Assembly (NCBI GenBank): GCA_958296105.1
Contig: OY282441.1
Span: forward strand, 2,811,800 to 2,875,799
Length of the DNA stretch: 64,000 nt
Direction: 5' to 3'
Source: an uncultured Dehalococcoidia bacterium
GTDB taxonomy: Bacteria > Chloroflexota > Dehalococcoidia > Lucifugimonadales > UBA1123
In this document: one piece after another, positions 1 to 64,000 of the stretch
Layout: every line of letters starts with the position of its first letter
Position numbering within the stretch: position 1 is the first letter of the stretch
Program-made: the position numbers and the translations under genes
Notes under the pieces: model-generated
What the model was told of the DNA's origin: nothing
Databases searched by the model: none
The model's input: the letters and a program-made list of their open reading frames with translations, nothing else

Positions 1-18
1 GTTGCTGCCCCTGCGTGC

Positions 19-50
19 ATGATGTATGACAGGTATGATGTGTGACAGGT
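19..50. repeat. 16-bp tandem direct repeat upstream of a flavin monooxygenase gene
   Basis: Two adjacent 16-base copies (19-34 and 35-50), differing at one base, share the core GACAGGT. They lie about 120 bases before the likely start of the following monooxygenase gene. The arrangement could be a duplicated operator or a chance slippage product; nothing in the sequence decides between these. Confidence 0.45.
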
Positions 51-172
51 GTATTGTAGCGCACGAAAGGCGTTCGATGCAGAGCGCAGACCGCCGCTCA
101 CTGGTCGAGGTTGCTTTACTGCGGAATTTGCCTGAAAATGGCTGGCGAAGCGCTGAGCGAAAGGAGCCCATT

Positions 173-1252
173 ATGAGATTCGGCATGTTCGACGTAATTC
201 GGTGGCATCAGGACGTGGAGGGGAGCGAGACGCTGACCAACGCGCTCGAACAGGTGGAGTACGCCGACAGTCTGGGCATACAGGACATCTGGCTCGGCGA
301 GCATCACTTCTCCCGACACGGCATCCTGTCGGGAATCTTCTCGTTCATGGGCGCAGTGGCGGCAAGGACTACCAGCGCGCGGATCGGCACGTCCATCGTC
401 ATACTGCCGTTCCACAACCCCGTTCAGGTCGCGGAGGAGGCAGCCACCATAGACATCCTGTCCAACGGCAGGTTCAACCTCGGCGTGGGCGCAGGCTATC
501 AGGCGCAGGAGTTCCACGGAATGGGGATAGATATCACCAAGTCCAGAGAGCTTTTCAAGGAGTATCTCGAAGTCGTCCAGAAGTGCTGGGAAGACGGCAA
601 GCTGACCTACAAGGGCGAATACGTGGACATAGAAGACATATGGGTCATACCCAAGCCCGTCCAGAAGCCCGGCCCGCCCATCTACATAGCCGTCAGCACC
701 AGCCCCGAGAGCGTGGACTACGCCGCCAAGATAGGCGTTCCCATACTCGTGGGAGGCCCGACCACCACGCTGGGCCAGACCCCGCGAGTCGTTCGGATGT
801 GGCACGAGCGCATGGAGCATTACGGCAACCCGCACGAGCATATAGACCTGCCCGTGAGCGCCAACGTCTACGTCGCCCCCACTATGGAAGAGGCGGAGAG
901 CGACATAGCCGGCCTGGAGGCGCTGATCAACGAGGAGTTCCACAGAATCGGCAACCCGGCAGACAAGAACGGCGTCATACCCGACAACTACAAGCACTGG
1001 GCGCATCGAGACCGAGACAGGCAGATCGCCGCTGAGCGCGCTCGGCAGGAGGGCATACGCCCGCTCGTCGGCACTCCCGAAGTGGTGTGCGAAAGGCTGG
1101 AGGTTCTGAGATCGAAGGGGATCGAGCGCATCTTCGGCAAGTTCGGCGCAGCCGGCCTAGATCAGGACAAGACGCTGCGCTGCATCGAGATGTTCACCAA
1201 AGAGGTGATGCCCGAGTTCGCCGAAGAGCCTGTGAGCGCGGCGGCATGTTAG
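173..1252 (+). CDS. LLM class flavin-dependent oxidoreductase (bacterial luciferase-like monooxygenase)
   Basis: The 359-residue protein has the luciferase-like TIM-barrel pattern: an N-terminal MRFGMFDV strand, an early GEHHFSRHG segment, the GRFNLGVGAGYQ motif near residues 105-115, and the PKPVQKPGPPIYIA stretch before the C-terminal half. Such enzymes use reduced flavin (F420H2 or FMNH2) and often O2 to oxidise organic substrates in the cytoplasm. The reading frame stays open back to base 26, but the ATG at 173 is preferred because AAGGAG lies just upstream and family similarity begins there. Substrate and flavin cannot be told from the sequence. It appears monocistronic, with a GC-rich hairpin and a tRNA gene on the other strand behind it. 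Confidence 0.9.
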   Translation: MRFGMFDVIRWHQDVEGSETLTNALEQVEYADSLGIQDIWLGEHHFSRHGILSGIFSFMGAVAARTTSARIGTSIVILPFHNPVQVAEEAATIDILSNGRFNLGVGAGYQAQEFHGMGIDITKSRELFKEYLEVVQKCWEDGKLTYKGEYVDIEDIWVIPKPVQKPGPPIYIAVSTSPESVDYAAKIGVPILVGGPTTTLGQTPRVVRMWHERMEHYGNPHEHIDLPVSANVYVAPTMEEAESDIAGLEALINEEFHRIGNPADKNGVIPDNYKHWAHRDRDRQIAAERARQEGIRPLVGTPEVVCERLEVLRSKGIERIFGKFGAAGLDQDKTLRCIEMFTKEVMPEFAEEPVSAAAC

Positions 1253-1265
1253 GGTTAGGGTAGGT

Positions 1266-1296
1266 CGCGCGCGGATGTAGGATCAGTCCGCGCGCG
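1266..1296. terminator. GC-rich hairpin after the monooxygenase gene
   Basis: Perfect 10-bp inverted repeat: CGCGCGCGGA at 1266-1275 and TCCGCGCGCG at 1287-1296, with an 11-base loop. It starts 14 bases after the monooxygenase stop and lies before the convergent tRNA-Ser gene. No T-run follows, so intrinsic termination is uncertain. Confidence 0.5.
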
Positions 1297-1325
1297 GGTC
1301 GTCTTGCGCGCCCATGCTCGTCGAA

Positions 1326-1416
1326 TGGCGGAGGGGATGGGATTCGAACCCATGATTTGCCAGAAGCAAATGCCTGTTTTCAAGACAGGTGCCTTCGTCC
1401 ACTCGGCCACCCCTCC
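1326..1416 (-). tRNA. tRNA-Ser (anticodon UGA)
   Basis: Read on the minus strand it is a 91-base class II tRNA. The acceptor GGAGGGG pairs with CCCCTCC, the D-arm begins TGGCCGAGTGG, and the anticodon stem CCTGT/ACAGG encloses the loop CTTGAAA with anticodon TGA. There is a long variable arm typical of serine tRNAs, the T-loop is GGTTCGAATCC, and CCA is encoded at the 3' end. The surrounding 1253-1614 stretch holds no protein gene; besides this tRNA and the hairpin before it, there are only short GC-rich repeated words (such as AGACCCGCCCGCGCTG near 1550-1605). Confidence 0.97.
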
Positions 1417-1614
1417 TGGATACTGAGCGCCCCCCGGAAGGAGCCACCGCAGGCAGTAGTCGCGCAGTCATACCATTGTAGCCGCATACTGACGCCTGCG
1501 CCAAATTGCGCCCCGCTGTCTTGCCCGCTATCTTGTGAAATGCTACGCCAGACCCGCCCGCGCTGTGGGACCCGCCCCGGCGCTAGACCCGCCCGCGCTG
1601 GGACACTCCCCGCG

Positions 1615-1968
1615 CTAGACTCTCTTGAGAATGAACCCCTTCTCGCCCCTTACGCGAACGGCGTTCGGTCTGGCGACCACCACCCCCGCGATGGTATCGT
1701 CCAGCTTGGACTCGTTCATCTTCCACGTGAGCCTGACCGTCTCCTTGGGCAGGTCCACCGTGATGAACTGGATCTCCTGATACTTGGGCCTGTCCATCAC
1801 AATCACGTTCTGCCCGCGCCATTCGGCTGAGCCTGCCACCGGCTCTTCGAACTCGATGGTGACCGATCCCTCCGCCTTGTCGAGCGATACGATCACCTCG
1901 CGCCGCTCCGTCTCGCTCGGTATGGCGAGCGCGCCCCTGAACCGTTCAGAGCTGGAAGAAGCTGTCAT
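1615..1968 (-). CDS. small hypothetical protein at the end of a peptide ABC operon
   Basis: A 117-residue protein, not recognised. It is hydrophilic with no signal peptide or membrane segment. Alternating beta-strand-like stretches (VIVSLDKAEGSVTIEFEEP, NVIVMD, IQFITVDLP) suggest a small all-beta fold, and the end is basic (GEKGFILKRV). It follows the second permease gene by about 70 bases on the same strand and may be the last cistron of that operon. Codon composition resembles its neighbours, which supports real coding. Confidence 0.6.
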   Translation of the reverse strand: MTASSSSERFRGALAIPSETERREVIVSLDKAEGSVTIEFEEPVAGSAEWRGQNVIVMDRPKYQEIQFITVDLPKETVRLTWKMNESKLDDTIAGVVVARPNAVRVRGEKGFILKRV

Positions 1969-2041
1969 ATGGTCTCACTCCGTGCTGCCTGCGCCGTCCC
2001 AAACGGATACCAAGCATAGCGCATGGCGGCGCGGCGTACAA

Positions 2042-2947
2042 CTAGAACCTGCCCCGCAGTCTGGGGTCCAGCACGTCTCTGAGACCGTCCCCCACGAAGT
2101 TGAAGGACAATACCAGCAGGAAGATGGCTACGCCCGGCGCGAACGACAGCCACGGGGCGCTTCTCAGGTTCACGAACGCGAGGTTGAGCATACTGCCCCA
2201 CGTGGCGATTGGCGGCTCGACGCCCACGCCGATGAAGCTCAGCCCCGCCTCTCCGAGTATGGCGAACCCCATGCCGAGCGTGGCTTGCACTATCACCGGC
2301 TGGATGGAGTTGGGCGTCATGTGCAGAAGCAGCATCCGCCACGGGGGAGCGCCGATCATCCGCGCCGCCATGAAGTACTCGCGCTCCTTGACCGACAGCG
2401 CCTGACTTCGCACCAGCCGCGCCTGCGTGGTGAACAGATTCACCCCCAGCGCTATGCTCACCGTCAGCACGCTGCCGCCCATGACCAGCAGCAGCAGCAT
2501 GGCGAACAGCAGCCCCGGTATGGCGATCATGGCGTCTATCATCCGCATGATGGCGTGATCGACCCATCCCCCCGCGTATGCCGCCACTATGCCCAGCGGC
2601 ACGCCTATGAGAATCGCCACCCCCACCGACAGCAGACCGACGATGAGCGACACCCTCGCGCCGTATATCAGACGCGAAAGCTGGTCTCGCCCCACGTGGT
2701 CGAGTCCGAGCGGATGCGAAAGGGTCGGCGGCGCCAGCGAGTTGATCGGGTCGATCTCCAGCGGGTCGGCGGGCGCGATCCAGGGCGCGAAGACCCCAAC
2801 GATCAGGATGATGCCGATGTACGCCAGCCCTATCACCGAAAGCCTGTGCTGAAGAAGCTGCCTGACCGTGTCGGAGCGCAGAACGCCCACAGCGCGGCGA
2901 ATGACGCCGTATCGCGCCGTCTCGGCCGGACTTGCCTGATGGCTCAT
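2042..2947 (-). CDS. ABC transporter permease, DppC/OppC type
   Basis: The 301-residue inner-membrane permease belongs to the peptide/nickel family of ABC importers (BPD_transp_1). Six membrane segments are visible, with an N-terminal helix near residues 35-60. The characteristic loop near residues 190-225 (FMAARMIGAPPWRMLLLHMTPNS) contacts the ATPase, and the C-terminal LDPRLRGRF is typical of DppC. Its start overlaps the stop of the upstream DppB-type gene by one base, so the two are translationally coupled. No ATPase subunit is encoded nearby, so the transporter must borrow ATPases from elsewhere. Likely cargo is oligopeptides, but the family also moves sugars and opines. Confidence 0.93.
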   Translation of the reverse strand: MSHQASPAETARYGVIRRAVGVLRSDTVRQLLQHRLSVIGLAYIGIILIVGVFAPWIAPADPLEIDPINSLAPPTLSHPLGLDHVGRDQLSRLIYGARVSLIVGLLSVGVAILIGVPLGIVAAYAGGWVDHAIMRMIDAMIAIPGLLFAMLLLLVMGGSVLTVSIALGVNLFTTQARLVRSQALSVKEREYFMAARMIGAPPWRMLLLHMTPNSIQPVIVQATLGMGFAILGEAGLSFIGVGVEPPIATWGSMLNLAFVNLRSAPWLSFAPGVAIFLLVLSFNFVGDGLRDVLDPRLRGRF

Positions 2948-3900
2948 CAGCCGTACCTGATTCTGGGGTCGAGATAGGCGTAGGCTATGTCCGTAAGCAG
3001 GTTCGCCACCAGAATGGCGATGGCGGACATCATGACGATGGCTTGAATCACCGGGTAGTCCGAGCGTTGGAGCGCGAACACCGCAAGCCGTCCCACCCCC
3101 GGCCAGCTGAACATCGTCTCTATGATCACCGAGCCGCCGAGTATGTTGCCGAGCCTGATGCCGAGTATGGTAACCACCGGCAGCATGGAGTTTCTGAGCG
3201 CGTGAAGCCAGATCACGCGCCGTTCGAACAGCCCCTTGGCGCGCGCGGTGCGTATGTAGTCCTCACCCATCACCTCCAGCAGAGAGGAGCGCGTCTGCCG
3301 CATGATCGTAGCCGCGCCGTTCAGCCCCAGCGCGAGCGCGGGCAGCGCCATGTGCTTCAGCCCCTCCACCGGGTTCTGCCAGACCAGCTCCGAGCCGAAC
3401 ACCGGCAGTATGCCCAGCGTCACGCCGAACAGCAGGATGAGCATGAGCGCGAACCAGAAATCCGGCATCGCTATCCCGAACATCGCGCCGGTGGTGGCGA
3501 ACATGTCCGTTATGGAGTTGCGCCTGAGCGCGGCTATGACGCCCGTGACAACCCCAAGCGAGAGAGAGACGATGAATCCGGCTGCTGCAAGCTGAAGAGT
3601 GTGGGGAAGCCTGGCCCCAAGCTCCGAAGTGACTGGTCGCTTGTTCTGGAAAGACCTGCCCCAGTCGCCGACTGCCATGCCGCTCAGCCAAGCGAGATAC
3701 TGGATCGGCAGCGGACGATCCAGACCCAGATCGCGCATCATCGCCTCCCGGATCTCGGGCGTCAGAGCCTCGCTGTCCTCCCCCGCCATCGAGTAGATCG
3801 GGTCGTTCGGAAGAACCCTCATCAGCAGGAAGATCATCAGGCTGATGATGAACAGCACCGGTATCATCTGTATGAGCCTGCTGGCTATGTATCTGCGCAT
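2947..3900 (-). CDS. ABC transporter permease, DppB/OppB type
   Basis: The 317-residue integral membrane permease has the DppB N-terminus (RRYIASRLIQMIPVLFIISLMIF) with a first membrane span at residues 8-30. The EAA-like coupling loop follows residue 200 (GEDYIRTARAKGLFERRVIWLHALRNS), and the C-terminus DPRIRYG is diagnostic of the subfamily. It pairs with the adjacent DppC-type permease, overlapping it by one base. About 225 bases containing a strong stem-loop separate it from the upstream substrate-binding protein gene. Confidence 0.94.
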   Translation of the reverse strand: MRRYIASRLIQMIPVLFIISLMIFLLMRVLPNDPIYSMAGEDSEALTPEIREAMMRDLGLDRPLPIQYLAWLSGMAVGDWGRSFQNKRPVTSELGARLPHTLQLAAAGFIVSLSLGVVTGVIAALRRNSITDMFATTGAMFGIAMPDFWFALMLILLFGVTLGILPVFGSELVWQNPVEGLKHMALPALALGLNGAATIMRQTRSSLLEVMGEDYIRTARAKGLFERRVIWLHALRNSMLPVVTILGIRLGNILGGSVIIETMFSWPGVGRLAVFALQRSDYPVIQAIVMMSAIAILVANLLTDIAYAYLDPRIRYG

Positions 3901-4032
3901 GTACTACTCACCGGGAGTCTCCCAAGCTCCTTCCCTGCCCTGCCATTCCGAAGCGCGGCGAGCGGATCCAGTGCTTCTTGCAGGGTCGGCTTGCGAGCCG
4001 CGCTGCCCCAGCGCGCATACGGAGCTGGCTTT

Positions 4033-4095
4033 TTGCAGGGGCGGCTCGCGCTTCTTGTAGATTCTTGCAGGGACGACCGCGAGCCGCCCCTACAA
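4033..4095. repeat. long imperfect inverted repeat (REP-like stem-loop) between binding protein and permease genes
   Basis: The 18-base arms at 4033-4050 and 4078-4095 are complementary except at one position (core GGGGCGGCTCGCG / CGCGAGCCGCCCC), with a 27-base loop. Related words (CTTGCAGGG, GCGAGCCGC) recur at 3977-4005, suggesting a degenerate second copy. The element fills most of the 3901-4126 gap between the binding-protein stop and the permease start. Stem-loops in this position commonly protect the highly expressed binding-protein mRNA and reduce permease expression; that role is inferred here. Confidence 0.65.
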
Positions 4096-4126
4096 GCCCA
4101 TCGAGGGATGATGGGGATGGTGGGCA

Positions 4127-6082
4127 TTACCTGTCCAGCCACACGTCGTGGATCTTCAGCGAGGCGTCGGACGGGTACTTGACCCACTTGGGATCTGGAA
4201 ACTCCGCCCACGTGACTTCCGACTGCATGAAGTGGTAGGACGGATTCGCCGCTGTGCGCACTCCGCCCAGCGCGTTCTCCATGTAGAGCCGCTGCGCCTG
4301 CTGGTACAGGTAGTTCTGGTCTTCGGGGTCGAACGTCTGCGCCGCCTTCCTGACCAGACGGTCGATCTCCAGCTGCGCCTCGCTGGTTCCGTAGCCGCCG
4401 TTGTTCCAGTATCCGCCGTAGCCCAGATACGAGTTGAACGTCCCCGACGGGTGCGGACGCAGCCCGAAGCCCCTCAGCGAGAAGCTGGCCTCTTTGGTGA
4501 CGAACGTGCGCTTGGCTTCGTCACCCGATCCAATGTCCATCTCCACCTCGAATCCGACCGCATCGTAGTAGGCTTTGGATATCTCGGCGCGCCTGATGTT
4601 GTTGGCGCTGGACGAAGTCGTTATGGTGATCGGGCGTTCGGGCAGGTCATGGCAGCCCAGCGCCTTCTGCTCCTCCGTGCAGGTGAACGCCGCCATCGTG
4701 CTGATGGGCAGGGATATGCCCATGTCGCTCGCGTAGTCTTCCAGCAGCTCGCGGGCGCGCTTCGGATTGTACGCATACGGGAACTCGTCTTCCGGCACCT
4801 GGAAGCTGGCGGCGTGGTTCGGAGGCACCAGAGAGCCGCGATACGCGAAACCCTCGCCGCCTGTCATGGCTTGGTTCCAAGCGTGGCGATCCATCGCCAT
4901 CTGCGCCGCTTGGCGCACGCGAATGTCGTCGAACGGCGCTCTGGCGGCGTTGAAGTGGTCCATCCTAGGCCCGGCGAAGCCCTTGAACTCCTGTATGTTC
5001 GGCACGGAGCGAGACGCCTGTATCGCGTCCAGCGCGGAGTGGGCGATGCCGGCTACGTGTATCTCCCCCGCCTGAAGCGCGGCGGCGCGCACCTGATCGT
5101 CCGGAATCACCACCCAGCGCCAGGCGTCCAGATAGGGCAGCCCGTCTCGGTGGTAGTCCGTGAACTTCACGAAGTCTATATGGCTTCCAGACACCCACTC
5201 CTCCACCTCGAACGGGCCTGTCGAGACCGTGCCGTCCGATTCCAGGCTCTCGCGCCCCCTGTCGGCGAACGCCGTCGGAGAGACGGGCATCCCGGCGGTC
5301 ATCCCCAGGTTGGTTATGATCGGCGCGAACACCTCGTCCGTGGTTATGGACACGGTCAGATTGTCTATGACGTCCACGCTGCTGATGGCTTCGATGGCGG
5401 GTCTCGTGACCGCGCCGTTCTGCTTGTCCAGCACGAACTCCAAGCTGAACTTCACCGCATCGGCGTTCACCTCCGTTCCGTCGTGGAACATGACCCCGGG
5501 CTTGAGCTTGAACGTGATCGTCCTCTTGTCGTCGCTCATGGAGAAAGACTCGGCAAGCGACTTCTCCGGCACCCACTCGGAATCGGGCCCGTAGGCGGTG
5601 AGCGGATCGCCGACTGTCATGCACCAGCCGGCGCAGGCGCCGCCGCTGTAAGTGAGATGGAACAGATGCTCCACGTTGGGGCCCGATCCATACAGCAGAG
5701 TTCCGCCATACCTGTCCATGTCGCCACCCATCGTCGGCGCGGTCGTGGCTGGGACCGCGCGCGCAACGGCGGCCTCGACCGCAGACTGGATGTCTTCTTG
5801 AGTTACGCCGGGCCTGTCAGCCAGCGCCTTCGCTATGGCTTCTGAGACGTCGGCCTCCGTGACGCCGGGCTGAGCGGCCATCGCCGCCTGCACCGCGTTC
5901 GCCACGTCCTCCGCAGACGCCCCCTGTTGTTGGGACTGGAGCGCCTGCTGAATAGCCGCGCTCACCTCCTCGGCGGTAGCGCCCGCCGGCGCCGCCGGCT
6001 CGCTGCTGGCGCAGGCTGCCGTCAGCGCAGTCAAGAGCGCTGCCAAGATTGCGAATGCGACCAATCTCATCGTCCTTTTCAT
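4127..6082 (-). CDS. ABC transporter substrate-binding lipoprotein, family 5 (peptide/nickel type)
   Basis: The 651-residue secreted binding protein has a signal peptide (residues 1-23) ending at a probable lipidated Cys24 (LTAAC). A linker at about residues 33-112 contains four related amphipathic segments of the form AEEVSAAIQQAL, AEDVANAVQAAM, EADVSEAIAKAL and QEDIQSAVEAAV. The SBP_bac_5 domain follows, including the YGPDSEWVPEKSLAESF and FKLKPGVMFHDGTEVNADAV motifs. The ATG at 6082 is preferred over one 15 bases upstream because a GAGGG element sits 8 bases before it. It is followed by two permease genes; the DUF169 gene upstream on the same strand ends 80 bases away. Confidence 0.92.
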   Translation of the reverse strand: MKRTMRLVAFAILAALLTALTAACASSEPAAPAGATAEEVSAAIQQALQSQQQGASAEDVANAVQAAMAAQPGVTEADVSEAIAKALADRPGVTQEDIQSAVEAAVARAVPATTAPTMGGDMDRYGGTLLYGSGPNVEHLFHLTYSGGACAGWCMTVGDPLTAYGPDSEWVPEKSLAESFSMSDDKRTITFKLKPGVMFHDGTEVNADAVKFSLEFVLDKQNGAVTRPAIEAISSVDVIDNLTVSITTDEVFAPIITNLGMTAGMPVSPTAFADRGRESLESDGTVSTGPFEVEEWVSGSHIDFVKFTDYHRDGLPYLDAWRWVVIPDDQVRAAALQAGEIHVAGIAHSALDAIQASRSVPNIQEFKGFAGPRMDHFNAARAPFDDIRVRQAAQMAMDRHAWNQAMTGGEGFAYRGSLVPPNHAASFQVPEDEFPYAYNPKRARELLEDYASDMGISLPISTMAAFTCTEEQKALGCHDLPERPITITTSSSANNIRRAEISKAYYDAVGFEVEMDIGSGDEAKRTFVTKEASFSLRGFGLRPHPSGTFNSYLGYGGYWNNGGYGTSEAQLEIDRLVRKAAQTFDPEDQNYLYQQAQRLYMENALGGVRTAANPSYHFMQSEVTWAEFPDPKWVKYPSDASLKIHDVWLDR

Positions 6083-6163
6083 TTTAGCGACCCTCATCCT
6101 TCTTTCTTCTTTACGCCTCCCCGCGTTCGAGCGGGCGGCAATCGACTGCGCTGTGTCGCGTCG

Positions 6164-6868
6164 TCACGCCAGAGCAGCTATCTTTTGGTTGTAGTGCGAC
6201 TCCATCAGCGAGTGCGTCTCCGCGATCTTCGTCAGAGACTCGGCGAGGGATTCGAGCTGACCGCCCGGCACAGCCATGAGCATGTACTCGCCCGATATGC
6301 CGGAGTTGATTCTCATGCCCGTGCAGCCGAGCGTCTGCGACGTCCTGCCATCGGCGAGCGCGACCGGGATCACGGCGCAGCCTGGCCTGCCATAGACGCT
6401 AGCGGGCGCGGCGGCCCAGTTGATCAGCCCAGCGCTCTCGCCCACCACCATCGCCTGCATCGGAGTAACCCACAGCAGCGCAGCGTCCGGATCGAGCGGC
6501 ATCCGGCCCAGAGGCCCGTAGACCACGCCCGCCGAGCTTCTGCCCAGCTTCGGGACGTTCGGGACCTCCTCCTCCCTCACGTATGACGACTCGCACATCA
6601 TCCCCACCTCACCCATCAGCTGATCCGTCTGCTCCTGCGGAAGCTCGAATCCCATCACCATCGCCCCAAGCGGACAGTTGTAGTGGTCTTCCGCCGCCGC
6701 GTAGAACACCCCGCCCTCAGCCTCGCGCCAGAAGGCGCAGCTGGACGGAACGGCGGAGCCGATCCTGTCGACCCCATCGGGCAGACCCTCTACGAACGCC
6801 ATGCCGATGGCTGGCTTGTTCAATGGGATCCGATTCTCGAATATCGCCGCGATACTCCGAAGCTCCAT
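6164..6868 (-). CDS. DUF169 family protein
   Basis: The 234-residue cytoplasmic protein matches the DUF169 (COG2043) pattern: IGMAFVEGLPDGV near residue 20, SSCAFWREA with Cys44, FYAAAEDHYNCPLGAMVMGFELP with Cys65, and a later GRPGCAVIPVALADG segment. The two conserved cysteines may bind metal or act in redox chemistry, but the family's biochemical role is not established. GGAGG lies 5 bases before the chosen ATG at 6868; an upstream start at 6919 has no such site. It is divergent from recA and may be the first gene of the leftward transporter operon. Confidence 0.85.
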   Translation of the reverse strand: MELRSIAAIFENRIPLNKPAIGMAFVEGLPDGVDRIGSAVPSSCAFWREAEGGVFYAAAEDHYNCPLGAMVMGFELPQEQTDQLMGEVGMMCESSYVREEEVPNVPKLGRSSAGVVYGPLGRMPLDPDAALLWVTPMQAMVVGESAGLINWAAAPASVYGRPGCAVIPVALADGRTSQTLGCTGMRINSGISGEYMLMAVPGGQLESLAESLTKIAETHSLMESHYNQKIAALA

Positions 6869-7031
6869 ATCGCCTCCGTTCGTCTTTCGTCTGTGCGGAT
6901 TCGGATTCCTGAGAGTCAATCACACACTGCCCCCGCTGTCAATCGCCCACGTCCACACTCACGGGAGGCTGTCCAAACAGAAGATTTGCCCGATTCGATC
7001 CCAACGTCGCCTGTTCGCGCGCCCGAACCCC

Positions 7032-7059
7032 TTGCGCCCTCGCCCATGTGTGCTATAAT
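7032..7059 (+). promoter_or_regulatory. recA promoter (-35 and extended -10)
   Basis: A perfect TATAAT at 7054-7059 is preceded by TGC, making an extended -10. A weak -35, TTGCGC, sits at 7032-7037 with 16-base spacing. The start of transcription should fall near 7066, just upstream of the LexA-type box. The rest of the 6869-7137 gap contains GATTGAC words at 6918-6942 on the minus strand that may belong to the divergent DUF169 promoter. Confidence 0.75.
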
Positions 7060-7074
7060 CTGTCCTATAGTCGG

Positions 7075-7088
7075 AGAACGAAAGTTCT
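7075..7088. promoter_or_regulatory. SOS/LexA-type operator of recA
   Basis: AGAAC-GAAA-GTTCT is a perfect 5-bp inverted repeat and matches the GAAC-N4-GTTC core of the LexA (DinR) box known from Firmicutes and Actinobacteria. It lies about 10-22 bases downstream of the predicted recA transcription start, where a bound repressor would block elongation. A lexA gene is not in the window, so the regulator is inferred. Confidence 0.75.
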
Positions 7089-7137
7089 GGAAAATCGTTG
7101 ATCGAAGCCATTCGGCGGCAGTAACTGGGAGGAAGAG

Positions 7138-8184
7138 ATGGACAAGAAGAGACAGGAAGCCTTGGACATGGCGCTCGGCCAGATAGATCGACGCTTCGGC
7201 AAGGGTACGATCATGAAGCTGGGCGAGGGCTCCGAAGACATGTCCATAGACGCCATACCCACCGGCTCGCTGGTGCTGGACATGGCGCTAGGCGTGGGGG
7301 GGGTTCCGAGAGGCCGCGTCACCGAGATCTACGGCGCGGAGTCTTCGGGCAAGTCCACACTCTCGTACCACATCATGGCAGAAGCGCAGAAGATGGGCGG
7401 CACCGCGGCATATATAGATGCCGAACACGCCCTCGACCCCGCCTACTCCGCGCGCTGCGGCGTCAACCTAGACGAGCTGCTGCTGTCTCAGCCCGACAGC
7501 GCAGAGCAGGCGCTGGAGATATGCGAGTACCTCGTTCGCAGCAACGCCGTCGACGCCGTCGTCATCGACAGCGTGGCGGCGCTGGTGCCAAAAGCCGAGA
7601 TAGACGGCGACATGGGCGACACACACGTAGGCTTACAGGCTCGCCTCATGTCTCAGGCGCTCAGAAAGCTCACGTCCGCCATCAGCCGCTCGGACTGCGC
7701 TGTAATCTTCATCAACCAGATACGCGAGAAGGTCGGCGTCATATGGGGCAGCCCGGAGGTCACCCCGGGCGGACGCGCGCTCAAGTTCTACAGCTCCGTC
7801 AGGCTAGACCTGCGCCGCGCCGAGTCGCTCAAGAAGGCGGGCGAGTTCGTTGGCAACAGAGTTCGCGCCCGCGTGGTCAAGAACAAGGTCGCCGCGCCCT
7901 TCAAGACCGCCGAGTTCGACATCATGTTCAATCGCGGCATCAGCAGAGAGGGCGAGCTGCTAGAGATAGGCGTGGAGAGAGGCTTCATTAGGAAGAGCGG
8001 CTCCTTCTACTCCTTCGGAGACATCAAGCTCGGACAGGGCAGGGAGAACGTCAAGCAGTTCCTCAGAGAGGAGGCGGACATAGCCGCCAAGATCGAGGAT
8101 CTGATCACCGGCAAGTCGTCCTCCACGTCCAACGGCGCGGACGGCGAGAACGATCTGATCGTACTGGTCGGCAAGGAAGCATGA
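7138..8184 (+). CDS. recA: recombinase RecA
   Basis: The 348-residue DNA-dependent ATPase drives homologous strand exchange and triggers LexA self-cleavage. The Walker A motif GAESSGKST is at residues 66-74, followed by the [10 protein letters not shown] segment, [11 protein letters not shown] (Walker B) near residues 142-152, loop L1/L2 residues around [24 protein letters not shown], and the [14 protein letters not shown] segment of the C-terminal domain. Length is normal for RecA. GGAGG lies 7 bases before the ATG. The stop codon overlaps the start of recX by 4 bases (ATGA), so the regulator is made from the same mRNA. Confidence 0.99.
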
Positions 8185-8675
8185 CCAGCGCCGCGCACGT
8201 CAGCGCCCTGCCCAAAGCGCTCGCAAAGGCGTTCGACCTGCTCAGCTACCGGCGGCGCACCGAATCGGAGCTGCGCCGCCGGCTCGGCGACAGGTTCGAG
8301 CCTGACGTGGTGGATCGCGTCATCGAGCGTCTCGCTGAGCAGCGTCTCGTGGACGATGCCGAGTTCGCTCGGGCTTGGCGCTCGGAGCGCGTCAGACGCA
8401 GCCCCCGCAGCGCAAGGGCAATTCTCTGGGAGCTGGTGGAAAGGGGCGTGGCTCGTCATCTTGCCGAAGCCGCCGTGGATGGCTTGGACGACGAGGCAAC
8501 CGCCCGCTCCGCCGCCTCCAAGTTCGCGCGCCGTCTGGCGGGAGACGACTATGAGAAGTTTCACCGAAGGATGTGGGGGCATCTCCAGAGACGAGGATAC
8601 AGCGCCGCCGTCGCTCGCCGCGCCATGTCCTCCGCTTGGCGGATGCGTCGGCGCGAGCGCGAGCGCGCCGCCTGA
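8181..8675 (+). CDS. recX: regulatory protein RecX
   Basis: The 164-residue all-helical protein has three tandem three-helix repeats typical of Rec[48 protein letters not shown] in the first, then an [10 protein letters not shown] repeat, then a C-terminal basic repeat. RecX binds RecA filaments and limits their activity. The start overlaps the recA stop (ATGA), the usual recA-recX arrangement. It is rich in Arg and Ala, and its C-terminus ends in RRRERERAA. Confidence 0.95.
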
Positions 8676-8755
8676 ATCCAGCCCCTCCATCCCTTCGTTC
8701 CCCGCGCCGATGCCTGATAACATGACGCACAACACCTAACGGGGGGATTGCTGCA

Positions 8756-10045
8756 ATGTTGAACGCTGGGCCCTTGAGTCTGCTTCTGGTCGTGGTCTTG
8801 CTGGTGCTGTCCGCCTTCTTCTCGAGCTCGGAAGCCGCCTTTCTGTCGGTTCAGCGAACCCGAATCGCCCACCTCGTGAGCGAGGGGATACCCGGCGCTT
8901 CCAGAGTCTCGGACATGATCGGCAACCCCGAACGCCTTCTCTCCACCATCCTGCTCGGCAACAACCTCGTCAACGTGGCTTTCACGTCCGTGATAACAGT
9001 GGTCGTAGTCGCCGCGGTCGGCGACGGAAACGAAGGGCTGGGAGTGGTGGCGGCGACCGCGATCGGAACGGTGGCGCTGCTGGTGGCAGGCGAGATCATC
9101 CCCAAGACGCTCGCAGTCAGAAACTCCGAGCGCGTGACCTTCCTGTACTGGCGACCGCTCAGACTCACCGGATTCGCGCTGTGGCCGCTCGTGTTCACGC
9201 TTCAGTGGGTTACGCGAGGCGTCAACGCCCTGCTCTCGGTGAAGGACGACCAGCCATCCATAACAGAGGACGAGTTCCGAACGCTCATAGACATCGGCGA
9301 GGCCGAGGGGGAGTTCGAACCTGCCGAAGCCGAGATGCTGGAGAACGTCTTTCAGTTCGGCGACAGCCGCGTCAGAGAGGTGATGACCCCCAGAACCGAG
9401 ATGGTGTCGGTCCACCAGGGCGGATCGCTCAGGGAGTTCTTGGACATCTACTCGGAACACACCCACACGCGCTTCCCCGTCTACCGCGAGACGCCGGACA
9501 ACATAGTCGGCATCATATCTTCCAAAGACGTGCTGAGGCACATGTCCCTAAAGGGGCTGGGCTACGACGACTCGGTTACGGACGCCATCCGAGACGCCTA
9601 CTTCATCCCCGAGACGAAGCGCATATCCGAGCTGTTCGACGAGCTGCGCGCGACTGGAAACCAGATGGCGTTCGTAATAGACGAGTTCGGCGGCGTCTCC
9701 GGGCTGGTGACGCTCAAGCGTCTGCTCGAAGTCGTGGTCGGGCCTGTGGGCGAGGAGGGGGAGTCGCCCGAAGACGAGTACCGCGCCATTGACGAGAACA
9801 CGTTCCACGTAGAAGGCGGCATGAGCATCGGCGAGGTCAACCAGGAGATGCGGATAGAGCTGCCGGACGGTGAGTACGAAACCATCGCCGGATTCGCGCT
9901 GGACGTGCTGGGACACATCCCCGTTCAGGGAGAGCAGTTCGAATATGCCGACCTGAAGTTCGAGATACTCCGGATACAGGGTCTCAAGATCGAGCGCATC
10001 CGCGTAACCCGCCCCCAGGCGCATACCCAGAGAGGATCCACTTGA
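8756..10045 (+). CDS. CNNM/CorC (HlyC) family membrane protein with CBS domains
   Basis: The 429-residue inner-membrane protein has an N-terminal DUF21/CNNM transmembrane domain (about residues 1-190, first span LLLVVVLLVLSAFFSSSEAAFLS). A tandem CBS pair occupies about residues 210-330, with the entry motif REVMTPRTEMVSV. A C-terminal CorC_HlyC domain ends at about residue 425, including VEGGMSIGEVN. Family members are implicated in magnesium or cobalt efflux and Mg homeostasis; the hemolysin label is historical. The stop overlaps the TTG start of tilS, so the two form an operon. Confidence 0.93.
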   Translation: MLNAGPLSLLLVVVLLVLSAFFSSSEAAFLSVQRTRIAHLVSEGIPGASRVSDMIGNPERLLSTILLGNNLVNVAFTSVITVVVVAAVGDGNEGLGVVAATAIGTVALLVAGEIIPKTLAVRNSERVTFLYWRPLRLTGFALWPLVFTLQWVTRGVNALLSVKDDQPSITEDEFRTLIDIGEAEGEFEPAEAEMLENVFQFGDSRVREVMTPRTEMVSVHQGGSLREFLDIYSEHTHTRFPVYRETPDNIVGIISSKDVLRHMSLKGLGYDDSVTDAIRDAYFIPETKRISELFDELRATGNQMAFVIDEFGGVSGLVTLKRLLEVVVGPVGEEGESPEDEYRAIDENTFHVEGGMSIGEVNQEMRIELPDGEYETIAGFALDVLGHIPVQGEQFEYADLKFEILRIQGLKIERIRVTRPQAHTQRGST

Positions 10046-11493
10046 GCAAATCGCGGATACTCGCAGAGATCAGACGCCAGATCGAATCCCACGACCTGAC
10101 GGCGGCTTCGATCGTGGTCGCCGTATCGGGCGGCCCTGACTCCGTCGCGCTTCTGCACGCCCTCCACACCCTGCGCGACGATCTCGACATTCGGCTCCGC
10201 GCCGCCCATCTCGATCACGGGCTGAGGCCGGGCGCGTCCGCCGCGGACGCCGAGTTCGTGCGAGATCTGACCGATTCGCTGGACATACCCCTGACTGTCG
10301 GCTGCGCAGACGTGTACCGCTTCCGCAAGCGGCATCGCCTCTCCCTGGAAGACGCCGCGCGCAGGCTGCGCTACCGCTTCCTCGCTGGCGTGGCTTGCGA
10401 AAACGGCGCGGACGCCATCGCGCTCGGCCACACGCTGGACGACCAAGCCGAGACCGTGCTGATGCGCCTTCTGCGCGGCACTGGACTCGCCGGGCTGCGC
10501 TCCATGTCCACCCTGTCGGATATCGAAATCGAGGGCGCGGAGGCAGCGCTGTTTCGCCCCTTGCTCTCCGTGAGCAAGGCAGAGACGATCTCTTACTGCG
10601 CCGCGAACCGCCTATGCGCAAGGTTGGACGAGTCCAACCTCTCCACCGACCTGACGCGAAACCGAATCAGGATCGAGCTGATGCCCCTGCTGGAGACCTA
10701 CAATCCATCGGCGCGACTGGCGCTTAGCAGACTCGCCCAGTCCGCCGCGCTGGATATCGACTTCATTCGTCAGCAGGTCGAGCGCGTTTCGGATGACGTG
10801 ATGGAGACAGGCGCGCTCGGCGTATCGCTGGATCGAAGGCGATTCTCCGAGCTGCACCCCGCCATCCAGCGTCACCTGCTGAGGCTTGCGTTCGAGACCG
10901 CGAGCGGCGATCTGTCCGATCTAGGCATGGCGCACGTCGCCGACATGCTGGATATCATGTCCGGCGCGGCTGGCAGAGGCGTAGACCTGCCGCGCGGACT
11001 GCGATTGGAAGCCGAGTACGAGCGAGCGCGCATCATCGGACGCGAGGATGCGGGAGCGCGTGACGGTCCGCGCCCAGTCTCGCCTTCAGCGCCCATTCCG
11101 GTAGCCGTCCCCGGAGAGACGATCATCGAAGGCTGGAAGATCAGCGTCAGCGCGGCTCCATCCGTCGTCTCCAAGCCACGCATGGAGGTGCGCGCGGTGG
11201 GAGCGCAGCTTTCCGAGCGGTTCGACGCCGACAGCTTGGGCGAAGAGATGCGCGTTCGCCCCCGCGCGCCCGGAGACCGCTTTCAGCCGCTTGGAGTGAG
11301 CTCGCCCAAGAAGCTCAAGGACTTCATGATAGACGCCCACGTCCCCAGACGCTGGCGAGACGGAGTGCCGCTGATCGAGTCGGGCGGCCGCATCGCGTGG
11401 GTGGTCGGATGGCGAATCGCAGACTGGGCGAAGGTGACGCCCGACACCCGCAGGGCTGTCGACGTCAGCTTCGAGCCGCTTGCGCACAGATGA
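10042..11493 (+). CDS. tilS: tRNA(Ile)-lysidine synthase
   Basis: The 483-residue cytoplasmic enzyme attaches lysine to C34 of the CAU-anticodon tRNA-Ile so that it reads AUA. The N-terminal PP-loop ATPase motif SGGPDS is at residues 29-34, and the domain also contains LRAAHLDHGLRPG and GHTLDDQAETVLMRLLRGTGLAGL. The middle contains the substrate-binding helices, and the C-terminal TilS domain shows RVRPRAPGDRFQPLG. Translation probably starts at TTG 10042, overlapping the preceding stop by 4 bases. The last coding bases are partly duplicated downstream (see the repeat entry). Confidence 0.96.
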   Translation: MSKSRILAEIRRQIESHDLTAASIVVAVSGGPDSVALLHALHTLRDDLDIRLRAAHLDHGLRPGASAADAEFVRDLTDSLDIPLTVGCADVYRFRKRHRLSLEDAARRLRYRFLAGVACENGADAIALGHTLDDQAETVLMRLLRGTGLAGLRSMSTLSDIEIEGAEAALFRPLLSVSKAETISYCAANRLCARLDESNLSTDLTRNRIRIELMPLLETYNPSARLALSRLAQSAALDIDFIRQQVERVSDDVMETGALGVSLDRRRFSELHPAIQRHLLRLAFETASGDLSDLGMAHVADMLDIMSGAAGRGVDLPRGLRLEAEYERARIIGREDAGARDGPRPVSPSAPIPVAVPGETIIEGWKISVSAAPSVVSKPRMEVRAVGAQLSERFDADSLGEEMRVRPRAPGDRFQPLGVSSPKKLKDFMIDAHVPRRWRDGVPLIESGGRIAWVVGWRIADWAKVTPDTRRAVDVSFEPLAHR

Positions 11494-11560
11494 AGCCCGA
11501 TGCGACACGTCGCGGCATGTCGGCTTCGGGTTCCAGACAGGTTTCGAGCCGCTTGCGCAC
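11470..11560. repeat. duplicated 3' tail of tilS around a stem-loop
   Basis: The last coding bases of tilS, from TTCGAGCCGCTTGCGCAC at 11470-11487, recur at 11543-11560, exactly 73 bases later. The second copy still reads FEPLAH followed by Val and a stop. Weaker similarity continues for about 15 bases (GAAGCC). Between the copies GAAGCCCGATGCGAC (from 11492) can fold back on GTCGCGGCATGTCGGCTTC with bulges, a probable terminator stem. The tract separates convergent tilS and pncB. Confidence 0.7.
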
Positions 11561-11578
11561 GTGTGAAGCCTGACGCTC

Positions 11579-12598
11579 TCAGATCCGCCTGTCCAAGCGC
11601 GGGTTGGCGGTCACGCCGGGGATGCGCCCGCGTTTGGCTATCGGCCTGCCGTCCACCTCGTGGATGTCTGCCGTAAAGCTGTTGGGCTTGGCGCTCGCTA
11701 TGTACGTGCCGACCAGGAACCTGTCCACCGGCGCGGCGGCGGCGAACTTGCGTATTCGTTCGGGATAGAACCCGCCGCTCACGACTATCTCGACGTGCCT
11801 GAGTCCGGCGAGATCCAGCCGCGCGCGCACCTCTCTGACCAGCTCGATGGATACGCCCCCGCGCTCCGCCGGCGTGTCCAGCCGAACGCCTCTGAGACGG
11901 TCGCGCAGCGCCTGAGCCACGTTCAGCGCGTCCTCCGCCTCGTCCTTGAAGGTGTCCACCAGCGCCACTCGGGGGACGCCCTGCGGCAGATAGCGGTCGA
12001 AAGACTGAATGGCTTTGACCGAATCCCCCAGAAGGAGCGGCAGCGCGTGCGGCATGTCTCCCTCCGGCGTAACGCCCGCCAGACGCGCGCCCACGATGGT
12101 CGAGCAGGATATACACCCGCCCTGAACCGCGGCGTAGTCTACAATCGCCGCGCTGTTCGGGTGAACGTGGCGCGCGGGAGTCGCCACTATCGGGATGCCT
12201 CCCTCCGTGCCGCCGGCGGCGTCCACGCACTCCCGCGCGGCTGTCGCCCACGCGGTGCAGGACGACAGTATGCCGCACATCGCCGTCTCGTACAGCCCAT
12301 ACGCGCTGTACGGCGCCTTGATTCTCAGCGCCACCTCCCCCGCACCTACGGATTCGCCCTCTCCGAGAGACCAAACCTCGCTGCCGCTGTCCGGAAGAAC
12401 CTCTTCCAGCAGCAGCAGAGCCTCCTCCACCCCGCACAGCACGCCGCCCCTCTCCGGGCGGAACTCCGTAGTAACCAGCGGGTTGACGCCCTCGTTGCGA
12501 AGTATGGTGAGCGTTCGCTGAAGGTACACGTCTGAGGTCTCACCCACGCGAATGGAGGGGCGTATCTCGAACCGCGACGTCGTGTTGATGTTTACCAT
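11579..12598 (-). CDS. pncB: nicotinate phosphoribosyltransferase
   Basis: The 339-residue enzyme converts nicotinate and PRPP to nicotinate mononucleotide in NAD salvage. Supporting motifs are the N-terminal TSDVYLQRTLTIL segment, TPARHVHPNSAAIVDYAAVQGG around the active site, RVALVDTFKDEAEDALNVAQAL, and the phosphate-binding VVSGGFYPERI...DRFLVGTYI near the C-terminus. It is short, like the archaeal-type enzymes. It lies 27 bases downstream of the nicotinamidase gene on the same strand, so both steps from nicotinamide to NaMN are encoded together. Confidence 0.9.
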   Translation of the reverse strand: MVNINTTSRFEIRPSIRVGETSDVYLQRTLTILRNEGVNPLVTTEFRPERGGVLCGVEEALLLLEEVLPDSGSEVWSLGEGESVGAGEVALRIKAPYSAYGLYETAMCGILSSCTAWATAARECVDAAGGTEGGIPIVATPARHVHPNSAAIVDYAAVQGGCISCSTIVGARLAGVTPEGDMPHALPLLLGDSVKAIQSFDRYLPQGVPRVALVDTFKDEAEDALNVAQALRDRLRGVRLDTPAERGGVSIELVREVRARLDLAGLRHVEIVVSGGFYPERIRKFAAAAPVDRFLVGTYIASAKPNSFTADIHEVDGRPIAKRGRIPGVTANPRLDRRI

Positions 12599-12625
12599 CT
12601 CAGAAATCCGAATTGAAACTTGCGG

Positions 12626-13159
12626 CTAACGTGAAGTCGAAGAGCTGACCAGCTTGGCGCCCAAGATCTTCTCCATGTGTTCCAGCGCGTAGCCGTGAGC
12701 GGATTGATCGAAGCTGGCTACGCAGTCCGTGGGCACTTCGACCACGTAGTCCCTGTTCCTGGCGTCGGATGCGGTGTGCATCACGCAGATGTCGGTGCAT
12801 ACCCCGCAGATGATGACCTTGTCGGGGTTCAGCTCGGACAGGCGGCGCTCCAAGTCGGTCTCGAAGAAGGCGCTGTACCGACGCTTGCGAACGATGGTTC
12901 CCTCGTAGCTCCGAAGCTCGGGGATTGGCTCGGCCTCCTCCGTGCCTCGAACGCAGTGTACGGGGAACATCTGGAACTCCAGATCGTCCGGGTCGTGGGT
13001 GTCGCATATGAAGAACACCTCTGCGCCCTGCGCCCGCTCGCGGTCGAGCAGACGCTGAACCCGGGGGATGATCTCGCGCGATTCGTCGCCACAGTACAGG
13101 TTGCGGCCCGGCTCTAGAAAGCCAACGACCATATCGACCACCAGAACAGCATTGCTCAT
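12626..13159 (-). CDS. pncA: nicotinamidase / isochorismatase-family cysteine hydrolase
   Basis: The 177-residue cysteine hydrolase probably deamidates nicotinamide to nicotinate. The triad is visible: Asp in VVDMVVGFL near the N-terminus, Lys in the VRKRRYSAFF segment, and Cys in GVCTDICVMHTA. A metal-binding His-rich segment (DTHDPDDLEFQMFPVHC) also fits nicotinamidases. Three starts are possible; ATG 13159 has GGAGG 5 bases upstream and is preferred over ATG 13162 or a TTG at 13171. The neighbouring pncB supports the specific assignment over a generic isochorismatase. Confidence 0.87.
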   Translation of the reverse strand: MSNAVLVVDMVVGFLEPGRNLYCGDESREIIPRVQRLLDRERAQGAEVFFICDTHDPDDLEFQMFPVHCVRGTEEAEPIPELRSYEGTIVRKRRYSAFFETDLERRLSELNPDKVIICGVCTDICVMHTASDARNRDYVVEVPTDCVASFDQSAHGYALEHMEKILGAKLVSSSTSR

Positions 13160-13270
13160 CATGCCCTCCAAGAATATCGCGCTTGGTTCAGCATGTTAAC
13201 TGTGCAGACCGCCATTCCGCAAACAGGGAGATTCGCGCATTGCGGCTTTTGGAGAACGAGCCGTTCGGCC

Positions 13271-13462
13271 CTATGGCTTGTGCTTCTCCACCAGCGCCAC
13301 GATGCGCCTGTCTATCTCGTCGGGGATGTCTCTGTTCGAGTCGTGGAGCGCGATGGCGAGATGCGCGTCGCGGTGCAGCTGCTCGCGTTCCGGCGTCTCT
13401 TTCCAGTTGTCCTCGATCTCTCCGAAGAGCGCGTCTATGTGTTCTTTTCTGAATGCGGGCAT
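13271..13462 (-). CDS. small hypothetical protein
   Basis: A 63-residue acidic and basic helical protein starting MPAFRKEHID, not recognised. It has no Cys, signal peptide or membrane segment. The sequence (EIEDNWKETPEREQLHRDAHLAIALHD...) looks like a small soluble helical protein. It follows the RdhA-like gene on the same strand, but a strong hairpin lies between them, so it may be expressed separately. It is not the membrane anchor RdhB, which would be hydrophobic. Confidence 0.55.
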   Translation of the reverse strand: MPAFRKEHIDALFGEIEDNWKETPEREQLHRDAHLAIALHDSNRDIPDEIDRRIVALVEKHKP

Positions 13463-13488
13463 TGCAAAACCTCGTTCGCATACGCAAC

Positions 13489-13526
13489 ACGAGGGGCCAG
13501 CCCCAGATCCGGTTCTGGCCCCTCGT
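13489..13526. terminator. 12-bp perfect hairpin downstream of the RdhA-like gene
   Basis: ACGAGGGGCCAG at 13489-13500 is exactly complementary to CTGGCCCCTCGT at 13515-13526, with a 14-base loop. It begins 55 bases past the stop of the Fe-S protein gene on the minus strand and just before the small downstream gene. No clean T-run follows, so it could be a terminator or an mRNA-stabilising stem. Confidence 0.7.
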
Positions 13527-13580
13527 CGGCTTTCAGCGTTTCCAAATCCCGGTGAGGGACGATTGGCTGGAGGATGGCTC

Positions 13581-14837
13581 CTACTCGTCGCCCCGGGTGG
13601 TGTGACCCACCGCCAGTATCTCGTCCAGCTCGGAGACGAAGTCCATGACCTCATCCTGGCTGGGCTTGGTCTCGCTCTGGAGCTTCGCCTTGAACTCCTC
13701 GAACAGCCACTCTTCCTTCGTCCCGTGCGGGATGTCGAAGAACTGCCTGTCGAACTTGGGCAGCTTGCCGGGGCCGAAGTAGCCCTTGTCTCGCAGCTCG
13801 TACCCTTCGAGGTTGTCCGTTCCCTTGCCGAGGACCTCGCCCGTCTCCACGTAGTGTTCCATCACCGGCTTCATGCCGTACCGCTGAACCGGGCAGACCT
13901 TCATGCACACGGCGCAGCCTTCGTACCTCGCCATCACGGGGCGGCAGCGGTCGTAGATCAGCTTGTTCTTCTCTACGCCGCGCCACCAGACCTTCTCCTT
14001 CACCAGCGCGCGGCCCGGGCAGCGGTTCACGCACACCTGGCACTCTTGGCAGAACTGGTGGATGCCGTAGTCGACCGGCTCGTCGTATGTCACGGGCGCG
14101 TCCGTGGTTATTATCATCAGCCGCGAGCGCGAGCCGAAGTGCGGCGAAAGCAGCTGGCCGTTTGCGCCCAGCTGACCCAGCCCCGCCTGAACGAACATGG
14201 GAATGTACGCCGCGCTGTTGTCGTTGGGGCTGTGTACCTGCGCGTGGTAGCCAAGCTCGCGTATGTACGCCGCAAGCTGAAGGCCCATCGCGCCCTCCAT
14301 CTCGTAGGTGCCGAAGTGGGCGAACTCGGCATCCAGGCTCGGGATGGTCTGAGTCTGCCAGTAGTCCTGCTCCAGCGCCACGCAGATCGCATGCTCGTAC
14401 TTGATCCAGCGACGCTTGCTCTGATAGGCGTAGTGCCTGTCGAACCGGGTGAATCCCACCTCCCCGAAGCCAAGCTCCCGCGCTCGCAGGCGGATGGCGT
14501 CGGTCATGTCCTTGCCTATCTCGGGGACGCCGGTAGGCTCGATCTCGCCCGTCACCATAGCGGCATCCACCAGAGGCTGGTTGACCCTGTCATGCTCTTC
14601 TCGGTATTCCCGAACCTCGGGAGTGTAGACGCTCCACACCCACTCGCGATCGGCGGCCTTCTCGATGTTCTGCGACTCCAGAGGATAGACCCTCGTGTAG
14701 AAGGAGACGTCCTCATTGTTCTTGCGTATGCCCGGCTCGGTCACCAGCGCCTCTGCCACTGGAATGTCATAGTCCTGGTGTCCGTGCAACCTGCCAGGAC
14801 GTGTTACTACGTGATGCACAACCTTCTCGGCCACCAT
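13581..14837 (-). CDS. reductive-dehalogenase-like corrinoid/iron-sulfur protein (soluble)
   Basis: The 418-residue protein carries the two Fe-S motifs of RdhA. The first is C-x2-C-x2-C-x3-CP at residues 263-274; the second is C-x9-C-x2-C-x3-CP at residues 298-316. They follow an RdhA-like segment LGQLGANGQLLSPHFGSRSRLMIITTD. RdhA enzymes use a corrinoid and two 4Fe-4S clusters for reductive dehalogenation. Here there is no twin-arginine signal and no anchor gene, so the protein is cytoplasmic and probably not part of a respiratory chain; catabolic dehalogenation or another corrinoid reduction (QueG-like) is possible. ATG 14837 follows a GGGGGG element by 9 bases; frames start up to 21 bases earlier. 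Confidence 0.8.
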   Translation of the reverse strand: MVAEKVVHHVVTRPGRLHGHQDYDIPVAEALVTEPGIRKNNEDVSFYTRVYPLESQNIEKAADREWVWSVYTPEVREYREEHDRVNQPLVDAAMVTGEIEPTGVPEIGKDMTDAIRLRARELGFGEVGFTRFDRHYAYQSKRRWIKYEHAICVALEQDYWQTQTIPSLDAEFAHFGTYEMEGAMGLQLAAYIRELGYHAQVHSPNDNSAAYIPMFVQAGLGQLGANGQLLSPHFGSRSRLMIITTDAPVTYDEPVDYGIHQFCQECQVCVNRCPGRALVKEKVWWRGVEKNKLIYDRCRPVMARYEGCAVCMKVCPVQRYGMKPVMEHYVETGEVLGKGTDNLEGYELRDKGYFGPGKLPKFDRQFFDIPHGTKEEWLFEEFKAKLQSETKPSQDEVMDFVSELDEILAVGHTTRGDE

Positions 14838-14879
14838 ATAGATGATCCCCCCCATCACTTGGCAATGTGTCTGCGGCGG

Positions 14880-14908
14880 AGTCTATCCGCATTGTTGGAG
14901 CAAGTCAA
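14880..14908 (-). promoter_or_regulatory. probable promoter of the RdhA-like gene
   Basis: On the minus strand TTGACT (14908-14903) and TAGACT (14885-14880) are separated by 17 bases, close to the sigma-70 consensus. They lie about 45 bases upstream of the gene's start. The flanking 14909-14950 is unusually AT-rich for this window. Confidence 0.5.
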
Positions 14909-15006
14909 GACATAATATACATGAAATTCAGTGAAGGTTTTAGATTTCCCCGATACTCGAAACAGCCAATAGTAGGGACGGGCAGGGCAGAGCGCCCCGC
15001 TTGGCG

Positions 15007-16071
15007 TCAGCTCGGATCGTCCCCGTCGTCGCCCCGCCCGTCCGAAACGGCCATTCTCGCGCGTCTCAGCTGCGCGACCTGCCTGAGCAGGAACAGCAAG
15101 CCGCCAACGAGTATCACGCTGAGGTAGGTTATAGACCTGTCTACTATAGTCACCGCGGCGGCATCGGTTCGGCTCAGCCTGATGAGCAGAAGCCCCGTCA
15201 TCCCCGGCTCCACCGCTCCGACCCCGCCGGGTGTGGGCACCGTGCTGAGAATCGCGTGGCTAAGAGCGACCACAGAGACCAGCGCCAGCCCGGCCTCGAT
15301 TCCCAGCGCTTCCAGCACGAAGTACAGCCTCGCCATCTCCAGCAGCCATCCTACGGCTCCCAGAAGCAGCGCCATCGGAAGCTGGGCGATCTCGAAGCTG
15401 CCGAGCGTCCCACGATGGAACTGGTGATACGCGCTCTCCAGCCTGCGGGGCAGGAATCGCGCCAGCCTTGCACCATACGCCCACATCCACACCAGAACCG
15501 CGCCCACGGCGAGCGTCATGACGAAAGCCATGACCACGATGTAGCGCGAGACCGCGAAGCCGCTGGTGGCAGCCAGCAGAGCCGCGCTGAGCGCCAGCGC
15601 CGCGGCCACGGTCGCCATATCCAGCATACGCTCGGCGAGCAGCGTTCCCAGGCTCCATGAAAAGCTGCCCTTCGAGTCCTCCGCGAAGGCGTAGGCGCGG
15701 TAGGCGTCTCCCAGCCGCAGCCACGTAACCGAGTTGACGAACCACCCTATTATGATCAGCCGCGCGCAGGTGGCTGACGATGGAACCTCCGGCCTGTCGT
15801 CGCCGCCCGCCGCGGCGCTGAGCGCCAGTATTCGCCAGCGCGCGCCCCTGAACGCGAAGCTGAGATAGTAGAGCGCCAGCGCCAGAAGGTAGAGCCACGG
15901 GTTCATCGAGCGGATGCTCGCCAGCGTCTGCGCCCAGTCCAGATCGAAAGTGGCGGCAAGCAGCGCTATCACCGCCGCCGCTACCGCGAACGACAGCAGA
16001 GTCGGAAGCGACAGCGCACGCCGTCCGATGGATAGCGCGGCGGACGCGCCCCCCTCGCGCCGTTTCGCCAT
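15007..16071 (-). CDS. flippase-like / lysylphosphatidylglycerol synthase transmembrane-region protein (UPF0104)
   Basis: The 354-residue inner-membrane protein has about eight hydrophobic segments, starting near residue 28 (LLSFAVAAAVIALLAATFDLDW). It carries UPF0104 hallmarks: LALYYLSFAFRGARWRILA, a GWFVNSVTWLRLGDAYRAYAF segment, and VPTPGGVGAVEPG near the C-terminal third. These proteins are related to the membrane domain of MprF and to polyprenyl-glycan flippases. It lies 7 bases downstream of rsmG on the same strand. Another member is at 36589-37638 in a glycan locus; the substrate of this one is unknown. Confidence 0.85.
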   Translation of the reverse strand: MAKRREGGASAALSIGRRALSLPTLLSFAVAAAVIALLAATFDLDWAQTLASIRSMNPWLYLLALALYYLSFAFRGARWRILALSAAAGGDDRPEVPSSATCARLIIIGWFVNSVTWLRLGDAYRAYAFAEDSKGSFSWSLGTLLAERMLDMATVAAALALSAALLAATSGFAVSRYIVVMAFVMTLAVGAVLVWMWAYGARLARFLPRRLESAYHQFHRGTLGSFEIAQLPMALLLGAVGWLLEMARLYFVLEALGIEAGLALVSVVALSHAILSTVPTPGGVGAVEPGMTGLLLIRLSRTDAAAVTIVDRSITYLSVILVGGLLFLLRQVAQLRRARMAVSDGRGDDGDDPS

Positions 16072-16078
16072 AGCGCCC

Positions 16079-16843
16079 CTAGCCGAGCATGAGGGGACGC
16101 TTCGCCGGCATCCCCGGCCTGCGCGGATACCTCGCCGGAGTCGGGGAGACCTTTTCCACCGTCACCAGAACCCTGCCGGAATCGGCGCCGTCGCAGCTTG
16201 GGGTCATCGTCCTGCCGAGCCTGCCGCCCAGCGTCTCTATAGCGTGGACGGCGGACTGAATCTCGCTCTCTGCCCGAGATGTCTTGTGGACCACCACCTG
16301 GCCGCCTACGCGACAGAACGGCAGCGTCAGCTCTGCCAGTATCGGCATCCGCGCCACAGCGCGAGCCAGCGCCAGATCGAACCCTTCGCGCAGATCGCCG
16401 CGATGCGCCAGCGTCTCCGCCCGACCGTGAATCGCGGTCATGCGACTCAGCCCCAGACGCTCCCCCATGCTCTCCAAGAACCCGACTTTCTTCGCGGTGG
16501 AATCGACCAGCGTTCCCCTCATGTGCGGAAAAGCGATCATCAGCGGGATGCCCGGAAGCCCAGCGCCCGTGCCGACGTCCACGAAGCGCCCGTCGTCCAG
16601 CGCCTCTTGCGACACGGCTTCGGCAACAGTCAGCGACTCCAGGAAGTGCCGCTCCTGAACCGATTCCCACGAGGTGACGGTGGTCAAATTCATGCGCGCG
16701 TTCCACTCCGTCAGCCCGAGGTAATACTCCCTGAACAGATCGAGCTGCGCCGCGCTCAGCGACACTCCCAAGCTCGCCGCGCCTCTCTCGAGCGCGCCCG
16801 CGTCCAGTGTCGCACAGTTCGTTTCGCGCCGACTCATAACCAC
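16079..16843 (-). CDS. rsmG: 16S rRNA (guanine527-N7)-methyltransferase RsmG (GidB)
   Basis: The 254-residue SAM-dependent methyltransferase acts on the 530 loop of 16S rRNA. The N-terminal helix LDLFREYYLGLTEWNARMNLTTV is typical of GidB. The SAM-binding motif is FVDVGTGAGLPGIPLMIAFP, followed by LVDSTAKKVGFLE and a DLALARAVARMPILAELTLPF segment. An extra C-terminal tail rich in Arg and Pro follows the domain. It is first of a two-gene unit with the flippase-like gene. Confidence 0.95.
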   Translation of the reverse strand: MVMSRRETNCATLDAGALERGAASLGVSLSAAQLDLFREYYLGLTEWNARMNLTTVTSWESVQERHFLESLTVAEAVSQEALDDGRFVDVGTGAGLPGIPLMIAFPHMRGTLVDSTAKKVGFLESMGERLGLSRMTAIHGRAETLAHRGDLREGFDLALARAVARMPILAELTLPFCRVGGQVVVHKTSRAESEIQSAVHAIETLGGRLGRTMTPSCDGADSGRVLVTVEKVSPTPARYPRRPGMPAKRPLMLG

Positions 16844-17050
16844 CGCCTGACGTTGAGCGTTGTACTTCTTGATGAGGAGTTGCCCTCAGTCGACATCATG
16901 CCAACAGTGTATTGGATAAGTCCAGAAAATTGCGAAGCGCGGCTTGGTGGGAGCGATCGGATCGACTTCCCGCGAAACATCGGAGCATTCGCAAATTTCC
17001 GGACATGTCCAGAGACGAACCCATAAGCGACAGTGCAAGTGGTGCGAACC

Positions 17051-17629
17051 ATGAACTACGACCAAGCCGAAGACAGCGACCTGATGCAAGCCATCCGCAA
17101 CGAGGACAGAGACGCGCTGGAGACGCTGTATACCAGATACTACGGTCCCGTGTACTCGCTGGCAATGCACATGCTCAGGGACGTCGGGGCAGCCGAGGAG
17201 GTGGCGCAAGACACCTTCTTCAACATCTGGAGACGCGCCGGCAGCTACAAAGCGCATCGCGGAAACGTCACGAGCTGGCTGTTCGGCATCGCGCGCAACC
17301 GCGCCATCGACGAGCTGCGCAAGCGCCGCCGGCAGTACGATCGCGTTCGGCACGGCGTCGATCTAACCAACATGCCCACCGAGGCGCGGGACGACGACCC
17401 CGCCGAGTACGCCGCCGCTCAGTACGAGGGGAGCCGGCTCGAGGCCGCGCTCGCCACGTTGAGGCCCGAGCAGCGGGAGGTGGTCGTACTCGCCTACTTC
17501 GGCGGAATGACCCACGTGGAGATTTCCAGGAAGCTCGATCAGCCACTCGGCACCGTCAAGACGCGCATTAGGCTGGCGATCAAGAAACTCCGCGTCGTTC
17601 TGGTGCCGCAGATCGAGGAAGCCGCCTAG
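17051..17629 (+). CDS. ECF-type RNA polymerase sigma factor
   Basis: The 192-residue protein has sigma region 2 at about residues 10-85 (ALETLYTRYYGPVYSLAMHMLRDVGAAEEVAQDTFFNIWRRA, then NVTSWLFGIARNRAIDELRKRRR). Region 4 is at about 130-180 (LRPEQREVVVLAYFGGMTHVEISRKLDQPLGTVKTRIRLAIKKLR). This is the SigK-like ECF layout. The ATG at 17051 is chosen; in-frame GTG codons at 17033, 17039 and 17042 are alternatives, and none has a clear ribosome site. No standard anti-sigma gene follows directly; the next gene encodes a secreted protein with an RskA-like domain. Confidence 0.92.
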   Translation: MNYDQAEDSDLMQAIRNEDRDALETLYTRYYGPVYSLAMHMLRDVGAAEEVAQDTFFNIWRRAGSYKAHRGNVTSWLFGIARNRAIDELRKRRRQYDRVRHGVDLTNMPTEARDDDPAEYAAAQYEGSRLEAALATLRPEQREVVVLAYFGGMTHVEISRKLDQPLGTVKTRIRLAIKKLRVVLVPQIEEAA

Positions 17630-18070
17630 CGCCAGCTTCGCCCCTATTGGGGATGGCTCGCCTCCTGAGATTGGCGGACTGGCGCATTGTCTCCCTCGAA
17701 GCCCTCGCTCGAAGCCTTCGATTGCGCTCCTCGGTCCGGCTTTGGCGGCTTATCCTTCCTCACTTCTCACTCCCTGGAAGATCGCGGTGGCGAATTTTGG
17801 CTGGGCGTGGACTCGACTAGATACGATCAGACTGCTATCATACCTTTGGCTCATTTGGGTGAACAGCCATCGAGCCTCTTGGCTGCGACGTGTGCCTACT
17901 GGCGCCAGCGCGCTGACGGGCGAGCTTCAGGAATTGCCGTAAAAATTCTTTGAGCAAGCCCTATGCTTAGCTTGCGCCTTGTGATAGGGTTACAGACGCC
18001 TTGAAACAGTGAGGCATTCACACTGTTCACTTGTCAAAACTTGTCAACCTGAAGGAGGGAGACACTCAGC
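17630..18070. other. 440-base intergenic region with repeats before a secreted-protein gene
   Basis: No convincing gene is seen. At 18005-18027 a perfect inverted repeat AACAGTG / CACTGTT has a 9-base spacer. At 18029-18047 ACTTGTCAA occurs twice, exactly 10 bases apart (one helical turn). CTCGAAGCC words are repeated near 17696-17716. These lie within 70 bases of the next gene's start, which follows an AAGGAGG ribosome site, and look like a regulated leader. A protein-DNA interaction is inference. Confidence 0.5.
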
Positions 18071-19291
18071 ATGTTCAGGTCTAAGTTCCTTCTAGTCTTG
18101 GCGCTCTTGCTCGTAGTTGCGGTACCTATGACCGTAACAGTAGTCGAGGCGCAGACACCGCAACTTGGCGAAGGCACCGCAGTCATGTTCAATGATATGG
18201 GTGTGAACGACGGTGTCAAAATCAGTCTGTCCGGCGTGACCGTTCCGCCGGACGGCGAAGAATACGTAGCGTGGCTCGTGGCGGACGAGCAGTCTGGATT
18301 CCTCAAACTGGGTGTCTTGACTGTGGCTGCTGACGGCAGCGTCAGCCACACCTATAACAGCAGCTCGGAAGGCTACACTGGCGACAACCTCCTTCAGAGC
18401 TACAACGGCTGGGTGATCTCCATCGAAGCCGCCGGCTCCGACTTGAGCGAGCCCTCGAATCGAGGCGTGGTCGTCCACATCTTCGACGAAGACACGATCA
18501 CTCAGCTCAGAATGCTCGACCGTTCGCTAAAGGGCGCTTCGACTCAGGTCGCCACTGCCTTGCAGCACGCCAATCTGGCGAAGTCCTCCGTTACTCTGGA
18601 AGACTTGAGGATGCACGCGCATCACGTCATCAACATCATCGAGGGCAGGGACGGGCCCAATTACGACGCCAGTCACGGCGACCCGGGCGATGGCGCTGGC
18701 ATTCTCACGCACGTCGCCTCCGCGCTGTCCGCCGGAACCCCCCTCATCTCGGCGTCCGACAGGGTTCTTGCCTCCCACAGCGCATCCAGCACCATTCTGG
18801 TGCGCAACTCCCAGCAGTGGTCGGAGAGTGCAGTAGCCTCTGCCCAGCTTGCGATCTCCCAAGACGACCCCACTATCGCCAAGCTGTTCATCGGGCCGGG
18901 CGGCTCCACCGTCATCAGCCTTATCGAAGCCGCGTCCGCTGGATACGACACCGACGGCGACGGTGAGATCCAAGACGCGGACGAAGGCGGATTGATACTG
19001 GCAGCGGACAACCTGCGGATGGCCGCCACCCTGTCCGCCAGTCCCGGCATGTTACCAGTAATAGCCACGCCCACGCCGTTGCCCACGCCCACGCCGGTGG
19101 CTACAGCAACGCCGGTGCCCCCCACGCCCACGCCGGTGCCGCTGCTTCAGCCCACAGCGCCGGGCCTGCCCGGAGTTGGCGACTCCACGCCGGGCGTGGC
19201 GCAGCTGGCGCTCCTCGCATCGTTGGCGCTGCTGGTCATAGGCGCAGGCCTGACCGTAGTCAGAACCCGCAGAGCGAGACCGCGCGCCTAG
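18071..19291 (+). CDS. secreted, membrane-anchored protein with RskA-like domain and Thr-Pro stalk
   Basis: The 406-residue protein begins with a signal peptide (residues 1-28, ending VEAQ). The region at about 40-100 (VKISLSGVTVPPDGEEYVAWLVADEQSGFLKLGVLTVAADGSVSHTY) resembles the extracytoplasmic domain of anti-sigma-K factors. A helical region with HAHHVINIIEG follows, then a DTDGDGEIQDAD calcium-loop-like motif near 297-308. A TP-rich stalk (about 330-360), one C-terminal membrane span and a basic tail (RTRRARPRA) complete it. It lacks the cytoplasmic sigma-binding domain of true anti-sigma factors. A strong terminator follows. It may be a target or surface sensor of the preceding sigma factor. 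Confidence 0.8.
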   Translation: MFRSKFLLVLALLLVVAVPMTVTVVEAQTPQLGEGTAVMFNDMGVNDGVKISLSGVTVPPDGEEYVAWLVADEQSGFLKLGVLTVAADGSVSHTYNSSSEGYTGDNLLQSYNGWVISIEAAGSDLSEPSNRGVVVHIFDEDTITQLRMLDRSLKGASTQVATALQHANLAKSSVTLEDLRMHAHHVINIIEGRDGPNYDASHGDPGDGAGILTHVASALSAGTPLISASDRVLASHSASSTILVRNSQQWSESAVASAQLAISQDDPTIAKLFIGPGGSTVISLIEAASAGYDTDGDGEIQDADEGGLILAADNLRMAATLSASPGMLPVIATPTPLPTPTPVATATPVPPTPTPVPLLQPTAPGLPGVGDSTPGVAQLALLASLALLVIGAGLTVVRTRRARPRA

Positions 19292-19320
19292 CCTAGATAG
19301 GCATAGTTCGGAAGAGTAAG

Positions 19321-19358
19321 ACAGGCCCCGCAGGGATTCTGCGGGGCCTGTTTCGTTT
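19321..19358 (+). terminator. strong intrinsic terminator
   Basis: The 12-bp perfect stem CAGGCCCCGCAG (19322-19333) / CTGCGGGGCCTG (19339-19350) has a 5-base loop and is followed by TTTCGTTT. It lies 30 bases after the stop of the secreted-protein gene. Confidence 0.93.
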
Positions 19359-19456
19359 GCTTGGAAACTGTGCCGCTGGTACGCTGCATCTGTGCGGCGC
19401 GCCGATGACCGCCATTCACTGCAAGGCTGCGCCGCGCTCGGCGCGGATGCTGTTCT

Positions 19457-19551
19457 CACAGAGCGGCGCTAGCCGCCGCCTTCGGGAGGGCAGACTTGCG
19501 GCAGTCCCAGCAGCGCGGCAGTTCTGACCCACACAGCGGCGTTAGCCGCCG
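19457..19551. repeat. duplicated 3' end of moaA, 73-base offset
   Basis: The 22-base sequence at 19530-19551, which includes the moaA stop and last codons (Gly-Gly), recurs at 19457-19478 with two mismatches. The offset is exactly 73 bases. The rest of the 19359-19541 gap holds only GC-rich repeated words (GCGCGGC) and no gene. Confidence 0.55.
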
Positions 19552-20573
19552 ATGTGATACATCTCCACCTTTCGGCGCGGCTCGTCTGTGAACATCGTCC
19601 TGATCTCAGAGTACCTGTCTTCCCGAACGCTCCATATGTCGCGGATCATGGATTCGAGCGTCTCGTCGCTCGCCCCGGATCGAAGAGGCGTCCGAAGGTC
19701 TCTTCCCGAATCGGCGAACAGGCACGTCACGAAGTCGCCCTCTGGAGACAGCCGCATTCTCGTACAGTCGCCGCAGAAGGGCTTGGTGACTGAGGCTATC
19801 ACGCCGATCTCGCCCTCGCCGTCCGCGAACCTGTATCGCCGCGCCACCTCTCCCCGGTAGTTGGCGTCCACCGGTTCGAGCGGCATCTCCGCCCCGATCC
19901 GCGCCACTATCTCGTCCGCCGGCACCACGTCGTCCATCTTCCAGCCGTTGAGCGTTCCCACGTCCATGTACTCGATGAATCGGACTATGTGACCGCGCTC
20001 CTTGGCGAACCGCGCCAGATCGACCATAGTATGGTCGTTGACGCCCCGCTGAGCCACGGCGTTGATCTTGATTGGCGCGAAGCCCGCCGCCTGCGCTGCT
20101 TCCAAGCCTTCGAGAACGCGCTTGGTGTCGAAGCTGCGCCCGTTCATGTGCCTGAACACCTCGTCATCGAGCGAGTCCAGGCTGACCGTGATGCGCCGAA
20201 GTCCAGCGTCCTTCAGCTTCTGGGCGAACTGTGGAAGCAGGTAGCCGTTGGTGGTCATCGTAAGGTCCTCGATACCCTCGACCCGTGACAGCATACCCAC
20301 GAGGCTGTCCACTTGCGCGCGTACCAGCGGCTCGCCGCCGGTCACACGCACCTTGACCACGCCCAGACGCGCCAAGATGCCCGTCAGCCGCGTTATCTCC
20401 TCGAAGGTGAGCAGCGACTCGCGCGGCAAGAACTGGTAACGCTCCCCGTATATCTCAGCGGGCATACAGTACGGACAGCGGAAGTTGCACCTGTCCGTTA
20501 CCGAGATTCGCAGGTCTCGCAGGGGTCTTCTGAACCTGTCCAGAAGCGTGGCGGAAGTGGTTTCAGTGTTCAT
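19542..20573 (-). CDS. moaA: GTP 3',8-cyclase MoaA (molybdenum cofactor biosynthesis)
   Basis: The 343-residue radical-SAM enzyme makes (8S)-3',8-cyclo-GTP, the first step of molybdopterin synthesis. The N-terminal SAM cluster motif is C29-x3-C33-x2-C36 in TDRCNFRCPYCMP. A second 4Fe-4S site is formed by CGDCTRMRLS plus a later Cys in FVTCLF, the GTP-binding cluster. VRVTGGEPLVR and the invariant C-terminal Gly-Gly are present. No other mo- genes are in the window. A TATAAT lies only 7 bases before the ATG, suggesting a leaderless mRNA. Confidence 0.97.
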   Translation of the reverse strand: MNTETTSATLLDRFRRPLRDLRISVTDRCNFRCPYCMPAEIYGERYQFLPRESLLTFEEITRLTGILARLGVVKVRVTGGEPLVRAQVDSLVGMLSRVEGIEDLTMTTNGYLLPQFAQKLKDAGLRRITVSLDSLDDEVFRHMNGRSFDTKRVLEGLEAAQAAGFAPIKINAVAQRGVNDHTMVDLARFAKERGHIVRFIEYMDVGTLNGWKMDDVVPADEIVARIGAEMPLEPVDANYRGEVARRYRFADGEGEIGVIASVTKPFCGDCTRMRLSPEGDFVTCLFADSGRDLRTPLRSGASDETLESMIRDIWSVREDRYSEIRTMFTDEPRRKVEMYHIGG

Positions 20574-20580
20574 AGCCCCT

Positions 20581-20586
20581 ATTATA
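20581..20586 (-). promoter_or_regulatory. -10 hexamer for a leaderless moaA transcript
   Basis: A perfect TATAAT on the minus strand lies in the 24-base gap between rdgB and moaA, 7 bases before the moaA ATG. Transcription would start at or within a base or two of the start codon. No ribosome-binding site is present, consistent with a leaderless mRNA. Confidence 0.6.
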
Positions 20587-20597
20587 CAGCCGATGAC

Positions 20598-21203
20598 CTA
20601 CCGATGCCTCGACCGCAGCGCGCGTGCAGCCTTTTTCACGGCTTCGGATCTGTGGCTCACGCGGTTCTTCGTCTCCGGCGGCAGCTCCGCCATCGTCATG
20701 CCTAGTTCGGTGAAGTGAAAGATCGGGTCGTACCCGAAGCCGTTGAGTCCGCGAGGCTCGGAGACGATGCGCCCCTCGCAGCTTCCCGAATACAGCTCCG
20801 TCCTGCGGCGCGGCGCGGCTATGGCGATCACGCATCGGAATCGCGCGCTCCTATCCTGCGGCGCGGCGTCCCCCAGATTTCGCAGAAGAGCATCCACCCG
20901 CTGCGCGTCTGTGGCGTCCGCCCCCGCGTACCGCGCTGAGCGAACCCCCGGCTCGCCTCCGAGCGCGTCCACCTCCAGCCCGGAGTCGTCGGCGAGCGTC
21001 AGCAGACCGCTCAGCTTGCAGTAAGCCTCCGCCTTGAGCGCGGCGTTCTCTTCGAACGTCCGCCCCGTCTCCTCGACCTCGCGGAGGATGCCCACGTCGT
21101 CCAGCGATACCAGCTCGTGGGGCAGATCCCCCAGCAGCTCCGAAAGCTCTCTCAGCTTGCCCGCGTTGCGCGTTGCTATCAGCAGCTTCGACCTGTCCGA
21201 CAA
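20598..21203 (-). CDS. rdgB: XTP/dITP diphosphatase (RdgB/HAM1 family)
   Basis: The 201-residue pyrophosphatase cleans non-canonical purine triphosphates (XTP, dITP, ITP). Diagnostic motifs are LLIATRNAGKLRELSELL at the N-terminus, TFEENAALKAEAYCKLSGLLTLADDSGLEVDALGGEPGVRSARYAG, and GFGYDPIFHFTELGMTMAELPPETKNRVSHRSEA. The best start is TTG 21203, which has GGGGAG 8 bases upstream and sits directly before the conserved N-terminus; an ATG-like start 38 codons earlier would add a non-conserved stretch inside the direct repeats. It ends 24 bases before moaA, which has its own -10. Confidence 0.93.
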   Translation of the reverse strand: MSDRSKLLIATRNAGKLRELSELLGDLPHELVSLDDVGILREVEETGRTFEENAALKAEAYCKLSGLLTLADDSGLEVDALGGEPGVRSARYAGADATDAQRVDALLRNLGDAAPQDRSARFRCVIAIAAPRRRTELYSGSCEGRIVSEPRGLNGFGYDPIFHFTELGMTMAELPPETKNRVSHRSEAVKKAARALRSRHR

Positions 21204-21232
21204 CGGCAAATCTCCCCAGTCCAGACTAGGCT

Positions 21233-21337
21233 GAAGTGTACCAAATCCAGCGCCGCTTGCGAGCTCGCTCCCAGAGGTGATCGGAGACCCCGCGCAGATA
21301 GAGTCGAAGTGTACCAAATCCAGCGCCGCTTGCGAGC
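21233..21337. repeat. 32-bp exact direct repeat pair between divergent rdgB and CoA-transferase genes
   Basis: The same 32 bases (beginning GAAGTGTACCAAATCCAGCG) occur at 21233-21264 and 21306-21337, offset by 73 bases. They sit in the divergent control region between rdgB (TTG start at 21203) and the CoA-transferase gene (TTG start at 21403). On the minus strand each copy contains TTGGTACACTTC, a possible -10 region (TACACT). This may be a duplicated promoter or operator. Confidence 0.7.
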
Positions 21338-21402
21338 GCGGCTCTCGCTGCCTGCTCCGCTATTTGCCAAATGGTGTTACAATTCCGCGAGGAGGTGGCG
21401 AC

Positions 21403-22500
21403 TTGCCGGGCGCGCTTTCACCATATCGAATCATCGAACTCGGAGACCATCCAGCCGTGGCCGTTCTCGGAATGCTGCTCGCCGATCAGGGCGCGGACGT
21501 GATCAAGGTCGAGATGCCGCATGGCGACCCGCTGCGCGGCTCCCCAGTGTTCTCGGTCTGGAACAGGGGCAAGAAGTCAGTCTCGATAGACCCCGACGAC
21601 GTGGAATGCTCGCGGCTGCTCGGCGGGCTGCTCGCAGACTCGGACGTAGTTATCGAGAGCTTCGAGAACGGAGCAAACCCTTTCGGCGTCGACCCCGTCG
21701 CGGCTCGCCGCATTCGCAGCTGCATAATCTACCTGACGCTTCCCGGATTTGGGCGCGGACACCCTCAGCGGCAGCTGCCCGGCCACGAGCTGCTGATCTC
21801 CGCCTCGACTGGAGTATATGCGGACCGCAGCCCGGACGGCGCAGAGGGCGCGAGCTTCATCGCGCTCCCATACGCCAGCATCTTCGGGGCGATGGTCGCC
21901 GCGCCCGCTGTCGCTGCCGCGCTGTTCCACAGGGCGCGTGGCGGCGGCGGGCAGGACATCGAGGTTCCTCTGTACGATGCGATGTTCACCGCTATGGGAT
22001 CGGCGCTCGTCCGCAGACCGGACGTCCCCGCCCCGTCGAGGACGGTCTCGCCGGCAATCGCCAGATTCTATCGCTGCAAGGATGGACGCTGGATCAACCT
22101 CAACGCCGCCTACGAGCGCTCGCTGATGCCGCTGCTGGACGCGCTTGGACATCCCGACTGGTACGCCCCGCTCACCGACGATCGCCTGTACCAGAACGCG
22201 GAGGAGCGCGAGGAGTGGGCAGCGCGGTTCTCTGCTGCGTGGCTGGACCGCGCAGCCATCGAGTGGGAAGACATCATGGCGGAGGCGGGCGTTCCGCTCA
22301 CCATGTGCCGAACCCTGCGCGAGTGGATGGAGACCGAACACGCATGGGAATCCGGCGCGGTCGTGGAGATCCAAGACCCCGCCTTCGGCCCCATGCGTCA
22401 GGTGGGCATACAGGTCACGCTGAGCGACGCGCCCGGCTCGCTCAGCGCCGCCGCGCCTTCGCTTGGCGAGCATAACCAGACGGTATTAGAGGGGAAATAG
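21403..22500 (+). CDS. family III CoA-transferase homologue, probable non-catalytic subunit
   Basis: The 365-residue CaiB/BaiF-type protein has MLLADQGADVIKVEMPHGDPLRG near residues 24-46 and ARGGGGQDIEVPLYDAM after residue 180. Where family members have the catalytic Asp before the helical LAALxxR segment, this protein reads IALPYASIFG (about residues 153-162), with no Asp. The start is taken as TTG 21403, which follows GAGGAGGTGGCGAC. Two bases after its stop a second, intact CoA-transferase gene starts, so the pair could form a heteromer like BbsEF, in which one subunit lacks the active residue. Confidence 0.87.
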   Translation: MPGALSPYRIIELGDHPAVAVLGMLLADQGADVIKVEMPHGDPLRGSPVFSVWNRGKKSVSIDPDDVECSRLLGGLLADSDVVIESFENGANPFGVDPVAARRIRSCIIYLTLPGFGRGHPQRQLPGHELLISASTGVYADRSPDGAEGASFIALPYASIFGAMVAAPAVAAALFHRARGGGGQDIEVPLYDAMFTAMGSALVRRPDVPAPSRTVSPAIARFYRCKDGRWINLNAAYERSLMPLLDALGHPDWYAPLTDDRLYQNAEEREEWAARFSAAWLDRAAIEWEDIMAEAGVPLTMCRTLREWMETEHAWESGAVVEIQDPAFGPMRQVGIQVTLSDAPGSLSAAAPSLGEHNQTVLEGK

Positions 22501-22502
22501 CT

Positions 22503-23651
22503 ATGCGCGGCGCGCTCGATGGAATAAGAGTCCTGGACCTCTGCATAATCCTCGCAGGCCCAACCTGCGGACGCACCCTGTCGGAGTACGGGGCAGAGGT
22601 CATCAAGGTGGATCCCGAGCATCGCGCCCCCAGCCTCACCCCGTGGCTGGACGTGGGACGCGGCAAGCGAAGCATATGCCTGAACATCGCCAAAGACGCC
22701 GGCCTGAATGCCTTTCTGCGCTTGGCGGACACGGCGGACGTGATTCTTCAGGGCTTCCGCAAGGGCGTTGCCGAGCGTCTCGGAATAGGATACGAGCAGA
22801 TCAGCGAGCGCAACCCCGCCATCGTCTACGCCTCCATAAACGCATTCGGGCAGAACGGGCCTTGGGCTGCGCGCCCGGGCTTCGACCAGAACGCGCAGGC
22901 GGCAACCGGAATGCAGCTTCGCAACGGCGGCCCGGAAGGTGAGCCTGCGCCTCCCCCGTACACCTTCAACGACTACGGAACCGGCGTCATGGCGGCATAC
23001 GGCGTTATGATGGCGCTGCTGGAGCGCGAGCGCACGGGCAGGGGACAGAAGATAGACACCGCGCTGTCCCACACCGCATCCACCTTCTCGTCCGCGTACA
23101 TGGTGGACTGCGAAGGGTTCGAGCCGAACGAGATCTCAGGCGCGCAGGCTAAGGGAAGCGCCCCCCTGTCGAGGCTGTACCAGACTTCGGACGGCTGGCT
23201 TGCGCTGTCCGCAGAGCGCGGCGGCGATCAGCGGCGGCTGGCGAAGCTGGAGCCGTTTCAGCGCGTAGCCGACTTCGCAGACGCCGCCCACGACGCCGCC
23301 CACATGGAGGCGGTGTTCGCCTCGCGCTCGACTTCGGAGTGGGTGGAGCTTCTGGCGGAAGTCGGCGTCCCCGCCGCCGCCAATCGCGCTTTGGACGAAG
23401 TGAGGTCAGACCCCTACGGCAGAGAGCGCGGCTTGATCGTCTCGGCTCGCCACCCATCGTTCGGCAGAGTCGAACACGGCGCAGCCGCCCAGCGGATGAG
23501 CGCGACCCCAGTCATATCTGGCGCGTCCCCCGCGTTCGGCGGCGACACGGAGGCGGTTCTGACCGAGCTTGGCTTCACCGCCCGCGAAATCGAGGCGATG
23601 CGAGCGGACGGGGTGATACCCGAGTCCGCCGAGGGCATCCCGCTGGCGTGA
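22503..23651 (+). CDS. family III CoA-transferase (CaiB/BaiF type), catalytic
   Basis: The 382-residue cytoplasmic enzyme moves CoA between carboxylic acids through an aspartyl-CoA intermediate. It has the family's N-terminal GIRVLDLCIILAGPTCGRTLSEYGAEVIKVD, INAFGQNGPWAARPGFD near residues 112-128, the expected catalytic Asp157 in TFNDYGTGVMAAYGVMMALLERERTGRGQKID, and a C-terminal PAFGGDTEAVLTELGF typical of the fold. It lies 2 bases downstream of the degenerate paralogue, so they form an operon. Substrate is unknown. Its stop lies 4 bases from the stop of a convergent lyase gene. Confidence 0.92.
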   Translation: MRGALDGIRVLDLCIILAGPTCGRTLSEYGAEVIKVDPEHRAPSLTPWLDVGRGKRSICLNIAKDAGLNAFLRLADTADVILQGFRKGVAERLGIGYEQISERNPAIVYASINAFGQNGPWAARPGFDQNAQAATGMQLRNGGPEGEPAPPPYTFNDYGTGVMAAYGVMMALLERERTGRGQKIDTALSHTASTFSSAYMVDCEGFEPNEISGAQAKGSAPLSRLYQTSDGWLALSAERGGDQRRLAKLEPFQRVADFADAAHDAAHMEAVFASRSTSEWVELLAEVGVPAAANRALDEVRSDPYGRERGLIVSARHPSFGRVEHGAAAQRMSATPVISGASPAFGGDTEAVLTELGFTAREIEAMRADGVIPESAEGIPLA

Positions 23652-23655
23652 GCGG

Positions 23656-25014
23656 CTAGGACGTCCCCAGATCCGCCGCCACTTCTCTGGCGCGCGCCGC
23701 GAACCGCTCGGCGAGCAGACTGCTGGCTCCTGTGTAGCGCGTCGGGTCGAGCAGAGACCGAATCTGTTCGGCGTCCATGTTCTCGGTCACGTCCCTCACC
23801 TCCCCCAGCGCGTCCGTGAACGACTTCCCCTCGACTACGGACGCTTGCGCCGCATCGTAGATCGCGTCGTGCGCGCGCTGGCGTCCGATGCGGCGTCCAA
23901 GCTCCAGCATCAGCGCCTCGGACATGATCAGCCCGCCCGAAAGATCCAGGTTGCGCCGCATCCTGTCCGGAAAGACCCGTATGCCGCTGAACAGCTCGAT
24001 CATGTACTGAAGAACGTCCCCAGTCAGAACCGCCGTCTGCGTCAGCGCCCTGTCCATCATCACGCTGTTGGCGCGGTCGGCTTCGTGTTCGGTCATCATC
24101 GCTTCCAGCGCGAGCGGAACGAGCGCGCGAACCTGCGCCGCCGCCGCCACTATGTCTTGGCTCAGCTTGGGGTTGCGCTTCTGCGGCATGGTGCTGGAGC
24201 CGACCGTGCCGGGCGGCACCGGCTCCTCCACTTCGGCGAACTCCTGCTTCATCAGCGTATACACCTCGCGCCCGATCTTCGAGCAGGTGGCAGAGAGCAT
24301 CCCCAGGATCGTCACGTACTCGCACAGGTGATCAGCCGTAGTGCGCGAGGGCATGGACATCGGCGGCATGTCCAGCTTTTCGGCCATTCTGTCCTGCACG
24401 TCCAGCCCGATCTCACCGAGCGAGCCGAGCGTTCCCGCCCCGCCGCCGAGCATCGCCACGAACACCCTGCCCTCGCATCCCCTCAGCCGCTCCACGTGCC
24501 TGATCAGCTCGTCTATCCACACCCCCACCTTCAGTCCGAACGTGGCAGGCACCGCGTGCTGCCCGTGCGTGCGTCCGGGCAGCGCGTGGCTTTTCGTTCG
24601 CTCCGCCAAGTCTGCCAGCAGAGTCAGCGCGCGCCCGATCTGTGACAGGTAGATATGATGCGCCTTCCTCAGCTGAGCCAGCTTGCCTGTCTGAGTGATG
24701 TTCTGCGTGGTCGCGCCCCAGTGGACATAGCCGCCGGCGTCGCCTTCGCACACGCGATCCAGCTCCCAGATCAGCGGAACCAGCCCATGCCCCGTTCGCG
24801 CCAGCCCCTCGTCGATCGCGTCTCTGTCCAGATATTCCAGCCTGCACCTGCGGCTGATCTCGTCCGCCGCCTCCGCCGGAATCACCCCCAGCTCCGCCTC
24901 GGCCTGCGCGAGCGCGGCTTCCACGTCCAGCCAGGACTGAAGACGCTGCTCATCCGAGAACAGCGCCCTTATGCCCGCGTCCTCCATTCTCAGCGCGGTC
25001 GGTTCTTGCTGCAT
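23656..25014 (-). CDS. fumarase/aspartase superfamily lyase (adenylosuccinate lyase / carboxymuconate cycloisomerase type)
   Basis: The 452-residue helical enzyme has the three superfamily regions: YVHWGATTQNITQTG near residues 96-110, GRTHGQHAVPATFG near 147-160, and the signature GSSTMPQKRNP near 273-283. The superfamily carries out beta-elimination or its reverse on succinyl-type substrates. Both PurB and PcaB-like enzymes fit. The neighbourhood (CoA-transferases, no purine genes) favours a catabolic role, but purine synthesis cannot be excluded. A small gene lies just upstream on the same strand. Confidence 0.88.
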   Translation of the reverse strand: MQQEPTALRMEDAGIRALFSDEQRLQSWLDVEAALAQAEAELGVIPAEAADEISRRCRLEYLDRDAIDEGLARTGHGLVPLIWELDRVCEGDAGGYVHWGATTQNITQTGKLAQLRKAHHIYLSQIGRALTLLADLAERTKSHALPGRTHGQHAVPATFGLKVGVWIDELIRHVERLRGCEGRVFVAMLGGGAGTLGSLGEIGLDVQDRMAEKLDMPPMSMPSRTTADHLCEYVTILGMLSATCSKIGREVYTLMKQEFAEVEEPVPPGTVGSSTMPQKRNPKLSQDIVAAAAQVRALVPLALEAMMTEHEADRANSVMMDRALTQTAVLTGDVLQYMIELFSGIRVFPDRMRRNLDLSGGLIMSEALMLELGRRIGRQRAHDAIYDAAQASVVEGKSFTDALGEVRDVTENMDAEQIRSLLDPTRYTGASSLLAERFAARAREVAADLGTS

Positions 25015-25048
25015 ACTCTCTCTCTCCTCCCCTAACGATTCGCTGACT

Positions 25049-25267
25049 CTACGCGCCCCTGCGCCCGGAAAGCCTGGCGCAGGCCAGCATACCCAGTATG
25101 AACAGCCTGATCTTGGTCCAGCGGCTGACGTGGTGCTGCCACGCCGCGCTCATCAGCGCGTTGACGAGGTACTCTTCCTCCGAATGCCAAGCGTATGACC
25201 CCGCGCCGCCGATATCGAAATCCCGTGTCTGTATGTGCTGCATGTAGAATCCCCCCCGGAACATCAT
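25049..25267 (-). CDS. small hypothetical protein
   Basis: A 72-residue protein starting MMFRGGFYMQHIQTRD, not recognised. A His/Tyr/Trp-rich first half (DFDIGGAGSYAWHSEEEYLVNALMSAAWQHHVSRW) is followed by one short hydrophobic stretch (LFILGMLACARL) and a basic end. It ends 34 bases before the lyase gene on the same strand and may be co-transcribed. Ribosome site is weak. The rest of 25268-25415 shows no gene. Confidence 0.45.
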   Translation of the reverse strand: MMFRGGFYMQHIQTRDFDIGGAGSYAWHSEEEYLVNALMSAAWQHHVSRWTKIRLFILGMLACARLSGRRGA

Positions 25268-25415
25268 GCGATGCCAACTCTGAAAGTAGAGGGGAGAATG
25301 TTAAGCCTGCGCAATCGGACGCCGCCAGCCTGAGATTGGTCACGATTCGGGAAGTTCCCGATGGAAAGACAACCGTTCGGCGCGCGCGCTGAGACCGACC
25401 CGAAACAGCGCGGAA

Positions 25416-26060
25416 TCAGTCAAGGTGCGCCGCGTCGTTGAACCTGTTGATTCGCCACAAGCTCTGATTCCAGACAGACTGCCCGCCCGAATGCCAGTAG
25501 TCGACGTCTATGGCGAAGTCGAAGATGGCGGTGTTCTGGATGCTCAGCCCCCACAGGCGGCTCGCGTCCATCAGCCGAGCGAAGATCACCTGAATGATGC
25601 CGCCGTGCGAGACGATCAGAACTCGGTCATCGTTGGAGTGGTCGGCGATGACCCGATCCACCACGCGCCCGGCGCGCTCCATGCGCTGGGCGTAGCTCTC
25701 CGCCCCCTCCACGATGTCCATGTCGCGCATCGCCGAGAACTCGCGCGCCGTCTGCGGCATTCGCGTCTCGATCTCCTCCCACGTCATACCCGTGAATACG
25801 CCAACGTCCGTCTCCATCAGGTCGTCCCACGTGACTATGGGCATGTCCCAGTCGGCCGAGGCGATCCGCGCCGTCTCGTATGTGCGCTCGAGCGGGCTGG
25901 AGTACAGGCGCGTGGGACGGTAGCCCTCCTCGCGGAAGCGTTCGCGCAGGCGAGCCGCCTGCCCCCTGCCCGCGTCCGTGAGCGCCGTGTCGTCCCTGCC
26001 CTGCCAGCGGCCGGCGGCGTTGCCCGTACTCTGCGCGTGTCTGACGATAGTTAGTCTCAT
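25416..26060 (-). CDS. histidine phosphatase family protein (phosphoglycerate-mutase-like)
   Basis: The 214-residue cytoplasmic protein has the catalytic RHG-type motif at the N-terminus (LTIVRHAQSTGNAAGRWQG, phospho-accepting His8), the ALTDAGRGQAARLRERF segment, YSSPLERTYETA, and the second active-site His in VLIVSHGGIIQVIFARL. The family includes cofactor-dependent phosphoglycerate mutases, CobC and broad phosphatases; nothing here fixes the substrate. It is divergent from an MFS transporter gene. Confidence 0.9.
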   Translation of the reverse strand: MRLTIVRHAQSTGNAAGRWQGRDDTALTDAGRGQAARLRERFREEGYRPTRLYSSPLERTYETARIASADWDMPIVTWDDLMETDVGVFTGMTWEEIETRMPQTAREFSAMRDMDIVEGAESYAQRMERAGRVVDRVIADHSNDDRVLIVSHGGIIQVIFARLMDASRLWGLSIQNTAIFDFAIDVDYWHSGGQSVWNQSLWRINRFNDAAHLD

Positions 26061-26162
26061 AGCGCGTCCACTTCCGAATTGCCCGACTCGCGTCGGGGCT
26101 GTCGCCTCGTATTTCCGCTCTTATCCTAACATCCTGAGCGCAGACACTGTAAACTGGCGACA

Positions 26163-27449
26163 ATGGCAATCCTGCAAACATCGAGACCCATCTACTACGG
26201 CTGGTTCGTGGTAGCCGCCTGCGTGTTCATCGCCATGGCGAGCAGCGGAGCGTACAACGGCTTCGGCGTGTTCATCATCCCGATGAGCGAAGAGTTCGGC
26301 TGGAAGCGCGCGTCCATCTCGTTCGCAGTGTCGACGGGTACGATCATAGGCGGTCTCAGCCAGCCCGTGTTCGGTAGAGTGTTCGACCGAGTCGGCGGCC
26401 GCCGACTCATCCTGTTCGGGCTGATCGGATTCGGGCTGTCGAACATCCTGCTGATGTTCACCCCCAACATACTCTATCTCGTGTTCGTGTTCGGCGTTCT
26501 CATCGCACTGACTGGAAGCGCGGGGACTTTCAACACCGCCATCATGCTGGTCTCGAAGTGGTTCGACCGCCGCCGCGCCACCGCCATAGCCCTCGTCTCG
26601 GCCGGAGGGTCGCTCAGCGGGCTCGTGTTCGTGCCGTTCGTCGCGTTCGTCATTCCCATAATCGGCTGGCGAAACACGTGGCTGGTACTCGGCTTAGTCG
26701 TCGTCTGTCTCGCCGCGCCGGTGGCGTTCTTCATACTCAGAGACGACCCAGCGGACGTTGGCCAGCGTCCAGACGGAGACGCAGGCAGTCCGCGCCTTTC
26801 TGCGCGAGGGTACGATACAGCCTCGCCGAGAGGTCCGCTCGACGCTCGCCGCTGGCAGAGCGCGCTAGCCTCCGCCCCGTTCTGGCAGATCTCGGCGGGA
26901 TATTTCGTCTGCGGCGTCACCACAGCCATGATCTCCACCCACTTCGTGCCATACGCCATAGAAGAGGGCTTCTCCCCATCGGCCGGCGCGATCGCGTTCG
27001 GCGTCCTGAGCGGCTTGAACATCGTCGGAGTCATGGTCGTTGGTATGCTCGGAGACCGTCTCGGCAGGAAGAACGTTCTCGCCGCAGTGTACGCGACTCG
27101 CGCCGTTGCGTTCGCCGTCTTGCTCACCGCCCCCGGCCTTTGGGGGCTGTTCGGATTCGCCGTGATCAGCGGCTTCTCGTGGTTCGGCACGGTTCCGCTC
27201 ACCACGTCCCTAACCGCCGAGGTGTACGGCTTGCGAAACATCGGCACGCTGAGCGGCGTGGTCTATCTCGCGCACGCGCTCGGAGGCGCGCTGTCGGTCC
27301 AGATCGCGGGGATAATGAAGGACGTCGCCGGCGACTACACACTGCCGTTCGGAGCGGGCGGGCTGCTTCTCGTGGCAGCCGCCGCCGTGAGCTTCTCGAT
27401 CAGAGAGACTCGCTACTCGTCGCGCTACCAGATGCCCGCCGCCGCCTAG
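26163..27449 (+). CDS. MFS transporter (monocarboxylate/oxalate-like)
   Basis: The 428-residue inner-membrane protein has twelve hydrophobic segments. The N-terminus YYGWFVVAACVFIAMASSGAYNGFGVFIIPMSEEFGWKRASISFAVSTG resembles the OxlT/monocarboxylate branch. The cytoplasmic loop GRVFDRVGGRRLI (motif A) and its echo GMLGDRLGRKNVLA in the second half are clear. Substrates of this branch are small organic acids. A -10-like TAAACT ends 7 bases before the ATG (26150-26155), suggesting a leaderless mRNA. Its 3' end is inside a 57-bp repeat. Confidence 0.9.
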   Translation: MAILQTSRPIYYGWFVVAACVFIAMASSGAYNGFGVFIIPMSEEFGWKRASISFAVSTGTIIGGLSQPVFGRVFDRVGGRRLILFGLIGFGLSNILLMFTPNILYLVFVFGVLIALTGSAGTFNTAIMLVSKWFDRRRATAIALVSAGGSLSGLVFVPFVAFVIPIIGWRNTWLVLGLVVVCLAAPVAFFILRDDPADVGQRPDGDAGSPRLSARGYDTASPRGPLDARRWQSALASAPFWQISAGYFVCGVTTAMISTHFVPYAIEEGFSPSAGAIAFGVLSGLNIVGVMVVGMLGDRLGRKNVLAAVYATRAVAFAVLLTAPGLWGLFGFAVISGFSWFGTVPLTTSLTAEVYGLRNIGTLSGVVYLAHALGGALSVQIAGIMKDVAGDYTLPFGAGGLLLVAAAAVSFSIRETRYSSRYQMPAAA

Positions 27450-27547
27450 CCCGTCCCCGTTCCCTACGGCAGCCGCCTTATCTTGGCCCCAGATGCCGCC
27501 CGCCGCTTAGCTCGTCCCCGTTCCCTACGGCAGCTGTCTTATCTTGG
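27430..27547. repeat. 57-bp imperfect direct repeat spanning the ends of two convergent MFS genes
   Basis: Bases 27430-27486 and 27491-27547 are alike at most positions (shared core CGTCCCCGTTCCCTACGGCA). The first copy contains the last codons and stop of the rightward MFS gene. The second copy contains the last codons and stop of the leftward MFS gene. The duplication therefore links both gene ends. Confidence 0.75.
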
Positions 27548-28757
27548 GAAGAGTCAGCGCGGTGACCACGCTGACGCCCAGCAGTATCGAGCCGTTGACG
27601 AGCATCGCGCCCGTTGCGCCGAACCTCGTCGCAAGCGCGCCCACGCCGAGGTGTCCCACGGGCGCAACGCCTATGCTCAGCACCCAAGACCCCATCGCGC
27701 GCCCGCGCTCCTCGTTCGCCACGTTCTCCTGCATGAGCGTCTTGTACAGCGTGTCCACCGCAGAGGCGCAGGCGTTGATCAGCGCGAGTACCGCCACGAA
27801 CGAGACGAAGCCGCCGCCAAGCGAGAGCGCCATCTCGCCGGCCCCGAATCCGCCCGCCACCACGAAGATGATCAGCCCCTTGCGCTTGGACGCGCTCATC
27901 GCCGCCAGCAGCACGAGGCCGATCAGCCCGCCGCCCTGCCTGAACGCGCTCATCACCCCCAGCCCAACCGACCCGACCCCGAGCTCGTCTCTGGCGAATA
28001 CGGGCAGAAGGCTCTGGTGCGTGAACCCGAATATCTCGGTGACTGCCGCCAGCAGCATGAGCGTCAGCAGAACCCTGTTGGAGCGGATGATGTCCACGTA
28101 TCCGATGAGATTCTGAAGCGCAGACTGCGGCGTTCGCACCGCCGCCTGCCCCGCCTCCCGCGTCCACAGCAGTATAGCCGCGGACAGCGCGTAGCAGATC
28201 GCTATGGCGAGGTACTGGCTGCCGATGCCCACAGCCGCGATGATTCCGCCTGCGCCGAGCGCGCCAGCCACGCCGCCAAGCCGCTGGCTGAGCGACTGCA
28301 AGGACATTCCGTTAAGCGCCGCCTCCGGACCCACGATGTCGTAGGTGTACGCCTGCCTCAGCGTGAACGTGAACGCCCACACGCTGCCCATCCCAACCGT
28401 CAGCGCGATGATGGGCCAGACGTTTTGATAGCCCGTGTACAGCACGGCGGCGGTGACGGCGGCGATCAGCGCGCCGGCTACAGTCGTCCAGCGCACGATG
28501 ACGCGCCTGTCGACGCGGTCGGCAACGGCTCCGGACACCAGACCGAGGAAGAAGAACGGCGCCATCCGCGCCGCAGACGCCACCCCGACCATGAAGGGCG
28601 AGCCGGTCAGGTCGAGTACCAGCCAGCCGAGAGCCACGAACTCCATGCCCATCCCAACCGACTGCATGACGGTCGAGAGCCACAGATACCTGAAATCGCG
28701 GTATCGGAAAGACACGGCCCACACTGCGCCGGCTGCGAAGTTGGAAAGCAGAGCCAT
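27525..28757 (-). CDS. MFS transporter (EntS/MFS_3-like)
   Basis: The 410-residue inner-membrane protein has about twelve spans. The N-terminus (FRYRDFRYLWLSTVMQSVGMGMEFVALGWLVLDLTGSPFMVG) and the loop GAVADRVDRRVIV are typical of the MFS_3 group of exporters, such as enterobactin exporter EntS. It has no detectable sequence relation to the convergent MFS protein beyond the fold. tRNA-Leu lies 35 bases upstream in the same orientation. Confidence 0.9.
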   Translation of the reverse strand: MALLSNFAAGAVWAVSFRYRDFRYLWLSTVMQSVGMGMEFVALGWLVLDLTGSPFMVGVASAARMAPFFFLGLVSGAVADRVDRRVIVRWTTVAGALIAAVTAAVLYTGYQNVWPIIALTVGMGSVWAFTFTLRQAYTYDIVGPEAALNGMSLQSLSQRLGGVAGALGAGGIIAAVGIGSQYLAIAICYALSAAILLWTREAGQAAVRTPQSALQNLIGYVDIIRSNRVLLTLMLLAAVTEIFGFTHQSLLPVFARDELGVGSVGLGVMSAFRQGGGLIGLVLLAAMSASKRKGLIIFVVAGGFGAGEMALSLGGGFVSFVAVLALINACASAVDTLYKTLMQENVANEERGRAMGSWVLSIGVAPVGHLGVGALATRFGATGAMLVNGSILLGVSVVTALTLPKIRQLP

Positions 28758-28791
28758 GGGGCCTTTCCGACGGTCTCTATTGTCAAGGCGG

Positions 28792-28878
28792 TGGTGCCGA
28801 AGGTCGGACTCGAACCGACACGGGATTAACTCCCACCGGTTTTTGAGACCGGCGCGTCTGCCATTTCGCCACTTCGGC
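28792..28878 (-). tRNA. tRNA-Leu (anticodon CAA)
   Basis: Read on the minus strand it is an 87-base class II tRNA. The acceptor GCCGAAG pairs with CTTCGGC, the D-arm begins TGGCGAAATGG, the anticodon stem CCGGT/ACCGG encloses CTCAAAA with anticodon CAA, and a variable arm GGGAGTTAATCCC and GGTTCGAGTCC T-arm follow. Discriminator A and an encoded CCA are present. Confidence 0.97.
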
Positions 28879-28922
28879 GCGCTTGCCCGCGTAATATGAT
28901 TCTAGCACCCGCGCCCCGCCGG

Positions 28923-29693
28923 TCACAGGGGCAGCTTGGACCCCGTTTCACGCAGTCTTCGCTTGCGCTGCTGAACGTCCGGCATCACGCTTGCGACCAG
29001 ATCCCAGAAATCCTTCGAGTGGTTCCTAACGTCCAGGTGCGCCAGCTCGTGAACCACCACGTACTCTATGAGCGAGGGATCCAGCATCATCAGCCGCCAG
29101 TTGAAGCGCAGCGTTCCGTCAGCCGCGCAGCTTCCCCAGCGCCGCTTCTGGTCTCGAATGAGTATTCGCGGCAGTATTCGCGGCTTCCTGCCGTGATCGA
29201 ACTTCGGCAGCCAGCGCACCGCGTCCCGCTCCATCCGCTCGGCGGCGCGCGCCCTGTACCACGCCACTATCTCGCCGCGAATCCGCTCGACTCGCTCGCA
29301 TCCGCGCAGCCCCTTGGGTACGGAGATTATGAAGCGCCAGTTGTCGAAACATACCTCAGCGCGTCGAACGTCCGCCGCGCTCACCTCCAAGAGGACGTCG
29401 CGCCCCAGATAGGGCAGCGTCTCGCCGCTGACGAAGCGATTGGGTTCTGCGGCGCGCTGCGCCTCGCTCGATCTGCTGAGTATCCACCGCGCCTTCTTGC
29501 GAACGATCTCCTGCACCTCGTCATCCGACGCCGTCGCAGGCGCGGCGACGTGAACGCCCTCGCCGTCCACGCTGATCTCCACCGTCTTCTTGCGCCGCTC
29601 GCTGCGTCTGAGCAGATATACGATGGTCGTATCGCCGAAGATCAGGCTTTGGCGTTCGCGCTTGGCACGCCCTGCCGCGTCTCTCTCTCGCAT
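28923..29693 (-). CDS. YgjP/SprT-like metallopeptidase-fold protein (DUF45)
   Basis: The 256-residue cytoplasmic protein has the YgjP-type zinc signature VVHELAHLDVRNHSKDFWDLVASVMPD near residues 210-235, with HExxH and a third ligand His. RWGSCAADGTLRFNWRLMML precedes it, a hallmark of this family. The fold is zincin-like, but physiological activity is unsettled. The ATG at 29693 is used; the frame stays open upstream through a 15-bp tandem repeat, so a longer form is possible. The alpha/beta hydrolase gene is upstream on the same strand. Confidence 0.88.
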   Translation of the reverse strand: MRERDAAGRAKRERQSLIFGDTTIVYLLRRSERRKKTVEISVDGEGVHVAAPATASDDEVQEIVRKKARWILSRSSEAQRAAEPNRFVSGETLPYLGRDVLLEVSAADVRRAEVCFDNWRFIISVPKGLRGCERVERIRGEIVAWYRARAAERMERDAVRWLPKFDHGRKPRILPRILIRDQKRRWGSCAADGTLRFNWRLMMLDPSLIEYVVVHELAHLDVRNHSKDFWDLVASVMPDVQQRKRRLRETGSKLPL

Positions 29694-29718
29694 CTCGAAG
29701 ATTCGCCCGCTGTTCTTC

Positions 29719-29748
29719 CCGTAGACTTTCTGACCGTAGACTTTCTGA
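29719..29748. repeat. 15-bp perfect tandem duplication
   Basis: CCGTAGACTTTCTGA occurs twice back to back (29719-29733, 29734-29748), between an alpha/beta hydrolase gene and the YgjP-like gene. In the frame of the downstream gene it would encode QKVYG twice. Confidence 0.8.
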
Positions 29749-29761
29749 GCCGCGCCGCGCC

Positions 29762-30562
29762 TCACTCTTCGAGGAACTCCCGCACGATGGCCACGAACTC
29801 GGCTGGCCGTTCCAGCTCCGGCCTGTGTCCGCAGTCGTCCATGACTGCGAGACGGGAGCCGGGTATGGATTCGTTGTACTTCTGCCCCGCGCTGAGCGGT
29901 ACCACGCCGTCCTCGCGCCCCCAGACGAGCAGAGTCGGCAGCCGCTTCAGGCGGTGGAGCAGGTGCGGAAGGTTCGGATTGTGCATGTATGGACGCCAGC
30001 TCAACATGCACGCGACTTCGCGCACGTCCTCCCAGTCGGCGGCAAGCTCCAGATCCGGCTCGTCCGGGCAGACCCTCGAAAACTCTGCGACCTCGCTCTT
30101 GTCGAGGACGCTGGCTTCCAGCAGAGCCGGCATCGTTATCAGGAACATGTCCAGTATCTCGCCAACAGGCGGCCTGACGCCCGCCGCGCCCACCAGCGCG
30201 ACCTTCTTGAACCGCTCCGGATTCATCGTCGCAAGCTCCGCCGCAAGCCACCCGCCCAGCGAGAAGCCGAGTACACTCACCTGACCGATGTCGAGATCGT
30301 CCAGCGCTTCCAGATACCAGCCCGCCATGTCTCGCATCGACATCGCCCACTCCAGACGCTCCGAGCCTCCGTAGCCGGGCATCATCGGAATGTTGAGCGT
30401 GAAGCTCCGCGCCAGCGCCTCGTGCCAGCCCAGCCAGCCCGGATGTCCGGTCTCGTCGTGCAGAACCAGCAGCGGCTCGCCCCGCCCGCCCGTTACGATG
30501 CTGGTCTGGATTCCCGCCAGCTCCCTGCTGTGCCTCGTCCACGTCTGTTGAGCGGTCGTCAT
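29762..30562 (-). CDS. alpha/beta hydrolase
   Basis: The 266-residue cytoplasmic alpha/beta-hydrolase-fold protein carries the oxyanion region LLVLHDETGHPGW (about residues 31-43), nucleophile elbow GFSLGGW with Ser near residue 101, an acid in VWGREDGVVP, and catalytic His in DDCGHRPELERP. Substrate is unknown. It lies downstream of ftsY on the same strand, separated by a hairpin. Confidence 0.9.
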   Translation of the reverse strand: MTTAQQTWTRHSRELAGIQTSIVTGGRGEPLLVLHDETGHPGWLGWHEALARSFTLNIPMMPGYGGSERLEWAMSMRDMAGWYLEALDDLDIGQVSVLGFSLGGWLAAELATMNPERFKKVALVGAAGVRPPVGEILDMFLITMPALLEASVLDKSEVAEFSRVCPDEPDLELAADWEDVREVACMLSWRPYMHNPNLPHLLHRLKRLPTLLVWGREDGVVPLSAGQKYNESIPGSRLAVMDDCGHRPELERPAEFVAIVREFLEE

Positions 30563-30585
30563 GTTCGTCTCACCTCTGCCCTTGC

Positions 30586-30608
30586 CCCTCCCCCACTGCG
30601 GGAGAGGG
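30586..30608. terminator. GC-rich hairpin after ftsY
   Basis: CCCTCCCCC at 30586-30594 pairs with GGGAGAGGG at 30600-30608 (one mismatch). It lies about 28 bases past the ftsY stop, before the alpha/beta hydrolase start. No T-run follows. Confidence 0.45.
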
Positions 30609-30635
30609 AGCTTCTTGGGACGGCTCGCAGTATCT

Positions 30636-31577
30636 TCAGGACTCGAACAGCCCTTCGACGAAGCTGCGAGCGTCGAATATCGCCATGTCCTCCGCCTGCT
30701 CGCCCGTTCCCACGAACAGCACGGGCAGGTTCAGCTCGTCGGTGATCGCCAGAACCACGCCCCCCTTGGCGGAGCCGTCCAGCTTGGCGAGGAACACCCC
30801 CGCGCAGCGCATATCCTCCACGAACGCGCGCGCCTGAGCCAGCCCGTTCTGTCCGGTGGTGGCGTCCATAGCCAGCACGACCCGCTGAGATCTGGAGACG
30901 CCCTGCCGCGCTATCACGTTTCGCACCTTTCGCAGCTCCGACATCAGGTTGGATCTGGTGTGCAGCCTGCCGGCGGTGTCGATGATCACCACGTCGACGC
31001 CTCTGGACAGCGCCGCCTGTACACTGTCGAACGCCACCGCTGCGGCGTCCGCCCCCTGCCTGTGCGCTATCACGCCCACGCCCAGCCGCTCGCCCCACGT
31101 CTGAAGCTGCTCTACTGCGGCGGCTCTGAAGGTGTCGCCCGCGCCCAGCAGAACAGTCTTGCCCTGATCCATGTACAGCTTGCACAGTCTGGCTATGCCC
31201 GTAGTCTTGCCGACTCCGTTGACCCCGACCATCAGGATGACCAGCGGCGGCTCCTCGACCTCCATCACGCGGTCCGCGCCCTCCACCGACAGCATCTCCA
31301 CCATCTCGCCCTTGAGAACGTCGAACGCCTCTTCCGGTCGCGTGATGCCTTCGTCACGTATCCGATCCCTGAGAGAGTCGAGCAGCTTCATCGTGGTCGC
31401 GCCGCCCACGTCGGCGGATATCAGAATCTCCTCCAGCTCTTCCCACATGCCATCGTCGATCTGGCTTCGCTGAAAGACGCCAGTCACACGGCGGAACCAT
31501 CGTCGGCTCGTCCTGCGGACTGCGCTCCGCGTCCTCGCCTGATCCTCCCGCTCTCTCCGCCTGAACAACCTGAGCAT
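30636..31577 (-). CDS. ftsY: signal recognition particle receptor FtsY
   Basis: The 313-residue SRP-GTPase docks ribosome-SRP complexes at the membrane. A short, very basic N-terminus (LRLFRRREREDQARTRS) is followed by the NG domain: P-loop VGVNGVGKTTGIARL, DTFRAAAVEQLQ, DTAGRLHTRSNLM, and the TKLD-type motif LAKLDGSAKGG. Like other Chloroflexi and many Gram-positives it lacks the long acidic A domain of the E. coli protein. ATG 31577 is chosen; ATG 31598, seven codons earlier, is also possible. The upstream region is a 30-bp tandem repeat. Confidence 0.96.
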   Translation of the reverse strand: MLRLFRRREREDQARTRSAVRRTSRRWFRRVTGVFQRSQIDDGMWEELEEILISADVGGATTMKLLDSLRDRIRDEGITRPEEAFDVLKGEMVEMLSVEGADRVMEVEEPPLVILMVGVNGVGKTTGIARLCKLYMDQGKTVLLGAGDTFRAAAVEQLQTWGERLGVGVIAHRQGADAAAVAFDSVQAALSRGVDVVIIDTAGRLHTRSNLMSELRKVRNVIARQGVSRSQRVVLAMDATTGQNGLAQARAFVEDMRCAGVFLAKLDGSAKGGVVLAITDELNLPVLFVGTGEQAEDMAIFDARSFVEGLFES

Positions 31578-31620
31578 GTGCGTCGATTCCTCTAACATGG
31601 CGCTGATGAATAATATCGGC

Positions 31621-31710
31621 GCTGGTGAATAAAATGGCGTTGGTGAATGCGCTGGTGAATAAAATGGCGCTGGTGAATGCGCTGGTGAACAATATAGCGC
31701 TGGTGAATGC
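31621..31710. repeat. 30-bp tandem repeat (3 copies) between ftsY and a divergent membrane-protein gene
   Basis: Three consecutive 30-base units start at 31621, 31651 and 31681, each beginning GCTGGTGAAYAAWATRGCG. A degenerate partial unit lies at 31601-31620 and another after 31710. Each unit itself contains two GCTGGTGAA words. The array fills the divergent intergenic region and could be hypervariable. Confidence 0.9.
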
Positions 31711-31801
31711 GCTGGCTGGCTGCCGAACTGAGGGTAGCACCTGCGACCGAGCGTCACAAGGCGAATGGCTGTAACCTTCGTAATTCGCTGCCCCATATCC
31801 G

Positions 31802-31807
31802 TATAAT
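31802..31807 (+). promoter_or_regulatory. -10 hexamer for a near-leaderless transcript of the YYY membrane protein gene
   Basis: A perfect TATAAT lies 9 bases before the ATG at 31817. No ribosome-binding site is seen in between. The expected transcription start is within a few bases of the start codon. Confidence 0.6.
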
Positions 31808-31816
31808 GTCTGCGCG

Positions 31817-34174
31817 ATGTCGGACGTTCTCATATGGCTGATGATGGTAGAGCTGATCGGGCTGGCGGCTTTCCCGCTGGCGTATCTCCTGCTGCCCAAG
31901 CTGACGGACAGGGGATACGGCGTCAGCAAGGCGCTCGGAATCCTGCTGATCGGATATTCCGCTTGGATACTGAGCGCGCTGCGCCTCGTCCCCAGCGCGC
32001 GCCTGACCCTGTTCGCCCTGCTCGCCCTGCTCGCGCTTGCGTCCGCGTGGCTCGCCTACCGACGCCGCGCCGAGATGCGCGAGTTCTTGGCGCGGAAGTG
32101 GCGACTCATCGCCGCCGTCGAGATCGTGTTCCTCGTATTCTTGCTCGGCTGGACTCTGTTCAGGGCGTTCGACCCCGCCATAGACCACACCGAGCAGCCT
32201 ATGGATTTCATGCTCCTGAACTCATCCATACGCTCCACGCTCGGCCAGCCGCAGGACGCATGGATGGCAGGCGAGACGGTCAGCTACTACTACTTCGGCT
32301 ACTGGATGATGGGCGCGCTGAGCGAGCTTTCCGGCGTGGCGTCCAACTTCTCGTACAACCTGTCCGTCGCGCTCGTTCCCGCGCTGGCGGCAAGCGCGAT
32401 CATGTCCATCGTCCTGACCATGACGCGCTCGGACGGGGCTTCCGCGCGGCTGGGCGTAATCTCGGCGCTTGCCGCCGCCGTCGCGCTCGGCGTCGTCTCG
32501 AACCTCGAAGGCGTCTTGGAGTTTATGAGCGCCAACGCCATAGGCTCACAGGGGCTGTACGACTGGGTTTCCATAGACGGGCTGGACGGCCCCGCCGAGA
32601 CTCCAACGCAGGGCTGGACGCCCGAAGGCTATTGGTGGTGGTTCAGAGCGACCAGAGTCATCAACACGTTCGAGGACGGCGGCGGGATCGACTACACCAT
32701 TCAGGAGTTCCCCTTCTTCAGCTTCATGCTGGGCGATCTGCACCCTCACATGATGGCTATTCCGTTCTCGCTGCTGTTTTCCGGGTTCGTTCTGAACTTC
32801 TTCAGGTCAGAGACGCTCTCCCTGAGAGACCCGATGCGGAATCGCTGGGGCTTCGCGTCCGCTGCGGCGATGGGGCTGACGCTGGGCGGCGTGGGCTTCA
32901 CCAACATGTGGGACATGCCCACCTGCGCCGCCCTCCTGCTGGGCGTGGCGGCTCTCAAGGCGTATCCGAAGCCGCGCTCGGAAGACCAAAGCCCCGCGCG
33001 CGGCGTGCTGTGGCGAACGGGTCTGGAGGTCTTGCGCGTCCCCCTGCCCGTCATCGCGCTCGCCTTCCTGCTGTTCCTGCCGTACTATCTCGGCTTCGCC
33101 AGCTCGGTGGAGGGCATTGGCGCGGTCGCCGTCCCCACGCGCTATCTGCACCTGTTCATAGTTTGGGGAGTGCCGCTGGCGCTGGTCGCGCCCTTCGTGG
33201 TCGCCAGCTTCTGGCAGACGGTCGTAGGCCCGGACTGGCGCGGCATGACCGCGATCACCATGCTCGCCGCGCTCCTGCCCTTCGCGGCGTGGATGGTGAT
33301 GAGGCTCCAGTCGCCGCAGGCGATGGATGCCCCTGCCTTGCGGCTGATCCACGTGCTGCCGCTGGCGACGCTCGTCGGAATGGGCGCGTGGTCTGCGCTG
33401 TACGAGGTCAGTCGGCGCGGCGCGACGGGCAGAGCGTTCGCGCTCGCGCTGGCTACTCTCGGCATGTTGCTGATAATGGGGCCGGAGCTGCTGTACGTGG
33501 ACGACTTCTTCGGGCAGCCGAGCGAGCGGATGAACACCGTGTTCAAGCTGTACTATCAGGCGTGGGTACTGCTCGCCGCCGCGTCCGGATACTGCCTCCA
33601 CTACTGGCTGACTTCGCGCCCCAAGCTGTACGGATGGCGCAAGACGCTCTCCACTGCGTGGGCAGTCGCCGCCGCCGCCCTCGTGATCGCAAGCCTGTAC
33701 TACCCGATGGCAGCCGCCGCGAGCAAGGCCGTAGAATCCCCGTCGTCCGCGAATCTGGACGGGCTGGAGTTCGTCCGTCGGCGCAGCCCCGCAGAGTACG
33801 AGGCGATACTGTACGTCAGAGACAGTCTCGGCAGCGAGGACGTCATCTTGGAATCAGTGGGCGAGTGGTTCGACAGCGGGCTGATTTCGCGCAGCTCCGG
33901 CGTCCCCACCGTATTCAACTGGCCCGGCCACGAGCTTCAGTGGCGCGGCTCGTCCGAGCATTTCGCCGCCCGTCAGGGGGACGTCGCCGCGATCTACACC
34001 ACCACAGACGTGGACGAGGCGCGCAGCCTGCTGGCGAAGTACGGCGTAAGCCACGTGTACGTGGGCCCGCGCGAGCTGAGCGCGTATTCCGGCGCGGGCA
34101 TGGAGAAATTCGCCGAGTTCATGGACATCGCCTTCCAGCAGGACGAAGTTACCATCTACCGAAAGCGCGAGTGA
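31817..34174 (+). CDS. DUF2298 / Chlor_Arch_YYY family membrane protein
   Basis: The 785-residue polytopic membrane protein has the diagnostic Tyr cluster VSYYYFGYWMMGALSELSGV near residues 155-175. It also has DHTEQPMDFMLLNSSIRS upstream of it and FSFMLGDLHPHMMAIPFSLLFSGF near 295-320, all typical of the Chlor_Arch_YYY family (TIGR03662, DUF2298) found in Chloroflexi and archaea. About a dozen membrane spans and a soluble C-terminal part are visible. It is probably a polyprenyl-phosphate-sugar-dependent glycosyltransferase of the GT-C kind. The next gene is its usual partner. Confidence 0.9.
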   Translation: MSDVLIWLMMVELIGLAAFPLAYLLLPKLTDRGYGVSKALGILLIGYSAWILSALRLVPSARLTLFALLALLALASAWLAYRRRAEMREFLARKWRLIAAVEIVFLVFLLGWTLFRAFDPAIDHTEQPMDFMLLNSSIRSTLGQPQDAWMAGETVSYYYFGYWMMGALSELSGVASNFSYNLSVALVPALAASAIMSIVLTMTRSDGASARLGVISALAAAVALGVVSNLEGVLEFMSANAIGSQGLYDWVSIDGLDGPAETPTQGWTPEGYWWWFRATRVINTFEDGGGIDYTIQEFPFFSFMLGDLHPHMMAIPFSLLFSGFVLNFFRSETLSLRDPMRNRWGFASAAAMGLTLGGVGFTNMWDMPTCAALLLGVAALKAYPKPRSEDQSPARGVLWRTGLEVLRVPLPVIALAFLLFLPYYLGFASSVEGIGAVAVPTRYLHLFIVWGVPLALVAPFVVASFWQTVVGPDWRGMTAITMLAALLPFAAWMVMRLQSPQAMDAPALRLIHVLPLATLVGMGAWSALYEVSRRGATGRAFALALATLGMLLIMGPELLYVDDFFGQPSERMNTVFKLYYQAWVLLAAASGYCLHYWLTSRPKLYGWRKTLSTAWAVAAAALVIASLYYPMAAAASKAVESPSSANLDGLEFVRRRSPAEYEAILYVRDSLGSEDVILESVGEWFDSGLISRSSGVPTVFNWPGHELQWRGSSEHFAARQGDVAAIYTTTDVDEARSLLAKYGVSHVYVGPRELSAYSGAGMEKFAEFMDIAFQQDEVTIYRKRE

Positions 34175-34197
34175 CCGCATCTAACCCATGTGTCCGC

Positions 34198-34308
34198 GTG
34201 TAGACCGTGAGCCTGTAAACCGTAAGCGTGAAGCGTGTAGCCCGTGAGCGTGTAAACCGCAAGCGTGAAGCGTGTAGAGCGTGAGCGTGTAAACCGTAAG
34301 AACGAGGA
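34198..34308. repeat. 37-bp tandem repeat (3 copies)
   Basis: Units start at 34198, 34235 and 34272 and read GTGTAGNSCGTGAGCSTGTA followed by AACCG and AAGC words, differing at a few positions. The array lies between the two large membrane-protein genes of the glycan locus. Shorter GTGAGCGTGTA words also repeat inside the unit. Confidence 0.9.
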
Positions 34309-34325
34309 TATTCAGGGTCGTAAAG

Positions 34326-36557
34326 ATGGATGTCTCCCCTGCCGAAAACCCCTTCAGCCAGCCAGCTGGCAGGCTCGGCGTATCGCGCGCCAAGTCTGCC
34401 CTCCGCGCTCTGGATGTCTTCTGGTGGGAGGTCGCGGGGTACGCCGCCCTGATCGTGGCTGGGCTGGCGATGCGCCTGTGGGATCTCGGCTCGCGCGCGA
34501 TGCACCACGACGAAAGCCTTCACGCCCTCTACTCGTGGAAGCTGTTCAACGGCGATGGATACCAGCACAACCCGATGATGCACGGGCCGTTCCAATTCGA
34601 GGCGAACGCCGCGCTGTTCTTCGTGTTCGGAGACTCGGACGTGACCGCAAGGCTGCTGTACGCCGTCGCGGGCGTCGCGCTGATCGCCATGCCGCTCCTG
34701 CTGAGGAGCAGACTGGGGCGGCTCGGCGCGCTGCTGGCGGCGCTGATGCTCGCGGCGTCCCCCGCCATGCTCTACTTCAGCCGATTCGCGCGCAACGACA
34801 TTCTCATGGCAGTGTGGGCTTTCGGCCTAGTCGTCTGCATGTGGCGCTACTTCGACGAGGGGCGCAGCCGCTACCTGTACATCTCCGCCGCGCTGCTCGC
34901 GCTCGCATTCGCCACTAAGGAGTCGGCTTATCTGGTCACAGGCACGCTCGGCTTGTGGGCAATGCTGCTGGCGATTCAGCCCCGCGTCGCGCGCGTCATG
35001 AAGTCGCTGGAGCTTCAGGGCGTCTCGCCGCCCGTCGCGCTTGGGCGCGTGGCGAGAGGGCTGTGGCTCTCCTATCAGCAGGTGTTCGCGGACGCCGTCG
35101 GAGGCAGGCGCGGCGAAGATTCCGAAGCAGACCCGCGCCCCGCGTCGTTCCTCGTGTTTCTCGTCACCCTCACGTTGCCGCAGTGGTCGGCGTTCGTCGC
35201 CGTGTTCCAGGATACGCCCCTGCTGAGCTGGACGAACCTGACGCTCGTCGCCCCCGAGGGCAGCCCTCGAATCGGAGATCCAGTCGGCGGCGGGATAGTC
35301 ATAGCCTTCCTGACAGTGGCGGCGCTGCTGATCCTGTCCATATACTTCGGCTATCGCTGGCGCTGGTCGGTCTGGTGGAGATCCGCCCTCGTCTTCTATT
35401 CAGTTTGGACACTGCTGTACACCACCTTCTTCACCAACTTCTTCGGCGGCGTGAAGAGCGGCATCTGGCAGGCGCTCGGCTACTGGGTCGTCCAGCAGGG
35501 AGAGGGGCGCGGCGATCAGCCTTGGTACTACTACTTCATCATATCGTCCGTCTACGAGTTCCTGCCCATATTCGCAGGCGTGGCGGGGATCGTCTACTTC
35601 CTGAGAAAGCGCGACAGGTTCAGCGCCTTCCTCGTATTCTGGCCCCTGACCACATTCGCCCTGTACACCATAGCCAGCGAGAAGATGCCTTGGCTGCTGG
35701 TCAACATCACCCTGCCGTTCATCGTTCTGTCCGCCAAGTTCCTCGCCCAAGTCCTGAAGCGAACCGAATGGCGCGCGCTGTTCCACACCGGCGGATACTG
35801 GCTCGTCCCCGCCGTGCCGCTGCTCCTCGTACTGCTGGCGGCATTGGCGCTGTACCCTCCCGGCGAGACCTTCGCCCAAAACGCGCTGATCCCTCTTGGG
35901 ATCGCCGCGCTCGCCATCGTTCTGGGCGCGCTCGTCTTCTTCGTATCCCGAATCGTGGGCTTCCGCGCCTCGTTTGGCGTCTCGGTCGTCGTGATAGCCG
36001 CCATGATGCTGGCGCTGAGCGTTCGCGCGGGCGCGATCGCCGCGTATCGAAACGGAGACACCCCAGTGGAGATGCTCGTCTACACCCAGACCTCGCCGGA
36101 TGTCACCCGCCTGCTCGACACTATGGCGAGCGAGGGCGCGGACGCCGCCATGCCCATGGCCATAGACGGCACGTCCGGCTTCTCGTGGCCCTGGGCGTGG
36201 TACTTTCGGAACGAAGAGAGAGCATACTTCCCCACCTACAGCTCCGGCTCGTTCGAGACGAACCCCAGCAGCCCAACGCTGGTGGTCCACAGCATGAACC
36301 GCGAGTTCGCCGACGAAGGCTTGGCGGACGCATACCGCGAGGCGCAGCGCATCCGACATCGCTGGTGGTTCCCCGAACACGTCTACAGAGGACTGACGCC
36401 CGGAGACTTCCTGTCCGGCCTGTTCGACAGAGCCGCGTGGCGTGGCGCGGCGTCCTACTGGCTGAACCGCGAGGGCGTAAGGCACATGCTCGGCAGCGAG
36501 GATTCGTTCCTGTACTTTCGGGACGACGTTCGCCTCGACTACGAAGGCGTTCCGTGA
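34326..36557 (+). CDS. flippase-activity-associated protein Agl23-like (TIGR03663), GT-C type membrane protein
   Basis: The 743-residue protein is a GT-C/PMT-like glycosyltransferase relative. Motifs are RLWDLGSRAMHHDESLHALYSWKLFNGDGYQHNPMMHGP near residues 47-85, with the His-His-Asp-Glu first-loop motif, and YFSRFARNDILMAVWAFGL near 150-170. About a dozen membrane segments and a C-terminal soluble region follow. TIGR03663 members occur with the YYY protein in Chloroflexi and with N-glycosylation genes in haloarchaea. It is followed 31 bases later by a flippase-like gene. Confidence 0.9.
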   Translation: MDVSPAENPFSQPAGRLGVSRAKSALRALDVFWWEVAGYAALIVAGLAMRLWDLGSRAMHHDESLHALYSWKLFNGDGYQHNPMMHGPFQFEANAALFFVFGDSDVTARLLYAVAGVALIAMPLLLRSRLGRLGALLAALMLAASPAMLYFSRFARNDILMAVWAFGLVVCMWRYFDEGRSRYLYISAALLALAFATKESAYLVTGTLGLWAMLLAIQPRVARVMKSLELQGVSPPVALGRVARGLWLSYQQVFADAVGGRRGEDSEADPRPASFLVFLVTLTLPQWSAFVAVFQDTPLLSWTNLTLVAPEGSPRIGDPVGGGIVIAFLTVAALLILSIYFGYRWRWSVWWRSALVFYSVWTLLYTTFFTNFFGGVKSGIWQALGYWVVQQGEGRGDQPWYYYFIISSVYEFLPIFAGVAGIVYFLRKRDRFSAFLVFWPLTTFALYTIASEKMPWLLVNITLPFIVLSAKFLAQVLKRTEWRALFHTGGYWLVPAVPLLLVLLAALALYPPGETFAQNALIPLGIAALAIVLGALVFFVSRIVGFRASFGVSVVVIAAMMLALSVRAGAIAAYRNGDTPVEMLVYTQTSPDVTRLLDTMASEGADAAMPMAIDGTSGFSWPWAWYFRNEERAYFPTYSSGSFETNPSSPTLVVHSMNREFADEGLADAYREAQRIRHRWWFPEHVYRGLTPGDFLSGLFDRAAWRGAASYWLNREGVRHMLGSEDSFLYFRDDVRLDYEGVP

Positions 36558-36588
36558 GCGCGCGCCGATGCTGTAAACTGGCGCTGAG

Positions 36589-37638
36589 ATGAAGTACTGG
36601 ATCGGCATAGTCTTCGGCGTTCTGCTGATCGCCCTGTTCCTGCTCACCGTGGACGCGCGGCGGATGCTCGACGCCCTTGCCAGCGCCAACTACTGGTATC
36701 TGCCGCCCGCGGTCGGCATGTATCTAGGCTCGGTCTATTTTCGCTCACTGCGCTGGGCGGTCATGCTCAGGCACCTGAAGGCAGTTGGCGCGTTCAGACT
36801 GTACCCGGTCGTCGTCATCGGATACATGGCGAACAACCTGCTGCCCATGCGTCTCGGCGAGCTGGTGCGCAGCTACTACGTGGGCGAGCGCGAGGGCATA
36901 AACAAGGCTTCCGCGCTCGTGACCGTACTTTCCGAAAGGATACTGGACGCGCTCACTCTGCTGTTCTTCATCGCCGCCCTCGCGCCGTTCATGTCGATAG
37001 ACAGAATCGCCCAGACGTTCGGAGAGCGCTTCGGCATCCCTTGGCAGCTGCTGATTGCCGGATTCAGCCTCCCCTTCGTGTGCGCGTTCGCGGCAATGGC
37101 GCTGTTCGCCATATACCCGCGCAAGACACGCTCGGCGGTCATGTGGCTGGCTCGTCCGCTCCCCTCCCGTCTGCACTCTATGATCGAGTCGCTGACTGGT
37201 ATGCTGCTTCAGGGGCTTGCCCCGCTCGGCAGCGCGCGCACCGTTGCAACCCTGTTCGCCATATCCATCCCCATATGGCTTACCGAAATGGGCGTCTTCT
37301 ACATAGTGGGCTTCGCGTTCGGCATAGATCAGGCGCACAGCAGCCCTTGGACTATGGCAGTCACCATGACGCTGGTGACGGCCGTCGCCAACATCGGCGC
37401 ATCCCTGCCCCTTGCGCCGGGAGGAATCGGGCTGTTCGAGTTCATATCCAGAGAGACCCTCGTACTCGGGCCGCTGGCGTCCGTAGACCGCTCCGTGGCC
37501 GCAGGCCACGCCATCGTCACCCACGCGGCGACTCTGCTGCCGATGATCGTGCTAGGCCAAGTATTCCTGTGGACTGCCAGCCTCTCGCTCGGACGGCTCA
37601 GGCAGAGCAGCGAAGAGAAAGCGGAGAACCCTATATGA
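36589..37638 (+). CDS. flippase-like membrane protein (UPF0104/LPG synthase TM region)
   Basis: The 349-residue inner-membrane protein has about eight spans. Motifs are VYFRSLRWAVMLRHLKAVG, IGYMANNLLPMRLGELVRSYYVGEREGINKASALVTVLSERILDAL, and the late LPLAPGGIGLFEFISRE, all typical of UPF0104 proteins. Within this locus it probably moves or handles polyprenyl-linked sugars. A TAAACT hexamer ends 9 bases before the ATG. Its stop overlaps the next gene's start (ATGA). Confidence 0.9.
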   Translation: MKYWIGIVFGVLLIALFLLTVDARRMLDALASANYWYLPPAVGMYLGSVYFRSLRWAVMLRHLKAVGAFRLYPVVVIGYMANNLLPMRLGELVRSYYVGEREGINKASALVTVLSERILDALTLLFFIAALAPFMSIDRIAQTFGERFGIPWQLLIAGFSLPFVCAFAAMALFAIYPRKTRSAVMWLARPLPSRLHSMIESLTGMLLQGLAPLGSARTVATLFAISIPIWLTEMGVFYIVGFAFGIDQAHSSPWTMAVTMTLVTAVANIGASLPLAPGGIGLFEFISRETLVLGPLASVDRSVAAGHAIVTHAATLLPMIVLGQVFLWTASLSLGRLRQSSEEKAENPI

Positions 37639-38969
37639 GAATAGCCGTCATCGGCGCAGGAGCCACCGGCCTTCCCGCCGCTTACGACCTGCTCAGAGCG
37701 GGCAACGATGTGACAGTGTACGAGCGCGCCCCGTTCATCGGCGGCCACGCCTCCACCTTCGACGTGGGCGGACAGCGGCTCGAACGCGGCTATCACCACT
37801 GGTTCACCTCCGACACGGACATAACCGACCTCGTAGAGGAGATCGGACTGGGACATACCATCCGCTGGGTCGAGTCCACCGTCGGAACGCTCCACTCCGG
37901 GCGCATATACGACTTCGTGACGCCTATGGACCTGCTCCGGTTCAGCCCGCTGAGCTTTAGAGACCGCATCAGGCTCGGTCTTACGACCCTCTATCTCCAG
38001 AGACAGAAAGACTGGCGCAAGTACGAGGGCGTGACAGCCGACCAGTGGCTCAGGCGAAACGGCGGGCAGAGCGTCTACGATGTCTTCTGGGGCCCCATGC
38101 TGCGCGGCAAGTTCGGCGAGAGCTACTACGATCAGGTTACTATGGCGTGGGTGTGGGGCAAGATCAACACGCGGGTAAAGTCCAGGGGCAAGAGCATGGT
38201 GCGGGAGATGCTCGGCTACCCGATGGGGAGCTTCGGACTCGTGTTCGACACCCTCGCCGAGCGCATCCGAGATCTGGGCGGCGAGGTTCACACCTCCGCG
38301 TCCGTCGATCGTATCGAGATAGAAGACGGCCGCCTGTCCGCGCTGCAAGTCCAGATCGGAGACGGCGAAGCGCGACGCGAGAGATTCGACGCCGCGCTTG
38401 CAACCACGCCCTCGCCCGTGTTCAAGAGACTCGTCCCCGCGCTGCCGCAGGACTACCAAGCCAGACTGGACAGCGCGCGCTACATGTCGGCAGTTCTGAT
38501 AGTGCTGGTTCTGGACAGGCCGCTTTCGCGCGTCTACTGGCTGAACGTGGCGGACCGCGCCATCCCCTTCGTGGGAGTCATCGAGCATACCAACCTGATA
38601 GGCCCCCAGCACTACGGCGGCAGGCACATCGTCTATCTCTCCAACTACCTCGCCACCGACCATCCGATGTACCGCATGGACCATCACGAGCTGCTCGAAG
38701 CGTACACCCCCCATCTGAAGAAGGTGAACCCCGACTTCGATCCCAGCTGGATCGAGGAGAGCTACCACCACCGCGTGGACGGCGCCCAGCCCGTCATCGG
38801 CGTCGACTACTCGCGCCACATTCCCGGCCACCGCACGCCCTTCGCCGGAGTCTATCTAGCAAACACCACGCAGATATACCCGGAGGACAGGGGAACCAAC
38901 TACAGCGTGCGCATGGGCCGCGAGGTGGCGCGCCTGATGATGGATGACGCGGCCCGCCCGTCGCCGTGA
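37635..38969 (+). CDS. FAD-dependent oxidoreductase (amine oxidase / protoporphyrinogen-oxidase-like)
   Basis: The 444-residue flavoprotein has an N-terminal dinucleotide-binding motif IAVIGAGATGLPAAYDLLRAG (residues 3-23) and the second-strand Glu in VTVYERAPFIGGHAST. A C-terminal FAD contact, GVYLANTTQIYPEDRGTNYSVRMG, resembles the end of UDP-galactopyranose mutase and amine-oxidase-fold proteins. Start ATG 37635 overlaps the flippase-like gene by 4 bases. It may epimerise or oxidise a sugar or lipid carrier in the glycan pathway; this is inferred from context. Confidence 0.88.
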   Translation: MRIAVIGAGATGLPAAYDLLRAGNDVTVYERAPFIGGHASTFDVGGQRLERGYHHWFTSDTDITDLVEEIGLGHTIRWVESTVGTLHSGRIYDFVTPMDLLRFSPLSFRDRIRLGLTTLYLQRQKDWRKYEGVTADQWLRRNGGQSVYDVFWGPMLRGKFGESYYDQVTMAWVWGKINTRVKSRGKSMVREMLGYPMGSFGLVFDTLAERIRDLGGEVHTSASVDRIEIEDGRLSALQVQIGDGEARRERFDAALATTPSPVFKRLVPALPQDYQARLDSARYMSAVLIVLVLDRPLSRVYWLNVADRAIPFVGVIEHTNLIGPQHYGGRHIVYLSNYLATDHPMYRMDHHELLEAYTPHLKKVNPDFDPSWIEESYHHRVDGAQPVIGVDYSRHIPGHRTPFAGVYLANTTQIYPEDRGTNYSVRMGREVARLMMDDAARPSP

Positions 38970-38973
38970 CCCG

Positions 38974-39804
38974 TCACCGCGACAGGAACTCTAGGGTCAG
39001 CCTGTTGAAATCGTCCGCCCGCTCTACGTATGGCCAGTGGCCGCAGCTTCCGAATACGTGAAGCTCACAGCGCGGCAGCGCCTTGGCAGCGCGGTAGGCG
39101 TGGCTGACCGGGATGATCTCGTCATCCGCCCCCCAGAAGATCATGGTAGGCGTCTCCAGCCCGCGCAGCCTGCCCGTCACGATGTACTTGCGCCGCACCC
39201 CCCACGGGCGAATGTAGTTTCGGATGATCTTCAGCGCCGCCTCGCGCGCGCCGCGCATCCTGTTCGTGCGCCGAAGCTCCTCCAGCAGCGCCCCGCGCGC
39301 CAGACTCTTGTCGTACAGTATCTTGCGCAGCATGACGCGAGGACCGCCCAGCGGCTCGCCCACCAGAAGCTCCCCCAGGCACGGCAGAGACGCCAGCCTG
39401 ATCGCCAGCGCCACCTCGCGCCCCAGCGCCCCGCTGCCGCACAGCGCCAGCTTCGACACCATATCCGGGTATGCCAGCGCGGTGTGCAGCGCCAGCCCTC
39501 CGCCGAGTGAACCTCCGATCAGAGCCGCCCGCTCGTGTCCGACCGCATTCAAGAACCCTCTGAGGAACTCGATCATGCTCCGCGCGTCGTAGCTGATGTT
39601 CGGCTTCTCCGAGTCGCCGTGCCCGGGCAGATCGAGCGCATAGACCCTGTGACGCTCGGACAGCGGACCTATGTTGTTCCACCACACCGCCTTGGAAGAC
39701 GTAAGCCCGTGAAGCAGCACCACCGGCGGCCCCTCGCCTGCCGCCACGTAGCGCGCGCGCACGCCGTCGACGGCCACGTCTCTAGACTCTCCCGGCAGTT
39801 CCAT
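38974..39804 (-). CDS. alpha/beta hydrolase
   Basis: The 276-residue hydrolase has VVLLHGLTSSKAVWW near residue 30, nucleophile elbow GGSLGGG (Ser near residue 98), an Asp in WGADDEIIP, and catalytic His in GSCGHWPYVERADDF. It is convergent with the FAD oxidoreductase, with only 4 bases between stops. A TAGTAT hexamer on the minus strand (39816-39811) lies 6 bases before the ATG and may give a leaderless mRNA. Substrate unknown. Confidence 0.9.
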   Translation of the reverse strand: MELPGESRDVAVDGVRARYVAAGEGPPVVLLHGLTSSKAVWWNNIGPLSERHRVYALDLPGHGDSEKPNISYDARSMIEFLRGFLNAVGHERAALIGGSLGGGLALHTALAYPDMVSKLALCGSGALGREVALAIRLASLPCLGELLVGEPLGGPRVMLRKILYDKSLARGALLEELRRTNRMRGAREAALKIIRNYIRPWGVRRKYIVTGRLRGLETPTMIFWGADDEIIPVSHAYRAAKALPRCELHVFGSCGHWPYVERADDFNRLTLEFLSR

Positions 39805-39897
39805 GAGCCGATACTACCGAAATCGCCCCGCATCGTCCACCATCGGATCCGCCTCTCTCACCCCTCTTTACTCTTTACTCACTCCGCGCTCCGTACC

Positions 39898-39903
39898 TAT
39901 AAT
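39898..39903 (+). promoter_or_regulatory. -10 hexamer of the pheST promoter
   Basis: A perfect TATAAT lies 27 bases before the pheS ATG; a poor -35 candidate TTTACT is at 39874-39879 (18-base spacing). Unlike several other genes here, this transcript has room for a ribosome site (GGAGG, 39921-39925). Confidence 0.6.
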
Positions 39904-39930
39904 CTCACCCAACCCCCAGCGGAGGACCAG

Positions 39931-40983
39931 ATGAGCGAGATAGACAGCATGACGCAGGTCGCGGATATCCAGGCCAGAGCGCTGTTGGCTCTGGCGGCGG
40001 TGGACGACCTGCCGGCGCTGGACGAGTGGCGCGTCTCTTTCATGGGACGGCGGAGCGCGCTCACCCAGCTCATGCGCAGTCTCGGATCCCTGCCCGCCGA
40101 GGATCGCCCCGCGCTCGGCGCATTCGCCAACACCGCTAGGCGCACACTGGAGGAGGCGCTGTCCGACCGTCGGCGCGAGATAGCACGCGCCCAGCCGGAA
40201 GCCGCCGCCGACGCCATAGACGTCACCCTGCCCGGCTGGCCCACCCCGAGGGGAGGCATCCACCCCACAACGCGCATCGTCCGCGAGATATGCGCCGCCT
40301 TCGCATCCATGGGCTTCAGCGTCGTAGAAGGCCCGGAGATCGAGTGGGACCACTACAACTTCGAGATGCTCAACATCCCCAGACACCACCCCGCGCGCGA
40401 CATGTGGGATACCCTCTGGATCGACTTCGAGGACGCCGATGGCGAGCGTCCCATGCTCCTGAGAACCCACACCTCGCCCATGCAGGCGCGCATCATGGAG
40501 AGTACGCGCCCGCCCGTGCGCGTGGTAGTCCCCGGCAAGTGCTACCGCTACGAAGCCACCGACCCGCGCCACGAGTGGCACTTCTACCAGATAGAGGGCT
40601 TGGCGGTCGACCGCGGCATTGCCATGACCGATCTGAAAGGCACCCTCTACGAGTTCGCCCGCCGCATGTTCGGCGTGGATCGCAAGGTGCGCTTCAGGTG
40701 CGACTACTTCCCATTCGTCGAACCCGGCGTAGACATGTCCATAGACTGCTTCCTGTGCCAGGGCGATGGCTGCCGCGTGTGCAGTCATACGGGCTGGATC
40801 GAGATTATGGGCGCGGGAATGGTGCATCCGAACGTGCTGGAAGGCGTGGGATACGATCCCAACATCTACACCGGCTTCGCCTTCGGCATGGGCCCGGAGC
40901 GAATCTCCATGCTCAAGCACGGAATCGAAGACATCCGCCTGTTCTACTCCAACGACCTGCGCTTCCTGCGCCAGTTTAGTTAG
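39931..40983 (+). CDS. pheS: phenylalanine--tRNA ligase alpha subunit
   Basis: The 350-residue class II synthetase subunit has an N-terminal coiled coil (residues 1-90). The catalytic core follows, with motif 1 TTRIVREICAAFASMGFSVVEGPEIEWDHYNFEMLNIP, then TSPMQARIM, motif 2 CYRYEATDPRHEWHFYQIEGLAVD, and motif 3 GMGPERISMLKHGIEDIRLFYSNDLRFL. GGAGG lies 5 bases before the ATG. It is followed by pheT after a 75-base gap with a hairpin. Confidence 0.98.
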   Translation: MSEIDSMTQVADIQARALLALAAVDDLPALDEWRVSFMGRRSALTQLMRSLGSLPAEDRPALGAFANTARRTLEEALSDRRREIARAQPEAAADAIDVTLPGWPTPRGGIHPTTRIVREICAAFASMGFSVVEGPEIEWDHYNFEMLNIPRHHPARDMWDTLWIDFEDADGERPMLLRTHTSPMQARIMESTRPPVRVVVPGKCYRYEATDPRHEWHFYQIEGLAVDRGIAMTDLKGTLYEFARRMFGVDRKVRFRCDYFPFVEPGVDMSIDCFLCQGDGCRVCSHTGWIEIMGAGMVHPNVLEGVGYDPNIYTGFAFGMGPERISMLKHGIEDIRLFYSNDLRFLRQFS

Positions 40984-41016
40984 CCCGACCCGCGCCCGGC
41001 CGTCGAAGAAGCGTTG

Positions 41017-41036
41017 CGGCGACCGGAAGGTCGCCG
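41017..41036. promoter_or_regulatory. intercistronic stem-loop between pheS and pheT
   Basis: CGGCGACC (41017-41024) and GGTCGCCG (41029-41036) form a perfect 8-bp stem closed by a GGAA tetraloop (GNRA type). TTCTCGTCT follows. It could modulate the ratio of the two subunits or act as a weak terminator. Confidence 0.6.
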
Positions 41037-41058
41037 TTCTCGTCTATGAGGAAACCAC

Positions 41059-43539
41059 ATGCTGATACCCATATCATGGCTCAAGAGCTACGTCCCCGTG
41101 ACAGACCCGCCGCGTGAGCTCGCCCACAAGCTCACCATGGCCGGAACCGAGATCGGAAACGTCGAGATCACCGGCGCCGGCTGGGACGCCGAGAAGGTCG
41201 TGGTCGGACATGTTCTCAGCGTGGATCCGCACCCGAACGCCGACAGGCTCAGACTGCCCACCGTCGACATCGGCGGCGGGCGCGCGGCAACAGTCGTATG
41301 CGGCGCGCCGAACCTCGCGCCGGGCCAGAAGATCGCCTTCGCCAGCGAGGGCGCAACGCTGTTCAGCCCGCGCTCCGGAAAGGTGGAGACGCTCAAGCGC
41401 GCTCGTATCCGCGGCGTCGAGTCCAGAGGCATGGTCTGCTCGTCCCTCGAACTCGGGCTTGGAGAAGACCACGAAGGCATCTTGGTACTGGACGACGACG
41501 CGCCCGTCGGCGCGCCGCTCGCGGGCTATCTGGGAGACGCCATTCTGGACGCGGAGATCACGTCCAACCGCCCCGACTGCCTCTCCATACTCGGCATAGC
41601 GCGCGAGGTGGCGGCAATCACGGGCGAGCGCGTGACCGAGCCGGATAACTCCTGCCCCGAATCCGAAGACCCCATCGAAGATCAGGTGAGCATCCGCATA
41701 GACGATCCCGATCTGTGCTTCCGCTACACCGCCAGCCTGATCAGCGGCGTCGAGATCGGCCCCTCCCCGCGCTGGATGCAGGACGCGCTGATCAAGGCGG
41801 GCCAGCGCCCCATCAACAACGTGGTGGACGTCACCAACTACGTCATGCTGGAGTACGGCCAGCCGCTGCACGCCTTCGACATCGACAAGTGCAGAGACCG
41901 AACGATCGTCGTGAGAGCGGCAAGGGAGGGCGAAACCCTCACCACGCTGGACGGCGAGCGGCGCGAGCTGCGCCCGCCCATGCTCACGATAGCCGACTCG
42001 CAGGACGCCGTCGGCCTTGCCGGAATCATGGGCGGCGCCAACTCCGAGATGACGTCGGACACCACGAGCGTTCTGCTGGAGTCCGCCAGCTTCGACGCCG
42101 TGAACACGCGGCGCACCCGCGCCGCGCTCGACATGCGAACGGAGGCGTCCGACAGGTTCGAGCGCGGGATACGCTCTGCGCTCGCGCCCATCGCCCTTCG
42201 CCGCGCCACGCGGCTGATAGCCGAAATCTGCGGCGGCGTGGCAGCGAAGGGGATAATCGACCTGTACCCGACGCGTCGCGAGCCGCCCACGCTCAGCCTG
42301 AGCCGCGCGCGCGTTCGGCAGGTGCTGGGCGTGGACTATCCCATGTCCCAGATCAGGCGCGTTCTGCACTCGCTGGGCTTCGAGGAGACGCAGCCGCCCG
42401 GCGGCCTGATCGACCTCATAGAGGCGGTCGAGGCAGGCCCTTCGGCGGAGCGCTCCGATACGCTCTGGCTGAAAGTCCCATACTGGCGCTCGGACATCTC
42501 CATCGAGGATGACCTCGTCGAGGAGGTCGCGCGCATCATCGGATACGACTCCCTGCCGACCACCATGCTGTCGACCGCCATCCCGCACTGGCAGCCGCAG
42601 CCAATGACCGCGCTGAAGGACACGGTTCGAGACCTGCTCGCAGCCGCCGGTATGCAGGAGACGATCTCCTACTCCCCGACCACCTTGGATAACCTGTCCA
42701 AAGTGGACGCGCTGGACGAGGCGAACCCTCCCCTTCGCATCGCCAACCCGCTCAGCCGCCAGTGGGAATACATGCGAACCAGCCTGCGCGCCAGCATCCT
42801 CGACACCTTGGCGCACAACCGCCGAATAGCGCAGGGAGACGGAGCGCGTATATTCGAGATTGGCCGCGTCTACATCCCCAAGCCCGAATCCAAAGAGCGC
42901 GACCTGCCGGACGAGCGCGAGATGCTGGTGGGAGCAGTCTCGGGTCCGCGCTTCCCCGCGTCATGGGTCGCAGAGGAGCAGGACATGGGCTTTTTCGACG
43001 GCAAGGGCGCGCTCGAATACGCCTTCGCCGCGCTGGGCTTGGACGTGACGTTCGAGCCGCGCGAAGACTCGATCCTTCAGTCGGGACGCGCCGCCGGCAT
43101 GAGCGCGAACGGCGCACCGCTCGGCGTCATCGGCGAGGTGCGGCTAGACGTCTTGGGGAAATTCGATCTGGACACCCGCCCAGTAGCCATGTTCGAGGTC
43201 GACATGGCTGCGCTGCTGGCTGCGCTGGATGACGTGAGCCTTGCCTACCGAGCGTCGAGCCGCTACCCCGAATCCTACAGAGACTTGGCGATAGTCGTGG
43301 ATGCGGACGTGTCCGCCGCCAGAATCCAGCGCATAATCGAGCGCCACGCCCTCGTCGTCCGCAGCGCCCCGTTCGACATCTACATCGGAGAGGGAGTATC
43401 GCGCGGACGCAAGTCCGTAGCCTTCAGAGTCACCTTCCAGTCCGACCGCGCCACTCTCACGTCCGAGCAGGTGTACCGCTTTCAGAACGACATCCTTCGC
43501 CAGCTGCGCCGCGAGCTGAACGCCGAGCTGCGAGGTTAG
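41059..43539 (+). CDS. pheT: phenylalanine--tRNA ligase beta subunit
   Basis: The 826-residue subunit has an N-terminal tRNA-binding OB domain (about residues 40-155, VVGHVLSVDPHPNADRLRLPTVDIG). B3/B4 editing-domain motifs follow (QRPINNVVDVTNYVMLEYGQPLHAFD near 250-275 and GIMGGANSEM near 325), then a B5 domain and a degenerate class II core. A C-terminal ferredoxin-like anticodon-binding domain (SSRYPESYRDLAIVVDADV to the end) completes it. It pairs with PheS as an alpha2-beta2 enzyme. Confidence 0.98.
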   Translation: MLIPISWLKSYVPVTDPPRELAHKLTMAGTEIGNVEITGAGWDAEKVVVGHVLSVDPHPNADRLRLPTVDIGGGRAATVVCGAPNLAPGQKIAFASEGATLFSPRSGKVETLKRARIRGVESRGMVCSSLELGLGEDHEGILVLDDDAPVGAPLAGYLGDAILDAEITSNRPDCLSILGIAREVAAITGERVTEPDNSCPESEDPIEDQVSIRIDDPDLCFRYTASLISGVEIGPSPRWMQDALIKAGQRPINNVVDVTNYVMLEYGQPLHAFDIDKCRDRTIVVRAAREGETLTTLDGERRELRPPMLTIADSQDAVGLAGIMGGANSEMTSDTTSVLLESASFDAVNTRRTRAALDMRTEASDRFERGIRSALAPIALRRATRLIAEICGGVAAKGIIDLYPTRREPPTLSLSRARVRQVLGVDYPMSQIRRVLHSLGFEETQPPGGLIDLIEAVEAGPSAERSDTLWLKVPYWRSDISIEDDLVEEVARIIGYDSLPTTMLSTAIPHWQPQPMTALKDTVRDLLAAAGMQETISYSPTTLDNLSKVDALDEANPPLRIANPLSRQWEYMRTSLRASILDTLAHNRRIAQGDGARIFEIGRVYIPKPESKERDLPDEREMLVGAVSGPRFPASWVAEEQDMGFFDGKGALEYAFAALGLDVTFEPREDSILQSGRAAGMSANGAPLGVIGEVRLDVLGKFDLDTRPVAMFEVDMAALLAALDDVSLAYRASSRYPESYRDLAIVVDADVSAARIQRIIERHALVVRSAPFDIYIGEGVSRGRKSVAFRVTFQSDRATLTSEQVYRFQNDILRQLRRELNAELRG

Positions 43540-43683
43540 CCCAAACCCAAGACGACCGAGGGGACGCCGATGAGCGCGGCACAAGACACTCTTGGAAACA
43601 GTTCGCGCGCGCATTGGGGAGACAGAGCGCGGAGATACTCACTCCTGCGAGGAGACGTTTATTGTAGGAGGCCGTAAGCGCTG

Positions 43684-44856
43684 ATGGACTTCTCGTACCG
43701 CTACACAGACGAGCAGCAAGACTTCCGCGCCGAGCTCTCGGCGTGGCTCGACCGCATCGCCGACCTCCCCGCCGACGAGCCGTCTGACGGCGGCTCCGGT
43801 CTGCGCGACCTCGCTCGGCGGCTTGGCGGGCGTGGCTGGCTCGCCCCATCCGAGCCTGCCGAGCGAGGCGGCGGCGCGCTCGACTCCGATCTCACCGTGG
43901 TCTTGCTCGAAGAGTTGAACCGCCGCGGCCTGCTGTTCCTCCTCGAAGACGAGGCGCAGTCACTCAGGACAGCCCTGATCGACTGGAACCCGCGTGAACG
44001 CGCCCTGATCGGATCACTCGCGCTTGGCGAGCGCGCCGTTTGGCGACATCGGTTCACCGTCTCTCCGCAGCCCGGATCCGCTCCCGCTCTCGACCTCGAT
44101 TCCGTGGGCATAACCGCCGCGCCCGATGCCGATGGCTACGTTCTAAACGGCGCTGGCATGTTCAGCGGCGCGGGTCGCCCCGACATCCTCTGGACGCTCG
44201 CGCTGCTCGACCCCGACGCCTCCAGCCAGTCGGCGGTGTGCCTGATCGTAGATGCCTCGTCCGAGGGCATCTCGTACCCGTCCGCCCGCTCTCTCTCGCA
44301 CGTCGCCCCGCGCCCCGTCCGCTTCGAGGACGTATGGGTACTGCGCTCGGACGCTCTCGGCCCAGAGGGAGAGGGACATCGTGTCCTCGCCGCCAGAGTG
44401 TCGCTCGACCCTCGCGCAGACCTGCCCACTTGGGTAGAGACCGAGACCGAAGAGCTTCTCGGCTACGCGCGCTCCACGGAGTTCGGCGGACGTCCTCTCG
44501 CCGCCGACCCTATCCGAGCGCGGATACTCGTAGAGGCGTACATCGCCAGCCGCGTATCGCGCCTGCTCAGGATGCGCGCGAGCTGGCTGCGTCAGACCGG
44601 CGACGGCTCGAACGCGGCCGATTCACTTTCCGAGCTGTGGCGGCGAAGCGCGGCGTCCGCGCTCTCGGAATCCGCGCGCCAGATCGTTGGTCCGCGCGCG
44701 CTCCTCTCGCCCGCGGACCCAAGCGCAGCCGCCGAGGGCAGGTTCGACCGCCTCTCCCGCCGCGAGATCGCCGAGCGCGAGGCAGGCGACCCCGAGCGCG
44801 AGGCGATTGCGACAGAGCTGGAGCTGAGCGAGCGGCGCGAGGCGACGGGGATATGA
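43684..44856 (+). CDS. divergent acyl-CoA dehydrogenase family protein
   Basis: The 390-residue protein has an acyl-CoA dehydrogenase N-terminal helix (YRYTDEQQDFRAELSAWLDRIADL), RRLGGRGWLAPSEPAERGGG, and a middle beta domain (GYVLNGAGMFSGAGRPDILWTLALL). The C-terminal half is Arg/Ser/Ala-rich and poorly conserved, without an obvious catalytic Glu motif, so activity is uncertain. Its last codons (ELSERREATGI) are copied four more times downstream in a 56-bp tandem repeat, and the stop overlaps the first micro-ORF start (ATGA). The spacing from GGAGG to ATG is long (12 bases). Confidence 0.8.
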   Translation: MDFSYRYTDEQQDFRAELSAWLDRIADLPADEPSDGGSGLRDLARRLGGRGWLAPSEPAERGGGALDSDLTVVLLEELNRRGLLFLLEDEAQSLRTALIDWNPRERALIGSLALGERAVWRHRFTVSPQPGSAPALDLDSVGITAAPDADGYVLNGAGMFSGAGRPDILWTLALLDPDASSQSAVCLIVDASSEGISYPSARSLSHVAPRPVRFEDVWVLRSDALGPEGEGHRVLAARVSLDPRADLPTWVETETEELLGYARSTEFGGRPLAADPIRARILVEAYIASRVSRLLRMRASWLRQTGDGSNAADSLSELWRRSAASALSESARQIVGPRALLSPADPSAAAEGRFDRLSRREIAEREAGDPEREAIATELELSERREATGI

Positions 44857-44912
44857 GCTGGGCAGCCGCAGAGCCGGAGTTGAGCGAGCGGCGCGAGGCG
44901 ACGGGGATATGA
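44853..44912 (+). CDS. micro-ORF 1 in the 56-bp repeat (19 residues)
   Basis: It encodes MSWAAAEPELSERREATGI. The start overlaps the acyl-CoA dehydrogenase stop as ATGA, and its own stop overlaps the next micro-ORF in the same way. The N-terminal part resembles the start of the downstream membrane protein and the C-terminal part equals the end of the acyl-CoA dehydrogenase. Ribosomes finishing one frame could re-initiate on the next. Whether a stable peptide is made is unknown. Confidence 0.4.
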   Translation: MSWAAAEPELSERREATGI

Positions 44913-44968
44913 ATTGGGAAACCGCAGAGCCGGAGCTGAGCGAGCGGCGCGAGGCGACGGGGATATGA
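44909..44968 (+). CDS. micro-ORF 2 in the 56-bp repeat (19 residues)
   Basis: It encodes MNWETAEPELSERREATGI. This copy keeps the start most like the downstream gene (MNWVTSE), differing from the other copies at three residues. It overlaps its neighbours by 4 bases on each side. Confidence 0.4.
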   Translation: MNWETAEPELSERREATGI

Positions 44969-45024
44969 GCTGGGCAGCCGCAGAGCCGGAGCTGAGCGAG
45001 CGGCGCGAGGCGACGGGGATATGA
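44965..45024 (+). CDS. micro-ORF 3 in the 56-bp repeat (19 residues)
   Basis: It encodes the same 19 residues as micro-ORF 1 and is joined to its neighbours by ATGA overlaps. Its DNA differs from copy 1 at only one base (CTG for TTG, both Leu). Confidence 0.4.
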   Translation: MSWAAAEPELSERREATGI

Positions 45025-45080
45025 GCTGGGCAGCCGCAGAGCCGGAGCTGAGCGAGCGGCGCGAGGCGACGGGGATATGA
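45021..45080 (+). CDS. micro-ORF 4 in the 56-bp repeat (19 residues)
   Basis: It is the last of the chain and has the same peptide as copies 1 and 3. Its stop overlaps the ATG of the membrane-protein gene at 45077, so translation of that gene could be coupled through the whole chain. Confidence 0.4.
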   Translation: MSWAAAEPELSERREATGI

Positions 45081-45679
45081 ATTGGGTAACCAGCGAGATC
45101 GTAACCGTCTTAACCTTCCTGCTGCCGGGCTTCGTAGCCGCCGCCGTGTTCTACTCGCTGACATCGCATCCCAAGCCCAGCGATGCCGAACGTGTCATTC
45201 AGGCGCTGATATTTACTATAGTAGTACAGGCTGCTCTGAAGGGGATCCTGCTGATAGGCGGCTTGGCGGGATTCCAAACTCGATGGTCGAGCGAGTCCGA
45301 GACTCTGGCTTCCGTCGCGCTTTCTATAGTCGTCGCGCTGGCAGTGGTCTATATTTCCAACAACGACTTTGCGCACGGCATACTGAGAGTTTTCGGCGTC
45401 ACTAAGGAAACCTCCTACCCTTCGGAGTGGTACTCCGCGTTCTCCGAGATTTCCGATCAGTATGTCGTGTTACACTTGAAAGGAGAACGTCGGCTGTACG
45501 GATTCCCAGAAGAGTGGCCCAGCGACCCCGCGAAGGGACACTTCAGGATCGCCGAAGCTCAGTGGCTTACCGATGAAGAGACCCGACAGCTAACTGGAAT
45601 CGGAGTCATCTTGATTCCTGTAGCTGAAGTGGAGATGGTAGAATTCGTAGAGACAGTTTTGGAAGATGACGAGGGATGA
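45077..45679 (+). CDS. membrane protein, DUF6338-like
   Basis: The 200-residue protein has an N-terminal membrane domain with three spans (about residues 8-28 TVLTFLLPGFVAAAVFYSL, 42-65, 75-95). A cytosolic C-terminal domain begins near 115 (YPSEWYSAFSEISDQYVVLHLKGERRLYGFPEEWPSDPAKGHFRIAEAQWL). The layout and LPGFVAAAVFYSLTSHPKPS segment resemble the DUF6338 family, for which no activity is established. AT content is higher than in neighbours, hinting at transfer. The start overlaps the last micro-ORF. A proline-tailed small gene follows. Confidence 0.75.
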   Translation: MNWVTSEIVTVLTFLLPGFVAAAVFYSLTSHPKPSDAERVIQALIFTIVVQAALKGILLIGGLAGFQTRWSSESETLASVALSIVVALAVVYISNNDFAHGILRVFGVTKETSYPSEWYSAFSEISDQYVVLHLKGERRLYGFPEEWPSDPAKGHFRIAEAQWLTDEETRQLTGIGVILIPVAEVEMVEFVETVLEDDEG

Positions 45680-45694
45680 ATGGAGGTATGAACG

Positions 45695-45829
45695 ATGGTG
45701 AGAATATCGAACCCTTCTCCTGCCAGACGGCGGCGCATGGCAGCTGAAAAGAAGCTCGGCAGGCCGTCAGTCAAGATCGAAAACCTGCGCAAGCCGCCGC
45801 CCCCGCCGCCCCCGCCGCCAAAGAAGTAG
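45695..45829 (+). CDS. 44-residue basic miniprotein with polyproline tail
   Basis: The protein begins MVRISNPSPARRRRMAAEKK and ends in a run of nine prolines followed by KK, after ENLRK. It has no membrane segment. GGAGG lies 8 bases before this ATG (an alternative ATG at 45688 is too close to it and gives a different 19-residue frame). It starts 15 bases after the DUF6338-like gene, suggesting co-expression. A polyproline stretch of this length would stall ribosomes without EF-P. Confidence 0.6.
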   Translation: MVRISNPSPARRRRMAAEKKLGRPSVKIENLRKPPPPPPPPPKK

Positions 45830-45858
45830 GCGCGCCGAGAAGATTGCGATATGTTTGC

Positions 45859-45864
45859 TATAAT
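45859..45864 (+). promoter_or_regulatory. extended -10 before the coiled-coil protein gene
   Basis: TGCTATAATC is identical to the ten bases around the recA -10. It lies 32 bases before the ATG at 45897, leaving room for two GAGGTGA-like ribosome sites. No clear -35 is visible. Confidence 0.55.
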
Positions 45865-45896
45865 CGCGCCAGAGAGGTGACCAAAGAGGTGAGAAG

Positions 45897-46715
45897 ATGG
45901 CTTCCATCAACACCGTAGAAGATATCATCGAGGCCTTGGACGCGGATCCGCTGCTGCTGGAGGCGTTGCGCGCTCGGATTATGACCCGTGAGCTGATCGA
46001 TCAGCCCGACAGGTTCGAGCGGTTCGTGGAAACTGTCCAGCAGTTCATGGATCCCACCGACAGGCGGCTGGTCGTGCTTGAGAACGCAGTTGCGCAGCTT
46101 GCCGAGTCTCACGCTAGGCTTGCCGAGTCCAACGCTAGGCTTGAGAACGCAGTTGCAGGGCTTGAGAACGCAGTTGCGCGACTTGCCGAGTCCCACGCCA
46201 GTCTTGAGAACACAGTTGAGCGGCTTGCTGAGTCCCACACTAGGCTTGAGCAGTCCCACTTCAGGCTGGAACGGAAAGTCGACAGCATGAGAGGCGACCA
46301 CTTGGAGATGCGCCTACAGGGTCGCATCCACGGACTGCTGGGCAGCAGGGAGCTGTACAGAGTCCGAGTGGTCAGAGCTATGTATCCGGCAGGGTCGTCG
46401 CCCAAATTCTTGAACGACGTCGATGACGCCATACAAGACGACACCATCACCACTAGACAGCACCAGCGGCTGATGGACACGGACCTGATCGTCAGGGGCC
46501 GCCGCCGCGACTCTGCCCAAGATGTCTACGTGGCATTGGAAGTGTCCAATCGGCTCAACCGTGATGACGTGGACAGGGTGGTGGAGAGTGGAGAAGCCCT
46601 CGCGCTGGTGTACCCGAGCGCCGAGATTCAGACAGCGGTGTACGGGCGGGATATCTCTGATGAGCATGTGTCTCGCGCTCATACGAAGGGCGTTGAGATA
46701 TTCTTGAGCAGGTAG
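45897..46715 (+). CDS. coiled-coil protein with PD-(D/E)XK-like C-terminal domain
   Basis: The 272-residue protein has a helical N-terminus, then a long coiled coil at about residues 57-130 built of near-repeats of LAESHARLE and LENAVARLE. A C-terminal domain contains MDTDLIVRGRRRDSAQDVYVALEVSNRLNRDDVDRVVESGEAL (about 193-235). Asp196, Glu215 and the ExS pattern resemble a nuclease-fold active site such as that of Uma2 relatives. Function is unknown. The coil is encoded by near-repeated DNA (46075-46260), so its length could vary. It may form a unit with the two genes before it. Confidence 0.7.
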   Translation: MASINTVEDIIEALDADPLLLEALRARIMTRELIDQPDRFERFVETVQQFMDPTDRRLVVLENAVAQLAESHARLAESNARLENAVAGLENAVARLAESHASLENTVERLAESHTRLEQSHFRLERKVDSMRGDHLEMRLQGRIHGLLGSRELYRVRVVRAMYPAGSSPKFLNDVDDAIQDDTITTRQHQRLMDTDLIVRGRRRDSAQDVYVALEVSNRLNRDDVDRVVESGEALALVYPSAEIQTAVYGRDISDEHVSRAHTKGVEIFLSR

Positions 46716-46780
46716 CGGCGAAGGCAAACAGGAGCATAGTATCTTCTCCTATTTCAGGATTCTCACCCTCACCTTGCCTC

Positions 46781-46800
46781 CCCGCCTTCCGCGGGCTTTT
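46781..46800 (+). terminator. possible weak terminator
   Basis: CCCGC (46781-46785) and GCGGG (46791-46795) form a 5-bp stem followed by CTTTT. It lies 66 bases after the coiled-coil gene. Apart from this, 46716-46923 holds no visible gene; GAAGGAGG at 46911-46918 serves the next start. Confidence 0.35.
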
Positions 46801-46923
46801 CACCCTAAGCCTGCGCCATCGAGGTAGGGGGCTGGCGCGCGCTGCGCTTGACGATCTTCTGTGGCGAACATAGACTAGGCGAAAGGATATCTCCCGCCAC
46901 AATTCCGAACGAAGGAGGCCGCA

Positions 46924-48333
46924 ATGTCCAGCAGAGAGGACGTAGCGCTGATGGCGCACCTGATGCGCCGGGCAGGTTTTGGAGCGACTCGGGACGAGCT
47001 GGAACGGCTCGCGGAGCAGGGCTACGAGCAGACGGTGGAGCGGCTGCTCGATCCGCCTGACGACCTCCCGCGCGCCGACCATCACCTGCTCTACAGGTTC
47101 ATCCCGTCCACCGAGACGGGCGGACCTAGTCCGGTGCCGGGCGCGGCAAACTGGCTGTATCACATGATAAACACTCAGCGGCCGCTCGAAGAGAAGATGG
47201 CGCTGTTCTGGCATCACGTGTTCGCCACAGCCAACTCGAAGGTGGATAACGACAACCATCTGACGGCGCAGACGGAGATGTTCCGCGATTACGGTCTCGG
47301 AAATTACAGAGACCTGCTCGTGCGTGTGGCGAAGAACCCGGCAATGATCTTCTGGCTGGACAACAACGAGAACCACAAGCGCGCGCCAAACGAAAACTGG
47401 GGGCGCGAGCTGCTGGAGCTGTTCTCACTGGGAGTCGGACACTACAGCGAAGAGGACGTGTTCGAGTGCGCCAGGGCGTTCACCGGGTGGACGATCGGCG
47501 CGAAGATACCAAGGCAGCCGCATCATCGCTTCTCGTGGCGGTTCGAGTTCCGCCCAGAGGAGCATGACTACGGACAGAAGACCTTCTTGGGCCGCTCCGG
47601 CAGCTTCGACGGCGAGGACATCATAGACATCATACTCGAGCAGCCCGCTTGTGCTAGGTTCGTGGCGAGACACCTGTACAACTTCTTCGTAGCGGACGAG
47701 CCGCAGGTGCCGGCGTGGTCGGTCGAGCCTCCCAGAGACCCGCAAGCCATAGAGACGATGGCGGAGACGCTGGTCGAATCCGGATACGAGATCAGACCGG
47801 TTCTTCGCCAGATGTTCAACTCGGACTTCTTCAAAGAGTCGCTTCATCAGAAGGTGAAGAGTCCCGTGGAGGTGGTGGTGGGGACGCTGCGGCTGACCGG
47901 AGACCTGAAGGGGCCAGACCCGAGGCTGGCGGCCGCCGGGCAGGAGCCGGCGTACATGGGGCAGAGCCTCCACGACCCGCCCAGCGTGGAGGGGTGGCAC
48001 ACGGGCAGAGAGTGGATCAACAGCGGCTCGGTGGTCAAGCGAATCAACTTCGTGGTCGATCGCGTGAGCGATACCGAGCTGCCGGGCGTCAGGAGCATCG
48101 TAGGGCGTGTGGCCAACGGCGACGCCGCAATGACGGCTGAGGCTCTGGTGGACAGGTGCCTGGACGCGCTCGGCCCCGTCGTGGTCTCCGAGCAGACGCG
48201 GCGCGAGCTGGTGTCCCACGCCGAGGACGAGGGCCCCGTGTCCTGGGCAGCTGAGGAGCGCGAAAACTCCTCGCGGCGCGTTGGGGACATGCTGGCGCTG
48301 ATCGCTGCGACAACCGAGTACCAGTTCCACTAG
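46924..48333 (+). CDS. DUF1800 domain-containing protein
   Basis: The 469-residue protein begins HLMRRAGFGATRDELERLAEQGYEQTVERLL (residues 11-43), the standard DUF1800 opening. MALFWHHVFATANSKVDN and NPAMIFWLDNNENHKRAPNENWGRELLELFSLGVGHYSEEDVFECARAFTGW follow, all hallmarks of the family. No signal peptide is visible. DUF1800 genes are nearly always followed by DUF1501 genes, as here 22 bases later; function is unknown, but the pair is common in Planctomycetes and Chloroflexi. Confidence 0.94.
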   Translation: MSSREDVALMAHLMRRAGFGATRDELERLAEQGYEQTVERLLDPPDDLPRADHHLLYRFIPSTETGGPSPVPGAANWLYHMINTQRPLEEKMALFWHHVFATANSKVDNDNHLTAQTEMFRDYGLGNYRDLLVRVAKNPAMIFWLDNNENHKRAPNENWGRELLELFSLGVGHYSEEDVFECARAFTGWTIGAKIPRQPHHRFSWRFEFRPEEHDYGQKTFLGRSGSFDGEDIIDIILEQPACARFVARHLYNFFVADEPQVPAWSVEPPRDPQAIETMAETLVESGYEIRPVLRQMFNSDFFKESLHQKVKSPVEVVVGTLRLTGDLKGPDPRLAAAGQEPAYMGQSLHDPPSVEGWHTGREWINSGSVVKRINFVVDRVSDTELPGVRSIVGRVANGDAAMTAEALVDRCLDALGPVVVSEQTRRELVSHAEDEGPVSWAAEERENSSRRVGDMLALIAATTEYQFH

Positions 48334-48355
48334 GTCGGCGAGAGGAGAGCGAACA

Positions 48356-49492
48356 ATGGCATCCACACACAAGCCGCCGGTGCTGGTCGTGCTTCAGCTC
48401 ACCGGAGGAAACGACTACCTGAACACGGTGATTCCGTACACGGACGGCAGCTACTACGACAGCCGCGCCACGCTGGGCATCGCTCAGGAGACCGTGCTGA
48501 AGATCGACGACGAGCTGGGCTTCCATCCCAACATGGGTCCGCTCAAGGAGATCTACGACCGGGGCGACATGGCGGTAATCCACGGCGTGGGCTACGAGAA
48601 TTCGCCTAGGTCCCACTTCCGCTCGATGGATATATGGCACACGTGCGAGCCGGACATCATCGGCACGGAGGGCTGGCTTGGCCGCGCGATCCGCGACCTA
48701 GACCCGAACAGCGAGAACTCGGTGACCGGCGTCAACATCGGTCAGGGAATGCCGCGCGCCATGCTCGTTCCCGGCGTCTCGGTGGCGTCGGTGGCAGACC
48801 TGTCGACCTACGGGCTGCTGACGGGCATAGAGCAGGAGGAGCGGCGCAGCAAGATGCTGTCGAGGTTCGTCAACATGTACGGTCAGGCCATAGGCACCGG
48901 ACCGGTGCAGGACTACCTCGGCCAGACGGGATTGGATGCGCTCAGAGGAGCGGACATCCTCAAGGAGGGACTCGGCAGATACTCGTCGAGCGTGGAGTAC
49001 GCCGCCGATCCGATTGCCAAGAGCCTGAAAGACGTGGCGATGATCCACACGGCGGACGTTGGCGCGCGCGTCTTCTACACTCAGCACGGCAGCTTCGACA
49101 CGCACGCATCCCAGCCGCCGACCTTCGATAAGCTGTGGTCGGAGGTGTCAGGCGCAATCGCAGACTTCTGGGACGACCTGAGAGAGCATGACGCGGACGA
49201 GAACGTGATCATGTTCCTGTTCTCGGAGTTCGGCCGCCGCGTGCGCGACAACGGCTCCGGAACCGATCACGGCGCCGCGGGCGCGTGCTTCGCCATAGGC
49301 CCGTCCGTGCGCGGGGGGATGTTCAGCGAGCTTCCAGATACGAGGCCCGAAGCGCTCGATCAGGGAGACCTCGTCCCCAACCAGGACTTCCGCGGCGTCT
49401 ACTCGACGATCTTGGAAGACTGGCTCGATCTGGAGCCGGCGCCAATCGTCAACGGCCACTTCGAGCAGCCGAAGTTCGTAGCCTCGCACTAA
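48356..49492 (+). CDS. DUF1501 domain-containing protein
   Basis: The 378-residue protein of the alkaline-phosphatase/sulfatase-like superfamily shows LVVLQLTGGNDYLNTVIPY, LGFHPNMGPLKEIYDRGDMAVIHGVGYENSPRSHFRSMDIWHT, FYTQHGSFDTHASQ, and FSEFGRRVRDNGSGTDHGAAGACFAIG, the usual DUF1501 markers. Most DUF1501 proteins have a twin-arginine signal; this one starts directly with the domain and should be cytosolic. It lies in an operon between DUF1800 and an NHL-propeller gene. Confidence 0.94.
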   Translation: MASTHKPPVLVVLQLTGGNDYLNTVIPYTDGSYYDSRATLGIAQETVLKIDDELGFHPNMGPLKEIYDRGDMAVIHGVGYENSPRSHFRSMDIWHTCEPDIIGTEGWLGRAIRDLDPNSENSVTGVNIGQGMPRAMLVPGVSVASVADLSTYGLLTGIEQEERRSKMLSRFVNMYGQAIGTGPVQDYLGQTGLDALRGADILKEGLGRYSSSVEYAADPIAKSLKDVAMIHTADVGARVFYTQHGSFDTHASQPPTFDKLWSEVSGAIADFWDDLREHDADENVIMFLFSEFGRRVRDNGSGTDHGAAGACFAIGPSVRGGMFSELPDTRPEALDQGDLVPNQDFRGVYSTILEDWLDLEPAPIVNGHFEQPKFVASH

Positions 49493-49524
49493 CCACCAGC
49501 CACCGACCGACTGGGAACGAGAAA

Positions 49525-50523
49525 ATGCCTCCTTTGCAAACAAAGACCGTCGCAGGGCGAACGTGGCACTTCAGCCATCCGATTGGCTGGCTTTCGGCAA
49601 GAGGACGAGGGCTGTGGCATCCGACTTCCGTCGCGCTCGCCCCGGACGGCGCGATCTACGTCCTCAACAGCGGAGACCGCGCCGGCTCGCCGATCACCGT
49701 GACGAACCTCGAAGAAGAGTTCATAGGCGAGTTCGGAGACGGCGATTTCACGTGGCCCGAGGGCTTGGCGGTGGACGCCGACGGCAGAATCTACTGCGCC
49801 GACGCGTTCGCCAACTTCGTGAATGTCTACGACTCGAACGGCGAGCGCGTGGCGAAGTGGGGAGAGGCGGGCGCGGACGAGGGGCAGCTCAACGGCCCGT
49901 CCGGCTTGGCTTTCGATTCGGACGGCAAGCTGTGGGTGGTCGACAGAGAGTCCGGGAGGGTGCAGAAGTTCACCCCAGACGGTCGCTTCCTATCCGCATG
50001 GGGTGAGCGCGGACGCGAGGACGGCAAGCTGAATCTGCCGTGGGGCATGACCATAGACCGAGAGGGTTTCATCTACGTGGCAGACTGGGGCAGCGACCGC
50101 GTTCAGAAGTTCACGCCCGAGGGCGAGTTCGTTATGAGATTCGGCTCGCTCATCGAAGACGGCGGGCAGCTGGACCACCCGTCCGACGTGGCGGTGGACA
50201 GCGAAGGCGACGTGTACGTGACCGACTGGGGCGGCAACCGCGTTCGGATCTACCACCCAGACGGGGATATCATCGCCTCGCTATACGGAGACGCGCGCGT
50301 GTTCTCGAAGTGGGGGCAGGACTTCATGGCGTCCAACCCCGACTACGTGAAGGCTTTCCAGAGAGTCGACCCCGCTGAGCTGGTGACGCTGGGCTATTTC
50401 CAGCGTCCTGGCGGCATCGTCATAGACGACGATGACCACATCATCATCTCGGACGGCATCCGCTGCCGCCTTCAGGTGTACGTCAAGGACAAGGACTACC
50501 TCGAACCGCAGTTCAACTTGTAG
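49525..50523 (+). CDS. NHL-repeat six-bladed beta-propeller protein
   Basis: The 332-residue protein has at least five NHL blades, with repeated patterns such as PEGLAVDADGRIYCADAFANFVNVYDSNG, PSGLAFDSDGKLWVVDRESGRVQKFTPDG, PWGMTIDREGFIYVADWGSDRVQKFTPEG and PSDVAVDSEGDVYVTDWGGNRVRIYHPDG. There is no signal peptide. Propellers of this kind bind ligands or proteins or act as lactonases; no catalytic residues can be assigned. The start is ATG 49525, 32 bases after the DUF1501 stop, and a membrane protein gene follows by 5 bases. Confidence 0.9.
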   Translation: MPPLQTKTVAGRTWHFSHPIGWLSARGRGLWHPTSVALAPDGAIYVLNSGDRAGSPITVTNLEEEFIGEFGDGDFTWPEGLAVDADGRIYCADAFANFVNVYDSNGERVAKWGEAGADEGQLNGPSGLAFDSDGKLWVVDRESGRVQKFTPDGRFLSAWGERGREDGKLNLPWGMTIDREGFIYVADWGSDRVQKFTPEGEFVMRFGSLIEDGGQLDHPSDVAVDSEGDVYVTDWGGNRVRIYHPDGDIIASLYGDARVFSKWGQDFMASNPDYVKAFQRVDPAELVTLGYFQRPGGIVIDDDDHIIISDGIRCRLQVYVKDKDYLEPQFNL

Positions 50524-50528
50524 CCGAT

Positions 50529-50975
50529 ATGCGAGTGGGATTGCAGGACATCGCGGAGAAACTCATCCTGCTGCTCGCCCACGTTTCGCTGGGGCTGTTC
50601 CTGTCCAGTCTGCTGGGGCTGCTCACGTACATCGTGCTGCTGCCCATCGTCCAGTCGATATGGGACGTTCGGCAGATCGACTTCGCGCTGATGGGCGTGC
50701 TGGCTGTCGGAATCGGCGGAGGCGTTGGAACGTTCTTGGGCTGGTTCAGCCGAGACTTCAGCCGCCGGGAGCTAGTCTTCCTGCTTCTGCTCACCGTGAC
50801 AGCAACCCTGATCGGAGCGTGGATAGGGCTTCACAGCAGCCGAGACGCATTCAAGCTGGTTGGCAGACCCGGCATTCCCGCCCTTACGGGAATCGTCGTG
50901 GGAGCCATCCTGAGCGGAAACATACTGCGCCTGTGCCTGTGGACCATCTCAGCGGCGCGCAACCCGCGCATATAG
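50529..50975 (+). CDS. small four-span membrane protein
   Basis: The 148-residue protein has four hydrophobic helices at about residues 10-38, 52-74, 83-102 and 115-138, with Gly-rich turns (GVLAVGIGGGVGTFLGWF). No family is recognised. It starts 5 bases after the NHL gene, so it is probably co-translated and may anchor a membrane complex with the propeller and DUF1501/1800 proteins; that is inferred. Confidence 0.7.
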   Translation: MRVGLQDIAEKLILLLAHVSLGLFLSSLLGLLTYIVLLPIVQSIWDVRQIDFALMGVLAVGIGGGVGTFLGWFSRDFSRRELVFLLLLTVTATLIGAWIGLHSSRDAFKLVGRPGIPALTGIVVGAILSGNILRLCLWTISAARNPRI

Positions 50976-51020
50976 GCGCAGCGCACCGTATAGCGCGTAT
51001 AGGCATACGCTCAGCGCGTG

Positions 51021-51950
51021 TTAGAGCTGGCGCAGGCGGGGATCGAAGCGATCCCTCATCCAGTCTCCCAGGAAGTTGAGCGCCATGACCACTAGGAAAA
51101 TCGCCAGACCGGGGAAGAACGTACTCCACCAGGCCGTCGTCACGTAGGAGCGCCCTTCGGAGACGATCAGACCCCACGCGGGAGTCGGAGCCGGAATCCC
51201 CGCGCCGATGAAGCTCAGCGTGGCTTCGGTCAGGATCAGCTGCCCCACGCGAAGGGTGGTGATGACGATGATGGTGTTGAGAACGCCCGGCAGTATGTGG
51301 CGCAGGATGACGCGCGCGTTGGCTGCTCCCGCCACCTTCGCCAGCGCCACGTAGTCGCGCTCCTTCAGCGACAGCACCTCGCCCCTGACGTAGCGCACGA
51401 ACGAAGCCCACGTGAACATCGCCAGCAGCCCCATCACCAGCCAGAGGCTCGCGCCAAGCACGATCACCGCAACGAGGGCGATCAGCACGAACGGAAGGGC
51501 GAGCCACACGTCCACCAGGCGCATGATGAGCTCGTCCATGAATCCGCCCACGTAGCCGGCTATCAGCCCCAGCGAAGTTCCTATCAGAACTCCGGTGGTG
51601 AGAGACACTGCCAGCACCTGAAGCGAGATTCTGGCGCCGTGGATGATGCGGCTCAGAACGTCCCTGCCCACGTGGTCCGCGCCCAGAATGCGCGAGCCTG
51701 CGCCGAACTCGTCCTGCTCCGCCCAGTACTCCGTATACCAGAAAGGCGGCGCGTTTCTGAGCGTCAGCTCCTGCTTCAGCGGGTCGTTGGGCGAGACCAG
51801 CGGAGCGAACACGCCCGCGATTACGAGGAGCGCAAGCACTATCAGCGGCAGGATCGGCCATCGCCTGAAGGCGTACCATACCTTTGCCGGCGCGCTCGCC
51901 GCCATGAAGCCGGCGTCCCTGCCCGCCATCTGGCTCAGTCTGTCAGTCAT
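51021..51950 (-). CDS. ABC transporter permease, DppC/OppC type
   Basis: The 309-residue inner-membrane permease of the peptide-type importer has an N-terminal span (WPILPLIVLALLVIAGVFAPL). It also has ILGADHVGRDVLSRIIHGARISL, a standard DppC periplasmic segment, the coupling loop SLKERDYVALAKVAGAANARVILRHILPG, and the DppC end WMRDRFDPRLRQL. It lies 9 bases downstream of the DppB-type gene. No ATPase gene is adjacent. Confidence 0.93.
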   Translation of the reverse strand: MTDRLSQMAGRDAGFMAASAPAKVWYAFRRWPILPLIVLALLVIAGVFAPLVSPNDPLKQELTLRNAPPFWYTEYWAEQDEFGAGSRILGADHVGRDVLSRIIHGARISLQVLAVSLTTGVLIGTSLGLIAGYVGGFMDELIMRLVDVWLALPFVLIALVAVIVLGASLWLVMGLLAMFTWASFVRYVRGEVLSLKERDYVALAKVAGAANARVILRHILPGVLNTIIVITTLRVGQLILTEATLSFIGAGIPAPTPAWGLIVSEGRSYVTTAWWSTFFPGLAIFLVVMALNFLGDWMRDRFDPRLRQL

Positions 51951-51959
51951 TGCCTATGC

Positions 51960-52913
51960 CTAGTTGTAGCGTATCCTCGGATCGACCATGCCGTACAGCA
52001 CGTCCGCCACGAAGTTGAAGAATATGTACGCCACCGCGAAGAACATTACGATTCCCGTCAGCAGCGCGAAGTCATTGTTCTCGACCGCCGTCAGCGCGAG
52101 CCGTCCGATACCCGGCCACGCGAATACCAGCTCGACCACCGTCGCGCCCGTGATGAAGCTGGCGAGAAACAGACTGGAGTACGTGATCGGAGAGATGAGC
52201 GCGTTCCTGAAGGCGTGCTTCCAGATCACCGTCCACGCGGGTATGCCCTTTGCGCGAGCGAGCTTCACGAATTCGGAGTCCAGCACTTCGAGCATCGAGG
52301 AGCGCACCAGCCGCAGGTAGGTCGCCGAACCCAGCCAGCCCAGCGTTACGGTGGGAAGTACGAAGTGCCTGATCTGCTTGGCGATGTCTTCGTCCGGCAG
52401 CGCGCGCCCCGCGGCTGGCAGCCAGTCGAGCTGCACCGCGAATATCACGATTGCCATAATCGCTATCCAGAACTGCGGCAGCGCCTGCCCGAACAGCGCG
52501 AATCCCCTGCCCATGTAGTCCAGAACGCCCCCTCGCCTCGTGGCGGAGAGAACCCCCAGCGGAACCCCCGTGATCACCGCGAATATCCAAGCTGCCACCG
52601 CAAGCTGGACGGTGGCTCCCAGCTTGCCCCAGATCAGCCCGGACACCGGCGCGCGGTCGAGCAGCGTCTTGCCGAAGTCGCCTCTGAGGGAGTTGCCCAC
52701 CCAGACCAGATACTGGACCACCAGCGGCTTGTCCAAGCCCAGATAGCGCGAGATATCCTCTTTCTGCTGCTCGCTGAGTCCGTATCCGCCGCCCTCCTGA
52801 GTATAGACCAGCAGAGGGTCGCCTTTGACTCTGGACAGTCCAAAGACGATGATCGTGGCGGCGAACAGGGACAGGATGCCGAAGTACGCGCGCCTGACCA
52901 GAAATGTTCTCAT
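51960..52913 (-). CDS. ABC transporter permease, DppB/OppB type
   Basis: The 317-residue permease is the same length as the DppB-type protein of the first operon. It has an N-terminal span (RRAYFGILSLFAATIIVFGLSRV), a coupling loop (DSEFVKLARAKGIPAWTVIWKHAFRNALI) and the C-terminal DPRIRYN. About 120 bases with two small hairpins separate it from the binding-protein gene. Confidence 0.93.
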   Translation of the reverse strand: MRTFLVRRAYFGILSLFAATIIVFGLSRVKGDPLLVYTQEGGGYGLSEQQKEDISRYLGLDKPLVVQYLVWVGNSLRGDFGKTLLDRAPVSGLIWGKLGATVQLAVAAWIFAVITGVPLGVLSATRRGGVLDYMGRGFALFGQALPQFWIAIMAIVIFAVQLDWLPAAGRALPDEDIAKQIRHFVLPTVTLGWLGSATYLRLVRSSMLEVLDSEFVKLARAKGIPAWTVIWKHAFRNALISPITYSSLFLASFITGATVVELVFAWPGIGRLALTAVENNDFALLTGIVMFFAVAYIFFNFVADVLYGMVDPRIRYN

Positions 52914-52950
52914 TGACGCCTCCTGCGGCGTACTTCGGAGACGACGGGCA

Positions 52951-53009
52951 GCATCGGACCGATGCCGCCCGCCAGAGCGACACTCCCCCGCTCAGTCGAG
53001 CGCGGGGGA
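52951..53009. promoter_or_regulatory. paired hairpins between binding-protein and permease genes
   Basis: GCATCGG and CCGATGC (52951-52957 / 52959-52965) form a perfect 7-bp inverted repeat with one central base. TCCCCCG (52984-52990) and CGGGGGA (53003-53009) form a second 7-bp stem. Both lie between the binding-protein stop and permease start, as in the first transporter operon, and probably tune relative expression. Confidence 0.55.
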
Positions 53010-53034
53010 ATGCGAGCTTCGAGCGTCCGCGAGG

Positions 53035-54978
53035 CTATCTGGACTCCGGAATTATGTTCCAGAAAGCCGTTGTCCCAAACGGGCTTGGCTCCATGGTCCA
53101 CTCGCCGATCGACTTGGGGTTGTACACCGTCAGGTTCGGGATTGCGACCACGCCGGGCTTGAGCGCCCAGAAGTGCATCAGGTCGAAGTACTGGCTGTTG
53201 AGGTCTATCCTCTTCTGAGGGTCGTTCTCTTTGGCAACGTCGAGATAGATCTGGCTGATCCACTCGGCCTCGTAGCACATGCAGTATCCGCCCCTCGACA
53301 GGCTGGACTCTTCGATGCCCTTTGGCCAGTCGAACGGGTAGATCGTCTGCCCGTCGTCGCCGGAGGTCATCCTCGGAACGGTGGCGCTGCGGTTCACCAG
53401 CCCGGGCCGATAGACAGCATACGGGAACTTCAGCACTTCGGTCTGAATGCCGATTTCGGACATCATGCCGCCTATGGCGTCTCCGATCTCCTCGCCGAGT
53501 CCGCCGCTGTGTCCCGACGAGATGAACAGCGGCATCTCGAACCTCACCCCGTTCCCGCCTCTGGGGAATCCGGCGCGGTCGAGATACTCCTCCGCCATTG
53601 CGGTGTCATACGGGTACTCCCAATCGGTGTTCCAGAACTCGCTCTTCTCGTCCACGTAGCCCACGTGAACCGGCCAGCCGAGATCGTTGAGCAGCTGCTC
53701 GTTGATCGTATCTTTGTCGATTGCCATGGCAACCGCCCAGCGCACGAGCCTAGCCTGCTCCATGTCTCCGCAGCTCTGATCCATCTGCGTAGAGTCCGCG
53801 CCGTCCGGGCAGTCGAGAGCGTCCGGGTTGTTGCCGTCGTTGTTCCTGTACGGATTGCCCACCCACTGGATATCGCGCGCGTAGACGCCATTGGCAGGCG
53901 TATTCAGGTCCTCGCCAGTCAGCGCGTTGTGCGTCTCCCAGAGATTCCCGGAGAATATGATCCCCTGCTGGCTGGCGTTTCCCGATCCGGTGGTGGCGAA
54001 TCCGGCTTCCAGAGCCTCCGGCACGCTCTTGATGGCTAGCTCGGCGGCGTCCAGCTCGCCCGTCCTGAGAGCGGCAACGCGCGTGGCGTCTTCGGGCATC
54101 GCCTGTATGATCACCCTCTCCACTGCGGGGTCGAACTGCCAGTGCTGGCCCGACTTGGTGAACACCGCGCGGTCGTCCCTGATCCACTCATCTACCTGGA
54201 AGGGGCCGGTGCCGATGAAGTTCTCGCGCATCCAGTCCTCGCCGTTGTCTTCCTGCGCCTTCTGCGGGTGGACGACCATCCCGACGAAGCCGTTGCCGTT
54301 CATCATGTAGGTGTGCCAGTGGGAATCCACCGCCGCGAAGGTGTACTCTACGGTATTGCCTGACGCCACCGCCGAATTCTCCCCGAACAGCGTGGAGAAG
54401 TACGATGCGCTCGGAGCGATGCTGTGTCTGGTGATGAGCGGGTTGACTTGGTTGTAGCTCCAAGCCACGTCCTCGGCGGTCATCGTCCCCCAGCCCTTGT
54501 GGAACTCCACCCCCTGACGGATGTCGACCACCACCGAAAGACCGTCGGACGCAAGCTCCCATCCGGTCGCCAGCTGTCCGGCCGCGTACTCCACCGTGCC
54601 GTCGTCGCGCCAGCGCCACGTGAACAGATCCTCGCCCACGCCCCACGCGACCGCGTCGTACTGCGCGCAGAACACCGAACCCGCCCCCGGGTTGCATCCG
54701 AGCCCTGACTGCGCGAACCGGATCGTTCCCATGTCGTTCTTGGGGTCGGGAGCGTCAGCGCTGCCTGCCGCTATCGGAACCGGAACGGCGGTGGGCGCCG
54801 CCGGCGCGGGCGGCGTGGTCGGAGCCGGAGCCGGAGCCATCGTGGGCGCGGGCGCAGGCGCCATCGTGGGCGCGGGCGCAACTGTCGGCGCTGGCGCTGG
54901 CGCGTCGTCGCCGCAGGCCAAGACCAGCGCCAGCGGCAAGACCATCAGAATGGGAAGTAATCTCAGAGTTCGTATCAC
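53035..54978 (-). CDS. ABC transporter substrate-binding lipoprotein, family 5
   Basis: The 647-residue secreted binding protein has a signal peptide with lipobox LVLAC (lipidated Cys22). A long low-complexity Ala/Pro/Thr/Met linker (about residues 25-70) tethers it to the membrane. The SBP_bac_5 domain includes GWELASDGLSVVVDIRQGVEFHKGWGTMTAEDV, FQVDEWIRDDRAVFTKS, and a late PFDWPKGIEE segment. GTG 54978 follows GGAGG by 5 bases and is preferred over an upstream GTG. A consensus-like promoter sits about 125 bases upstream. Confidence 0.92.
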   Translation of the reverse strand: MIRTLRLLPILMVLPLALVLACGDDAPAPAPTVAPAPTMAPAPAPTMAPAPAPTTPPAPAAPTAVPVPIAAGSADAPDPKNDMGTIRFAQSGLGCNPGAGSVFCAQYDAVAWGVGEDLFTWRWRDDGTVEYAAGQLATGWELASDGLSVVVDIRQGVEFHKGWGTMTAEDVAWSYNQVNPLITRHSIAPSASYFSTLFGENSAVASGNTVEYTFAAVDSHWHTYMMNGNGFVGMVVHPQKAQEDNGEDWMRENFIGTGPFQVDEWIRDDRAVFTKSGQHWQFDPAVERVIIQAMPEDATRVAALRTGELDAAELAIKSVPEALEAGFATTGSGNASQQGIIFSGNLWETHNALTGEDLNTPANGVYARDIQWVGNPYRNNDGNNPDALDCPDGADSTQMDQSCGDMEQARLVRWAVAMAIDKDTINEQLLNDLGWPVHVGYVDEKSEFWNTDWEYPYDTAMAEEYLDRAGFPRGGNGVRFEMPLFISSGHSGGLGEEIGDAIGGMMSEIGIQTEVLKFPYAVYRPGLVNRSATVPRMTSGDDGQTIYPFDWPKGIEESSLSRGGYCMCYEAEWISQIYLDVAKENDPQKRIDLNSQYFDLMHFWALKPGVVAIPNLTVYNPKSIGEWTMEPSPFGTTAFWNIIPESR

Positions 54979-55104
54979 GTCAGCCTCCACAATCAGATCG
55001 CATGACTGGAATATCCAAATTGTACGTGGGCTTTACCGCCGGCTGGCTAGAATCCATGTCGAATGGACGCGATTTTCACGCGCGCCGGCGAATCTAGCAT
55101 GGCA

Positions 55105-55133
55105 GTTATACTCCAACGGTGAGTGAGAGTCAA
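55105..55133 (-). promoter_or_regulatory. sigma-70-type promoter of the second peptide-transporter operon
   Basis: On the minus strand TTGACT (55133-55128) and TATAAC (55110-55105) are separated by exactly 17 bases. The predicted start lies near 55098, giving a leader of about 120 bases before the GTG start. The rest of the 54979-55373 divergent gap holds the acs -10 and a GATGCGGA repeat at 55214-55237 but no gene. Confidence 0.75.
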
Positions 55134-55275
55134 CTTGTCCACCCGATTTTGGACATCGTTTTGGGGAGTGTGAAAGCGGCGACGGGGTGAATGGGACACC
55201 CGCCGCCTGCTCGATGAGATGCGGAGATGCGGAGATGCTTTTGCCGCGCGCCCCCCAAGCTCAGAACGATTTGTG

Positions 55276-55281
55276 TATAAT
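55276..55281 (+). promoter_or_regulatory. -10 hexamer upstream of acs
   Basis: A perfect TATAAT lies 92 bases before the acs start. No good -35 sits at the normal distance. The leader between is GC-rich. Confidence 0.5.
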
Positions 55282-55373
55282 GAGGCCGACTTTCGGAGAG
55301 ATTGCGCGCCCGCCCACGCCGCGCCGCATCCGTGCGGAATGGCGCGTCCAGAACTGCAAGCGGAGGAAGAGAC

Positions 55374-57131
<1,758 letters not shown>

Positions 57132-57173
57132 CGCACAGACGAGACGGCAACCCACCCGCCCCCGCCAGTCGCC

Positions 57174-57209
57174 ATGACTGCGATCACGACCATTCTATAT
57201 AGTGAGTGA
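57174..57209 (+). CDS. 11-residue micro-ORF in unit 1
   Basis: It encodes MTAITTILYSE. In this unit the upstream context is CCGCCAGTCGCC, without the GGAGG present in units 2 and 3, so translation here is doubtful. The peptide resembles the N-terminus of the Uma2 proteins (MITATMIPYN), suggesting a truncated older copy. Confidence 0.3.
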   Translation: MTAITTILYSE

Positions 57210-57231
57210 AGACCCATAGAAGCAGAAGACC

Positions 57232-57281
57232 CATCCCCAGCCTGCCCAAGACGCGCGTCGGCGCGCTCGAAGAGGATATAG
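57232..57281 (+). pseudogene. acs 3'-end remnant, unit 1
   Basis: The segment from CATCCCCAGCCTGCCCAAGA to CGCTCGAAGAGGATATAG matches two separate pieces of the acs 3' end (57022-57053 and 57115-57131) with the intervening 60 bases missing and a few substitutions. The inserted TA before TAG creates a TATAGT word 19 bases before the Uma2 ATG. Confidence 0.7.
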
Positions 57282-57299
57282 TAAAGTGGAGTACTCGCC

Positions 57300-58094
57300 A
57301 TGATTACTGCCACCATGATTCCATACAACTGGGAACCAATAGACATAGAGGACTTCATCGACTTCGACCCCGATGAACCCGAGCCGCACCCGGACGCCAT
57401 GCTGCAAAACCCCGTCATCATCTACGACTTGATGCCCGCGCTGCACGACCGCCTCACGGACGGCGGCCGCAACACGGAAGTCTTCATGGACACCAACACG
57501 TTCCTCTGCTACGACCGCTCCAACCTCAACGTCAGAATACAGCCTGACTGCTACGTGGCGATCGGAGTCGATGCCGAGACCATCCGCAAGCGCAGGCTGT
57601 ATCTGCCTTGGGAAGCAGGCAAGCCGCCCGACTTCGCCTTGGAAGTGGCGTCCGAAACCACTGCGCGCCATGACATCACAGACAAGATGGAGATATACAG
57701 GCGAATAGGCATCCCCGAGCTCTGGCAGTTCGACCCCACCGGCGGCGACCTGTACGGCAGTCCGCTGGCGGGATACATGCTGAGGGACGGCGTGTACGTC
57801 CCCTTCGAGATAACCGTGGAGCCGGACGGCATTCTGAGCGGATACAGCCCGACTATCGGGCTGCGCCTGTGCTGGCGCGATGGGCGTCTGCTCTTCCAGG
57901 ACCCCGACACCGGCGAATATCTCAAGAACTCGCACGAGGCATACATCGACGGGCGCGAAGCCAGACACGAGCTGGAGTCCGAGCGAGCGGCGCATGAGGC
58001 GACGCGATTCGCGGCGCGTATGGCCAGAGAACGCGCCCGCGCCCGGATACGCGAGCTAGAGGAGCGCCTGCGCCGACGCGGAGAATCCGTGTGA
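57300..58094 (+). CDS. Uma2 family endonuclease-like protein, copy 1
   Basis: The 264-residue DUF820/Uma2 protein has the PD-(D/E)XK fold pattern: Asp in VRIQPDCYVAIG, the core PDFALEVASETTARHDITDKMEIYRRIGIPELWQFDP (residues about 115-150) with Asp, Glu and Ser in the usual places. A C-terminal charged coil (about 220-264) is rich in Arg and Glu. Uma2 proteins occur in many paralogues in Chloroflexi and cyanobacteria; their target is unknown. This copy has the shortest coil. Confidence 0.88.
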   Translation: MITATMIPYNWEPIDIEDFIDFDPDEPEPHPDAMLQNPVIIYDLMPALHDRLTDGGRNTEVFMDTNTFLCYDRSNLNVRIQPDCYVAIGVDAETIRKRRLYLPWEAGKPPDFALEVASETTARHDITDKMEIYRRIGIPELWQFDPTGGDLYGSPLAGYMLRDGVYVPFEITVEPDGILSGYSPTIGLRLCWRDGRLLFQDPDTGEYLKNSHEAYIDGREARHELESERAAHEATRFAARMARERARARIRELEERLRRRGESV

Positions 58095-58167
58095 CAAGAA
58101 CTTTGTGGACGCGCCCGCCCCAATAGCGGCGCAGCCAGTCTACCCATCCATATATACGGAGGTCGCC

Positions 58168-58203
58168 ATGACTGCGATCACGACCATCTTATATAGTGAG
58201 TGA
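58168..58203 (+). CDS. 11-residue micro-ORF in unit 2
   Basis: It encodes MTAITTILYSE, behind the strong ribosome site ACGGAGGTCGCC (GGAGG 5 bases from ATG). Compared with units 1 and 3 two bases are exchanged (ATC TTA instead of ATT CTA), and both changes are synonymous. Confidence 0.4.
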   Translation: MTAITTILYSE

Positions 58204-58225
58204 AGACCCATAGAAGCAGAAGACC

Positions 58226-58275
58226 CATCCCCAGCCTGCCCAAGACGCGCGTCGGCGCGCTCGAAGAGGATATAG
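58226..58275 (+). pseudogene. acs 3'-end remnant, unit 2
   Basis: Identical to the unit 1 remnant, at the same position relative to the Uma2 gene. Confidence 0.7.
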
Positions 58276-58293
58276 TAAAGTGGAGTACTCGCC

Positions 58294-59097
58294 ATGATTA
58301 CTGCCACCATGATTCCATACAACTGGGAACCAATAGACATAGAGGACTTCATCGACTTCGACCCCGATGAACCCGAGCCGCACCCGGACGCCATGCTGCA
58401 AAACCCCGTCATCATCTACGACTTGATGCCCGCGCTGCACGACCGCCTCACGGACGGCGGCCGCAACACGGAAGTCTTCATGGACACCAACACGTTCCTC
58501 TGCTACGACCGCTCCAACCTCAACGTCAGAATACAGCCTGACTGCTACGTGGCGATCGGAGTCGATGCCGAGACCATCCGCAAGCGCAGGCTGTATCTGC
58601 CTTGGGAAGCAGGCAAGCCGCCCGACTTCGCCTTGGAAGTGGCGTCCGAAACCACTGCGCGCCATGACATCACAGACAAGATGGAGATATACAGGCGAAT
58701 AGGCATCCCCGAGCTCTGGCAGTTCGACCCCACCGGCGGCGACCTGTACGGCAGTCCGCTGGCGGGATACATGCTGAGGGACGGCGTGTACGTCCCCTTC
58801 GAGATAACCGTGGAGCCGGACGGCATTCTGAGCGGATACAGCCCGACTATCGGGCTGCGCCTGTGCTGGCGCGATGGGCGTCTGCTCTTCCAGGACCCCG
58901 ACACCGGCGAATATCTCAAGAACTCGCACGAGGCATACATCGACGGGCGCGAAGCCAGACACGAGCTGGAGTCCGAGCGAGCGGCGCATGAGGCGACGCG
59001 GTTCGAGCTGGACGCGACGCGTATGGCCAGAGAACGCGCCCGCGCCCGGATACGCGAGCTAGAGGAGCGTCTGCGCCGACGCGGAGAATCCGTGTGA
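58294..59097 (+). CDS. Uma2 family endonuclease-like protein, copy 2
   Basis: The 267-residue protein is identical to copy 1 over the catalytic domain and differs only in the C-terminal coil, where the copy 1 stretch after ATRF is replaced by a slightly longer ELDAT segment (net three residues more). The near-identity indicates very recent duplication or gene conversion. Confidence 0.88.
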   Translation: MITATMIPYNWEPIDIEDFIDFDPDEPEPHPDAMLQNPVIIYDLMPALHDRLTDGGRNTEVFMDTNTFLCYDRSNLNVRIQPDCYVAIGVDAETIRKRRLYLPWEAGKPPDFALEVASETTARHDITDKMEIYRRIGIPELWQFDPTGGDLYGSPLAGYMLRDGVYVPFEITVEPDGILSGYSPTIGLRLCWRDGRLLFQDPDTGEYLKNSHEAYIDGREARHELESERAAHEATRFELDATRMARERARARIRELEERLRRRGESV

Positions 59098-59170
59098 CAA
59101 GAACTTTGTGGACGCGCCCGCGCCAATAGCGGCGCAGCCAGTCTACCCATCCGTACATACGGAGGTCGCC

Positions 59171-59206
59171 ATGACTGCGATCACGACCATTCTATATAGT
59201 GAGTGA
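59171..59206 (+). CDS. 11-residue micro-ORF in unit 3
   Basis: It encodes MTAITTILYSE, behind ACGGAGGTCGCC as in unit 2. Its stop is 90 bases before the Uma2 start. It could be a leader peptide or a relic. Confidence 0.4.
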   Translation: MTAITTILYSE

Positions 59207-59228
59207 AGACCCATAGAAGCAGAAGACC

Positions 59229-59278
59229 CATCCCCAGCCTGCCCAAGACGCGCGTCGGCGCGCTCGAAGAGGATATAG
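59229..59278 (+). pseudogene. acs 3'-end remnant, unit 3
   Basis: Same sequence as in units 1 and 2. Its presence in all units shows that it belonged to the unit before amplification. Confidence 0.7.
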
Positions 59279-59296
59279 TAAAGTGGAGTACTCGCC

Positions 59297-60163
59297 ATGA
59301 TTACTGCCACCATGATTCCATACAACTGGGAACCAATAGACATAGAGGACTTCATCGACTTCGACCCCGATGAACCCGAGCCGCACCCGGACGCCATGCT
59401 GCAAAACCCCGTCATCATCTACGACTTGATGCCCGCGCTGCACGACCGCCTCACGGCCGGCGGCCGCAACACGGAAGTCTTCATGGACACCAACACGTTC
59501 CTCTGCTACGACCGCTCCAACCTCAACGTCAGAATACAGCCTGACTGCTACGTGGCGATCGGAGTCGATGCCGAGACCATCCGCAAGCGCAGGCTGTATC
59601 TGCCTTGGGAAGCGGGCAAGCCGCCCGACTTCGCCTTGGAAGTGGCGTCCGAAACCACTGCGCGCCATGACATCACCGGCAAGATGGAGATATACAGGCG
59701 AATAGGCATCCCCGAGCTCTGGCAGTTCGACCCCACCGGCGGCGACCTATACGGCCGTCCGTTGGCGGGATACATGCTGAGGGACGGCGTATACGTCCCC
59801 TTCGAGATAACCGTGGAGCCGGACGGCATTCTGAGCGGATACAGCCCGACTATTGGGCTGCGCCTGTGCTGGCGCGATGGGCGTCTGCTCTTCCAAGACC
59901 CCGACACCGGCGAATATCTCAAGAACTCGCACGAGGCATACATCGACGGGCGCGAAGCCAGACACGAGCTGGAGTCCGAGCGAGCGGCGCATGATGCTAC
60001 GCGGTCCGAGCTGGAGTCCGAGCGAGCGGCGCGCGGTATGACGCAGTTCGAGCTGGACGCGGCGCGGGGCGAGCTGGACGCGGCGCGTATGGCCAGAGAA
60101 CGCGCCCGCGCCCGGATACGAGAGCTAGAAGAGCGTCTGCGCCGACGCGGAGAGTCCGTGTGA
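59297..60163 (+). CDS. Uma2 family endonuclease-like protein, copy 3
   Basis: The 288-residue version has the same domain with scattered substitutions (for example TAGG for TDGG, TGKM for TDKM, YGRP for YGSP). The C-terminal coil is expanded by about 21 residues of ELESERAA and ELDAAR repeats. The catalytic Asp, Glu and Ser pattern is intact. Its greater divergence suggests it is the older copy or the one escaping homogenisation. Confidence 0.88.
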   Translation: MITATMIPYNWEPIDIEDFIDFDPDEPEPHPDAMLQNPVIIYDLMPALHDRLTAGGRNTEVFMDTNTFLCYDRSNLNVRIQPDCYVAIGVDAETIRKRRLYLPWEAGKPPDFALEVASETTARHDITGKMEIYRRIGIPELWQFDPTGGDLYGRPLAGYMLRDGVYVPFEITVEPDGILSGYSPTIGLRLCWRDGRLLFQDPDTGEYLKNSHEAYIDGREARHELESERAAHDATRSELESERAARGMTQFELDAARGELDAARMARERARARIRELEERLRRRGESV

Positions 60164-60236
60164 CAAGAACTTTGTGGACGCGCCCGCCCCAATAGCGGCG
60201 CAGCCAGTCTACCCATCCATATATACGGAGGTCGCC

Positions 60237-61469
60237 ATGAAAATTTGCTGGTTTCACCTGATGCCGTACCGGTATCTGCCGGAAGACTTCGAAGAGAAGT
60301 ACAGAAGCGTGTGGGTGGACGTACCCAGCCACCTGTTCGACCCGCTCAAGGCAAACGAGCTGTACAACGAGTACCTCGACGAGCTGGAGTTCGCCGACCA
60401 GACGGGCTTCGATGGCATCTGCATCAACGAGCATCACAACAACGCATACGGAATCATGCCGTCCCCCAACATCACGGCGGCGACGCTGACACGGCGCACG
60501 AAGGACGCGGCGATAGTCGTGCTGGGCAACAGCCTCGCGCTGTACAACCCGCCCCTGCGCGTGGCGGAGGAGTTCGCCATGCTCGACTGCATCAGCGGCG
60601 GCAGGCTCGTTGCCGGCTTCCCGGTCGGAACGTCCATGGACACCAACTACGCCTACGGCGCCACCCCCGCCAACCTGCGCGAGAAGTACTACGAGGCGCA
60701 CGACCTCGTTATGAAGTCGTGGACGGAGCCGGAGCCGTTCGCCTTCAACGGCAAGCACAACCAGATTCGCTACGTCAACATCTGGCCCCGCCCGCTTCAG
60801 CAGCCGCACCCGCCCGTCTGGATACCGGGAGGAGGGTCGCTCGAGACGTGGGAGTGGACCGCTCGCATGGACTACGTCTACTGCTACCTCAGCTACTTCG
60901 GCTACAAGCGCGGCATACAGGTGATGGACGGCTTCTGGAAGGAGATGGAGAACCTCGGCGTGGACGACAACCCCTACCGAGCCGGCTTCCTCCAGCTAGT
61001 CTGCGTCGCCGAGACCGACGAGAAGGCAAAAGAGCTCTACGCGGAGCATGTGGACTTCTTCTATAAGAAGTGCCTGCACGTCTACGAGGGCTTCGCCGAA
61101 GCCCCCGGCTACCGCACCATCAGGACCATCAAGTCCGGCGCGGTGCAGCAGGTGGGAGCGTCCGCCAGCAGGTTCAGACAGCGCCTGACGTGGGAAGACT
61201 ACGTGGATCAGGGCTACGTCATAGCCGGCAGCCCCAAGACCGTCATCGAAAACCTGCGCAAAGCCGTCGAGGGGCTGAGGGTCGGACACCTGATGACCCT
61301 GCTCCAGATCGGCTCCATGCCGCGCGACCTGACCATGATGAACACCGAGCTGTTCGCCACTCAGGTCAAGCCGCACCTAGAAGACATGTGGGACGAGTAC
61401 GAAGATCGCTGGTGGCCCCAGCCCGTCGCCGCCGAATCCCGCGCGAATCCCGCTCCAGTGGCAGTCTAA
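60237..61469 (+). CDS. LLM class flavin-dependent oxidoreductase
   Basis: The 410-residue luciferase-like monooxygenase begins KICWFHLMPYRYLPEDF. It has GFDGICINEHHNNAYGIMPSPNITAATL near residues 58-85, AMLDCISGGRLVAGFPVGTSMDTNYAYG near 118-145, and a C-terminal region with YVIAGSPKTVIENL (about 325-338), all standard. It is not closely similar to the monooxygenase at the window start. Its ribosome site and ATG are the same GGAGGTCGCCATG as in the Uma2 units. A hydrolase-fold gene follows 35 bases later, likely in one operon. Confidence 0.93.
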   Translation: MKICWFHLMPYRYLPEDFEEKYRSVWVDVPSHLFDPLKANELYNEYLDELEFADQTGFDGICINEHHNNAYGIMPSPNITAATLTRRTKDAAIVVLGNSLALYNPPLRVAEEFAMLDCISGGRLVAGFPVGTSMDTNYAYGATPANLREKYYEAHDLVMKSWTEPEPFAFNGKHNQIRYVNIWPRPLQQPHPPVWIPGGGSLETWEWTARMDYVYCYLSYFGYKRGIQVMDGFWKEMENLGVDDNPYRAGFLQLVCVAETDEKAKELYAEHVDFFYKKCLHVYEGFAEAPGYRTIRTIKSGAVQQVGASASRFRQRLTWEDYVDQGYVIAGSPKTVIENLRKAVEGLRVGHLMTLLQIGSMPRDLTMMNTELFATQVKPHLEDMWDEYEDRWWPQPVAAESRANPAPVAV

Positions 61470-61504
61470 CGCAACATACGCGAAATCAGAGAGTGAATCG
61501 ACCC

Positions 61505-62305
61505 ATGACAGCGATGACAGCGACTGCAAACAAGCTCACGGTTCAGGTGGGCCCCATCACCACGAGGTACGAGGCGCGCGGCTCGGGGCCTCCGCTGCTG
61601 TACCTGCACGGCGCGTTCGGATATGCGAGCTGGCCGACGTTCCTCGACGCGCTGACCGACAGCTTCACCGTCTACGCGCCCACGCACCCGGGGTTCGAAG
61701 GCGACGACGCCATAGACCACATCGAAGACCTGCTCGATCTCACGCTGTACCACGCCGAGCTTGTCGAGGCGCTCGGCTTGGAGCGCCCGCACGTGGTCGG
61801 ACACTACAACGGAGCCATGATCGCCGCTGAGATGGCAGTCCTCGACTCCGACAGCGTGGGCAAGATCGTCCTCGCCGCCCCAGCAGGCTTGTGGCAGGAC
61901 GACAACCCCGGCCTCGACTACAACGCCACGCCCATAACCGAGATGCGTCAGTCGCTGTTCGCGCGCGCCGACTCCGCCGCCGCGCACAGCTTCTTCCCCG
62001 TTCCGCAGGACGACGAGGAGATGGGCTGGCAGATCATACGCAGGGTGCAGTCGCTGAGCGTGGTCGGAAAGTTCCTGTGGCCCATCCCCGACAAGGGCTT
62101 GGCGCGCCGCGCGCGCCGAATCAAGTCTCCCACCCTCGTGGTGGTGGGAGACTGCGACAAGGTCGTGCCGCCCGAATACGCGGACGTTCTGACTAGCCTG
62201 ATCCCCAGCTCGCGCTCGCTCGTGATGGAAGATTCCGGCCACATGTTCCCACACGAACACCCCGCCAAATTCGCAGAGGCTGTCCTGGAGTTTCTGCGAG
62301 AGTAG
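61505..62305 (+). CDS. alpha/beta-hydrolase-fold protein with Asn at the nucleophile position
   Basis: The 266-residue protein has the fold's LLYLHGAFGYASWPTF oxyanion segment (residues about 31-46), an acid in VVGDCDKVVPPEY, and the catalytic His in DSGHMFPHEHPAKF. The nucleophile elbow, normally G-x-S-x-G, reads VVGHYNGAMIAAEM (about residues 97-110), with Asn instead of Ser, Asp or Cys. It may be catalytically altered (for example a cofactor-free oxygenase or lyase-like member) or inactive. It lies downstream of the flavin monooxygenase and probably acts in the same pathway. Confidence 0.88.
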   Translation: MTAMTATANKLTVQVGPITTRYEARGSGPPLLYLHGAFGYASWPTFLDALTDSFTVYAPTHPGFEGDDAIDHIEDLLDLTLYHAELVEALGLERPHVVGHYNGAMIAAEMAVLDSDSVGKIVLAAPAGLWQDDNPGLDYNATPITEMRQSLFARADSAAAHSFFPVPQDDEEMGWQIIRRVQSLSVVGKFLWPIPDKGLARRARRIKSPTLVVVGDCDKVVPPEYADVLTSLIPSSRSLVMEDSGHMFPHEHPAKFAEAVLEFLRE

Positions 62306-62308
62306 CGG

Positions 62309-64000
62309 TTAGAGCGGCTGCCTCGCCACCACCGGCAGATCTATGCGAGACGGGTATTCGGAAGTGTGGTGGATGGTCTGGAGCGCGGGGACGAACGAGG
62401 CTTCGGAGCCGATCACGTCGCCGCTGTTGGTGTTGCGGTCGAAGCGCGGGAAGTTGGAGCTGGATATCTCCAGCCTGATCTGATGTCCCTTCCTGAACAG
62501 GTTGGACGTTGCCCAAAGGTCGATGGTGTACTCGTACACCGTGCCGGGCTGGATGTAGGATGCAGGCTGGCGAACGTTTCGGTATCTCGCGCGTATGATC
62601 CCGTCCGTAAGGTTCCTCGCGTAGCCGGACGGCTCCACGTCCACCAGCTTGGCGGTGAAGTCCGTATCTGGGGCGCTGCTCGACGCGAACAGGGAGACAC
62701 TGACCGGGCCGGTCACCTCCGTATCCTCTGCGAGCGGCGGCGTGGAGTAGACCAGCACGTCCTCGCGCCCCTCCACCCAGCGCTGATCGAACGCGCCGTT
62801 CGCCATGAACGCCGGGTCGCAGCACAGACCGCCTCCAACGGTGGGAACGGGGGCGATGGGATTGTACACGTACACGTCCGGCCGCTCGTCTCCCGGCTGC
62901 TCTAGGCTGAGCGCGCCATCGCCGTTCAGGGAGTTGGCGCGTCCGCCGCTGCGAAGGTAGTAGCTGGCGATCTCCGATCTGGACAGCGGCCACTCGTCTT
63001 CCCGCCGCCACACGTTCTCCCCCATTACGAAGATACGCACCGGCTTGTCCTCGCTGAAGCCGTTGTCCTCGCCCAGCAGCATGTAGTCGTAGAAGCGCAG
63101 CATGTCGCCCATGAGGTCTATGGCGGCTCCGGCGGCGCGGGTGCCGAAGTTGTACTCGCCGGACACCGACGGCGGCGCGCCGCCATGCACCCAGGGGCCT
63201 ATGGTCAGCCGCTGACCGCTGCGCGCGAGGTCAGACGCCCCCATCTGGCGCATTCTGGAGTAGTTCCTGATGGTGCCGCCCAGGAATATGTCGTACCAGC
63301 CGCCGAAGTTGTAGGCCGGTATTGCGATATCGGCGTGCGACTCCTCGATCGAGATGCGCTTCCAGTAGTCATCGTACTCCGGATGTTCTAGCCAGTCGTA
63401 GTAGTAGGGAGCCAGCCCGTTCTTGAGGTGCGGCATCTCGCTCATCGGCAGGTACTGGAACCACTGCGTGAGGTCGTCCTTGGCGGAGATTAGCCGTTCG
63501 GCGTCAGCTTGGTGCAGGTGGAGACGCTGCGATAGGTTGCCCCAGTTGGCGGCGGTCAGCGCGCCGACCGCCCACGACAGGTTGAACCCAAGCTCGAACG
63601 CTCCCCCCTGCCACGCCCAGCCCTCGTGATAGTCTGACGCAGTCACTCCGGGAGCTATGCCCGCCAGACAGGGCGCGCCGGACTTGGCGGCGAGCCACTG
63701 GGTCGCGCCCACGTATGACACCCCGAACATGCCCACCTTGCCATCGCACCACTCCTGAGATGCGACCCACTCGATGGAGTCGTAGCCGTCCTCGATCTCG
63801 TTGAAGAACGTGTAGAAGTCGCCCTCCGATGTGTAGCGCCCCCTGACGTCCTGTATGACCACCGCGAATCCGTGGCTGGCGGCGCGAATGGCGTCGAGCG
63901 TCCCCGTGCGGTTCATGGGCGCGGACTTGTCGTAGGGCGTGCGCTGGAGCAGGGCTGGGACGCGACCTCTCGCGCTCGGTCTGAACACGTCTGCGTAGGT
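62309..64000 (-). CDS. CocE/NonD family hydrolase (X-Pro dipeptidyl-peptidase-like), N-terminus cut off by the window
   Basis: At least 563 residues are present, beginning in TYADVFRPSARGRVPALLQRTPYDKSA; the true start lies beyond base 64000. The nucleophile elbow is GMFGVSYVGATQWLAA, with GxSxxG as in cocaine esterase. FAVVIQDVRGRYTSEGDF and GWYDIFLGGTIRNY add the fold. A C-terminal jelly-roll (PDTDFTAKLVDVEPSGYARNLTDGIIRARYR and EISSSNFPRFDRN) completes the family layout. It hydrolyses esters or amides in other bacteria. It is convergent with the preceding hydrolase-fold gene, with 3 bases between stops. Confidence 0.92.
   Translation of the reverse strand, partial: TYADVFRPSARGRVPALLQRTPYDKSAPMNRTGTLDAIRAASHGFAVVIQDVRGRYTSEGDFYTFFNEIEDGYDSIEWVASQEWCDGKVGMFGVSYVGATQWLAAKSGAPCLAGIAPGVTASDYHEGWAWQGGAFELGFNLSWAVGALTAANWGNLSQRLHLHQADAERLISAKDDLTQWFQYLPMSEMPHLKNGLAPYYYDWLEHPEYDDYWKRISIEESHADIAIPAYNFGGWYDIFLGGTIRNYSRMRQMGASDLARSGQRLTIGPWVHGGAPPSVSGEYNFGTRAAGAAIDLMGDMLRFYDYMLLGEDNGFSEDKPVRIFVMGENVWRREDEWPLSRSEIASYYLRSGGRANSLNGDGALSLEQPGDERPDVYVYNPIAPVPTVGGGLCCDPAFMANGAFDQRWVEGREDVLVYSTPPLAEDTEVTGPVSVSLFASSSAPDTDFTAKLVDVEPSGYARNLTDGIIRARYRNVRQPASYIQPGTVYEYTIDLWATSNLFRKGHQIRLEISSSNFPRFDRNTNSGDVIGSEASFVPALQTIHHTSEYPSRIDLPVVARQPL

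What the first reader, a model, noticed from the sequence alone, without database searches (positions are those of the whole stretch)
44813..45092. 56-bp tandem repeat that builds a chain of four ATGA-overlapping 19-codon micro-ORFs
Five 56-bp copies span the junction between an acyl-CoA dehydrogenase-like gene and a membrane-protein gene. Because 56 bases leave room for a 60-base ORF with 4-base overlaps, each copy regenerates a complete ORF (MSWAAAEPELSERREATGI or a close variant), joined stop-to-start by ATGA. The peptide is a fusion of the downstream gene's N-terminus and the upstream gene's C-terminus, as expected from tandem duplication across an overlapping gene pair. Copy number would set how many re-initiation events lie between the two genes, so the array could act as a translational attenuator, or as a source of a repeated small peptide. 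I know of no described system of this form.
Basis: partly seen in the sequence, partly recalled or inferred. Interest (0 to 1): 0.75.

Follow-up and report, generated by a model that had tools for sequence, protein, structure and literature searches.

The report
Micro-ORF chain from junction tandem duplication
A 56-base stretch spanning the overlapping end of one gene and start of the next has been copied in tandem so that four tiny, nearly identical reading frames now sit stop-to-start between the two genes; it is real and resembles the mycobacterial MIRU repeats, but it looks like a by-product of a repeat-prone genome rather than a new kind of system.

Summary
Four 60-nt ORFs (19 codons plus stop), linked by ATGA, lie between an acyl-CoA dehydrogenase-like gene (43684-44856) and a DUF6338 gene (45077-45679). 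The array is 4.8 copies of a 56-bp unit (TRF 44813-45080). The unit is the upstream gene's last ~13 codons fused to the downstream gene's first five codons. A duplication of length 2 mod 3 across a -4 overlap regenerates such ORFs automatically; even shuffled 56-bp units give a chain of three or more in 24% of trials.

The array occurs once in its genome and in none of 392 other genomes of the class. Orthologous loci in three congeners lack both array and downstream gene. The genome is repeat-rich: about 120 arrays/Mb (period >=30) against 10/Mb in a congener. A second clean case exists (71 bp, GTGA-linked, two 24-aa ORFs), plus a looser 95-bp case; a third -4-junction array has the wrong period and makes no chain. 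Numbers fit random placement.

Best reading: a non-mobile, in-situ MIRU analogue through which ribosomes can re-initiate stepwise, so the duplication is tolerated. Dose-dependent attenuation and a functional peptide are untested.

The parts
43684..44856 (+). Upstream gene: acyl-CoA dehydrogenase-like, 390 aa, ending ...TELELSERREATGI*; its 3' end is the partial first copy of the repeat
   Evidence: PF00441, PF02771; orthologs 60-61% identical in three congeners
44813..45080 (+). Tandem array, 56-bp unit, 4.8 copies
   Evidence: TRF; copy comparison
44853..44912 (+). Micro-ORF 1, MSWAAAEPELSERREATGI
44909..44968 (+). Micro-ORF 2, MNWETAEPELSERREATGI, closest to the start of DUF6338 (14 of 15 bases)
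44965..45024 (+). Micro-ORF 3, MSWAAAEPELSERREATGI
45021..45080 (+). Micro-ORF 4, MSWAAAEPELSERREATGI, its TGA overlapping the DUF6338 ATG
45077..45679 (+). Downstream gene: DUF6338 family protein, 200 aa
   Evidence: PF19865; match begins at residue 7 = profile position 7, supporting this start codon

Best explanation
In this Dehalococcoidia (SAR202-like) genome the dehydrogenase and DUF6338 genes once overlapped directly by ATGA. A tandem duplication of 56 bp across that junction, followed by further unit amplification, put four copies between them. Because 56 is 2 mod 3 and a -4 overlap shifts the frame by the same amount, each copy is read from the start of the downstream gene into the end of the upstream gene and closes exactly on the next ATGA. 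Each copy also carries the same weak ribosome-binding context. Ribosomes finishing the dehydrogenase can therefore re-initiate from one 19-codon ORF to the next and reach DUF6338, much as MIRUs are thought to be passed in mycobacterial operons, so the duplication is tolerated. Shown: the anatomy, the derivation of the unit from the flanking genes, its privacy to this genome, the repeat-rich background, and a second independent case. Inferred: the ancestral direct overlap, that the chain is translated, that it keeps DUF6338 expressed, and that the peptide has no function of its own. Whether DUF6338 output falls with copy number is open.
For: Unit composed of the two flanking gene ends. Period 2 mod 3 makes the chain automatic; shuffled units do it in 24% of trials. 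One locus in the genome, none in 392 other genomes of the class, none at orthologous loci of congeners. Genome has about 120 arrays/Mb against 10 and 40/Mb in two relatives. Independent second case with a 71-bp unit and GTGA links at L075, absent from relatives. Arrays on -4 junctions as frequent as random placement predicts. Same 23 bases with weak anti-SD pairing before all five ATGs. -4 overlaps couple translation in tested bacteria and archaea (PMC6728339).
Against: No expression data. The anti-SD pairing is weak (-6.3 kcal/mol against -10 to -12 for clear sites nearby). No relative with a direct ATGA overlap of these two genes was found, so the ancestral state is inferred. Two of three -4-junction arrays keep coupling (expected 0.53 arrays of 2 mod 3, seen 2, P = 0.10), so weak selection is not excluded.
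Confidence: 0.78

Rival explanations
1. A copy-number-dependent translational attenuator: each extra unit costs a fraction of the ribosomes, and the array has been kept because it sets the DUF6338 to dehydrogenase ratio.
For: Identical re-initiation context in all units; unbroken chain in all four; a second junction with the same design.
Against: Not conserved; frequency fits random placement; copies too young and alike to show that ORFs were maintained; a third -4-junction array (L108) breaks the pattern.
Confidence: 0.12
2. A mobile MIRU-like element that inserted at the ATGA site.
For: The architecture matches MIRU insertion at start codons with -4 coupling (PMC12548453).
Against: One locus in the genome; the unit is made wholly of flanking-gene sequence; the L075 array has an unrelated unit made from its own flanking genes.
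Confidence: 0.02
3. The array makes a functional repeated 19-residue peptide.
For: Four ORFs encode nearly the same peptide.
Against: The peptide follows automatically from the two gene ends; no relative encodes it; copies are too similar to test for selection.
Confidence: 0.03
4. Assembly artefact: fewer or no extra copies exist in the organism.
For: No reads available; copies 3 and 4 are identical.
Against: Copies 1 and 2 carry their own substitutions; arrays of this kind are common all over the genome.
Confidence: 0.05

Closest known systems
Mycobacterial interspersed repetitive units (MIRUs), e.g. the senX3-regX3 junction (Supply et al. 1997; PMC12548453, PMC4213456, PMC2734929)
   Same: Short tandem direct repeats between co-directional genes, each carrying a small ORF coupled to its neighbour with a -4 overlap; units of 77 and 53 bp are 2 mod 3, like 56.
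   Different: MIRUs are homologous units dispersed over about 41 sites and described as apparently mobile; this unit occurs at one site and is built from its own flanking genes.
Termination-reinitiation coupling at ATGA-overlapping gene pairs (PMC6728339)
   Same: Stop and start codons overlap by ATGA at every link.
   Different: Normally one link between two real genes; here five links in series through four micro-ORFs. Coupling not measured here.
Recently formed, genome-wide tandem repeats of Borg elements (PMC9879509)
   Same: Young, locus-specific arrays spread through one genome and rare in related genomes; arrays inside genes have periods divisible by three.
   Different: Borgs are archaeal extrachromosomal elements with A-biased repeats; the passages read do not describe chains of coupled micro-ORFs.

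Membership tests
MIRU | Short (40-100 bp) direct repeats, often tandem, between co-directional genes | tested here: met
   56 bp, 4.8 copies, between two + strand genes
MIRU | Small ORF in the unit, coupled by -4 overlap to neighbours | tested here: met
   ATGA at all five links
MIRU | Homologous units dispersed at many sites of the genome | tested here: not met
   One locus; the only other match is 49 bases at 82% identity elsewhere in the window
MIRU | Unit foreign to the flanking genes, inserted at a start codon | tested here: not met
   Unit consists of the ends of the two flanking genes
MIRU | Sequence homology to mycobacterial MIRUs | not tested
   No MIRU reference sequence was compared; the derivation from flanking genes makes homology unlikely
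MIRU | Copy-number polymorphism between strains (at a subset of loci) | not testable with these tools
   One genome of the species; no reads; metagenome scans not available
Termination-reinitiation coupled gene pair | Overlap of stop and start codons | tested here: met
   ATGA at each link
Termination-reinitiation coupled gene pair | Downstream translation depends on upstream translation | not testable with these tools
   Needs reporter fusions with a premature stop upstream

The most novel reading that the evidence does not exclude
Tandem duplication across coupled gene junctions is a recurrent route by which this repeat-prone genome builds copy-number-variable ladders of translation re-initiation (this array and L075), tuning the ratio of neighbouring proteins without any mobile element.
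Probability: 0.12. Interest if true: 0.65.

Novelty: new variant of a known kind. Interest (0 to 1): 0.33.

Why it matters
It shows, in a phylum far from mycobacteria, how a MIRU-like chain of coupled micro-ORFs can arise in place without a mobile element, by a simple rule: a duplication of 2 mod 3 bases over a -4 overlap keeps the coupling intact. It also offers a natural ladder of near-identical re-initiation steps on which the loss of ribosomes per step could be measured.

Tried and rejected
Mobile or dispersed element: rejected, one locus. Conserved regulatory array: rejected for the relatives held. RNA structure: the array folds only slightly better than shuffles (z -1.43; 19 of 200 shuffles fold at least as well). 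Promoter inside the repeat: no sigma-70-like site; other promoter types are not covered. Selection for 2 mod 3 periods at overlapping junctions: not supported, 2 of 3 arrays with placement as expected by chance. A scan of genome contigs with the DUF6338 protein found no relative. The 95-bp arrays at L051, L040 and L039 looked at first like a dispersed family with one period, but their sequences differ. At L051 the upstream gamma-glutamyltranspeptidase ends at a TAG in another frame, so it is only a looser parallel. The whole genome was not available as a file, so the census uses sampled stretches covering about 52% of it, with a crude gene caller of my own. A literature search for tandem duplication plus overlapping genes plus re-initiation gave nothing, and SAR202 plus tandem repeats gave only an unrelated paper.

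Full report
OBSERVATION. The sequence is as described. TRF finds a 56-bp period, 4.8 copies, at 44813-45080 with no indels. Four 60-nt ORFs (44853-44912, 44909-44968, 44965-45024, 45021-45080) run head to tail, each start ATG overlapping the preceding TGA as ATGA. The first overlaps the stop of the dehydrogenase-like gene, and the last stop overlaps the start of the DUF6338 gene. Copies 3 and 4 are identical; copy 1 differs from them at one (synonymous) base and copy 2 at four.

FLANKING GENES. The upstream gene is a real, conserved acyl-CoA dehydrogenase-like gene (Pfam PF00441 and PF02771), with 60-61% identical orthologs in three congeners; in L010 it again follows pheT, judged by eye from the translation. 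In those orthologs the last residues vary, there is no array, and no DUF6338 gene follows. The downstream protein belongs to PF19865 (DUF6338); its profile match begins at residue 7 = position 7, which supports the ATG at 45077. DUF6338 is sporadic in the phylum: 13 of 301 genomes over the cut-off.

ORIGIN. The unit's 3' part (CAGAGCYGGAGCTGAGCGAGCGGCGCGAGGCGACGGGGATATGA) is the dehydrogenase's own 3' end. Its 5' part (ATGAATTGGGAAACC in micro-ORF 2) matches the DUF6338 start (ATGAATTGGGTAACC) at 14 of 15 bases. So the array arose by tandem duplication across an ATGA-overlapped junction. Micro-ORF 2 looks founder-like, and the derived start block shared by ORFs 1, 3 and 4 shows that units were amplified or exchanged later. 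The direct overlap of the two genes before the duplication is inferred; no relative with this gene pair was found.

WHY THE CHAIN APPEARS. From a given ATGA, the next copy of gene A's stop lies one period plus one base downstream of the ATG, so the ORF closes on it when the period is 2 mod 3. Both parts are then read in their original frames, so a stop inside is unlikely. This needs no selection. As a looser control, dinucleotide-shuffled 56-bp units repeated in tandem give a chain of at least three linked ORFs on one strand or the other in 24% of trials.

GENOMIC BACKGROUND. In 1.664 Mb sampled from the 3.18-Mb single-contig genome there are 200 arrays with period >=30 (120/Mb), against 10/Mb in a congener (G003) and 40/Mb in a same-order genome (G046), 400 kb each. 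All 80 arrays lying inside called genes have periods of 0 mod 3. This is a genome prone to tandem duplication, and the 56-bp array ranks 63rd of 200 by TRF score.

PARALLEL CASES. L075 13250-13427 (71 bp = 2 mod 3, 2.5 copies) is a clean second case. A 299-aa gene ends ...LPAAERISE*, GTGA leads into VKALFSVAEVAKMERSSPAERTSE*, then VKALFSVAEVAKLERNSPAERISE*, then the zinc-ADH gene VKALFIEMPG.... Relatives have the same gene order with a plain spacer of up to about 120 bases. L051 8954-9347 (95 bp, minus strand) gives ATGA-linked ORFs of 32, 35 and 35 aa before a cupin gene, but the upstream gamma-glutamyltranspeptidase ends in another frame; a congener (L098) has a spacer of about 11 bases there. 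L108 (109 bp = 1 mod 3) spans a GTGA junction and makes no equal-length chain. Under random placement 2.3 arrays should cover a -4 junction; 3 do (Poisson P = 0.40). For arrays of 2 mod 3 alone 0.53 are expected and 2 seen (P = 0.10). These counts rest on a crude gene caller. There is no firm sign of selection.

MECHANISM. All five ATGs share the same upstream 23 bases, with weak anti-SD pairing (-6.3 kcal/mol; genes nearby with clear sites score -10 to -12). The -4 overlap is a standard geometry of termination-reinitiation (PMC6728339). The most likely behaviour is stepwise re-initiation that lets DUF6338 keep being translated. Whether output falls with copy number is untested. No sigma-70-like promoter lies in the array, and its RNA folding is unremarkable.

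COMPARISON. Units of 77 and 53 bp stand in tandem between senX3 and regX3 (PMC4213456); both lengths are 2 mod 3 (my arithmetic). MIRUs are dispersed, at 41 sites in H37Rv (PMC2734929). The present unit is not: one locus in its genome and none in 392 other genomes of the class, where the few other matches are short, 28-38 bases. It works like a MIRU but is not a member. The nearest named relatives are Dehalococcoidia and SAR202-cluster MAGs.

LIMITS. No reads, no expression data, one genome of the species. Copies 3 and 4 are identical, so the copy number could be off; the substitutions in copies 1 and 2 argue against a pure assembly artefact. The session allowed no metagenome scan, so copy-number variation in nature could not be looked at.

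Noticed in passing
L075 13250-13427 (G000:C1, stretch starting 875001): Second clean junction array: 71-bp unit, GTGA-linked 24-aa micro-ORFs between a 299-aa gene and a zinc-ADH gene, with the same N-terminus-plus-C-terminus fusion logic.
   Followed up: yes
L051 8954-9347 (G000:C1, stretch starting 2530001), minus strand: 95-bp array, 4 copies, with ATGA-linked ORFs of 32/35/35 aa between a gamma-glutamyltranspeptidase gene and a cupin gene.
   Followed up: partly
G000, sampled stretches: The genome holds about 12 times more tandem arrays (period >=30) per Mb than a congener; why this species is so prone to tandem duplication is unexplained.
   Followed up: partly
L050 14539-14818: A 140-bp duplication of the 5' end of nrdR: a truncated first copy precedes a full 169-aa NrdR reading frame.
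   Followed up: partly
L053 7197-9559: Cluster of several tandem copies of a small gene (MTMPTVEREVATRESVEAL..., hydrophobic C-terminal segment) containing a varying number of QANHE-type repeats.
   Followed up: no
45695-45829: 44-aa ORF ending in a proline run (MVRISNPSP...KPPPPPPPPPKK) just after DUF6338, with a strong Shine-Dalgarno-like site (-10.7 kcal/mol).
   Followed up: no
46076-46267: In-frame 63-bp repeat (3 copies) inside a coiled-coil-like 272-aa gene.
   Followed up: no
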